In this document: one piece after another, positions 1-37,681 of the stretch
Numbering within the stretch: the stretch's first letter is position 1
How the letters are laid out: each line of letters opens with the position of its first letter
Assembly: GCA_021161825.1 (NCBI GenBank)
Contig: JAGGZW010000031.1
Coordinates: 1 to 37,681, forward strand
Source of the DNA: Thermoproteales archaeon
GTDB lineage: Archaea > Thermoproteota > Thermoprotei > Thermofilales > B69-G16
Direction: 5' to 3'
DNA: 37,681 nt
Translations under genes and position numbers: made by a program
Notes under the pieces: generated by a model
The model's database searches: none
Told to the model about the DNA's origin: nothing
The model's input: the letters and a program-made list of their open reading frames with translations, nothing else

Positions 1-262
1 GTATGTTAGTGGAACCTTTATTCATTAATTCTACAATTCTTTCTATATCTTTCATAATTTCAGTATCTTTTTCCAGTAGTGCAATAGCCTTTGCCCCTCT
101 TTTTGAATTTAAATAGTAACTTATTGCAGCTTGAGTTGTACCCATTTTTTTAGCAGCTTCTATCTGAGTCAAATTGTATTTTGAGACTAGCCTGGCGGCT
201 ATAAGAGCTCTTAACGCAGGTAGTAAGTATTTCGTTATTAGCTCGCAACGACTTTTTACCAT
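1..262 (-). CDS. HTH transcriptional regulator, partial (C-terminus off the window)
   Basis: Reading the minus strand from the ATG at 262 gives an open frame of 87 codons that runs off the left edge. It begins MVKSRCELITKYLLPALRAL and contains a helix-turn-helix of the Cro/C1 type, roughly residues 33-53 (LTQIEAAKKMGTTQAAISYYL). This pattern (P-ALRA-IA, then a TQxEAAxxxGxTQAAISxYL helix pair, then KRG) resembles archaeal predicted regulators of the COG2522 kind. The remainder, which in that family can carry a Cys-rich part, is not visible. It is divergent from the ferredoxin/AOR operon across about 150 bp, so it could control it, but that is inference from position only. Confidence 0.75.
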   Translation of the reverse strand, partial: MVKSRCELITKYLLPALRALIAARLVSKYNLTQIEAAKKMGTTQAAISYYLNSKRGAKAIALLEKDTEIMKDIERIVELMNKGSTNI

Positions 263-380
263 ATTTTTTTATTTTAACGGCATTAATATTAATTTATTTT
301 GTTTCCTTATAATCATAAAATAAGTTATTCCTTAAAAAACTTAAAAATATGTACGACCTTGCGGTAGTACAATCGAAAGC

Positions 381-390
381 AATATATTTT
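381..390 (+). promoter_or_regulatory. TATA box of the ferredoxin/AOR operon
   Basis: An AATATATTTT element preceded by purine-rich CGAAAGC, which could serve as a BRE, is centred near 385. A start site about 26 bp downstream would fall near 411, leaving about 5 nt before the ATG at 416. The first gene is therefore probably translated from a nearly leaderless mRNA. Confidence 0.55.
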
Positions 391-415
391 AACTGGTTGA
401 GTCAAACGTTTATTA

Positions 416-835
416 ATGTTAACTAAAAAACTCGATATAATAGATGCCGATAGATGTGTTGGCTGTCTATCTTGCGTATTTGCTTGCGCTAGACGTTATG
501 GTGAAGGAGGCTACGATAGAAGCGCTATAGCTGTGAGAAGTGTTGCTGGAGTTGAAAAGGGTTTTGTTGTGATAGTATGTAGAGCTTGCACGGATCCTCC
601 ATGCGCGAAAGTGTGTCCAACCAACGCACTGGTAGCAAAAAAGGGTGGTGGTGTATTTTTGAATCCTAACAAGTGCATTGGGTGCGGCTTCTGCAGGAAT
701 GCTTGTCCTATAGGTGCTGTAATGTGGGATGAGGCAGCGAATAAGCCGATAATATGCGTTCAATGCGGTTATTGTGTTGATTTTTGCCCTCATGACGTCA
801 TTGGAATTGTTGAAAGACAAACGGAGGGAGTGTAG
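416..835 (+). CDS. Four-cluster [4Fe-4S] ferredoxin-like electron-transfer subunit (AOR partner)
   Basis: 139 residues with 16 cysteines arranged as four groups: C14/17/20/24, a CRACTDPPC...C group in the middle, CIGCGFCRNAC and CVQCGYCVDFC. This is the HycB/CooF/DmsB-type polyferredoxin pattern expected to hold four [4Fe-4S] clusters. The TAG stop abuts the ATG of the following AOR gene and a GGAGGGAG ribosome site lies inside the gene end, so the two are translationally coupled. In known two-subunit AOR-family enzymes (Pyrococcus WOR5 with WorS, bacterial AorB with AorA) such a protein carries electrons away from the tungsten subunit. That role here is inferred from context; the cluster ligands are directly visible. 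It has no signal peptide and is presumably cytoplasmic. Confidence 0.88.
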   Translation: MLTKKLDIIDADRCVGCLSCVFACARRYGEGGYDRSAIAVRSVAGVEKGFVVIVCRACTDPPCAKVCPTNALVAKKGGGVFLNPNKCIGCGFCRNACPIGAVMWDEAANKPIICVQCGYCVDFCPHDVIGIVERQTEGV

Positions 836-2596
836 ATGCATCCAAACGATCCCTTGTATAGGGTTCTATATATAGACCTCACGAAAAAAATATACTGGAT
901 TGAGGATAGAAGAGAATTATTCGAAAACTATTTGGGCGGTGCGGGTGTCGCTATAAATCTTTTAAAAGAAGAATGTCCTAGGGGCGCCGATCCTTTAAGA
1001 CCCGAGAATCCAATAGTGTTTGCAGTAGGACCGTTTACGGGATTGTATCCGATAGCTTCTAAAACTGTCGCCATGTTTAAGAGTCCTTTAACTGGAAACC
1101 TTGGTGAAAGCCACGCCGGCGGACGGAGCGCTATAGCGATTAGAATGGCTGGATATGGGGCTATCGTCATAAAGGGCGCGAGCAAGCATCCAGTATACGT
1201 TGCAGTGCATGGCGATAAAGTATTCTTTAGAGACGCAAGAGCGTTATGGGGTATTAAAAGCAGCATAACAGTTGCCAGAATAATTAGAGAAAAAGAGCCT
1301 GGAGCTGGTCAGAGGGCTATAATGAGGATTGGCAGAGCTGGAGAAAATCTGGTTAAGTATGCCTGTGTAGTAACCGAAACCTACAGACATTTTGGAAGGC
1401 TTGGTCTTGGCGCAGTTTTCGGCAGCAAGAAGCTAAAAGCCTTTGTCGTTTCAGGTAAGAGATCTTTACCAGTTTTAGATAAACGAAGGTATCGGGAAAT
1501 CTACAAGGAATTATTCGATACTATGGTCAAATCTCCTTTAATGAAAAAATATCATGACTTGGGAACAGCTGCTAACGTTATACCCTTAAATAAAATAGGC
1601 GCCCTACCAACTAAGAACCTGAAAGAGTCAAAGTTTGAGAATGCAGACAAAATATCTGGTGAATACTTAGCCGAAAAGTATTTGGGTAGAAGACTCGCGT
1701 GCGCTCATTGTCCAGTTGCTTGTATACACTTAGCCGCTCTCAGAGAACCCTACGAAACCGAGCCGTACTTTTACAAGACGACTTTTATCTCTTATGATTA
1801 CGAGTTGATATACTCTCTAGGAAGCATGCTCGGAATAAGAAACGCGGAAGACATGTTAAAAGTGTTAGATGAAGTCGAAGTGCTTGGTTTAGATGGTATA
1901 AGTAGCGGTGTTGTATTAGCATGGGCTACAGAAGCCTACGAAAAGGGGATAATCAACGAGAACGATACTTTAGGATTACGTTTTAAGTGGGGTGACTATG
2001 AAACATATATCAAAGCTTTAAGATATATTGTTGAGCAACCCAACGAGTTTTATAAAGCATTAGCTAATGGAGTAGATTATGCTGCTAGCAAATATGGAGG
2101 AGAAAAATTCGCTCTCGCCTTTGGCAAAAACGAGATGCCCGGCTATCACACGGGCTACCTGGGTTATTTCGGTTTTCTCGTAGGCTCAAGACACAGCCAT
2201 TTAGATATGGGTGGCTACAGTATTGACCAGAAAGCTCTAGGAAAGGAATACAATCTGGACGAATTAGTTGTTAAAGCGTTAAGAGAAGAAGAATGGCGTC
2301 AGATCCTTTCAAGTCTTGTAGTATGCTTTTTTGCTAGAGGAATATACAAGCCCGAAATTGTCGCCAAAGCTTTAGAGCCGCTAGGATGGAATCTTACGCC
2401 TGAAGACTTAGGAAAGATAGGAGCTAAGATACATAGGTTAAAGTACGAATTTAAGTTTAGGGAAGGATTCGACCTTGATAGTTTAAGGTTACCTCACAGA
2501 ATATTTGAAACCCCCACGCCACACGGGTATTTAGACGAGTATAAGTTCAAAGAAATGATAGAGAAATTTAAGCTGTTAATACAAAAACAAATATAG
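836..2596 (+). CDS. Aldehyde:ferredoxin oxidoreductase family protein (tungsten/molybdenum-pterin enzyme)
   Basis: 586 residues, close to the usual 600-620 of the family. The N-terminal half has the bis-pterin-binding pattern (YLGGAGVA near 32-39, then KSPLTGNLGESHAGG and GYGAIVIKGAS around 83-118). The proximal [4Fe-4S] ligands are C289, C292 and C296 (CAHCPVAC), with the fourth ligand C497 in VVCFFARG. These sit almost exactly where Pyrococcus furiosus AOR has its four cysteines. Members oxidise aldehydes to acids and pass electrons to ferredoxin. The usual RGACH-like segment reads GSRHSHLD, so the substrate is not assignable. The start is fixed by a GGAGGGAG ribosome site and by the adjoining stop codon of the polyferredoxin gene. 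The pair resembles the WOR5/AorAB heterodimer. Whether the metal is W or Mo cannot be told from sequence. Confidence 0.92.
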   Translation: MHPNDPLYRVLYIDLTKKIYWIEDRRELFENYLGGAGVAINLLKEECPRGADPLRPENPIVFAVGPFTGLYPIASKTVAMFKSPLTGNLGESHAGGRSAIAIRMAGYGAIVIKGASKHPVYVAVHGDKVFFRDARALWGIKSSITVARIIREKEPGAGQRAIMRIGRAGENLVKYACVVTETYRHFGRLGLGAVFGSKKLKAFVVSGKRSLPVLDKRRYREIYKELFDTMVKSPLMKKYHDLGTAANVIPLNKIGALPTKNLKESKFENADKISGEYLAEKYLGRRLACAHCPVACIHLAALREPYETEPYFYKTTFISYDYELIYSLGSMLGIRNAEDMLKVLDEVEVLGLDGISSGVVLAWATEAYEKGIINENDTLGLRFKWGDYETYIKALRYIVEQPNEFYKALANGVDYAASKYGGEKFALAFGKNEMPGYHTGYLGYFGFLVGSRHSHLDMGGYSIDQKALGKEYNLDELVVKALREEEWRQILSSLVVCFFARGIYKPEIVAKALEPLGWNLTPEDLGKIGAKIHRLKYEFKFREGFDLDSLRLPHRIFETPTPHGYLDEYKFKEMIEKFKLLIQKQI

Positions 2597-2663
2597 ATTT
2601 ATTTTTAATTTTCGAACCGACTAATTTTCTGTTTAACCTTATATAACATACAGAGACAAGATT

Positions 2664-5513
2664 TCATCCCTTAGTTACACCTACAGGTTTAAGTCTGACC
2701 ACTAGCGTTGCTATTCCAACGTCATGGCTTACTTTTGCTACTCTATCCACGTCTTTATAAGCATTAGGAGCCTCTTCAGCTACAACTCTCATGCTATCGG
2801 CTCTTACAATTATTCCCTTAGCTTCTAAATCTCGTATAATTCGAGAAGCTCTAAACGTTCTAACAGCTTCAGCTCTACTTCTTAATCTTCCAGCACCGTG
2901 AGCCGTAGATCCAAACGTTATATCCATAGCTGTTGGCTGTCCTATCAGAATATATGAAGCTGTTCCCATGGACCCTGGTATAATTACTGGTTGACCGATG
3001 CTCCTGTAATCTTTTGGTATGGCTGGATGCCAAGCTGGAAATGCTCTTGTCGCGCCTTTTCTATGCACATAGACTTTCACTCTTTTGTCATTTACTTTGT
3101 GTTCTTCCAATTTTGCAATATTATGAGCTACGTCGTAAATCAAGTGCATATCAAGATCATCCGCTGATTTCCTAAGCACATGCTCGAATGCTTGTCTAGT
3201 CCAATGCATTATTATCTGCCTGTTTGCCCATGCAAAGTTTGCAGCTGCTGACATTGCAGCAAAATATTCTTCTGCTTCTCTACTTGTTACAGGTACGCTC
3301 ACTAATTCTCTATCTGGTAGTGGAACGCGATATCTTCTGGCTGCGATTTCCATTTGTTTAAGATAGTCGCTGCATACCTGGTGACCTAATCCTCTGCTTC
3401 CTGTATGGATCATTACCATTACTTGTCCTTCCTCGTATATTCCCATTAACTTAGCGGCTTCCCTGTTGAATATCTTGTCAACAACCTGTATCTCTAGGAA
3501 ATGATTTCCACTCCCTAAGGTTCCTAGCTGATTTCTACCTCTAGTTTTTGCACGATGAGACACTCTATCAGGGTCTGCAGTCGTCATATGCCCATTTTCT
3601 TCTATGTGTTTCCTATCTTCCGGCCATCCATATCCATGGTCTATCGCCCAATCAGCACCTTCAGCTAGCACTTTCTCCAGTTCGCTAATGCTTAATCTAA
3701 GCTTCCCCGTCGACCCGAGACCAGAAGGTATATACCTGAACAATGTATCAATCAATTTCTTAAGTACTGGTCTAACATCATCATACATTAAATTAGTTCT
3801 CAACACTCTTACTCCACAATTTGACACAATGAAATTATTGGCTATAAAATTATGGTTTTCATCGTTAACTGTTATATCGTATACTTTTCCATTATATTTT
3901 TTAATTTTTATTTCGTCAATTTCATCATATACTATTTCGCCGTTAACATTTTTTTCTAGAAATTCTTCAAATGTTAGGAAATCCTCAGGTATTCTCGCAT
4001 CTTCAACATTTTCATAAACGCTTCTTTCTACAAATCTCTGATTTACTCTATTATTATAAACTTCCGCTAAAATCGCTACTGGTATTCCTTTCTTATACTG
4101 TTCTTTAATAAGTCTTCTCAAAACTCTTCTTTCTTTGGTTATTTTCAGTTTTAATTTCAAATATACTATTGCAGCAAGTGCTAGTTTTCTCCTCTTACTA
4201 TTATATTCATATCCTATTCTAGAATATAATTTTATTAAATTTACAGGGTCTGATTTTATTAATAATCTCCAGCAAATCTTACCATTTTCTTCATATGCCT
4301 TTTTTATTACTGATTTTACTCCAAATTCTCTTAAAATTTTTTGTAAATCTTTTAGGAAAGATTTTCCATTTTCTGAAAGATTTTTCAACTTGACTATTTT
4401 AAGTTCGGGCATGTAAAAGTTATAACCGTTAAAGGTTTTTGGCTTAGAAAGTTCAGCGCCAAAATATGCAGCTATAAATAGTCTCTTCATCCATAAAGGC
4501 AGTTTATAAACGTACAGTGGTATACGGTATTTTGCTTCGCTTTTCTTCCCTCTTGGATAGCCCATTTTATAGAAAAGCTCAGTTAAACTTTTTGCAGAAA
4601 CTTTTAGTTGATATTCTTTATGTTTGAAAGAGTACCCATTATGTTTGAACATCCTAAGACGAGAATATATTGAGGCTTTATAGCCTATTTTTTCTAGGTC
4701 ATTTTTTATTTGTTCAAGATCTTCTTTTCTCCCATACAATTGTAGATTTTTGCCGTTTATTGTACCATTGCCTAATGCATAGCCTAAAATTTTCAATAAA
4801 TATGGTAGTTTTGCATTGATTGATGTTAAAGGTAGTAAATCACGCTTTTTTAATTCGTTTCTTATACTAGGAGAAAATTCTTCTTCCCTGATAATAGTAA
4901 ATTTTATAGGTTTCTCATATTCTACTCCCTCAAATGGATATAAGGCAATTTCTATCCCTTCTCTTAACTCCCCAGCTTTCACCATACCAATATTCTTCAC
5001 CAAGACAGGATGATCTTCAGATAATTCTAGAGTATATCCGCTTTTTGTTTTGACACTATATAATATTTTCTCGTTTCTATACAAGAACAACATTACACTA
5101 GTTTTTTTAGGTAATCCTTTACTCTTGTCTATAACTGTTACTTCTCCCCCTTTAGCTAAATCCTCTATGTTAATTTTATAGCCTAATGGTGTTAGAACTT
5201 TAGTTCCCGGAGGTAGACAATTAATATCATAACCAACGCCACCGGGACTTATAACTCCCTCATTAGCGTCGAGAGCCGCTACGCCGCCTATTGGAAATCC
5301 GTAGCCTTGATGCCCATCAGGCAAAACTATTGAATATTTGTATATTCCAGGAAGATGAGCTACATTTGCCGCTTGCACTAGAGTTAGATCGTTTTTCATT
5401 TTTTCTATGAGAACATCATCCGCGAATACTCGGACAGGTACTTTCATGCCCTTCTTATATGATTGAGGTATTTCCCAAACGTATTTATCTAATCTTTTTA
5501 ATGGTATAGACAT
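2664..5513 (-). CDS. rtcB: RtcB RNA-splicing ligase precursor with in-frame intein
   Basis: GTP- and Mn-dependent tRNA-splicing ligase that joins 2',3'-cyclic phosphate and 5'-OH ends after removal of archaeal tRNA introns. The precursor is 949 residues. Removing the intein (residues 99-565) leaves 482, the normal RtcB length. The N-extein ends GGVGYDIN and the C-extein begins CGVRVL, restoring the metal-ligand motif D-I-N-C. The other conserved histidines are visible in NHFLEIQ, HTGSRGLGHQ, HNIAKLEEH and GSTAHGAGRLRSR, the last being the guanylylated histidine region. The ATG at 5513 is chosen because an AGGGG ribosome site lies just upstream and MSIPLKRLDK begins the family homology; a longer reading to 5585 adds 24 unlikely residues. 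It converges with the AOR gene. Confidence 0.95.
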   Translation of the reverse strand: MSIPLKRLDKYVWEIPQSYKKGMKVPVRVFADDVLIEKMKNDLTLVQAANVAHLPGIYKYSIVLPDGHQGYGFPIGGVAALDANEGVISPGGVGYDINCLPPGTKVLTPLGYKINIEDLAKGGEVTVIDKSKGLPKKTSVMLFLYRNEKILYSVKTKSGYTLELSEDHPVLVKNIGMVKAGELREGIEIALYPFEGVEYEKPIKFTIIREEEFSPSIRNELKKRDLLPLTSINAKLPYLLKILGYALGNGTINGKNLQLYGRKEDLEQIKNDLEKIGYKASIYSRLRMFKHNGYSFKHKEYQLKVSAKSLTELFYKMGYPRGKKSEAKYRIPLYVYKLPLWMKRLFIAAYFGAELSKPKTFNGYNFYMPELKIVKLKNLSENGKSFLKDLQKILREFGVKSVIKKAYEENGKICWRLLIKSDPVNLIKLYSRIGYEYNSKRRKLALAAIVYLKLKLKITKERRVLRRLIKEQYKKGIPVAILAEVYNNRVNQRFVERSVYENVEDARIPEDFLTFEEFLEKNVNGEIVYDEIDEIKIKKYNGKVYDITVNDENHNFIANNFIVSNCGVRVLRTNLMYDDVRPVLKKLIDTLFRYIPSGLGSTGKLRLSISELEKVLAEGADWAIDHGYGWPEDRKHIEENGHMTTADPDRVSHRAKTRGRNQLGTLGSGNHFLEIQVVDKIFNREAAKLMGIYEEGQVMVMIHTGSRGLGHQVCSDYLKQMEIAARRYRVPLPDRELVSVPVTSREAEEYFAAMSAAANFAWANRQIIMHWTRQAFEHVLRKSADDLDMHLIYDVAHNIAKLEEHKVNDKRVKVYVHRKGATRAFPAWHPAIPKDYRSIGQPVIIPGSMGTASYILIGQPTAMDITFGSTAHGAGRLRSRAEAVRTFRASRIIRDLEAKGIIVRADSMRVVAEEAPNAYKDVDRVAKVSHDVGIATLVVRLKPVGVTKG
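3819..5219 (-). other. Intein inside RtcB, with LAGLIDADG-type endonuclease region
   Basis: 467 residues inserted between Asn98 and the Cys that becomes residue 99 of mature RtcB. It begins with the splice nucleophile Cys (CLPPGTKVL) and ends with the block F/G pattern HNFIANNFIVSN followed by extein Cys. The penultimate residue is Ser, not the common His. A TKSGYTLELSEDHPVL segment is the block B hint motif. Two LAGLIDADG-like helices are visible, LKILGYALGNGTI and LFIAAYFGAELSKP. In the first, the usual acidic residue is Asn, so cleavage activity may be reduced. A short region before the C-terminal splicing block (KEQYKKGIPVAILAEVYNN) could be a DNA-binding helix-turn-helix. The reading frame is uninterrupted, as expected if splicing is essential for the host enzyme. 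Confidence 0.93.
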
Positions 5514-5737
5514 TTTACCCCTGAATAGTAGACGAGGTAGTAAAATATTAATATTATTATATCTAAAATATAAAATTATACTCAAAGTATAATAATATAT
5601 TATGAAAATACTGGGTGAGAAACTTGATCATAAAAAAGAAAGTAGCATTGACAGCTTTTATTTTTACAAATGTATACGGTGAAGAATATTCAAATATTGT
5701 CGAGCATTGTAGAGCAATTTAAAACAGTGATTATATT

Positions 5738-6184
5738 ATGAAGATCAAAATTAAACGTCGTATTCCGATTGAAGAGATATGGAGAATTATTAGCGATTAC
5801 GAATATAGGTATGGTAGTTTAGAAAAGTTGAAAGCTTTAGCTTCTTTAGATAATACGCTGAAAGTTAAGCTGGAGGATTGGCTGCATGCTTTGCGCGCTC
5901 TCAGGGAATACGAGGAAGAGGGAGAGGAAATATTTGCCAAGGAAGAGGAGATAGATCCAGCTATTGTCAAGCGTTTGCTTTCAAAAAATATGGTTCAGCT
6001 TTTAATTGAGGTAGAAAAAGGCGTGAATTCTATTAGTGATTTAGCTAGAAAGCTTGGAAGATCAACACCTAACGTTTACAAGGATTTGCAATTTTTGCAT
6101 CAACATGGTTTAATAAGTTTTTTAAAGAGGGGCCGCTACGTAATTCCATACTTGCTTATTGAGGAAATTTATATTGAATTTTGA
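5738..6184 (+). CDS. Winged-helix DNA-binding protein
   Basis: 148 residues. The C-terminal third holds a winged helix-turn-helix: VNSISDLARKLGRSTPNVYK is the helix pair, followed by LQFLHQHGLISFLKRGRYVI as recognition helix and wing. This is the pattern of archaeal MarR/HVO_A0114-like regulators. The N-terminal half is helical and rich in charge (EYEEEGEEIFAKEEEID), perhaps for dimerisation or partner binding. Its 3' end overlaps the next gene by 11 nt, so the two are probably co-translated and may act together. The target genes cannot be told from the sequence. Confidence 0.75.
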   Translation: MKIKIKRRIPIEEIWRIISDYEYRYGSLEKLKALASLDNTLKVKLEDWLHALRALREYEEEGEEIFAKEEEIDPAIVKRLLSKNMVQLLIEVEKGVNSISDLARKLGRSTPNVYKDLQFLHQHGLISFLKRGRYVIPYLLIEEIYIEF

Positions 6185-6698
6185 ATTTTTATCTTTTTAC
6201 AAAAAAGGCGATAAATATATATGTAGGGGAAAAAATTCAAACTTGGTTGAAATCTTGCAAAAAGAAGAAGTTGCCCAAAAAATTAACGATTTCCTCAATA
6301 AGATGGATTTAGATTTTGAACGTGACGATGAAACTAATAGATTTACAATACATTTCGGCATGAAATTTGGAGAGGAAAGCATCCACTTTCATATCTTTAT
6401 ATTTCATGATGATAAATGGATAACAATTGTTGCTCCATTGATTAGGGATAAAGACTTACCAGAGGAAACTGATAAGCTTTCATTTTATAAGACGCTTCTA
6501 CGAGAAACTTATTATCTAAACGAGGTAACTTATGGTTTAACGGAAAACGATGATATAGTAGTTCACGCCGAGACCGCTACAAACGCTTTAGAATTTGACA
6601 ATTTTAAAGTAGAATTTTACAGTGTCGTCTACGGCATTGAACATTTCCTAAGAGAAGTAGTTCCAGTAATTTTCAAACCTCAAGATACTAGTCAATAA
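6174..6698 (+). CDS. YbjN / secretion-chaperone-like fold protein (putative)
   Basis: About 174 residues, acidic, no membrane segment. The start is taken as the TTG at 6174 because a GAGGAA ribosome site precedes it by about 9 nt; a TTG at 6159 is possible. The alternation of a short helix, long beta strands (ESIHFHIFIFHDDKWITIVAPL) and helices ending in TETATNALEFDNFKVEFYS-like segments suggests the YbjN or type III chaperone (CesT) alpha/beta fold, common as a cytoplasmic protein-binding module in archaea. That is inference from pattern, not firm recognition. It overlaps the upstream winged-helix gene, so the pair may be a regulator and its binding partner. Confidence 0.6.
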   Translation: MNFEFLSFYKKGDKYICRGKNSNLVEILQKEEVAQKINDFLNKMDLDFERDDETNRFTIHFGMKFGEESIHFHIFIFHDDKWITIVAPLIRDKDLPEETDKLSFYKTLLRETYYLNEVTYGLTENDDIVVHAETATNALEFDNFKVEFYSVVYGIEHFLREVVPVIFKPQDTSQ

Positions 6699-6762
6699 CC
6701 TAACATTTTCTTTACCATAAAAGTTAAATTTTTCTTGTTTACTTTGTTGTCGGGAAGTTTAC

Positions 6763-7602
6763 ATGTCAAAAAAACCTATGGAAGGCTTTACGCCTATACA
6801 GGAAACTCTTAAAGTTATTAAAGCGCGAATGAGCAACGTAAAGCATAAAATTATGATTATGAGCGGCAAAGGTGGCGTCGGTAAAAGCATGGTGACAGCT
6901 AATCTGGCTATAGCCTTATCGTTGAAAGGCTATAAAGTAGCTGTTTTGGACGCTGATCTACACGGTCCTAGCATTCCTAAAATGTTGGGAGTAGAGGGGA
7001 AAACCATGCTGAGCGGACCTATGGGAATACTGCCCGTAGCCGCTAAAGGCGGTATAGGCGTAGTTTCTCTCGACTTTATGTTACCAAACGAAGATACTCC
7101 AGTTGTTTGGCGTGGACCTCTCAAAAGTAAAGCCATAATGGAGTTCCTCAGTTTGGTCGCGTGGGGTCATCGAGATTTCCTGCTTATCGACTTGCCCCCA
7201 GGCACTGGTGATGAGCCCTTGAGCGTTGCCCAATTTATACCGGATGTCAGCGGTGCTGTCATAGTAACTATTCCCTCCATGGTTTCCCAGCACGTTGTTA
7301 AAAAAGCAGTGTCCTTCGCAAGGAAAATGGATATACCAATACTTGGAGTTGTAGAGAATATGTCTTATTTCCGATGCCCTAAATGCGGCGAGATATACTA
7401 CATTTTTGGCAAGGGGGGAGGCGAGGCGATAGCCAGGGCAATGGACGTTGATTTTCTAGGTTCTATTCCCATAGATCCCAGAGTAGCTGAATCTTCGGAT
7501 AAGGGCGAATCATTTCTGGTAAAGTATCCTGAAACCGAGGTAGCTAAAAGCTTCATGAATATAGCTGAGAAAATCATTACTAAGCTAGAAAATGGAACAT
7601 AA
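6763..7602 (+). CDS. Mrp/NBP35-family P-loop ATPase, Fe-S cluster carrier
   Basis: 279 residues of the ApbC/Mrp/NBP35 family, which assemble and deliver [4Fe-4S] clusters to apoproteins in the cytoplasm. The deviant Walker A motif GKGGVGKS lies at residues 35-42, a DADLHGPSIPKMLG switch at about 64-77 and LIDLPPGTGD near 145. The bridging-cluster cysteines C205 and C208 are in FRCPKCGEIYY. Length and motif order are typical. The gene is followed after 3 nt by a HTH/Zn-ribbon gene. An Fe-S carrier fits the Fe-S-rich proteins elsewhere in the window (polyferredoxin, AOR), but no operon link to them is visible. Confidence 0.92.
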   Translation: MSKKPMEGFTPIQETLKVIKARMSNVKHKIMIMSGKGGVGKSMVTANLAIALSLKGYKVAVLDADLHGPSIPKMLGVEGKTMLSGPMGILPVAAKGGIGVVSLDFMLPNEDTPVVWRGPLKSKAIMEFLSLVAWGHRDFLLIDLPPGTGDEPLSVAQFIPDVSGAVIVTIPSMVSQHVVKKAVSFARKMDIPILGVVENMSYFRCPKCGEIYYIFGKGGGEAIARAMDVDFLGSIPIDPRVAESSDKGESFLVKYPETEVAKSFMNIAEKIITKLENGT

Positions 7603-7605
7603 GGT

Positions 7606-7944
7606 ATGGTTATGGGAGAATTTGACCGTTTCGAGTCGAGAAGAGAAAAAATTATTGAAATTTTAAAAAATAACAAAAGCCCGTTAACCGTGAAGGATCT
7701 GGCTGTTTTATTAGGCTTGGAAATTAAAGATGCAAAAACGTTATATGAAGATATCAAGCATGCAGCAAAAACTTTGTACAGGAAAAGTGGTGGTCGAGAA
7801 TATATAGCAATGATACCTCCTAAATGTCTTGACTGTGGCTATGAGTTTAAGAAACTTAATAGGTTGAGAAAACCGAGTAAATGTCCGCGCTGCAGAAGCG
7901 AGAGAATTTCTCCTCCATCTTTTCTATATGTAAAAACTAAATAA
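7606..7944 (+). CDS. Predicted transcriptional regulator: HTH fused to zinc ribbon
   Basis: 112 residues (ATG at 7606; a second in-frame ATG lies at 7612). An N-terminal winged helix (SPLTVKDLAVLLGLEIKDAKTLYEDIKHA) is followed by a C-terminal zinc ribbon with ligands CLDCGYEF and CPRCRSERI, and a short FLYVKTK tail. This is the architecture of the archaeal family described as HTH fused to a Zn-ribbon (COG3357 type). It starts 3 nt after the Mrp stop codon, so the two are co-translated. It may regulate Fe-S assembly, but that is inferred from position only. Confidence 0.82.
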   Translation: MVMGEFDRFESRREKIIEILKNNKSPLTVKDLAVLLGLEIKDAKTLYEDIKHAAKTLYRKSGGREYIAMIPPKCLDCGYEFKKLNRLRKPSKCPRCRSERISPPSFLYVKTK

Positions 7945-7976
7945 TTTCTCTATTTATTAATCTTGAGGCTGGCAAA

Positions 7977-9227
7977 GTGCCAGTGAAAATTGATCCCAGT
8001 CAATGTGCTAAATGTAAGGGAGCTAGAAGATTGTGCGGGAGGCCAGTATGCCCTATAATTATCAGGCTTTCAGCATCATATAATGTCTCAAAAAATATTA
8101 CTGGTAAATCCATTTTTGGCTCTACTCCTCCATCAATTCTGGTTGGCGAAAGCCATTACCCTTTTGTAAGGTTAGGACCGAATATACCATTAGAAGTGGG
8201 ATCGAAAGCTAGAGAATATGATGCTCCCGAGCTTTGGTGGGGGAACAAGAGCCTCGAGGATATTATTAAGTTGAGAGCTTCTCTCATTTTTTCTAGCTTT
8301 TATGCTAATGCTAAAATCGATGCTAGGATTTCAAGGAATAAAATGCTTGAAGCTCTGAGAGAAGTTGCTATGTCTGAACTGCCCGTGGATACCGAAGCTT
8401 TATTGAAAAAGCGTCCAATTGTTAGCTTAAAATTTGATGGTGTTTTAGCTCCTATTGGTCCTAGAGCCGATGTTTTAAAATTTAAAATTGTAAGCAATCC
8501 TATTGTTCCTAGAAAAGTCGATACCTTGATCTCCGACTTTGATGTTGATGCTAGAACCGCATCTTATGAATTATATTCTCATGGCGTATCCTATTACCAT
8601 ATTGTCAGATTGTTTAGCCTGGGACTGCTCGGCGAGAAGAGGTATAGGAGAGTAGTGCCTACAAGATGGGCTATAACTGCAACTGATAAAATTTTAGGAG
8701 ATAAGCTACTTTCTAAAGTTAAGGATTATAAAGAGTTTGAAAATTACACCGTATTTCAGTCCGAGTATATAGGTAATAGATATTTTCTGCTTTTTGTTCC
8801 ACGAGTGTGGAGTTTTGAGATGATTGAGATTTGGCTTCCTAGAAGTGTGTGGGTTAGAGGGAGAAAACCTTACATTGTGGAAAACTATGAGCTCGTAGAT
8901 GGCAAGGCTAGAAAAGCGGATATTGATGGTGGTTATTATGCTATTAGGTTTCCAGTATTAGAATACTTGGAAAAAATCAAACGTCAAGCCTCGGTCATTG
9001 CTTTTAGGGAAATCACTCCAGACTATTATGCTCCAGTAGGATCGTGGCAGATTAGAGAAAGCGTTAGAGCAGCTTTAAGAGGCCAACCAAGAACATTTAG
9101 TAGCTTAGAAGAGGCTTTAAAATACGTGTCTACACGATTAAGCGTGAAATTCGAAAACGTCTATAGTATTGCTCAACTCTTGAAATTCATAGTAAAGCAA
9201 GAAACTTTAACGAAGTTTTTATCCTAA
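7977..9227 (+). CDS. Nre-family archaeal DNA repair protein with C-terminal PCNA-binding motif
   Basis: 416 residues from a GTG start. The N-terminus has a four-cysteine metal site (C10, C13, C20, C25) followed by IFGSTPPSILVGESHYPFVRLGP, the signature of the Nre family (DUF650/DUF651). The extreme C-terminus reads QETLTKFLS, with Q408, L411, F414 and L415 matching a PIP box (QxxLxxF-F/L). NreA homologues in Archaeoglobus and Haloferax have been linked to PCNA binding and DNA-damage repair. A protein at the replication sliding clamp is thus a strong inference. Its last 9 bases overlap the end of the convergent flavoenzyme gene. Confidence 0.9.
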   Translation: MPVKIDPSQCAKCKGARRLCGRPVCPIIIRLSASYNVSKNITGKSIFGSTPPSILVGESHYPFVRLGPNIPLEVGSKAREYDAPELWWGNKSLEDIIKLRASLIFSSFYANAKIDARISRNKMLEALREVAMSELPVDTEALLKKRPIVSLKFDGVLAPIGPRADVLKFKIVSNPIVPRKVDTLISDFDVDARTASYELYSHGVSYYHIVRLFSLGLLGEKRYRRVVPTRWAITATDKILGDKLLSKVKDYKEFENYTVFQSEYIGNRYFLLFVPRVWSFEMIEIWLPRSVWVRGRKPYIVENYELVDGKARKADIDGGYYAIRFPVLEYLEKIKRQASVIAFREITPDYYAPVGSWQIRESVRAALRGQPRTFSSLEEALKYVSTRLSVKFENVYSIAQLLKFIVKQETLTKFLS

Positions 9228-10373
9228 AATATACGTTTTCAACGCTCTTAGTGCTATAAATGGTAGCTTTTTTGTGATATCGGTTTTATCTACATAAAAT
9301 TCTGCAATCGCATTTCTTATCTTTTTATCGTATACTAGCCTACTAGACGATATTCCTCTCCTTTCAGAAAGTTTTAATAACATCTTCTCGCGTCTAAACC
9401 TACCGTAGAAGTTTCTTTCAAGCTTGCCCAGATAGATTTTTGCCACATCCTTCAGTTTTACCCTGTTTTTAAAGTATCCTATTATTGCTTCGGCAGCCAT
9501 CTTCCCAGCTATCATGCTGAATTTTATACCTTCACCTGTTAAAGGAGATACATGTCCAGCGCTATCTCCAGCAAGTAGTATTCTCGTGATAGCTATGTTT
9601 TTTAATGGTCCCGATAGTGGAACAGGTGCGTATCTTAAGGGAGCATTAATTTCAAGATTATAATGTTTCGATATGTTTACCAGGTATTTCTCTAGGTTTT
9701 TTGCTTTTGATGCTAAAGTTCCTAAACCAATATCTATTTTGCCTTTTTTAGGAAATATCCAGCCATAGCCGAACGGAGAATATCTTTTGCCAAAAAATAC
9801 TATGTTTAGATTCTTGTTCGAGTTTGAAAATTCCTTACTTTGATCTATTCGTGCTTGTATAGTAATTCCTAAATCTCGACTCCTAAATCGTCCTCTAATT
9901 TTTGAACCTATCTTTGAATAGGCTCCATCAGCAGCAACAACTATTTCAGCTTGATACTCGCTTTTGCTAGCTTTCACTAGAATCATATCATTCAAAAACT
10001 TTACGTCTATTACTGTATTCGAAGTTTCTACCACACCGCCTTCTTTAATAACTCTACTTGCCAAAAAATCTGCGAATTTTGTTCTATCAACGTTATAGCC
10101 TACGATTTCATCAAATTCGATAACCCACTCACTATCGCCTGATATTATTCTTAAGCCTTTCACGCTATAATCGGCTACGCTTCTAGGAATCTTGAAAAAG
10201 TCGAATATGTAAGCTGGTATGTAGCCAGCGCACAATTTTTCATAATTTGGTTTAATTTCTTTTTCCAAAATTAAAACTTGCAAATTCTCCTTAGCTAGTT
10301 CATAAGCGCATGCTAAACCTGCAGGACCTGCACCGATAATTACTACATCGTATCTCTCAGACATAAGGCCCAC
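9219..10373 (-). CDS. FAD-dependent oxidoreductase, geranylgeranyl reductase family
   Basis: 384 residues. The N-terminal dinucleotide fold has VVIIGAGPAGLACA (about 11-24), then ILEKEI. Farther on are the second FAD-contact block VVAADGAYSKIG and the C-terminal ILLAGDSAGHVSPLTGEGI. Together these identify the geranylgeranyl reductase / digeranylgeranylglycerophospholipid reductase flavoprotein group, which saturates isoprenoid chains of archaeal lipids or quinones. Several paralogues exist in most archaea, so the exact substrate is uncertain. The GTG start at 10373 is preceded by AGAGG at 6 nt and overlaps the upstream stop by one base (TAGTG); an ATG at 10364 is the alternative. It is co-transcribed with the CX6C-repeat gene. 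Confidence 0.85.
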   Translation of the reverse strand: MGLMSERYDVVIIGAGPAGLACAYELAKENLQVLILEKEIKPNYEKLCAGYIPAYIFDFFKIPRSVADYSVKGLRIISGDSEWVIEFDEIVGYNVDRTKFADFLASRVIKEGGVVETSNTVIDVKFLNDMILVKASKSEYQAEIVVAADGAYSKIGSKIRGRFRSRDLGITIQARIDQSKEFSNSNKNLNIVFFGKRYSPFGYGWIFPKKGKIDIGLGTLASKAKNLEKYLVNISKHYNLEINAPLRYAPVPLSGPLKNIAITRILLAGDSAGHVSPLTGEGIKFSMIAGKMAAEAIIGYFKNRVKLKDVAKIYLGKLERNFYGRFRREKMLLKLSERRGISSSRLVYDKKIRNAIAEFYVDKTDITKKLPFIALRALKTYILG

Positions 10374-10666
10374 TATAGGCCTCTTATTTCATAATTTTTA
10401 GGACAAATACGTCTGGCTTCTAAGCATAGTTTCTCAGCCAATTCTATATTTCCCTTTAACCTATTTTCTGCGCTAGCTTTGCAAAGCTCAGATTCTCTTT
10501 TACATAATTGGTTAGGATTTTTAATGCATAGAGTTGAAACGTAAAGGCATATTTCAGCTGCTTTCTCGTGAGCCCCTTCCCTGACTAATGCTCTAGCTGT
10601 TTTACAAAGCTTTAAAGCTCTCTGACAATATAGCGAAGCTAGATTAGTAAGCAATCTTTCGCTCAT
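10373..10666 (-). CDS. Small helical protein with four CX6C motifs (internal duplication)
   Basis: 97 residues, no recognised family. Eight cysteines lie at 14, 21, 40, 47, 55, 62, 81 and 88, that is, four pairs each spaced exactly seven. The first and second halves repeat with a 41-residue period. Each half looks like a helical hairpin, with AxxLCxxARxL-like helices. Cysteines two helical turns apart on facing helices could form staples, as in twin-CX9C proteins, or bind metal. No signal peptide, so cytoplasmic. It is the first gene of a coupled pair with the FAD oxidoreductase (one-base overlap). Its function is unknown; a TPR-like scaffold, a redox partner or a metal store are all possible. 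Confidence 0.75.
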   Translation of the reverse strand: MSERLLTNLASLYCQRALKLCKTARALVREGAHEKAAEICLYVSTLCIKNPNQLCKRESELCKASAENRLKGNIELAEKLCLEARRICPKNYEIRGL

Positions 10667-10735
10667 TAAGCCTCATATCCTCTATAAAGAAGACATAAAT
10701 AAGACTTACCAAGCAACTAAATCGTAAAGTGAAAT

Positions 10736-11677
10736 TTACGGTTCAATGTAAACTGTAGGCGGAGGCCACATAGCTAAAATTTCATAGCTAGGTAATAGTT
10801 TAACCCTGCTTTGGACGCTAGCACCTAACAAAGCTTCAAATAGGCTTGGCGTTCTCGGTTTAAGCTCTTTTACTGGAACATCTTCGCGTAATCCTGCTAA
10901 TTTCCTGGCGGCTTCTACAGCCGTATCGAAATCTCCTATTTCATCAATTAAGCCTAATTGTAAAGCTTTGCTAGCTGTGAAAGGTCTTCCGGTAAAAACT
11001 TCTTCGTCTTCGATGGTTCTATGCTGTTTTACTCTTGCTTTGAATATTTCGAATAAATCGCTTATTATCTCTTTAAATACTTCAGCATCCTCTTCCGTCA
11101 TATTCCTGAAAGGCGAGCCCACGTCTTTTAAATCTCCCGATTTAAAAGTGTAAACTTGCACGCCCAGTTTATCAAGTAATCCTTTATAATTTACTATCAT
11201 TGTGTAAACTCCAATAGAACCTACCAAACTACTTTCGGCCGCTACTATATGGTCAGAAGGCAGTACCGCCATGTAAGCTCCCGACGTGCCGTACTCAGCA
11301 ATATATGCTACGACGACTTTTTCCTTCGACAATTTTTTAACAGCATTATATAGGGCTTCGGATGCTGCCGCCGAGCCACCTGGACTATTAACGTACAAGA
11401 TTACAGCTTTTGCTTGAGGATCTTTTCTAGCTTTTTCTAGCAGTTCAATGTATACGTTAACGCTATGCGCTGATCCAAAAATTGTGTATCCCGTTGAAGA
11501 AACTATTGGACCTTCAATTTTTACTAATGCTATGTATGCTCCTCCAAGCCTCATCACCTGCGGAGCGGGTAGCAAGATAACGGCGGCTACAGCAGCAACC
11601 AGCATTATTAGTATAATTGCCAAAGCTATAGTAGCTAGCTTTCTCTCACTCAAACCTTTTCTTTCAACAACATCCAT
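10736..11677 (-). CDS. sppA: Signal peptide peptidase SppA (serine-lysine protease, membrane-anchored)
   Basis: 313 residues from the ATG at 11677, chosen because GGTGG lies 5 nt upstream; a TTG at 11695 would add six residues. A single hydrophobic helix at about 13-37 anchors the protein. The rest carries the S49 peptidase core: YVNSPGGSA, the nucleophile Ser132 in YGTSGAYMA and the general-base Lys184 in SGDLKDVGSPF, which form the Ser-Lys dyad. The single-domain length is typical of archaeal SppA. It cleaves leftover signal peptides or other membrane peptides. The gene begins just after the end of a membrane protein gene (11688), so they form one operon. Confidence 0.93.
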   Translation of the reverse strand: MDVVERKGLSERKLATIALAIILIMLVAAVAAVILLPAPQVMRLGGAYIALVKIEGPIVSSTGYTIFGSAHSVNVYIELLEKARKDPQAKAVILYVNSPGGSAAASEALYNAVKKLSKEKVVVAYIAEYGTSGAYMAVLPSDHIVAAESSLVGSIGVYTMIVNYKGLLDKLGVQVYTFKSGDLKDVGSPFRNMTEEDAEVFKEIISDLFEIFKARVKQHRTIEDEEVFTGRPFTASKALQLGLIDEIGDFDTAVEAARKLAGLREDVPVKELKPRTPSLFEALLGASVQSRVKLLPSYEILAMWPPPTVYIEP

Positions 11678-11687
11678 TCTTACCACC

Positions 11688-12395
11688 TTAAACAACCTCA
11701 GAAGTTATAACCTCATGCTCTTTCATTAGTTTTTGTTTTAGCTTATTTAAACTAAGAAATATCAAAATGGCAGCGATAATGCCTATTGCATTTGCAACGT
11801 TAATAGGTAATGCTAATACTTGCTGGAATATAGACGCTGCTAGAGACGTAATATATATTATGCTCCCGATTTTCAACATAGGCTCCGAATAAATTATTGA
11901 AATATCAAACAATGATATAGCTTCGATAACGAAGCCCGTTGAGGCTATTATAGATCCCAGAACAGCGATAACTTTAACCGTTGCTGGCACGCTCTCGGCA
12001 ATCTCCTCAGGGCTTGCTTGGTGACCACTAACGGTTAATTGCAGCCCGATAATAAACCCAGCTATCATCGTCATCGAGATTCCTATGATAGGCAAGATGA
12101 TGATCGCCAACCTAGTATAACAGTAGAATTTTTTAAAATTTGTTTTACATATGCTCCCCCACCCTAGTATTTTAAATATCCAGGAGATGATAGCCGTTAA
12201 TGCAAGTATAAGACCTAGTATAGCTATGGTAATGAAGTAGCCTAAATGCTCAGGACTTAATTCTTCAATCTGCAAATTACCCGTATACAGTAGTGATATA
12301 ACTGAAGTAATTATGCCCAGTAAAGCAGTTAAAGCTTCTAGCATAAACGCGTTTTTTAATCTGCCAAAGCCTTCAATCCAGAACCTCCTCTCCAA
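11688..12395 (-). CDS. Multi-spanning membrane protein, possibly DUF973/DUF996-like
   Basis: 235 residues from a TTG start preceded by GGTGGTG. Five hydrophobic stretches are visible (about 17-40, 52-78, 95-122, 140-165 and 175-220), with short charged loops. The opening WIEGFGRLKNAF and the spacing of helices recall archaeal membrane families of unknown function (DUF973/DUF996), but I do not recognise it with certainty. It ends 10 nt before the start of SppA and is probably in the same transcript. A link to membrane quality control is guessed from that neighbour only. Confidence 0.7.
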   Translation of the reverse strand: MERRFWIEGFGRLKNAFMLEALTALLGIITSVISLLYTGNLQIEELSPEHLGYFITIAILGLILALTAIISWIFKILGWGSICKTNFKKFYCYTRLAIIILPIIGISMTMIAGFIIGLQLTVSGHQASPEEIAESVPATVKVIAVLGSIIASTGFVIEAISLFDISIIYSEPMLKIGSIIYITSLAASIFQQVLALPINVANAIGIIAAILIFLSLNKLKQKLMKEHEVITSEVV

Positions 12396-12483
12396 CGTTC
12401 ACCACCTTAACCTTCAGAACCACTATTGGGATTATGATAGAAATAATTAAAGATTTTTACTGGTTTAAAAGTTCAGGTCTAAA

Positions 12484-13371
12484 TCACTTTGAGCGATACC
12501 TTTTGTAAAGTTTGTATATTGCATATGCTATAGCTCCTATAATGATCAGAGGCATAAGCGCAAACAATAGTATTATCATTAGGTAGATCATACCATACAT
12601 TGCCGATAAACCATCAGCAACTGCTTGTAGAAATTCGAAAGTTGGCCACTCTATTTCAGGTTTTTCTTTTGGCCCAGTAAACTCCACAGTTATCGTCGAA
12701 TATTCTATCCTATTTTCTAGATATCTTAACTTTGCTGTTAATCTTTCAATTTCTTCCCTTACAATACGCAGCTGTCCCTCCACTTTAAGTATGTCTTCGA
12801 CCGTTTTAGCTTTTTCAAGCAGTGCTAATAGCCTCGCTTCTACAGCTTTTGAATTATTAAGCCTTGCCACCAAATCTATGTACTCTTCTGTTACGTCTAT
12901 CGCTTTGATATTTTCGCTCTTCAAGTTTCCTAAGGTTCTTAAATCGTTTAAAGCCTCGTAAAAGTGCTCAGTTGGAATTCTTAAAACCACTCTACCATAA
13001 TTCTTGCTTAACTGCATATTACCAACATAACCTCCATACTTCAAAGCGACACTTTCTGCCTCCTTAATTTTGGCTTCTACATTTTCTACTTCCAGAGAAA
13101 GATAAGCCTCGTATATTATCTTCCTATAAATTTCCGTTTGGGAAATTGTATCAGTTACTCCAGCTTCGTGGCTAGTCGTTTCAACTACTCCAGCTCCTTT
13201 ATCTTCGACAAGAGTTGGAAATCTCGTTTTTTCAGGAGTATAACCTGGGGGAGCTACAAATGACCCGCTTCTCCTCACGTATTGAAATATTATAAAGGCA
13301 AACGATCCAACAAACAGTAATCCTACTAGAATAGCAGTGACCAAAAGTACTAATGCAATTTTTCTTTGCAT
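12484..13371 (-). CDS. DUF4349-type membrane protein with coiled coil
   Basis: 295 residues. An N-terminal hydrophobic helix (about 5-31) is followed by a low-complexity linker and an extracytoplasmic domain. That domain carries the DUF4349 signature: RVVLRIPTEHFYEALNDL, then DVTEEYIDLVARLNNSKAVE, a heptad-like coiled coil (VEDILKVEGQLRIVREEIE) and STITVEFTGP. A second membrane helix lies near the C-terminus (about 257-285), ending in a basic cytoplasmic tail. The family is widespread in bacteria and archaea, and its function is not established. The gene probably belongs to the same minus-strand cluster as SppA, though an 88 bp gap separates it from the next gene. Confidence 0.85.
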   Translation of the reverse strand: MQRKIALVLLVTAILVGLLFVGSFAFIIFQYVRRSGSFVAPPGYTPEKTRFPTLVEDKGAGVVETTSHEAGVTDTISQTEIYRKIIYEAYLSLEVENVEAKIKEAESVALKYGGYVGNMQLSKNYGRVVLRIPTEHFYEALNDLRTLGNLKSENIKAIDVTEEYIDLVARLNNSKAVEARLLALLEKAKTVEDILKVEGQLRIVREEIERLTAKLRYLENRIEYSTITVEFTGPKEKPEIEWPTFEFLQAVADGLSAMYGMIYLMIILLFALMPLIIIGAIAYAIYKLYKRYRSK

Positions 13372-13446
13372 GTAATAATTATTAAAGTTTGAGAGATAAA
13401 ACTTTTCTCGTGCTCAATTTTTAGAACAAGCAGATTTTTAACTGTT

Positions 13447-14031
13447 TTAAACTTCTAACTGTTTTAAAACCTTTTTTATCGTAAACTTGTCAAAACCTAG
13501 GTTTGCTATCGCAGTAAGAACTTCGTTTTCTTCAAGTCCCTTAAGCTTCATCTTCTTTAACAAATAGTTTATTGTTTCCATCCGCTCATATGGAAAAACT
13601 ACCCATTTATCCGTTTCTTTGATAAAGAAATCTACTTTTACTTGACACCATGGTTTAAGATAAACCACCGCTATTTTCACGTCTTTAGGTTCGCCTTTAA
13701 GAACATACTCTCTAACTATTTTCACTGTTTCTCCAGTATCAGCTATATCATCAACTATTAGCACCTTTTGGTTTTTCACGTCAATCGACAATGGCTGTGT
13801 AATTACCGGCCTCTCGTTTCGACTATTTATCCCTTTATAAAATTTTACTCCAATACTAGCAACTCTATCAATCTCAAGAAGATCAGATATTATCCTTCCT
13901 ACAACCCAGCCTCCTCTTGCTACAGCAATGAGAATATCAGCCTGGTAGCTTTTTTTAATTTTTTTACCAAGATCGAAAATATCCCAGTAGAACTCATCCC
14001 AGGATAATACTTGAAACTTATCTTTCTCCAT
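13447..14031 (-). CDS. Purine phosphoribosyltransferase family protein
   Basis: 194 residues. The PRPP-binding loop VLIVDDIADTGETV is clear near residues 89-102, preceded by IAVARGGWVVGR, the pyrophosphate loop. The size and these motifs match archaeal xanthine/guanine-type phosphoribosyltransferases (COG2236), which salvage purine bases using PRPP. The C-terminal about 45 residues (LKKMKLKGLEENEVLTAI...) form an additional helical region. The base specificity is not determinable by eye. It acts in the cytoplasm. Confidence 0.85.
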   Translation of the reverse strand: MEKDKFQVLSWDEFYWDIFDLGKKIKKSYQADILIAVARGGWVVGRIISDLLEIDRVASIGVKFYKGINSRNERPVITQPLSIDVKNQKVLIVDDIADTGETVKIVREYVLKGEPKDVKIAVVYLKPWCQVKVDFFIKETDKWVVFPYERMETINYLLKKMKLKGLEENEVLTAIANLGFDKFTIKKVLKQLEV

Positions 14032-14074
14032 ATTTAATAGTACGATGATGGAGATAAAAGTTTTCCTCTAATTT

Positions 14075-15217
14075 TTAACTTTCTTTATTATAATAATCTT
14101 CTGATATTTTTTCAATTTTGTCTAAAGCTTTGAAACCAAAACCCGTTAAAGGTAATAGAATTTTTTCATGGCTATCGAGTATTCCGCTATCAATCAAGTA
14201 TTCTGCTGCAGCTAATACGGTGGCCGATGTAGGTTCTACAAAAAATCCCCACTTTGCAAGCATTCTTAATGCTTGGAGTATTTGGTAATTATTAACTAGC
14301 ACAACATCGCCCTCTGATTCCCTAATAATGCGCGCTATTTGATTTTTTCGCGGTGGATCGGGAACTGCGATTCCATCGGCAAAAGGCTCATCTACTTTTT
14401 CAGTTCTGTATTCACGATGTAGAGCTTCGTATATCGGCGCATACCCTACCGCTTGAACTCCATATATGCGGGGCATACTCGCTATAGCATCTATTTCTAA
14501 TAGATCTTGAAAACCTTTATAAATTCCTATAGCGTTTCCCCCGCTTCCAATCGGAACTACTACAGCGTCGACGCTTATCCCATGCTCGTAAATTTCATAA
14601 GATAAAGTTTTCAGACCTTCAATAAACAGCGGGTTCCAAAGATGTCCCGCGTAGAAGCTTTTCTTGGAAGCTTTTAACGCCTCCTCATGCACTCTACTTC
14701 TGTCACCTCTTACTTTGACTATTTCCGCGTTATAGCTTTTTATTTGCATTATTTTTGGATGAGGCGCTTTTTCAGGAACATATATACTACATTTCATGCC
14801 AGCTGCCGAAGAGTACGCCGCAATAGATGCTCCAGCATTTCCAGAAGAATCTTCGACTATCTCCTTTACTCCTAAACTTTTCAAGAATGAAATTAAAACT
14901 GTCGAGCCCCGATCCTTAAACGAGCCTGTTGGATTTAGATAGTCGATTTTTAGATATAGGTTTATTTTTTGGAATTTTCTTTTTATGATTGGGGTGCATC
15001 CCTCTCCTAGTGAAACTATACTCTTTTTATCTACTGGTAACATCTCATGATAGCGCCAAACCGTGTATGTTCTATCCTTAATTTTTTCAAAATATCTTTT
15101 AGAAAAGTCGATACTATAGGTAACGTCCAGTGGTGATCCGCAGGTGCATTTCCAAATTTTTGTATTTATCGAATACTCTTTTTTACAACCAGAACATGTA
15201 AGCTTAAAGTTTAGCAT
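14075..15217 (-). CDS. thrC: Threonine synthase (PLP-dependent)
   Basis: 380 residues. Four cysteines (C8, C11, C24, C26) form an N-terminal rubredoxin-like knuckle common in archaeal threonine synthases. The PLP lysine is K101 in NPTGSFKDRG, followed by SSGNAGASIAAY and the phosphate-binding glycine loop PIGSGGNAIG. The C-terminus has PTSATVLAAAEYL and LTGFGFK. The family converts O-phosphohomoserine to threonine; closely related fold members include cysteate synthase, so a different substrate cannot be excluded. It lies just downstream of the pilus operon on the same strand but has an unrelated role. Confidence 0.85.
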   Translation of the reverse strand: MLNFKLTCSGCKKEYSINTKIWKCTCGSPLDVTYSIDFSKRYFEKIKDRTYTVWRYHEMLPVDKKSIVSLGEGCTPIIKRKFQKINLYLKIDYLNPTGSFKDRGSTVLISFLKSLGVKEIVEDSSGNAGASIAAYSSAAGMKCSIYVPEKAPHPKIMQIKSYNAEIVKVRGDRSRVHEEALKASKKSFYAGHLWNPLFIEGLKTLSYEIYEHGISVDAVVVPIGSGGNAIGIYKGFQDLLEIDAIASMPRIYGVQAVGYAPIYEALHREYRTEKVDEPFADGIAVPDPPRKNQIARIIRESEGDVVLVNNYQILQALRMLAKWGFFVEPTSATVLAAAEYLIDSGILDSHEKILLPLTGFGFKALDKIEKISEDYYNKES

Positions 15218-15253
15218 GACGTTTTATACTATCTGCTTCGATGTAATAAAAAT

Positions 15254-15586
15254 TTAAGGTTTGCATGCTTTATACGGGCAAACTTCTACATATAAAAGAG
15301 ACCCGTCACTCCATATTCTATAAGTATACGCACATCCCATTTTTTGCTGCCTAAAACCTTCTAGCTTCTCTTTTATTGTATAGTTCCAGTAGATGATTTT
15401 TATCTCAACTCTACCTATTACGGTAAAGTTTGATTTATTAACTATATTTTCTGCCTCCATCTCTGCGCATTTCCATGCTTCGATTTCTCTGTCTAGAATA
15501 CATATTCTATTATTAATAAATAGCGACAACATATATGTTACCGTTAAAACGAAAGTTACTATTGTTATCAAAGCATCTATTTTCAT
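15254..15586 (-). CDS. Small membrane-anchored protein of the pilus operon
   Basis: 110 residues. One hydrophobic helix at about 5-26 (ALITIVTFVLTVTYMLSLF) is followed by an exported domain with five cysteines and sequons. Its ATG overlaps the stop of the TadC/FlaJ-like gene by ATGA, so it is made together with it. The layout (short cytoplasmic tip, one helix, small outer domain) is like the small proteins of the plus-strand operon and like minor pilins or TadE/F-type pseudopilins. No K/R-G prepilin cleavage site is visible. Its exact function is unknown. Confidence 0.7.
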   Translation of the reverse strand: MKIDALITIVTFVLTVTYMLSLFINNRICILDREIEAWKCAEMEAENIVNKSNFTVIGRVEIKIIYWNYTIKEKLEGFRQQKMGCAYTYRIWSDGSLLYVEVCPYKACKP

Positions 15587-16845
15587 AAGCTAACCCCTAA
15601 CAGGCCGGGAGTTATTACTACTGCGAACTTGTAACCTATCAAAATAAGGCTTGATAAGTAGGGTAAGTAAAGCGGTGAATATAGCGGATTCCCCTCTCGA
15701 CACGTAGCAGTGGATATTGATAAGGAAATAGCGTTTAAACCCAGAACAACATCCAATGCCATTTCTATTTTCATTACCAACTCTTTGCTGGGAATGAACA
15801 CACCTGCATAACCGATATGCTGTAGGGAGGCAAAATATTCTAGAGTCGTAATGAGTATTCCATATATCACAGCTACAACGATCGCTTCTAGAAAAGCGTA
15901 AACAAGCATTACTAAAGTTTTAGATCTTAATTTTTTAAATGTTTCAACATATCGGCTTAAGAACATCTCCAGCTTGTTAACATACTCTCTTATGTTAGAT
16001 CCGCTATATAGTGCGAGCAAGTAGAGCGCTGTAGTTGATGCCTTAGCAATTCCATACCATTTTCCGCACAGCAGGTAATCGGGATTGTCTATTTCAAGAC
16101 ATTTAAATAAGTTGAGCGGGCATGCCGAGGCTTTTCTCACGAGTTCAAGCGCTTCATTTAGAATATTGCATAGTCTCTTCTGCTCAAAAAACATTAAAAT
16201 AGAGAGCGGAAACGTGAAAGATAAAGATGTTAGAAATGGTTTATCAATATTATAGTATTGTAGTATAAAAAACGAGAAAAACGGGAACAATAGGAGAAGC
16301 AAGTTTTTCTTTTCTCTTAATGGCATATGCATTTCTATAGGATATATAGTTAAGCCTAGGAGCCCAGCTGGTATAGATAATGCTGAAAATATTAGTAAAC
16401 TAACTATAGCAAATTGTGCATTTGTAAAGAACAATACGCTTGCAATAATGCTCGGCATTAACGTTGTAAATACTGATACAAACTGGTATATCTGTGAAAT
16501 GTTATAATCCGCTAGTTCTAAGCTCGTTTCCACCTCCTTCAATTCTTGATTAAAATATTGTAAAAGCAATTCCCTGCTTCCTGAAATGTGAGCTTTGAAA
16601 GCCGCGTTAAGCACTTTTTTGAATCGTTTGCTGTACACGTTACATTCTTTACCAAGCGATGAGATTATATCTATACCGTCCAGAAAATCGATTATCTTCA
16701 TTTCTTTCAACTTGTTTATTGTAGTTAGGGGAGGAAGGGGGGACGATGCTAGTAAGAGATATAACGGTAGAGCGTTGATTTCGCTTTTTATCCATTGGGA
16801 AATTCTTAAAAAAATATTTAAAGTAGACATTTTTTCGAGATTCAT
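15583..16845 (-). CDS. TadC/FlaJ-like membrane platform protein of a type IV filament system
   Basis: 420 residues with about seven to eight hydrophobic helices. Two clusters of helices (about 115-220 and 310-420) flank a charged cytoplasmic loop, the arrangement of GspF/TadC/FlaJ inner-membrane proteins that anchor the secretion ATPase and feed pilin subunits into the filament. Family assignment rests on topology and the gene neighbourhood (pilin directly upstream, ATPase beyond it), since the sequence is divergent. The start ATG overlaps the pilin stop by ATGA, and the 3' end overlaps the next gene likewise. Confidence 0.72.
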   Translation of the reverse strand: MNLEKMSTLNIFLRISQWIKSEINALPLYLLLASSPLPPLTTINKLKEMKIIDFLDGIDIISSLGKECNVYSKRFKKVLNAAFKAHISGSRELLLQYFNQELKEVETSLELADYNISQIYQFVSVFTTLMPSIIASVLFFTNAQFAIVSLLIFSALSIPAGLLGLTIYPIEMHMPLREKKNLLLLLFPFFSFFILQYYNIDKPFLTSLSFTFPLSILMFFEQKRLCNILNEALELVRKASACPLNLFKCLEIDNPDYLLCGKWYGIAKASTTALYLLALYSGSNIREYVNKLEMFLSRYVETFKKLRSKTLVMLVYAFLEAIVVAVIYGILITTLEYFASLQHIGYAGVFIPSKELVMKIEMALDVVLGLNAISLSISTATCREGNPLYSPLYLPYLSSLILIGYKFAVVITPGLLGVSL

Positions 16846-17234
16846 CCTAAAACTTCCACAGTTATTTTCTGCTCGCCATCAGGTGTTCTGATAATACCCT
16901 CTACATTCTCACCCGGATTGAAAGATCCACCGCTTAAAGGTATTTCCAAATTAATAGCTTCGCCACGACCTAACGATACGCTTTGACTTCCTGTAGCTCC
17001 ATTAGCCAGTATCACGGATACTAAACCGTTGAAATTTTCTGTTCCATCATTTCTCAACGTTATGTATAGATTTGAACCTACAACATAAGCTCCTGGTTCA
17101 GCGTATACAAGTGGTTTTTTCACAGCGCTGCTCGTAGTTGATATGATATACCAGGAAACCAGAACGGCTGATACGAGAAATGCGACTATTACCAGTACGA
17201 CAACTATTGGTGGAACGCCGCCTTTGGAATTCAA
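16842..17234 (-). CDS. Type IV pilin-like protein with class III signal peptide
   Basis: 130 residues from a TTG start with GGGTGA just upstream. The N-terminus MNSKGGVPPIVVVLVIVAFL is a typical archaeal class III signal peptide. A lysine-glycine (then glycine) precedes a 20-residue hydrophobic stretch, so the PibD/EppA-type peptidase would cut after KG or KGG. The mature part begins with the filament-forming helix, then a beta-rich domain (SNLYITLRNDGTENFNG) resembling archaeal pilins and archaellins. It is the most likely main filament subunit of this locus. The prepilin peptidase itself is not in the window. Confidence 0.85.
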   Translation of the reverse strand: MNSKGGVPPIVVVLVIVAFLVSAVLVSWYIISTTSSAVKKPLVYAEPGAYVVGSNLYITLRNDGTENFNGLVSVILANGATGSQSVSLGRGEAINLEIPLSGGSFNPGENVEGIIRTPDGEQKITVEVLG

Positions 17235-17278
17235 GGTTTCACCCTTAGAAATGTGCGTTAAGCTATAAAAAGACGAAA

Positions 17279-18487
17279 TTATGAGGTGATCGAATTTAGG
17301 TATTTTTCCGATAGTTCATAATATACATCTATGAAATCCCCTACCATCAGCTTGCAGCAAAGAATTTCTCTAAATCTCTCATCGGGCATGTGCCTTGTCC
17401 CGTCAAATACGGGAATCAGTTTCCCATCGTTGCTTAAGTAGACACCTTCCACTCTGCGGAATATCTTTCCTTCAACTATATACTTTTTAACGACAATCAG
17501 ACAATCGATGAGTCGTAGAACAGTTTCTACCGTGGCATCATGAACGTTCTGCCTCATTAATTCAGCCATGCTGAAAATTGCTTTTTTAGCGTTTGGAGCA
17601 TGATAAGTCGTTAGCGCTGCAATGCCTGACCTACCTGCTTCAATCCAGCTCCATATCTCTTCTCCTCTCAGCTCACCGACAACTAGTATATCGGGTCTTT
17701 CATAGCGCATGCTTTGTCTAATCAGCGTTGTAATTGGCGATGAGACGCTGGCTTTACTATATGCTACGTTACCCTTTCTCAAGAAAATTTCTCTTACTTG
17801 TTCAATGATTGAAATGCGTAGATGAGGATATAATTCTATGATTTCGTTTAATAAGCTGGTTAGCAATGTTGTTTTACCTGAGCCTGAAGGCCCTACTATC
17901 GCAACTATGCTAGGTTTTAAAATTATAGTCAACAATCGGATAGCCAATAGTGGATTAACTATCTCCGATAGTTTGGGAATCTTAACGATTCTTGTAGCTG
18001 TCATCTCAATTTCTCCGCTAATTAATGGGAGTTTAAAATAGAGTCTCCAGTTACCTATCTCGGCCTCTGATTGAGGTTTGGAATAATCTATTTGAGCCCC
18101 TGATTTTATCGCTAGTCTGTTTATCGTTTTTTCAGGCTCGAAATCTTCTATGACTATTTTATAGCGCTTACCTTCAACTGTTGCCCACACGTTTTCTCCT
18201 CTCACGAACACTTCTTGAGTCCCCGAATACTCGATTAGTGGAGTAAGAGATCCCCAAGTAGGATCGTTTTTTAAGGGAAAAACGTAGATCCTTTCATTGT
18301 CGAATACGATTTTCCCGCTGCCACATTCGATGATTTTTGAGTATTCTCTTACCCTCAACTTGTCGGATTTAATATTAAGAAGACCTACCTTGATCGTTGG
18401 TTTTTTCAAGGTTACTATTTCCTTGGCCTCGCCTGTGTTTTCAATAGTAGTCAGCTTATTTTTTAAAATTTTAAATGATTTATGCAT
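17279..18487 (-). CDS. Type II/IV secretion (VirB11/TadA/PilB-like) ATPase
   Basis: 402 residues. A divergent N-terminal domain (about 1-150) is followed by the RecA-like core: Walker A GPSGSGKTTLL at 199-209, an Asp-box-like RISIIEQVREIF at 224-235, Walker B ILVVGELRGEE at 267-277 and a His-box TTYHAPNA around 293-300. These motifs match assembly ATPases of pili, archaella and Tad systems, which power subunit insertion at the membrane. The ParA-like gene ends one base before its ATG (TAAAATG). The neighbouring pilin and TadC/FlaJ-like genes support the role. Confidence 0.9.
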   Translation of the reverse strand: MHKSFKILKNKLTTIENTGEAKEIVTLKKPTIKVGLLNIKSDKLRVREYSKIIECGSGKIVFDNERIYVFPLKNDPTWGSLTPLIEYSGTQEVFVRGENVWATVEGKRYKIVIEDFEPEKTINRLAIKSGAQIDYSKPQSEAEIGNWRLYFKLPLISGEIEMTATRIVKIPKLSEIVNPLLAIRLLTIILKPSIVAIVGPSGSGKTTLLTSLLNEIIELYPHLRISIIEQVREIFLRKGNVAYSKASVSSPITTLIRQSMRYERPDILVVGELRGEEIWSWIEAGRSGIAALTTYHAPNAKKAIFSMAELMRQNVHDATVETVLRLIDCLIVVKKYIVEGKIFRRVEGVYLSNDGKLIPVFDGTRHMPDERFREILCCKLMVGDFIDVYYELSEKYLNSITS

Positions 18488-18488
18488 T

Positions 18489-19241
18489 TTATCGCCTTAG
18501 AATAGTATTTACTTTTAAGAGTCTAACTTTAGAAACTTTTTTATCGAAGCCCTTTTTCATTGTCGCTATTTTCAGGGCTAATTCCACTAAATTTTTCTGA
18601 ACTTGACTTGAGATACGAGCTAAAACGTTCGATAAGTTGCCCGGATTCATTATCGAAAGATAAGGATCGAACGGTATTGTAAAAACAGAATTATGCATCT
18701 TTCGAATATTTACTAAGTATTTTTCAATTCCAAGGTGTTTGTTCAATACGGGTATTACGATACGATTCCCGGTATAGCATTTACTCACAGCTTTTATTAT
18801 GAAATCGCTGGGATTGTAGATCAATAAAACTATATCACAGTTATCTATAAAAGAATTATATTCTCCGTTTTGATATGCAGGTAAGTCGAATATTGCTATA
18901 TCAAAAAACTTTTCAATGGACTTCAAAAGTTTTCTCACGCTATTATTATTTACAGAGCCCAGAGGACCGTTGTTTGGTATAAGGTAAAAATCGACTGTTT
19001 TATCCTTTATAGATAATTCGCATTTTATTATTGCTTCTATAGCATCCCCATCGTTAATTATATTTCTTAAGTATGGTGGTGGCGGATTAGTTATTATTAT
19101 ATGCGAACTGTTTCCTCCTGCTCCAGTGTCTATCAATATTGTTCTTTTACCAGCACCAGAGTATAGAATAGTTAATAGAACCGCTAACGTAGATTTCCCT
19201 GTTCCTCCTTTACATCCAGATGTTAGGCATACTTTCAGCAT
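18489..19241 (-). CDS. ParA/MinD-like P-loop ATPase in the pilus operon (TadZ-like position)
   Basis: 250 residues with the deviant Walker A KGGTGKST (K11 to T18), a DTGAG switch near residue 38 and a hydrophobic strand followed by DLPAYQNG in the Walker B/switch II position. There is no DNA-binding domain. Proteins of this SIMIBI class place or polarise cell machines. In bacterial Tad pilus operons the equivalent is TadZ/CpaE. Here it is the first gene of the pilus operon, one base from the ATPase gene. Its role in pilus positioning is inferred. The receiver-like N-terminal domain of TadZ is absent. Confidence 0.85.
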   Translation of the reverse strand: MLKVCLTSGCKGGTGKSTLAVLLTILYSGAGKRTILIDTGAGGNSSHIIITNPPPPYLRNIINDGDAIEAIIKCELSIKDKTVDFYLIPNNGPLGSVNNNSVRKLLKSIEKFFDIAIFDLPAYQNGEYNSFIDNCDIVLLIYNPSDFIIKAVSKCYTGNRIVIPVLNKHLGIEKYLVNIRKMHNSVFTIPFDPYLSIMNPGNLSNVLARISSQVQKNLVELALKIATMKKGFDKKVSKVRLLKVNTILRR

Positions 19242-19325
19242 AATCCCTTAATATTGTGAAAAACAGTAAATAAGCAAGGTATTTTGGTTTTCCTTAAATC
19301 AATTTTTTCACATGACTATGGGAGT

Positions 19326-20303
19326 ATGAGCGATAAACTTTTAACACTTTTGCTTTTGATAACTATTTTATTCGGTATTGCGGCGTATACGTTTTCCAGG
19401 TTTGACAATTTTAAATTTAGTGAGAACCATAATGAAAAATCTTTAACGATTAAAGACGGTAGTCACCAAGCGTATGTAAAACTTCATTTAAGACCATGCA
19501 GCATAGTCGAGTTTGAAAACTTAAACTATACCAATTCATCAGTATTATCCATTTCCACGAATAAGCTTTTGGTTCTAAAAGCCCATAAATTCGAGAATGC
19601 AACTCATCAATGCATTTTTACTCATTGGATAGTAAATGGAAGCATTATAACGGATAATCCCCTAAAATTAAACATTACAAATTCAAGCTTTGTTCTCGTA
19701 GAGCCTAAATATGAAGTTCTTGCCAAGCATAGTTGTAGTGGCCTATTAAAAGATTTGCTTAATTTTGACAATTTAAAAACGTTTGTGAGATATGAAAGTG
19801 ACTATGTGAGAGTTAACGGAGAAATTATAGAATTTAGGAATGCATTCATTTTTATTCCTTTCAAAGAACCTATCCATCTGTATGATTCCACTTGCAAAGG
19901 TTGGTTAAAAATTTCTAATGTAAGATTTTTCGTCAGCTCTAGAACTCTCTCACCAAAGTTTACTATGGTTCTGGTTTTAAATAATCCAGTTAAACTGTAT
20001 AAAAAAGAAGTTTACGCGTTGGGCTATTTCTATTTTAGTAGAAGTGAAGCAACAAGTTATCTCGTTAAGGAGAAAGTAATCTTCGATGGAAGAGAAGTTC
20101 CGGATTACGCTTATCAAGCGTTGATGATTAGCAACGTAAACACAGGTTTATTCTCTATTTCGATTTTAGATCTACTTGATAAGAATTTTCTCCCACATGA
20201 ATCGTTTTATGAGAGCCTTGCTGTAGGTGTTTTTGTTTACGGTTTTGATAGCGGTTATCTGGACTTGAGTAAAGCTTCAATTTGTTATGGAGGAGGATCA
20301 TGA
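19326..20303 (+). CDS. Membrane-anchored extracellular protein with an InlB-like repeat motif
   Basis: 325 residues from ATG 19326; a TTG at 19284 would add 14 residues. The N-terminal hydrophobic helix (about 5-22, KLLTLLLLITILFGIAAY) is followed by a beta-rich outer domain with many N-x-S/T sequons. A motif THWIVNG followed by strands around residues 98-125 resembles the divergent InlB_B-repeat (HWxxNG) that recurs in the next protein. It is the first gene of the plus-strand pilus operon and overlaps the next gene by ATGA. Its function is unknown; a surface or filament-associated role is inferred. Confidence 0.7.
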   Translation: MSDKLLTLLLLITILFGIAAYTFSRFDNFKFSENHNEKSLTIKDGSHQAYVKLHLRPCSIVEFENLNYTNSSVLSISTNKLLVLKAHKFENATHQCIFTHWIVNGSIITDNPLKLNITNSSFVLVEPKYEVLAKHSCSGLLKDLLNFDNLKTFVRYESDYVRVNGEIIEFRNAFIFIPFKEPIHLYDSTCKGWLKISNVRFFVSSRTLSPKFTMVLVLNNPVKLYKKEVYALGYFYFSRSEATSYLVKEKVIFDGREVPDYAYQALMISNVNTGLFSISILDLLDKNFLPHESFYESLAVGVFVYGFDSGYLDLSKASICYGGGS

Positions 20304-22915
20304 ATTTAAAAAAGATTATGTTCTTAATGTTTTTAATTTCCATGCTTTATTCAACTTTCTACAATACTTTTGCAGGATGGAATTATTACGTTCAAGTTTA
20401 TACACCAAATTATGAAGACCATATTGATATCGATACTAAAAATATTAGAATTAATAATCTGGAACCAAACTCTACCTATAAGATCATCTTTAGATATAGT
20501 GCAGATATCTTTTATGATATTGGACATGATGCAGGTAGCGTTAGTGCTAGTTGGGAACATCCAAGCGGTTGGACTAAGATTTTCAGCTTTAGCGGAAGAA
20601 TAGAAGGAGGCAAAGCTAGCGTTTCTTCTTCCTTTTCGACGATTGTTTCTACCAAAGATAAGAGTTCTATATCGCTTACCGTTAGATTATGGGCGGTGGC
20701 AGACGGGGGAGCCTCGAATGGTTACGACACTGCTGAAATAGTAGTGCGTGCTTTTCTAACGATATCCTCGATTGAAAAAGTAGATAATGACGGCGACAAT
20801 GATGGAGGTGATGGATATAGCGACAGGAAATATAGCAGGTTAAATGTTAAAACTTACTCCGAAAAAGGAAACCTGCTGTATCACATTCCCATAAACGTTT
20901 CCGAGTACAAAGACGGAACTTATAAAACACCATTTTACTTAAGTAAGGTAAGCAATTCTGACAGTAGCTTTACCGTTACTTTAACAGCACCCCTAAAGTA
21001 CGTGACGCCGTCAACTGTCAGGTATTTTATTAACTGGAGCGTCATGAAAAGTCCCTACTCTAACGTTTTGATTAAGTGGTCTCTAAATAATACAATCGAA
21101 GTATATGTTCCAAACGATTGTATTAGAGAGAGCCGCGCCTTTTACACGCATAAATACTATTGGTATCGAATGAACATTAACTCAAGCATCCCCGTATTAA
21201 TAAGCTATCAAAGTGATATAGGAAGCGGAGTTAACTGCACGCCATTCACGTTATATAAAGAATCAGTTGATGATGAAGGTTTAAGCGCCGTTCTCCAAGC
21301 ACCTTATGAGGTATTTTACAACGAAACTCTTTGGATTTTCAAGTTTTGGAAATATAAAATACCCGACCGTAGGATAAGGTGGTCTATTAGCAGTGAAAAT
21401 CCTAAAAAATTTTCGTGCCCAAGAGCCACTATGAACACTGCAATAATTTACGCCGTTTACGAAAGATATGCTAGAATTGTGGTAGAGTCAGAACCCATTA
21501 AGAACGTGCCAGTATCTGTGAAATATCAGAACTTCAGCTTTATCAATTATACAGATTTCGTAATCCCAAAAATTGCGGAAGGCACGGCTATCGATCTAGA
21601 GGTTCCAGAGTTTTTATCTATTGATGGAAAGAATTACAAATTTTCTCACTGGCTTATAAACGGCAAACCTTGCTACGATAGCCGTATCAGCTTTAATGCT
21701 TTTGGCTTTACAAGAGTTATTGCTTTATATTCGTTATCCAGCGGGGAAGGCGAGTATAAGGTTATTAACTTAGGAGCTGATTGGCTATTACCTGGAGAAT
21801 CGATTAACATCACGTTGCCCTATAGCGGTAATTACACGTTTATCGTAGATCCGCTATACGATATTTCGGCAAATTTAACGGCATTGATAGTTTCTCCGGA
21901 TATGAGAGACTACAAATACGTCGATTTAAGCAATCTAAGCGTAAAGGCGGTAAAACCCTATAAGCCAAAAATCGGCTCTAGTCTCATTTCACCTGGCAAT
22001 TTAACAGATTATCCGCAGATCATTACTGGAAGATTCTATGGATGGTATTTCCTTGGAGCTTCCGCTTGGATGCCAGCTTTAAAATCCGAGGATTACACAT
22101 ACTTTGACGGAGTATTTTGTGAAGATAATTGGACTACATATGCGATATATGATCTTTCAATTATTTGGAATAATTACACTGCTCAAAATATCAATAGCTC
22201 AGCAAAGGGAATTGTTTGGAAAAAGAGAATTGTCGTAACCTCAATTAACTTTACGGTTGAGGGCTTTTTTGAAGCTGATAAACTTTACATAATATGGAAG
22301 GTTTCGTATAGGTTTATGCCGCCTCCAAAGCTGAACTTAACTCTTGAGCTACCTCATCAAGATATATGGTTGACGCTTGAAAAAGATGGAGATATTCTAT
22401 TTGCTCAAAAATTAGGGAGAGGCTTTAGGTTCTTCGGCATTTCTGATTATAATAGAACAGTGACATGCGATTACATTGTTCCATTAGATATTCTAATTGA
22501 AAAATTCGGTTATGAACAGGTAATATTAAATGGTAGGGTTAGATGGTCTGGTCCTTTAGATACGCCAATAAACATCGTTCCCTTTAGTGAAGAGAAAGAT
22601 ATTCCTCTGGTTTTTGTAGGTATGCAGCTTCTAGAATATAATCCTAGTCCTCTACATCTCCTATTTAAATGGACTATACTTAACGACACGTTACTACCTG
22701 GCTATTCCCAGTATTGCCCATGCGTTAGAATAGATGTGCTAACAGAGTGGGACGGAGTTCTTCACGCAAACGTTGGAGTAAGGTCAAAGCGGGATCCCAC
22801 GCTTTACGTAGTAGATTTAGATGTAGACACAAGCTGGCCTAATAGAGTAACGGTTTTCTTTGTTCAGAAAACAGCTAGGAATATTTTGCTCGTAGTCCCG
22901 CCTACTAGGTTGTAA
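20300..22915 (+). CDS. Large secreted protein with repeat domains and Asp-rich loop
   Basis: 871 residues. The ATG at 20300 is chosen because GGAGG lies immediately upstream and the start overlaps the preceding stop (ATGA). The first about 25 residues are a hydrophobic signal sequence. An Asp-rich segment (VDNDGDNDGGDGYSD, about 161-175) looks like a calcium-binding loop. InlB-type motifs recur: INWSVMK near 244, FKFWKYKI near 347 and FSHWLINGKP near 446. Many N-x-S/T sequons suggest heavy glycosylation. There is no C-terminal membrane helix. It may be a pilus-tip or cell-surface adhesin; this is inferred from its location and repeats. It is the largest gene of the locus. Confidence 0.75.
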   Translation: MNLKKIMFLMFLISMLYSTFYNTFAGWNYYVQVYTPNYEDHIDIDTKNIRINNLEPNSTYKIIFRYSADIFYDIGHDAGSVSASWEHPSGWTKIFSFSGRIEGGKASVSSSFSTIVSTKDKSSISLTVRLWAVADGGASNGYDTAEIVVRAFLTISSIEKVDNDGDNDGGDGYSDRKYSRLNVKTYSEKGNLLYHIPINVSEYKDGTYKTPFYLSKVSNSDSSFTVTLTAPLKYVTPSTVRYFINWSVMKSPYSNVLIKWSLNNTIEVYVPNDCIRESRAFYTHKYYWYRMNINSSIPVLISYQSDIGSGVNCTPFTLYKESVDDEGLSAVLQAPYEVFYNETLWIFKFWKYKIPDRRIRWSISSENPKKFSCPRATMNTAIIYAVYERYARIVVESEPIKNVPVSVKYQNFSFINYTDFVIPKIAEGTAIDLEVPEFLSIDGKNYKFSHWLINGKPCYDSRISFNAFGFTRVIALYSLSSGEGEYKVINLGADWLLPGESINITLPYSGNYTFIVDPLYDISANLTALIVSPDMRDYKYVDLSNLSVKAVKPYKPKIGSSLISPGNLTDYPQIITGRFYGWYFLGASAWMPALKSEDYTYFDGVFCEDNWTTYAIYDLSIIWNNYTAQNINSSAKGIVWKKRIVVTSINFTVEGFFEADKLYIIWKVSYRFMPPPKLNLTLELPHQDIWLTLEKDGDILFAQKLGRGFRFFGISDYNRTVTCDYIVPLDILIEKFGYEQVILNGRVRWSGPLDTPINIVPFSEEKDIPLVFVGMQLLEYNPSPLHLLFKWTILNDTLLPGYSQYCPCVRIDVLTEWDGVLHANVGVRSKRDPTLYVVDLDVDTSWPNRVTVFFVQKTARNILLVVPPTRL

Positions 22916-22917
22916 GC

Positions 22918-23487
22918 ATGAATTACATTGTTTTAATAATTGCTGCTATCATGATTTCGTCAATAATAGTTTTTTCAGCAGTTGTCCATCGGATATCATT
23001 TCGCGCAGTTGAAGTTAACTTCGATGATATTCTATGCCTATACGACAAATTACGCTATGGCGATAGCGTTACCTTAAATTACGATGTTTATGTACGCGAG
23101 AAAAAGCATATTCTTAGCATTTGCTTTGAAAATGGATGTAAAGATATCCCCCTATTCGAGACTATAATTTCAATTCGCTCCTCTAATCTACCCGAGTATG
23201 GCAATAACTCTTTATTATGCAACGATTATTTTAATTTTTACACTAATAGAACCCACGCGATCTTGAATTCATGCATATTCATCGAAGAACATGATCATAC
23301 TATAGTAGTTTACTACGTTAAGCCTTTCAGAGAAGGTCGATATTCGAGGCTTATATTTTCTGAAAGTAGAGTAGACTATGTCGTACTATATGTTCAAAAT
23401 GCCAAATTGTTAATAGATGACGTTGAGGTTGTGGAAGTGTCAGGGTTTAACAATGTAGAGCTGCGGCAAATTCTATTACTTCCCTAG
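22918..23487 (+). CDS. Single-helix surface protein, minor-pilin-like
   Basis: 189 residues. One N-terminal hydrophobic helix (about 4-24, IVLIIAAIMISSIIVFSAVV) is followed by an outer domain with cysteines and sequons, among them NNS and NRT. Topology is like a pseudopilin or minor pilin, but no K/R-G processing site precedes the helix. It starts 2 nt after the large secreted protein, so both are from one transcript. No family was recognised. Confidence 0.65.
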   Translation: MNYIVLIIAAIMISSIIVFSAVVHRISFRAVEVNFDDILCLYDKLRYGDSVTLNYDVYVREKKHILSICFENGCKDIPLFETIISIRSSNLPEYGNNSLLCNDYFNFYTNRTHAILNSCIFIEEHDHTIVVYYVKPFREGRYSRLIFSESRVDYVVLYVQNAKLLIDDVEVVEVSGFNNVELRQILLLP

Positions 23488-23517
23488 CTTCCTTATATTG
23501 TATTATTCACAAAATAT

Positions 23518-23829
23518 ATGATGTTAGACGATGCTATAGTTTTCACGGCTATGATTTTGGCTTTTGTGGCTACGCTCAATCTATCGTTTTCTATAAGGTT
23601 CAGCGATACTTCATTTTACGAGCATTATGCAGCAAACTTGATTAATACGACTGGATTATCGCTTAGACCAGGATCTAGCTTCGTATACTTCTTCCCCACG
23701 CCTATTAGCATATACGACTCTGCCATTGGCGAATATTCTACATCAGCTGAAGGATCCTGTGGTGGAACATGCATTGTTATTTTAAAAACATCAGATAATG
23801 TTGTGAGGGTCATTACATGCGATTCCTAG
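23518..23829 (+). CDS. Small single-helix surface protein of the pilus operon
   Basis: 103 residues. The N-terminal hydrophobic helix is about residues 5-26 (DAIVFTAMILAFVATLNLSF), preceded only by MMLD. A short outer part includes GSCGGTC. The stop overlaps the next start (23817). It is one of a run of five small proteins with the same single-helix layout. Function unknown; a minor filament subunit is plausible. Confidence 0.6.
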   Translation: MMLDDAIVFTAMILAFVATLNLSFSIRFSDTSFYEHYAANLINTTGLSLRPGSSFVYFFPTPISIYDSAIGEYSTSAEGSCGGTCIVILKTSDNVVRVITCDS

Positions 23830-24149
23830 AGGCATTAGCCATATCGCTAGTTTTCGTAGTTTTTAGCGTTAGCTTTCACGCCCTATTAGTTTATAGGTAT
23901 CAATCCTATCACGCTTTCACTGTAAACAGGGCACTTGCTTGGCTTCTTCTACGCTCTGATTCTCTTCCTTACAGAAACAACTTTGAAAATCTAGTATTGG
24001 AAACTATTCCAAATGTCGTCTATATAAGAAATGGAAATTCTTCAAAATACCTGAGAAATTCCTCTCTCATCTACAGTTTTAGAGCAATATGGCTTGGCTT
24101 TAATGAGACTATTTCTCCAAAAATTGTGGTGGTTGGAGTTGAGCCGTAA
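23817..24149 (+). CDS. Small single-helix surface protein of the pilus operon
   Basis: 110 residues. The helix is about residues 5-26 (EALAISLVFVVFSVSFHALLV), followed by a short outer domain with N-x-S sequons. It overlaps the upstream gene by 13 nt and the start of the downstream gene by about 11 nt, which points to coupled translation. Similar in layout to its neighbours; no family recognised. Confidence 0.6.
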   Translation: MRFLEALAISLVFVVFSVSFHALLVYRYQSYHAFTVNRALAWLLLRSDSLPYRNNFENLVLETIPNVVYIRNGNSSKYLRNSSLIYSFRAIWLGFNETISPKIVVVGVEP

Positions 24150-24738
24150 AGGTCAAGTTTTGCTACTGGCCGTTATTTTTCTAGCCTTTTCAATTATTTA
24201 TGCAGCAAACAATTTTAGAAAACCTGTACCGGTTGTTGCAGAATATAGAGGTGAGTTGCAATCTGCCGAGCTTATTCACGCTGCGAGACTTTACTGGAGT
24301 AACGGATATGCCAGCATGGATTCCATTCTTTCGCTGCTGACAGACCTAGCTAAGAAGCATAAAATATACATGCCCAATGTTTCGTATGAAAACAATTTTA
24401 CTATTATTGGAGGTTTAACAGGTTACGGCTTCTACCGCACAGAATACAACGTATCAGTCATTTTCAGCGCTTGCTGGAATTGGCGTTTTAAAGGTTTCTA
24501 TTTTAAAGATTTGCATGGCGAAAAAGTGCTGTATAAAAGTTTTCTATTAGTTTATTATCACAACTATACTGCTCCTCAATGGGGTAGTATGATAATATAC
24601 CCTATTATAGAAGATCCCGCTGGGATATGCGATATCGTACGTGTTAAAGATGGGGCTTGGCTGGTAGGTTACCCGGCGCATAACGACGAATACACTCTTA
24701 TCGACGAATACGGGTTGAAACTGGTGATAAGAGAATGA
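24139..24738 (+). CDS. Pseudopilin-like protein with SRKGQ prepilin site
   Basis: 199 residues from TTG 24139, the start that places GGTGG at about 6 nt. The N-terminus then reads MSRKGQVLLLAVIFLAFSII, with a K-G at the expected PibD/EppA-type site followed by a hydrophobic stretch, much like the main pilin at 16842-17234. Earlier in-frame starts (24094, 24103, 24124) exist. The outer domain of about 170 residues has sequons and an aromatic-rich centre (SACWNWRFKGFYFKD). It could be a minor pilin or filament initiator. The 3' end overlaps the next gene by ATGA. Confidence 0.68.
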   Translation: MSRKGQVLLLAVIFLAFSIIYAANNFRKPVPVVAEYRGELQSAELIHAARLYWSNGYASMDSILSLLTDLAKKHKIYMPNVSYENNFTIIGGLTGYGFYRTEYNVSVIFSACWNWRFKGFYFKDLHGEKVLYKSFLLVYYHNYTAPQWGSMIIYPIIEDPAGICDIVRVKDGAWLVGYPAHNDEYTLIDEYGLKLVIRE

Positions 24739-25121
24739 ATCTATCATATGTTCTTTACTTTACGTTTTTCCTAGCCTCTCTTGCTTTAGCACTTAATTTT
24801 ATTAATATTTTAGATTCACCAAATATTGCCAAAAGTGACATTGCTCAATTAGTTTGCGATATATGTTTTATTTACGAAAATCCTGAGAGCCAAATTGTAA
24901 AATTTTATTATTTCAAAGGCAACATCGTAGAAATCCACAATGATGTTATCGTTCTGGATAAACCTTTTTGGGTTTTTCCGGCTTGTGGACGCCAAATCGG
25001 TAATAAAATCTATCTTCCAGTTAGCGTAGATTCAAGCCTTAAAGTTAGCGGAGTTACATGTCTAAAACTAGAGTATGAGGAAACAAAAGTTTCAGTTTCC
25101 AAGTGTAGTTTCGGTGGGTGA
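24735..25121 (+). CDS. Small single-helix surface protein with several cysteines
   Basis: 128 residues. The N-terminal hydrophobic helix is about 4-22 (SYVLYFTFFLASLALALNF), followed by an outer domain with five cysteines (VCDIC, FPAC, VTC, SKC). The ATGA overlap with the upstream gene shows coupling. Like the preceding genes it resembles a minor filament subunit, but no K-G cleavage site precedes the helix. No family recognised. Confidence 0.6.
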   Translation: MNLSYVLYFTFFLASLALALNFINILDSPNIAKSDIAQLVCDICFIYENPESQIVKFYYFKGNIVEIHNDVIVLDKPFWVFPACGRQIGNKIYLPVSVDSSLKVSGVTCLKLEYEETKVSVSKCSFGG

Positions 25122-25123
25122 TC

Positions 25124-25345
25124 ATGCTGAAGCTAAAATTCTTGATAGGTAGGAAGATAGGCGAAGCTGACAAATATAAAGAGATTATAAAACAGATCGT
25201 TGAAGCAGAGAAGAACATTAGTAAGCCTATCGATGTAGAAGTTGATATTTTTAAAATGCTAGAATATAGTTTAAAATATAAAGCATTAGCAAGAAAGATT
25301 AGAAAAAACGGTAAGTGGGTATGGATTGTAGAAATTGAGAGTTAA
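25124..25345 (+). CDS. Small basic cytoplasmic protein ending the pilus operon
   Basis: 73 residues, no hydrophobic helix, with a basic C-terminus (KYKALARKIRKNGKWVW). ATG 25124 is preferred because GGTGGG precedes it by about 6 nt; a GTG at 25118 is also in frame. It is directly coupled to the preceding gene. The function is not recognised. It is the only soluble protein of the plus-strand operon and could be a cytoplasmic helper. Confidence 0.55.
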   Translation: MLKLKFLIGRKIGEADKYKEIIKQIVEAEKNISKPIDVEVDIFKMLEYSLKYKALARKIRKNGKWVWIVEIES

Positions 25346-25353
25346 CTATATAC
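25346..25353 (+). promoter_or_regulatory. TATA box of the Nudix hydrolase gene
   Basis: CTATATAC is centred about 27 bp before the ATG at 25377, so the mRNA is probably leaderless. The element directly follows the stop codon of the pilus operon's last gene, separating the Nudix gene from that operon. Confidence 0.6.
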
Positions 25354-25376
25354 AATCCCTCAGCACTTTGTAGCGT

Positions 25377-25916
25377 ATGAGAGTTTTATCGAAAACTAAT
25401 GTTTATTCTGGTAGAGTATTTAATGTAATCAAGGAGACTATCGAGGATGAAAAGAGGATTTTCGAAGTTGATATTGTCGAGCATCCAGGCGCTGTCGTTA
25501 TACTTCCTCTGAGAAAGGATAAGATCGTTATGATTAAACAATACAGGTATCCCGTAAAAGAAACTATTTACGAGTTACCAGCTGGAACCATCGAACCTGG
25601 CGAAAAACCCGAAGAATGCGCTCTTAGAGAACTCGAGGAGGAGACCGGCTTTAGAGCTGAAAAACTTAGCTATTTAGGCTGTTTTTACGCGTCACCCGGT
25701 TATTCAAGCGAATTATTGCACGCTTTCACTGCTGAGAACCTGCACTTTGAAAAGCAAAATCTTGATATAGACGAGAAGATTATGGTCGCGGAATTTTCAA
25801 AAGAGAAAGTTCTAGATATGATCAATAGGGGCATTATAAAAGATTCTAAAACTCTTTCAACCCTATTCTTATACTTTTTAAAGACGAAGCTCCCTGGCGC
25901 TTTTCTAAAGCTTTAA
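25377..25916 (+). CDS. Nudix hydrolase, probable ADP-ribose pyrophosphatase
   Basis: 179 residues. The Nudix box is complete, GTIEPGEKPEECALRELEEETGF, matching Gx5Ex7REUxEExGU (about residues 65-87). Upstream lie VVILPLRKDKIVMIKQYR and ELPAGTIEPGE, typical of the ADP-ribose/NDP-sugar pyrophosphatase branch, and FYASPGYSSE follows, as in that group. It hydrolyses nucleoside-diphosphate compounds in the cytoplasm; the preferred substrate is inferred. It has its own TATA box. Its last 71 bases overlap the convergent flavoprotein gene. Confidence 0.93.
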   Translation: MRVLSKTNVYSGRVFNVIKETIEDEKRIFEVDIVEHPGAVVILPLRKDKIVMIKQYRYPVKETIYELPAGTIEPGEKPEECALRELEEETGFRAEKLSYLGCFYASPGYSSELLHAFTAENLHFEKQNLDIDEKIMVAEFSKEKVLDMINRGIIKDSKTLSTLFLYFLKTKLPGAFLKL

Positions 25917-26616
25917 ATTTTTCTAGGCGTGACTTGTATTCATGTTCATGCTTTTTAACTTCTTTTTCAGCTTTCTTTTTAGCATAAGCTAATGCCTTTT
26001 CATCGCTTACATACCATTTTTCAATCTTCTCCCTTTTCAAAATCTTAGCCATTAAAGTCACAACTCTACCTACGTTGAAAGCATCCATGCACGCGTTATC
26101 GTTTTCTAGTATATCTCCTAGTTCTTGATAGTATGCAAGCCCCCATGGAGGAATCACAAAGCCCATAGAGTTTAGTGTAGCGTATAAATTGGCTATTAAC
26201 TCTATAGACCCGCTGTCATTACCAACCGCTATAACGCCAGCAGCCTTGCCCTCTACCCAGCTTTTACCATCTATATAAATCATGTTTTCGAATACAGTGA
26301 GCCTATCAATGAATGTTTTTACTATACCGCTTGGCGAATACCAGTATATCGGCGTTGCAATTATAAGCCCATCGCACTTTAAGATCATGTCATATATTTT
26401 CCTCATATCATCATCTATGACGCATGGATAACGGCAAGCGTATTGATTATCGCTAACGCACCCTATACATGGTTTTATGTCGTAGTCAACTAAGAATATC
26501 TTATCCACGTTGGCACCTTCACTTCTAGCGCCCTCAGCAGCTATCTCCGCTATTTTAGCAGTATTACCGTATTTCCTAGGCGTTCCCAAGACTATAATGA
26601 TATAAGGTTTCTCCAC
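25846..26616 (-). CDS. Flavodoxin-fold NAD(P)H:FMN reductase / Fe-S flavoprotein-like
   Basis: 256 residues from a GTG start with GGTGG about 6 nt before. The N-terminus VLGTPRKYGNTAKIAE is the FMN phosphate loop, and ATPIYWYSPSGIVKTFIDR is the conserved flavin-contacting segment. A cysteine cluster CIGCVSDNQYACRYPC (CX2CX7CX3C) sits where iron-sulfur flavoproteins carry their [4Fe-4S] ligands. A basic, helical C-terminal tail (about 200-256) goes beyond the flavodoxin core. Cytoplasmic redox enzyme; the physiological partner is unknown. Confidence 0.85.
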   Translation of the reverse strand: MEKPYIIIVLGTPRKYGNTAKIAEIAAEGARSEGANVDKIFLVDYDIKPCIGCVSDNQYACRYPCVIDDDMRKIYDMILKCDGLIIATPIYWYSPSGIVKTFIDRLTVFENMIYIDGKSWVEGKAAGVIAVGNDSGSIELIANLYATLNSMGFVIPPWGLAYYQELGDILENDNACMDAFNVGRVVTLMAKILKREKIEKWYVSDEKALAYAKKKAEKEVKKHEHEYKSRLEKFKALEKRQGASSLKSIRIGLKEF

Positions 26617-26659
26617 ATTTTACCACCTTTAAGATTTTTCATTATTTTTAAAGATAATT

Positions 26660-27532
26660 TTACGAAAGATATACTAAATACACCGATAGTATTACAAGTA
26701 GAATCCCTATTAATTGTTTTCTCTTTATCTTTTCACGTAAGAAAATAGAGGCCATAATCAAAGATAATAAGGGCGCGCTAGAAGCTAGAATAGACGCCCT
26801 GGACGCCCCAATGTTGATTATTGAAAAGAAAAACAATACAGGTCCTATACCTATACCTAAAAACCCTCCAATTACTATGTAACCTAAGCCCTTTCTATAT
26901 CCTTTTATTTGATCTCTTTTGTAAGCTAGGTAAGGTAAAGCCATTAGAGTTAACATTGAAATACGTGTAAGATTTAGAATTAATGGCGTAGCATAATTTA
27001 ATCCTATTTTTGTAAATATCACGCTCAATCCCCAGAATACAGCAGTGATAAAGCTATAGAAAATTCCCCTATCCTCCAATTTTATTTTTCCCTTCTCCCG
27101 ATCCGAGTAAACCAAGAATATACCAAGAACAAGCACTAGTATGGATAACATTAGAAAAACTGTAATTGATTCGTTGAGAAAAATAAATGAGAATATGCTA
27201 GCAAATAAAGAGAATGAATAAGAAATTGGGTAAACTATAGATAAAGGAGTTATTTTAAGAGCCAAAAAGAAAAAAGTATCGCCTATAACTAAAGCCGTGA
27301 ACAATGAAAGAAAAGCGAAAAGCATAACATTTTCGTTAAAAACGATGCCAATATCTTCTTTTAAAATTAAGTTAACTAAAAGCAATAATAGAAACGTGGG
27401 AAAAGCCCGCAATCCACTTGCAAACAAAATATCTGGTTGTTTCCCTGTAAATCCTTTTTTATAAAAAACCGCTGCAATAGAGAAAGCTAGAGCCGCAGCT
27501 ATGCCGTACAATATTCCCAGATTCGCCGCCAA
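26660..27532 (-). CDS. EamA/DMT-superfamily membrane transporter
   Basis: 290 residues, about ten hydrophobic helices in two similar halves of five, each starting near LGILYGIAAALAFSIAAVFYKKG and GIFYSFITAVFWGLSVIFTK. This is the duplicated EamA layout of the drug/metabolite transporter superfamily, which exports or imports small metabolites; the substrate is not predictable. The TTG start is 6 nt past the HerA-like stop codon, and an AGGTGA ribosome site overlaps that stop codon, so the two genes are translationally linked. Confidence 0.88.
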   Translation of the reverse strand: MAANLGILYGIAAALAFSIAAVFYKKGFTGKQPDILFASGLRAFPTFLLLLLVNLILKEDIGIVFNENVMLFAFLSLFTALVIGDTFFFLALKITPLSIVYPISYSFSLFASIFSFIFLNESITVFLMLSILVLVLGIFLVYSDREKGKIKLEDRGIFYSFITAVFWGLSVIFTKIGLNYATPLILNLTRISMLTLMALPYLAYKRDQIKGYRKGLGYIVIGGFLGIGIGPVLFFFSIINIGASRASILASSAPLLSLIMASIFLREKIKRKQLIGILLVILSVYLVYLS

Positions 27533-27538
27533 TAGTGT

Positions 27539-29992
27539 TCACCTGCTGAGAATACGACCAGTATATAGGTTAGCTAAAGGTAAAAGTTTTTCTCTGTCAA
27601 GAATCACAGGCATCCACAAGATCGCAATTGTAGATATTTCAACCTCTCTTTTCCTAGGTTTAACTTCAATTTTTATCGCTTTATTTGAATCAGGTTCGTA
27701 TTTTCTAATAATTTCCTTTAATTCTTGATCCATTTTTTGAAGAAGAATTTTAAGCTCACTCTCCAGCTCTATTATGTCTTTCTCCAGCTGCCTAGCTTTT
27801 TCCTCTTTCACTCTAATTCTCTTCCTTATTCTTTCAAAAGTTGCAAGCTTAGTTAAAGGCGATCTACGGGAAAATATAGAATGTGCAATCGATGCCCCCC
27901 TTACAGTCAACTGCTTTTTTAACTCTGCAATATCGGTTTTCAACACTTTCAGGCTTGCCCTTTTAGAATCTATCTTTTTCATTAAATTAGCTATCTTCTT
28001 ATCGTACCATAATCGCTTTTTCTCATACTCCTTTTCCTCAGTCTCTTCGAGCTTCTTTCTAACCTTAGCCAGAAAAGAATACAATGATTCCCCAGGTTGC
28101 GAATATATCTTAAGTCCTTCATAGCTCCATACTGTTATCTTATAATTAGTTAATACGAAATCTCTGATTATTCTAAATATCTTCTTGACAAATCTAGCTT
28201 TAGCATAGGAATCTGGAATATCTACGAATTTAAATTCCTTAAGCCAGCTAGATGCAAAATCTTTACTATCTATATCTTTTATTTCTAAGCCGAAAATACT
28301 ATCTTTTGTAAAATCTTCAAATGTTAAGTTTTCCTTTACTTCCGATATAAGCCTAAGATTAGCAGCGTGGTTGACAGGCGGTTTTGACCTTGATACGAAA
28401 ATTCTAGTTTCTGACATCAATACCGGGTAATACGCTTTGATCCCATCAATTTTTATATTAAACCTCGCCGGCAGGAAATAGTTAACTAGAGAATCTGCTG
28501 TCGTCGGCGGCAACGCTAGAATATTCTTTTCAATTACCACCTTATACTCTGAAGGTTTCTTATGAATACGTATTTTACCTTCATATCTCTCGACAAGCTT
28601 CCTTATCTCTCTAAGCGTTAACGGGCCACGTAGATAGGAAAGAGCCCATCTCGTTTTAAAGAGTATTTGTTTGTTTTCATGAACATTATGCACAAGGAAT
28701 ATTCTCTTACCAAGAGATGATATGATCTGAGATATTCTCTTAGTCTCTATGCTAGCCCCAGCAGTTGTCGTCGCGATTTTTAATCCTTCCATAACTCTAG
28801 CTTTGTCATTTTCAGTTTGAAGTCGTCCGATCATCCATACTCCGGTGTTCGATAGAGCCTTATAGTCTAAATCGACGGGATTTTGTGTGGATAAGATAAC
28901 TCCTAGTCCGAAAGCTCTAGCTTGTTTCAGTAATAACATGAGCAAGTGTTTTGAAGGGGGATTTTTAGGATATGGTGGAATATAACCGTAAACTTCATCG
29001 AAGTATAGAAGAGTTTTTAATTTAGTAGTGCCAGGCTGTTTAAACATCCAACCATACAAGTTTTGGAGAATCAGCGTTACGGCGAACATTCTCTGAGCTT
29101 CGTCTAGATGGGCTAGGTAAAAAACTACAACTCTAGGATTACCATCGCGCGTCCATAACAGCTCGTCAAAATTCATGTGAATGCCTGAAAGCCAATTTCT
29201 GAAGCTAGGTGCCGCTATAACTCTGTTGAGAGCTATTACAAGGTTCCTCCTATCCTTCTCTGGTAGGAAAAAATCGACTTCTATCGCACCTATATTCCCA
29301 AAGGGGGGATCCAGTATGTATGCTAATAGTTTGCTGAAATCAAGAGTTTCACCGTTTTTCCAGCAGTATTCTATGATGTGTGACAGCAAGACGTGCTCAT
29401 TGCTTTTAATAGGGTCAGATTCTAAACCAGCGAGCTGTAAAAGCGCTGATACTATATTCTTTATTTTTTCAAGCAATATATCCTCGTGGCTTTCCCAGCT
29501 CAAATCTTCAGGCATGTTTAAGTCATGTAATACTGAAACTGGAGTACCAACATCGCTGCCGGGAGTTAATATTAATACCTCGCTACTCTCGTCAAGTCTT
29601 CGAATCTTTTCTATACTCTGGTCGTAGCTTTCGATGCCTTTTCTCCAAAGCTCTGCTATTTTCGCCGCATACTCTTCTATTTTCAATCCCTCTCTTTTCG
29701 CTTGGATGGGGTCTATCCACTCAGCAAATTCTCCTGGTGCAAGATTAGGAAATCTCAGTGCAATGTTTACGGCATCACCTTTAGGATCGATAATAATGAC
29801 GGGAACTCCATGCAGTAGTAGCTCTTCTATTAGAACTATAGCAGCTCCCGTCTTTCCCGAACCCGTCATTCCTATAATAACTCCATGCGTTGTCAGATCA
29901 TCGGGATCTAGCAGATAAGGCTGCGCTTCCTCCTGTAATGTTTCAGGGTTCACTAGCCTTCCAAGATATAGGCCTCCTGCCACTTTACACAC
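27539..29992 (-). CDS. HerA/VirB4-like P-loop ATPase with C-terminal coiled coil
   Basis: 817 residues. Walker A GMTGSGKTG is at 41-49, IIIDPKGDAVNI follows, Walker B TLLYFDEVYG lies near 328-337 and a STQNPVDLDYKALSNTGVWMIGRL segment follows; these are the HerA/FtsK-type hexameric translocase motifs. The C-terminal half is a helix-rich region, with a predicted coiled coil around residues 625-760. Family members pump DNA or act as conflict and repair ATPases; this long form is not classical HerA, and no NurA nuclease gene is adjacent. GTG 29992 is leaderless behind a TATA box at 30016-30023. Its precise role is unknown. Confidence 0.82.
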   Translation of the reverse strand: MCKVAGGLYLGRLVNPETLQEEAQPYLLDPDDLTTHGVIIGMTGSGKTGAAIVLIEELLLHGVPVIIIDPKGDAVNIALRFPNLAPGEFAEWIDPIQAKREGLKIEEYAAKIAELWRKGIESYDQSIEKIRRLDESSEVLILTPGSDVGTPVSVLHDLNMPEDLSWESHEDILLEKIKNIVSALLQLAGLESDPIKSNEHVLLSHIIEYCWKNGETLDFSKLLAYILDPPFGNIGAIEVDFFLPEKDRRNLVIALNRVIAAPSFRNWLSGIHMNFDELLWTRDGNPRVVVFYLAHLDEAQRMFAVTLILQNLYGWMFKQPGTTKLKTLLYFDEVYGYIPPYPKNPPSKHLLMLLLKQARAFGLGVILSTQNPVDLDYKALSNTGVWMIGRLQTENDKARVMEGLKIATTTAGASIETKRISQIISSLGKRIFLVHNVHENKQILFKTRWALSYLRGPLTLREIRKLVERYEGKIRIHKKPSEYKVVIEKNILALPPTTADSLVNYFLPARFNIKIDGIKAYYPVLMSETRIFVSRSKPPVNHAANLRLISEVKENLTFEDFTKDSIFGLEIKDIDSKDFASSWLKEFKFVDIPDSYAKARFVKKIFRIIRDFVLTNYKITVWSYEGLKIYSQPGESLYSFLAKVRKKLEETEEKEYEKKRLWYDKKIANLMKKIDSKRASLKVLKTDIAELKKQLTVRGASIAHSIFSRRSPLTKLATFERIRKRIRVKEEKARQLEKDIIELESELKILLQKMDQELKEIIRKYEPDSNKAIKIEVKPRKREVEISTIAILWMPVILDREKLLPLANLYTGRILSR

Positions 29993-30015
29993 CTGGAAAC
30001 TTTAAAGAGTTTGAA

Positions 30016-30023
30016 TATTTATA
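30016..30023 (-). promoter_or_regulatory. TATA box of the HerA-like ATPase gene
   Basis: TATTTATA (minus-strand TATAAATA) is centred about 27 bp upstream of the GTG at 29992. This supports a leaderless transcript starting at the start codon. It lies between the two divergent genes. Confidence 0.6.
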
Positions 30024-30048
30024 TCATTAACACCCACATTAAAATGAC

Positions 30049-30056
30049 TTTATATA
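30049..30056 (+). promoter_or_regulatory. TATA box of the YjbQ-like gene pair
   Basis: TTTATATA is centred about 26 bp upstream of the ATG at 30079, so transcription likely starts at that ATG. This argues against a TTG start at 30058, which would lie inside the promoter. Confidence 0.6.
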
Positions 30057-30078
30057 CTTGAATATTCCAATTATCCGT

Positions 30079-30444
30079 ATGCCGAACGTGTTAGAGATTC
30101 CGATGAAAGGAGAATATGACGTTTATGACATTACTCATGAAATATCAAAATATGCAAAAGAGAACAATGTTCAAAATGGTATTATCATAGTATATTCCAA
30201 AGATCCTCTTGTGCGTTTTATTACGATAGAATATGATGCCGATTTATTGCTGGATTTTAAAAAATTATTATCTGAAATAGCTGGAGATAATAGATTTTTA
30301 AAAGCTTCAATACTTTCTCCCTCTATAACAATACCAGTTATTAATGGTAGATTAGAACTAGGTTCTTTCCAGCAAATAGTAGTTTTAGATTTGAATGAAA
30401 GAGAAGGGATGAGGAAAATATGCTTTCTTGCAGTAGAATATTAA
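30079..30444 (+). CDS. YjbQ/UPF0047-fold protein lacking the catalytic histidines
   Basis: 121 residues from ATG 30079. The pattern YDVYDITHEI near the start, EYDADLLLDFKKLL in the middle and IPVINGRLELGSFQQIVVLDLN at the end matches the YjbQ (UPF0047) fold, some of whose members act as thiamine phosphate synthases. The HTT and H..NAxAH motifs of the family are replaced (YSKDPLVRF; RFLKASILSPS), so it is probably not catalytic. It overlaps the next gene, a second YjbQ paralogue that keeps those histidines, by 25 nt. A role as partner subunit is inferred. Confidence 0.75.
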   Translation: MPNVLEIPMKGEYDVYDITHEISKYAKENNVQNGIIIVYSKDPLVRFITIEYDADLLLDFKKLLSEIAGDNRFLKASILSPSITIPVINGRLELGSFQQIVVLDLNEREGMRKICFLAVEY

Positions 30445-30821
30445 CGCTTAAAACTTACGGTCCGAACAAACTATTTGATATAACTAGTGAAGTAGAGAAA
30501 ATCGCTCAAGAAATCAGGCATGGCTTGCTTATTTTACAAGCTAAGGGTTCTACAGGTGCTATAGTTTTACTTCCAGACGATAAACAGATCGTTTCAAAGT
30601 TCGAACATGATCTTTGGGACTTGCTTCCTGTTTACGGATGGAGACATCCTGGTAATGCTTATGCCCACTTACGTTCAACATTGTTGAAAACAATATTAGT
30701 TATTCCTATCGTTACGGGAGAAATAGAGTATAATGCCCATATATTCTTTTTAGAAAATCAAGCCACAGTTAATAAGGAACGGCATATAATCGTGTTAGCA
30801 TATTCTACTATATCAGAATGA
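30420..30821 (+). CDS. YjbQ/UPF0047-fold protein, possible catalytic partner
   Basis: 133 residues. LFDITSEVEKIAQEIRHGLL is the family's opening and WRHPGNAYAHLRSTLL carries the conserved H75 and H83, followed by IPIVTGEI. Unlike its upstream paralogue it keeps the NAxAHL motif, though the family's earlier HTT motif reads GSTGAIV. YjbQ proteins form trimers. The 25 nt overlap with the upstream gene suggests the two make a mixed complex. The reaction is not known here. Confidence 0.75.
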   Translation: MLSCSRILTLKTYGPNKLFDITSEVEKIAQEIRHGLLILQAKGSTGAIVLLPDDKQIVSKFEHDLWDLLPVYGWRHPGNAYAHLRSTLLKTILVIPIVTGEIEYNAHIFFLENQATVNKERHIIVLAYSTISE

Positions 30822-30907
30822 GGGTTTTTCTTTAAATATCAATATGAACTAGGAGAATATGCTTGGAAAATTTTATTTTTATAACTAGCTGGGAAGTTTT
30901 CATCAAA

Positions 30908-30964
30908 TATTCAGCTTAGGGTGGGCCTGTCATTGAATCCTATCGTCTCTCCTATCATCATCTA
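30908..30964 (-). ncRNA. Candidate C/D box small RNA
   Basis: On the minus strand a perfect C box ATGATGA (30961-30955) is followed 40 nt later by a perfect D box CTGA (30914-30911). A weak C'-like ATGACAG sits exactly 12 nt before the D box, which is the usual guide length; the D' box is degenerate. The core is 51 nt, typical for archaeal 2'-O-methylation guides. A TATA box TTTATAAA at 30986-30993 places the start about 2-3 nt before the C box. The D-box guide is GCCCACCCTAAG. The target was not identified. Confidence 0.5.
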
Positions 30965-30985
30965 TAATCTTATCTATTTTTAACC

Positions 30986-30993
30986 TTTATAAA
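30986..30993 (-). promoter_or_regulatory. TATA box for the candidate small RNA
   Basis: TTTATAAA on the minus strand, centred about 26 bp upstream of position 30964. No gene begins downstream other than the small RNA candidate, which is why the element supports it. Confidence 0.45.
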
Positions 30994-31132
30994 TTGTTAG
31001 TTTATTCGCTTATGCTTGATGCCTTCCTAGTTCACAACTTTTTTCGACAAAACAATAGTCATTCAATAATAACAATTTTTTGTTAAATTTCTAAAATTTA
31101 TTTCACACAAAACGTAAAAATCTGAGGAGATA

Positions 31133-31570
31133 TTAACTCTTTATCTCTTTCAAAAGTTTATAGATTATTAACAACGATATAGTAGCGAATATTATGTAGC
31201 ATGATAAAGTGGATAAGCTCTCTGACAAAAATAATGCTAAAGTTCGATTAATTACATTTTTAATGCTAAAAAACGCTGCAATTAAAATTAACATATATAG
31301 TAAATTTCGAGTTATTGCATACATTTTAAGGAATTTTATTTTAAAATAATGCATACAAAGTAGTCGAAGAGGAAAGAGTAGCTTATATAGAAAGAACATA
31401 AAAAGTAGAAAAGTTGATATTCTTATTATATCGCCTAACGTTATCAAAGGATGTTTTATTATCACATTTTCAAACGTAACAATATATGTTATGCATAAAA
31501 ATATACATACTAGGATCAGGCAAATCAGATTTTTAACAAGTAAACGAAAGCCCAGCGATTTAATGGCCAT
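31133..31570 (-). CDS. Four-helix membrane protein, unknown function
   Basis: 145 residues with about four hydrophobic helices (about 10-32, 45-68, 85-105 and 115-138) and basic loops such as FPLRLLCMHYFKIKF. No motif or family was recognised. It is flanked by structured-RNA candidates and is not coupled to another gene. The ATG at 31570 has no strong ribosome site. Composition is AT-rich as in its surroundings. Confidence 0.55.
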   Translation of the reverse strand: MAIKSLGFRLLVKNLICLILVCIFLCITYIVTFENVIIKHPLITLGDIIRISTFLLFMFFLYKLLFPLRLLCMHYFKIKFLKMYAITRNLLYMLILIAAFFSIKNVINRTLALFLSESLSTLSCYIIFATISLLIIYKLLKEIKS

Positions 31571-31610
31571 ATAAACCCCTGCCTTGATATGCGATATTCA
31601 TTACGTTATT

Positions 31611-31672
31611 GAGGTCGGAAGGCCTAGCGCCGCTCATTAAATCACTTTGGCGCAGCCTCTTCATCCCCCTTA
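31611..31672 (-). ncRNA. Candidate structured small RNA (C/D-like) or structured leader
   Basis: A GC-rich island in an AT-rich gap. On the minus strand it reads C-like ATGAAGA (31664-31658), 12 nt, GTGA, 4 nt, ATGAGCG, 12 nt, CCGA (31618-31615). This is exactly the box spacing of archaeal C/D guides, but each box differs from consensus. The same segment can fold as GCGCC/GGCGC with a UGA-UUUA-AUGA loop, a kink-loop like shape that L7Ae could bind. A TATA box at 31694-31702 fits a start near 31672. It may instead be the leader of the gene at 31133-31570. Confidence 0.4.
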
Positions 31673-31693
31673 TTCGATTATTATTTCTCAGTA

Positions 31694-31702
31694 TTTATAA
31701 TG
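31694..31702 (-). promoter_or_regulatory. TATA box upstream of the structured RNA candidate
   Basis: ATTATAAAT on the minus strand. A start about 26 bp downstream would be near 31672, eight nucleotides before the C-like box. Confidence 0.4.
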
Positions 31703-31764
31703 TTTTGCGCGTTAAAAATTGAAAATATATGTAAATTAGACATATTTTGATTATTAGCTAACGC

Positions 31765-31771
31765 TTATATA
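31765..31771 (+). promoter_or_regulatory. TATA box of the protein disulfide oxidoreductase gene
   Basis: TTATATA centred near 31768. A start site about 26 bp on falls close to 31794, a few bases before the GTG at 31802, so the leader is very short. Confidence 0.5.
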
Positions 31772-31801
31772 CCTATTTATCTTTCATAGGAGAGAACTTG
31801 G

Positions 31802-32479
31802 GTGGTATTGTTGGTTATTGAAATTGAGGAATCTACGCTTAAAGAGGTTAAGAAATTGTTCGAAAAGCTTGAGGAAAAAGTTACTATATTCTTTTTCAGA
31901 AACCCCGAGGAAGAGTGCGTATATTGTGAAGATACTCTACAAATTTTAAAAACTATCGCTGGCTTAAGCGATAAAATAACGGTCATAGAAAAAGATCATA
32001 CATCAGAAGAAGCAAAAAAATACAACATACCAATGTATCCAGCAATTCTAATCCATGGAAAGGACAAATACAATATAAGGTTTTTCGGGATACCTGCAGG
32101 ATACGAGTTTGGAGCTCTTGTCGAGGATATAGTCGACGCCTCAACCGGACATCCAAAGGTAAATCCCCGCGTAGCTGAAATAGTTAAAACTATAGATCAG
32201 CCAGTAAGAATAATGGTTTTCGTAACTCCTACATGCCCTTACTGTCCTATTGCGGTTCGGGCATCTCATAGATTTGCTATTTTAAACAAGAATATTTACG
32301 GAGATATGATTGAAGCTTTAGAGTTTAATAAGCTAGCTGATAAGTATGGAGTATTCGCGGTTCCTAAAATTGTTATTAATGATAAAGTAGAGTTTGAAGG
32401 AGCGATGCCAGATTCCTTTCTATTATCTAAGATTTTAGAGGCTCTTGGTAGGAAAATTCCCGAAGATTTAGTGGTATAA
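31802..32479 (+). CDS. pdo: Protein disulfide oxidoreductase (two thioredoxin domains)
   Basis: 225 residues, the usual size of archaeal PDO (glutaredoxin-like PfPDO family). Each half is a thioredoxin fold with its own active site: C39-V-Y-C42 in the first and C145-P-Y-C148 in the second, with cis-proline regions YNIPMYPAI and YGVFAVPKI. The enzyme makes and rearranges intracellular disulfides, a stabilising feature of hyperthermophile cytoplasmic proteins, and can act with a thioredoxin reductase. This helps explain the Cys-pair protein at 10373. It starts at GTG 31802 behind an AGGAGAG site. Confidence 0.95.
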   Translation: MVLLVIEIEESTLKEVKKLFEKLEEKVTIFFFRNPEEECVYCEDTLQILKTIAGLSDKITVIEKDHTSEEAKKYNIPMYPAILIHGKDKYNIRFFGIPAGYEFGALVEDIVDASTGHPKVNPRVAEIVKTIDQPVRIMVFVTPTCPYCPIAVRASHRFAILNKNIYGDMIEALEFNKLADKYGVFAVPKIVINDKVEFEGAMPDSFLLSKILEALGRKIPEDLVV

Positions 32480-32499
32480 TGCTATCTTAACGTGCGGAT

Positions 32500-33843
32500 T
32501 TAGAGAAGTAATTTTATTTGTTCGGCAATGCTTTCTAGCTTACTCTTGCTGGCTATTTTTTCCGATTCTAGTATTAGCTTGTTTTCGCTTTCTACTCTCA
32601 GCGTGAACCATCTATTTAAAACTTTAATCTTCGTATATAGAGGCGTTACTATCGCATCATCTAATTCTCTATTCCTTACTAGTTTATAGAGAGCATTGTA
32701 TGCGTTCATTTTTTCAATTTCAATTGGTAATGAATATCTCCTAGGCTTTCTTATTTCCTTACGCAACTCTGATAGCTGCTTGTCTATTTTTGAGATTAAT
32801 TCAAGTATTTTCAGTAATGATAAGATTCCATCAGGAGAGTATGTGAAACCTGAAAAAATGTATTCACCCCAATCAGTTCCTCCAAAAGCCACTCTTTTCC
32901 GCCTAAGACTTCTAGATACAGAATCTGGCGTATATTCCACTCTGTAAATCTTAAAACCTAAAGGTTCCAGAGATTTTTCTATGAGTTGCGAAGTTGATGT
33001 TGTAGTTATGACAGCTTCAGAAGCATTGAACCTTGCTAGTAGCACAAATAATTCTTCAGGTTCGAGAGGGATTCCTTGCTCATCGACAACAAAGATATGG
33101 CTGGCATCTGCACTAAAAGCTACACCTAAATTAGCGCCCATTGCTTTTACAGCTTTAGAGAGAACGTTAATAGATCCGGAATGGGGAATATTGAACACTC
33201 CCTTGTAGAGGGGTGGTTTATGAGCATTTAGAGTTATGAGATCAACGCCAAGCTGTGATAGAATATCTGATAATACAATATTCGCTGGTCCATAGTTTAA
33301 ATCAGCCAATATTTTTAGGTTCGTATTTATTATTGGGTCTGCATCAATATAGTTTATAAGCGATGCAACGTAAATATCGTGTATATACTCCGCATACGTG
33401 ACCCACCCTATTCTTTCTGGGCGCGTTCTTATTATTTTTTCACGTCTTAATCTTTCTCTCATATTGTCTAGTCTGTCCGCAGAATATTCGATTCCTTGAA
33501 AATCAAATATTTTAAAATTTATGTAATTTTCCTCCACGTTTGAAACAGTGAATTGCACACCAGCTTTAGCTCCGAATCTTTTAATGGCAAACACTAGCTC
33601 TGGCGTCGTCGTTGCGTGAAAATCTATAACTGTAGCACCTGTAGACATCAATCCTGCCGTGAAAGCTCTTTTTATCATACGGGATGGGGGATAGTAATCA
33701 CGTGCAGTAACAATAATAGATCTTTCTCCAAGCATTGTTCCTAGCACAGCTCCAAGCTCAGCGGCGATTTCGGGTGTAAGCTCGGTATTCACGTATCCTC
33801 CTATTCTCCCCCTAGATAATCGAAGACTTGGCAATATAATCAC
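32500..33843 (-). CDS. Phosphohexomutase-family (PMM/PGM) protein with degenerate active site
   Basis: 447 residues over the full four-domain length of phosphoglucomutase/phosphomannomutase. The fold markers are present (ELTPEIAAELGAVLG, DLNYGPANIVLSDIL). The catalytic loop reads TVSNVEENYINFK (99-111), not TASHNPxxYNGxK; Ser101 remains but H, N and P are lost. The metal loop DxDxDR is replaced by SADASH (244-249), the sugar loop GExSGH by GGTDWGEY (321-328), and the RxSGTEP phosphate motif is missing. It is therefore probably not a working mutase. The start is GTG 33843 with a TATA box about 33 bp upstream. Confidence 0.85.
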   Translation of the reverse strand: MIILPSLRLSRGRIGGYVNTELTPEIAAELGAVLGTMLGERSIIVTARDYYPPSRMIKRAFTAGLMSTGATVIDFHATTTPELVFAIKRFGAKAGVQFTVSNVEENYINFKIFDFQGIEYSADRLDNMRERLRREKIIRTRPERIGWVTYAEYIHDIYVASLINYIDADPIINTNLKILADLNYGPANIVLSDILSQLGVDLITLNAHKPPLYKGVFNIPHSGSINVLSKAVKAMGANLGVAFSADASHIFVVDEQGIPLEPEELFVLLARFNASEAVITTTSTSQLIEKSLEPLGFKIYRVEYTPDSVSRSLRRKRVAFGGTDWGEYIFSGFTYSPDGILSLLKILELISKIDKQLSELRKEIRKPRRYSLPIEIEKMNAYNALYKLVRNRELDDAIVTPLYTKIKVLNRWFTLRVESENKLILESEKIASKSKLESIAEQIKLLL

Positions 33844-33872
33844 CTAGAGATTGTTGTATCAATTATATTCAC

Positions 33873-33880
33873 ATATATAA
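33873..33880 (-). promoter_or_regulatory. TATA box of the phosphohexomutase-like gene
   Basis: TTATATAT on the minus strand, centred near 33876. The predicted start is close to 33850, leaving about 7 nt before GTG 33843. Confidence 0.5.
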
Positions 33881-33907
33881 AAGTTTTTGCAAACTAATAT
33901 ATAACCA

Positions 33908-35092
33908 TTAAGAAATCAATCTAGTCGACGCGGATTTCACTATTTCCTCACTTAAAATTTTGAACATCGGCTTTATTTTTATGTTTTTCAAAGTAACGCC
34001 GCTATCTATAAAGGCAGAATCTCCTATAGTAGATTCTTGAATTAGAACGTTCGCTCCTATAGTTACGTTATCAGCTATAATACTCGAAAGTATCTTGCAT
34101 CCATCTCCGATAATAACGTTTTTCCAAAGAACACTTTCCCTAATTATAGCTTCACGCTTTACTTCACAACCCTCGCCCATTACAGTATAAGGTCCGATCA
34201 CAGCATTTTCCCCTATAGTAACGTTGTCCGCTAAGGCCACAGGAGGAACAATTTTTGCGTTTTCTCCGATTTCAATGTTCTCTCCAATCCATATACCACG
34301 TATGTATAATCCCTTAGGCTTTAAAGGAGTAGCTACACCAGAGACTACATCAATGTTAGCTTGCAAATACTTTGATGAATTACCTACATCTTTCCAATAG
34401 GCCTCACCCATTATCCAACCATATATTTCATAGCCATTTTCTAACAAAAAGGGAAATACATGCTTACCCCAATCCATTAAATGCTTGTTTTCGCTAATTA
34501 TATCTAGGATTTCTTCACAGAAAACATAGACCCCTGTATTAACCAAATTACCATAAAGAAATTTTAAATGAGACTTATTATATGCCAAGCTTATCATGTA
34601 AAGTTCATAACTTATTGGTTTTTCGAGAAAAAGAACTATTCTATCATTTTTATCAATTAAGGTAACGCCATATTCTAGAGGATTTTCGTATTCTTTTAAA
34701 GCAACGGTTGCTATTCCTCCCTTTTTCTCGTGAAAACTTATTAATTTAGAAAGGTCCATATTACTTATTATATCACCCATAGAAACTATAAAATCTCCTT
34801 CTATCTCATTTCTAGCTTTACGGACTGCGTCTGCGGTATCTAAAGAATTTAAGTTTAAAACTTTGATCTCTACATTGTTGGAGAAATCTAAGTTAGTAAG
34901 AAAATCCACTATTTGATCTCCTAGATAATTAGCCAATACGAGAATCTTATCAATTTTATATCTGAGAAAAGATTCCAATATATATTCTAATATGGGCTTA
35001 TTTCCTACAGGAACTAAAGGTTTAGGCTTTAAATATGTGAGAGGCCTAAGTCTTGTACCTTTTCCTCCAGCGAGAATAACTCCTGTAACCAT
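33908..35092 (-). CDS. Sugar-phosphate nucleotidyltransferase with left-handed beta-helix domain
   Basis: 394 residues. The N-terminal nucleotidyltransferase domain begins VILAGGKGTRLRPLTYLKPKPLVPVGNKP (NTP loop and catalytic lysines) and has VSMGDIISNMDL as its metal-binding segment. The C-terminal about 120 residues are hexapeptide repeats (e.g. ENIEIGENAKIV, DNVTIGENAVIGP, DNVTIGANVLIQ) of a left-handed parallel beta helix. This architecture is that of GlmU/RmlA-like or GDP-mannose pyrophosphorylase proteins that make NDP-sugars from sugar-1-phosphate. The substrate is not determinable. Being beside a phosphohexomutase relative hints at a shared sugar pathway. Confidence 0.9.
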   Translation of the reverse strand: MVTGVILAGGKGTRLRPLTYLKPKPLVPVGNKPILEYILESFLRYKIDKILVLANYLGDQIVDFLTNLDFSNNVEIKVLNLNSLDTADAVRKARNEIEGDFIVSMGDIISNMDLSKLISFHEKKGGIATVALKEYENPLEYGVTLIDKNDRIVLFLEKPISYELYMISLAYNKSHLKFLYGNLVNTGVYVFCEEILDIISENKHLMDWGKHVFPFLLENGYEIYGWIMGEAYWKDVGNSSKYLQANIDVVSGVATPLKPKGLYIRGIWIGENIEIGENAKIVPPVALADNVTIGENAVIGPYTVMGEGCEVKREAIIRESVLWKNVIIGDGCKILSSIIADNVTIGANVLIQESTIGDSAFIDSGVTLKNIKIKPMFKILSEEIVKSASTRLIS

Positions 35093-35126
35093 AAAACCAC
35101 TAATTATTTAAAAATAACACTGTCCG

Positions 35127-35134
35127 ATATATTT
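35127..35134 (-). promoter_or_regulatory. TATA box of the nucleotidyltransferase gene
   Basis: AAATATAT on the minus strand, centred near 35130. The expected start near 35104 leaves a 12 nt leader before the ATG at 35092. Confidence 0.45.
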
Positions 35135-35158
35135 ACCGACCTGTTTTAAATTTTATTA

Positions 35159-35578
35159 TCATTTAATTTCTAATCTAAGCTTCATTATGCTAGATCCAAA
35201 ATCATTTATTCTCCACGCCGCAATATCAGGTTTGGTACCTGATTTGTAGGACACTATAATCCACACCTCTTCTGGGCATTCAAGCATTCTATGTCTATCC
35301 GGAAGAGAAGGTATAGGAGAACCCTTTATATGGCTATGGAAAAGGCCTATATATTCTAGCTTTCTTTCTTTTGCCTCTAGAATAACATTCATCCATTCTT
35401 TAATGTCAAACCAGAACATGCTAGCAGATTCTAAAACGTTTTTAATCTCCTTGACCTCAACCACTTTAGCAGTTTCATTTTCAATTTTCCCTAGCAAAAC
35501 TCCACATGCCTCAAGCGGATAATGTTTTTCTACGATATTAATTATATTATCATACACATTTTTAGGGATTTCAATCAT
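35159..35578 (-). CDS. JAMM/MPN+ zinc metalloprotease (Mov34 family)
   Basis: 139 residues from ATG 35578; the frame stays open to 35689 but that part lies over a probable TATA region and shows no family similarity. The metalloprotease motif is complete: E23 in YPLEACGVLLG, then H81-S-H83, seven residues, S91 and D94 (FHSHIKGSPIPSLPD). Archaeal JAMM proteins remove ubiquitin-like SAMP modifiers or process sulfur-carrier proteins. No SAMP or E1 gene is in the window. Cytoplasmic; the substrate is inferred from the family. Confidence 0.88.
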   Translation of the reverse strand: MIEIPKNVYDNIINIVEKHYPLEACGVLLGKIENETAKVVEVKEIKNVLESASMFWFDIKEWMNVILEAKERKLEYIGLFHSHIKGSPIPSLPDRHRMLECPEEVWIIVSYKSGTKPDIAAWRINDFGSSIMKLRLEIK

Positions 35579-35807
35579 TCTAATCTTTTCTTGCAAGTTT
35601 ACTATATTAGTCGAAACACTTGTCATATTATAATATAGCATTAACAAACCGTTAAATGTTCTCCCCAACCAGATACTTGAACTTTCCAATTATCAGAACC
35701 GACTTAGGTAAAAAGCTAATTAAATTAATTTTGTTAGCAAAAGAGCTCGCCAATCTATATAGCTGATACAAAACAATATTACTTGCGTAAACTAAATATT
35801 CAAAAGT

Positions 35808-37121
35808 ATGTATACTGTAATAGTAAGAGCGAAAAAAGATGCTGATGCCTTAAAGGCAACTCTTAAAGTTTTTTATAAAAATTGGGACATTCGCGTAAAA
35901 ACTCTTCATGGTGTAAGGACGCTGGAAAAATTTTATGATAATCTCCTCGACGCTATAGACCCCGACAGATTCAATATTGTACTTGTAGGTCGAGAGGATA
36001 GGGATAAGATAGGCTTGGAAAAGGGTATGCCCATAAACGTGGCTTTTTTCCTCGTCCCGAAAAATAAAGTTAGAAATGCTAGATTGACAACTATTAGGGA
36101 ATCCTTGGAGAATGGTAGGGCTAAGTTTAGAAATGTTATTTATTGGAATAAAACCTACATATTGGGTAGGTCTGAAGGCGTAAAATTAGATTTTGATGCT
36201 TTGCCAGCGTATGATAATTTCTTTTTGTTTGGAGAAAAAGGATTGAAGGCGTTATCCAATTTTTTGGGAGATATTTCCGGCATACTTCTTTTAGTTAGAA
36301 AACTGGGTGGCGAACATGATGTTTTTTCTGGCCCCCAATTAATTGGAAAAATAAAAATACCTGATTTTGGAAACGTGAAAGGAGAAGTGATTAATAAGCA
36401 AATTTTTACAACAAATATTCAAGATATAGTGAAAAGCAATACTATCATTTTGAATACCTTTGAGAATATCGCTCTATCCTTATTGCGTAGCTTAAAAAGC
36501 GAATATGATACTGTTATAGTTCCATGGTCTGGAGGGAGGGATAGCACTGCAACCTTAATTTTAGCATCTAAAGTATTCAAGAAAAATCTTTTCCCCATCT
36601 ACGTAGATATGGAACTTGAATTTTCTTTCGTGAGAAGCTACATAGATCACGTCTCTAAAATTCTCGGATTAAAAGTGGAGACTGCCCACGTAAATCTTAA
36701 GGAAAAAGTAATAGAAAAAGGATTTCCAAAGCATGACGATAGATGGTGTACAAAGCTGAAAATTAACGCTCTCCACGAGAAGATCTCCGAAATAGCAAGT
36801 GGAAAAACTCTAATAGTTGTAGGCGACAGAGATGCCGAATCCGAGCTTAGAAGTAAACGCTCTCCGATAAGACCAGATAACCATTACATGCAAGTAGCTC
36901 CTATAAAAAACTGGTCAGCTTCACAAGCACAAATTTACATTATATTAAATAATATAGATTTGAATCCGCTTTATAAGTATGGATTTTACAGGCTAGGTTG
37001 CTGGATATGTTCTTCCCTTAGAAGCTGGGAACGCTTCCTAATGCGGAAGTATAGAAGCGAGATACTATACGATGCTGATAGAAAGCTATTAGACGAATTT
37101 CTGGAGAATTCATCTAGTTAA
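35808..37121 (+). CDS. PAPS reductase-family PP-loop ATPase with N-terminal extension
   Basis: 437 residues. An N-terminal region of about 230 residues of unknown fold is followed by a PP-loop nucleotide-binding core, PWSGGRDSTATLILASKVF (near 239-257), of the PAPS reductase/ATP-PPase (COG0175) type. RWCTKLK and the later RLGCWICSS provide three cysteines in the positions where relatives use GCxxCP, here without the proline. Such proteins adenylate or reduce sulfur compounds or thiolate tRNA; the reaction cannot be fixed. A TATA-like CTATATAG near 35755-35762 lies upstream. Its end overlaps the convergent rpiA by 12 nt. Confidence 0.8.
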   Translation: MYTVIVRAKKDADALKATLKVFYKNWDIRVKTLHGVRTLEKFYDNLLDAIDPDRFNIVLVGREDRDKIGLEKGMPINVAFFLVPKNKVRNARLTTIRESLENGRAKFRNVIYWNKTYILGRSEGVKLDFDALPAYDNFFLFGEKGLKALSNFLGDISGILLLVRKLGGEHDVFSGPQLIGKIKIPDFGNVKGEVINKQIFTTNIQDIVKSNTIILNTFENIALSLLRSLKSEYDTVIVPWSGGRDSTATLILASKVFKKNLFPIYVDMELEFSFVRSYIDHVSKILGLKVETAHVNLKEKVIEKGFPKHDDRWCTKLKINALHEKISEIASGKTLIVVGDRDAESELRSKRSPIRPDNHYMQVAPIKNWSASQAQIYIILNNIDLNPLYKYGFYRLGCWICSSLRSWERFLMRKYRSEILYDADRKLLDEFLENSSS

Positions 37122-37681
37122 GATTTCTACTTTATTCTCATATCCAACAATTACAGCATCAACAAATTTGTTAGAGAATATACCGGTCTCCACAACTCCT
37201 GGAATAAGTTTCAAATTAACGTTCACTTCACTTGGCAGATGCTGTTTATCTTTAAAATAAACATCGAGAATAAAATTCCCATTATCTGTTACTACAGGTC
37301 CAACTTTTCCTTTACCACACATTCTAAGTTCAATACTACAATCATAGCTAGCTAAAATTTTCTCAACAACACTACGCCAGGAAAATGGTAAAGTTTCGAC
37401 AGGCACAGGCTTTACAAAAATACTCTCTTTAAGCTTCGACTCATCGACGATTATAATTAGTTTTTTCGACGAATAATCGACTATCTTCTCTCTCGTTAAA
37501 GCTCCACCGCCACCTTTGAGGAGATTAAGCTCTGGATCAACTACGTCGGCACCATCCACGGCTATGTCTGGCATAGGGTTCTCGTTTAGCGTGGAAATTC
37601 TTAATCCATATTTTATAGCTAATATTTCCACATCATATGATGAGGGTACAACAGATACGATGTATTGCTTTTCCTTTACAA
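37110..37681 (-). CDS. rpiA: Ribose-5-phosphate isomerase A, partial (N-terminus off the window)
   Basis: About 190 residues are visible; the frame is open to the right edge, with VVPSSYDVEILA continuing before the GTG at 37631. The signature blocks are clear: DIAVDGADVVDPELNLLKGGGGALTREKIV, IIVDESKL, GPVVTDNGNFILDVYF and IPGVVETGIF. Asp, Lys and Glu of the DGAD and KGGGGALTREK loops form the active site. The enzyme interconverts ribose-5-phosphate and ribulose-5-phosphate, supplying PRPP for nucleotide synthesis, which fits the phosphoribosyltransferase elsewhere in the window. Confidence 0.95.
   Translation of the reverse strand, partial: VKEKQYIVSVVPSSYDVEILAIKYGLRISTLNENPMPDIAVDGADVVDPELNLLKGGGGALTREKIVDYSSKKLIIIVDESKLKESIFVKPVPVETLPFSWRSVVEKILASYDCSIELRMCGKGKVGPVVTDNGNFILDVYFKDKQHLPSEVNVNLKLIPGVVETGIFSNKFVDAVIVGYENKVEILTR

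Follow-up and report, generated by a model that had tools for sequence, protein, structure and literature searches.

Crenarchaeal type IV pili, as represented by those of Sulfolobus/Saccharolobus (6nav, 8tib, 6w8x) and Pyrobaculum arsenaticum (6w8u), are made by an ATPase and platform machine from pilins with a class III signal, an N-terminal helix and a beta-sandwich. Related loci have been grouped by census. Clades 4G and 4E of Thermoproteales combine a diverged ATPase and platform with an ATPase of the MinD family, a pair of large exported proteins and numerous minor pilins, and in clade 4G the MinD/FleN ATPases are operonic (Makarova 2016, PMC4858521). The same census mentions a Thermofilum-specific ATPase clade unassociated with other pilins, for which its main text gives no operon. 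Bacterial Tad systems, for which a link between TadZ and archaea has been drawn, are recognized by their short pilins and by a pair of platform genes, each encoding a single domain (Denise 2019, PMC6668835). In DNA exchange, Sulfolobales pair Ups pili with the Ced system, and Thermoproteales have Ted, with ParA/MinD genes within the loci (Beltran 2023, PMC9905601). CedD and VirB4 have been noted in Thermofilales (2025 mLife paper, PMC11868833).

The locus described here lies in a 37,681-nucleotide stretch of DNA (the window) from a Thermofilales archaeon of lineage B69-G16 (GCA_021161825.1, contig JAGGZW010000031.1), the genome assembly being 1.67 Mb in size and 96% complete. Positions 15254–25345 carry two divergent operons. 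The minus-strand operon encodes, in order, a ParA/MinD ATPase (gE), an assembly ATPase (gD), a pilin (gC), a platform protein (gB) and a small anchored protein (gA); the plus-strand operon encodes two large exported proteins (gF, gG), five single-helix proteins (gH–gL) and a soluble protein (gM). All 13 genes that an earlier, sequence-only reading had placed here were found where it had placed them. The 84-bp region that it described between the operons (19242..19325), presumed from the sequence to hold the promoter, is exact when gF starts at ATG 19326. Two gene starts were corrected, those of gG (ATG 20300, giving 871 aa) and gK (TTG 24139). The statement that overlaps of ATGA type join most genes was too strong: ATGA is found at four of 11 junctions; of the others, one is GTGA provided that gM begins at 25118, two are overlaps of greater length and four are gaps of 1, 2, 30 and 44 bp. 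Horizontal acquisition as judged by composition was rejected on the GC content of the locus (0.366), which resembles that of its flanks (0.374 and 0.357). No relatives of the locus were found in viral contigs.

The assembly ATPase gD (17279..18487, minus strand, 402 aa) belongs to the VirB11/TadA/FlaI class. It matches T2SSE in Pfam at E=2.4e-19, its best NCBIfam relatives are TrbB (4.5e-21) and VirB11 (1.2e-19), with TadA also among them, and its profile finds FlaI (3.6e-22) and CpaF (7e-21) in the PDB. The Walker A and B motifs and the His box are conserved in the family. The second ATPase, gE (18489..19241, minus strand, 250 aa), is of the ParA/MinD (FleN/TadZ-like) type, with a CbiA/AAA_31 match at about 1e-7 and a deviant Walker A motif, KGGTGKS, visible in the sequence. 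A set unlike that of the archaellum had been anticipated, and the second ATPase is indeed ParA/MinD, with no FlaH (KaiC-like) ATPase in the operon.

The 130-aa product of gC (16842..17234, minus strand) is the major pilin of the set by alignment, AlphaFold2 model and Foldseek search. Its class III prepilin signal reads MNSKGG/VPPIVVV in the alignment. The model, built from two sequences (pLDDT 83), has an N-terminal helix followed by a beta-sandwich, and its top four PDB matches in Foldseek are the crenarchaeal type IV pili 6nav, 8tib, 6w8x and 6w8u, which are also its sole PDB matches below E=0.001 (6.8e-5 to 2.9e-4). A PibD-type A24 prepilin peptidase is encoded in the genome (C113, E=1.0e-8, over the cut-off).

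More diverged is gB (15583..16845, minus strand, 420 aa, about 5–6 transmembrane segments). Neither alone nor via its relatives did it give a meaningful Pfam match, direct PDB searches returned nothing useful, and its AlphaFold2 model (two-sequence input, pLDDT 36.6) was not used. In a profile-profile comparison, the gB family matched a platform profile of the FlaJ/T2SSF type at 96.5% (E=7.5e-10, 334 columns) and matched none of the decoys; PF00482 was matched in 5 of the 9 scanned proteins of the reference set. This points, with a moderate score and by this kind of comparison only, to gB being an integral membrane platform akin to FlaJ and T2SSF proteins. Downstream lies gA (15254..15586, minus strand, 110 aa), a small protein with an N-terminal anchor and the family motif M[KR]hDA at its N-terminus; in most families its orthologues are found 3´ of the platform gene.

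These proteins bear on two other assignments. The kinship of gD to TrbB and VirB11 could indicate a conjugative or protein-secretion machine (T4SS), but the pilin has the type IV pilin fold and a class III signal, the platform is T2SSF-like, and VirB4-, VirB6- and VirB2-like genes are absent from the locus and were not detected in the genome, which makes such a machine highly improbable. With bacterial Tad and archaeal Epd systems (PMC6668835) the locus shares a TadA-class ATPase and a second ATPase, in Tad TadZ/MinD-like, and an operonic TadZ-like ParA protein would fit an archaeal Tad (type IVc) pilus. However, there is one platform gene rather than TadB and TadC, and gB aligns across the length of the FlaJ profile; the pilin, at 130 aa with a large beta domain, is no short Flp; and no TadE/F/G or secretin was matched by Pfam or NCBIfam among the proteins scanned. 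We reject the Tad assignment on platform number and pilin length, and see hardly any chance that it is correct. The Tad label of the sequence-only reading is less apt.

The plus-strand operon opens with gF (19326..20303, about 325 aa), an exported, N-terminally anchored protein whose frame is open from TTG 19284. It has relatives in loci L039, L040, L045 and L058 and is similar in sequence to the protein that follows, gG (20300..22915), a large secreted protein with a signal peptide and a candidate adhesin or tip protein. Relatives of gG in other genera are 875–1114 aa long and encoded upstream of gH. Four of the single-helix proteins have no canonical prepilin cleavage site: gH (22918..23487, 189 aa, resembling a minor pilin), gI (23518..23829, 103 aa, with a family motif DEA near the N-terminus), gJ (23817..24149, 110 aa, N-terminal family motif MRhLEA) and gL (24735..25121, 128 aa). 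The fifth, gK (24139..24738, 199 aa), resembles a minor pilin and has a class III signal, SRKG/QVLLL. We moved its start from 24094 to TTG 24139 (MSRKG/QVLLLAV), which is most likely correct because it fits the 199-aa orthologues, which have a common [KR]GQ and a common length. The operon closes with gM (25118..25345, 75 aa, alternative start ATG 25124), a small soluble basic protein that has a sequence orthologue in L039/L038 only; its place in L044 is taken by a 71-aa protein.

The locus and its genome hold a VirB11/FlaI-class ATPase, a T2SSF/FlaJ-type platform recognized by profile-profile comparison, a class III prepilin with the type IV fold and a PibD/A24 peptidase. Because the pilin matches archaeal pili in the PDB, the platform matches a FlaJ/T2SSF profile and the ATPase falls in a supported clade (see below), we consider the locus to encode an archaeal type IV pilus with a clade to itself, and very probably a full assembly machine specific to an order, probably Thermofilales. 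The sequence-only reading was right to expect a type IV filament system that includes a ParA/MinD ATPase within the operon and a row of pilin-like proteins. In a working model, gE would place or regulate the machine, and hexameric gD would drive the platform gB, which would lift PibD-processed pilins from the membrane and add them to a thin filament. This filament would consist mainly of gC, with gK as a minor pilin and gH, gI, gJ and gL probably minor pilins too, gF and gG may be exposed adhesins or tip/S-layer proteins, and gA could be a small membrane partner of gB. Judging from the genes, the locus most likely makes an adhesive filament by which cells contact each other or a surface. Compared with the crenarchaeal pili of known structure, the locus differs in its operonic ParA/MinD gene, its much diverged 420-aa platform and its fixed series of five single-helix proteins.

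Gene order was predicted to be conserved in relatives, and it is kept across several Thermofilales families. The arrangement gE-(small protein)-gD-gC-gB-gA, i.e. ParA, a small protein that is absent in the window's genus, ATPase, pilin, platform and anchor, recurs across Thermofilales, and the order gH-gI-gJ-gK-gL recurs in several genera; either block is sometimes turned or moved. This conservation is far beyond chance. The gD ATPase is present in 21 of 27 Thermofilales genomes, with weak matches only (E ~1e-16 to 1e-19) outside the order in the same sample. The platform family is present in 23 of the 27 and strong in one genome of another family of the class, with a few weak matches elsewhere in the class. 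Across a 300-genome sample of the phylum, matches at 1e-15 were confined to the order. When 54 ATPases of the class were placed in a tree, a clade of 25 rows comprising this order and one outlier family received an SH-aLRT of 100, separate from the other type IV pilus ATPases of the class, 4G-like rows included; the tree was a quick build with several long branches, and 4G-like loci were assigned by gene content.

The composition of the locus invites the alternative that it belongs to a crenarchaeal group known from earlier work, i.e. clade 4E or 4G or the Thermofilum ATPase clade. Clade 4G has much the same parts (a diverged ATPase and TadC, a PilA pilin along with many minor pilins, two large proteins and a MinD ATPase). 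In the quick tree, with the reservations just given, the ATPases of 4G-like loci (L110–L112 and L116) fall outside the window's clade, and homology of 4G-like platforms to gB found no support, as the two do not align. The Thermofilum ATPase clade was described without an operon in the main text of the census, and we regard membership in a described group as unlikely. On our preferred reading of a pilus system of its own clade, the Thermofilum-specific ATPases, which had no linked pilins in 2016, would gain a full operon that also encodes a pilin, a platform and minor pilins.

Relatives in five genera have these pilus genes next to a Ted-like module for DNA import, which consists of a homologue of TedA/VirB6, a small protein at the place of tedC and, often, an ATPase resembling VirB4. 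Pilus and Ted-like genes are found together in genomes G004 (L050/L154), G010 (L044), G016 (L156), G019 (L054), G020 (L057/L155) and G025 (L041), and in a second locus of G015 (L147). On the plus strand of G020, gG-gH-gI-gJ-gK and the place of gL lead directly into a gene in the TedC position, TedA, a large protein and a VirB4/HerA-like ATPase. In a Thermofilum-like genus (g3), the block of ParA, small protein and ATPase adjoins small, 260-aa and 800-aa membrane proteins, with a HerA/VirB4-class ATPase and a helicase in the same neighbourhood. In G009, G011 and G013, the sole ATPase of the clade lies with ParA inside a Ted-like locus, and a pilin/platform locus 29–56 kb away is without a clade ATPase. 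The linkage of pilus and Ted-like genes, to which comparative genomics is our only witness, was unexpected and is the main point of interest here; it was outside the view of the sequence-only reading.

We identify the 260-aa protein as most likely TedA (VirB6-like), since in a Pyrobaculum-like genome its profile, which included two Vulcanisaeta-like members, matches precisely the gene that follows TedC (6.2e-9), and this TedC corresponds to the PDB entry for the Ted pilin (8dft, 7.5e-64). The order of TedC and TedA is that given in PMC9905601. A Thermofilales TedA profile from which the Vulcanisaeta-like rows were removed did not reach Pyrobaculum TedA (hhalign 28.7%). The small proteins were also considered as TedC; there was no sequence match, and the agreement is in position, size and transmembrane layout only.

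The arrangement in relatives is analogous to the pairing of Ups with Ced in Sulfolobales, with TedA, TedC-position and VirB4-like genes beside the pilus. It is possible, and we advance it tentatively, that the pilus acts as contact arm in an apparatus for DNA exchange, a role like that of Ups, working with a Ted-like import machine and maybe sharing the ATPase and ParA with it, the Ted half having been lost or diverged beyond recognition in the window's genus. The seven genomes in which the two sets adjoin, the three in which the Ted locus houses ATPase and ParA and the pilin/platform locus has no clade ATPase, and the identification of TedA beside TedC speak for such a role. Against it, linkage is not function, the TedA identification depends on the Vulcanisaeta-like rows, and the two modules also occur apart. 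Searches with profiles of TedA and of the large and small proteins found no match in the window's genome (G000) or in G001 and G002, a VirB4 profile gave only generic HerA-level matches in the window's genome, the pilus was present and a Ted-like module undetected in G005, G006 and G021, and G008 and G023 have Ted-like genes but not this pilus. The window's genome differs in this from both Ups with Ced and the Ted systems of Thermoproteales; with no detectable Ted module, the pilus stands alone there, and since the modules are separable, it must be able to work alone. The contact-arm proposal concerns the role of the pilus and is compatible with our preferred reading of the machine.

Taken to its full extent, the proposal would unite pilus and Ted-like machine as halves of a single apparatus, in Thermofilales and perhaps also in relatives of the Vulcanisaeta-like kind, with the pilus providing Ups-like cell contact, the VirB11-class ATPase and ParA serving both halves, and the window's genus keeping the pilus half only; in this form, built on gene neighbourhoods, we find it somewhat doubtful. 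If true, the pilus would be the Ups-like contact that had seemed to be missing from Ted-bearing archaea. The repeated linkage suggests a partner for Ted DNA import in archaea without Ups. Type IV pilus genes in Ted loci are not mentioned in the available text of Beltran 2023 (PMC9905601), the available text of that report and of PMC11868833 does not describe pilus and import genes as physically linked, and no report tying the two was found within the literature searched. Irrespective of its role, the locus is a genuine archaeal type IV pilus system, conserved and in a clade to itself, the filament being predicted from its genes. On a minor point, L038 and L039 (G001, of the window's genus) agree in score and length for each protein of the window and lie on contigs of equal size (34,781 bases), and therefore represent the same genome.

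The small anchored protein gA and the single-helix proteins gI and gJ share with their orthologues an acidic residue at position 3–5 of the unprocessed chain, set within the N-terminal motifs M[KR]hDA, M..DEA and MRhLEA. The residue resembles Glu5 of pilins, but these families lack a leader peptide. Proteins similar to gJ, together with platforms of FlaJ length, are also found in other families of the class (loci L127 and L140; genomes G030 and G027), and the profile of the platform protein gB matches the L127 platform at 3e-15. These two loci may form a bridge to the standard archaeal type IV pilus (T4P). The genome under study itself carries three further T4P-like ATPase/platform loci (among L141, L142, L143 and L145); at L145, an orphan pilin-like frame and a platform-like frame of 330 aa are present with no T4P ATPase nearby.

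In Vulcanisaeta-like genomes (L111 and L112), ParA, a T4P-type ATPase, a protein with 4–6 TM segments, pilin-like proteins, a protein in the TedC position and a TedA homologue form a single run. Elsewhere, TedA is adjoined by large membrane proteins of 800–1400 aa or more (L154:9112–13323, L155:8435–12283 and L149 from 11416), and in a Pyrobaculum-like genome it is followed by an open frame of 5058 aa. The Thermofilales large-protein family has a TedA-like domain at its N-terminus (hhalign 91.7%).

Two kilobases past the pilus locus, the Ted HerA profile matches an 817-aa HerA/DUF87-type ATPase (window 27539–29992, minus strand). Despite this match, the protein looks general in kind, because similar proteins are encoded in other genomes of the order. 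Finally, a 973-aa RtcB-like protein (window 2664–5585, minus strand) appears from its sequence to carry an intein, with borders YDIN-CLPPGTKVLTPLGY ... IVSN-CGVRVL.
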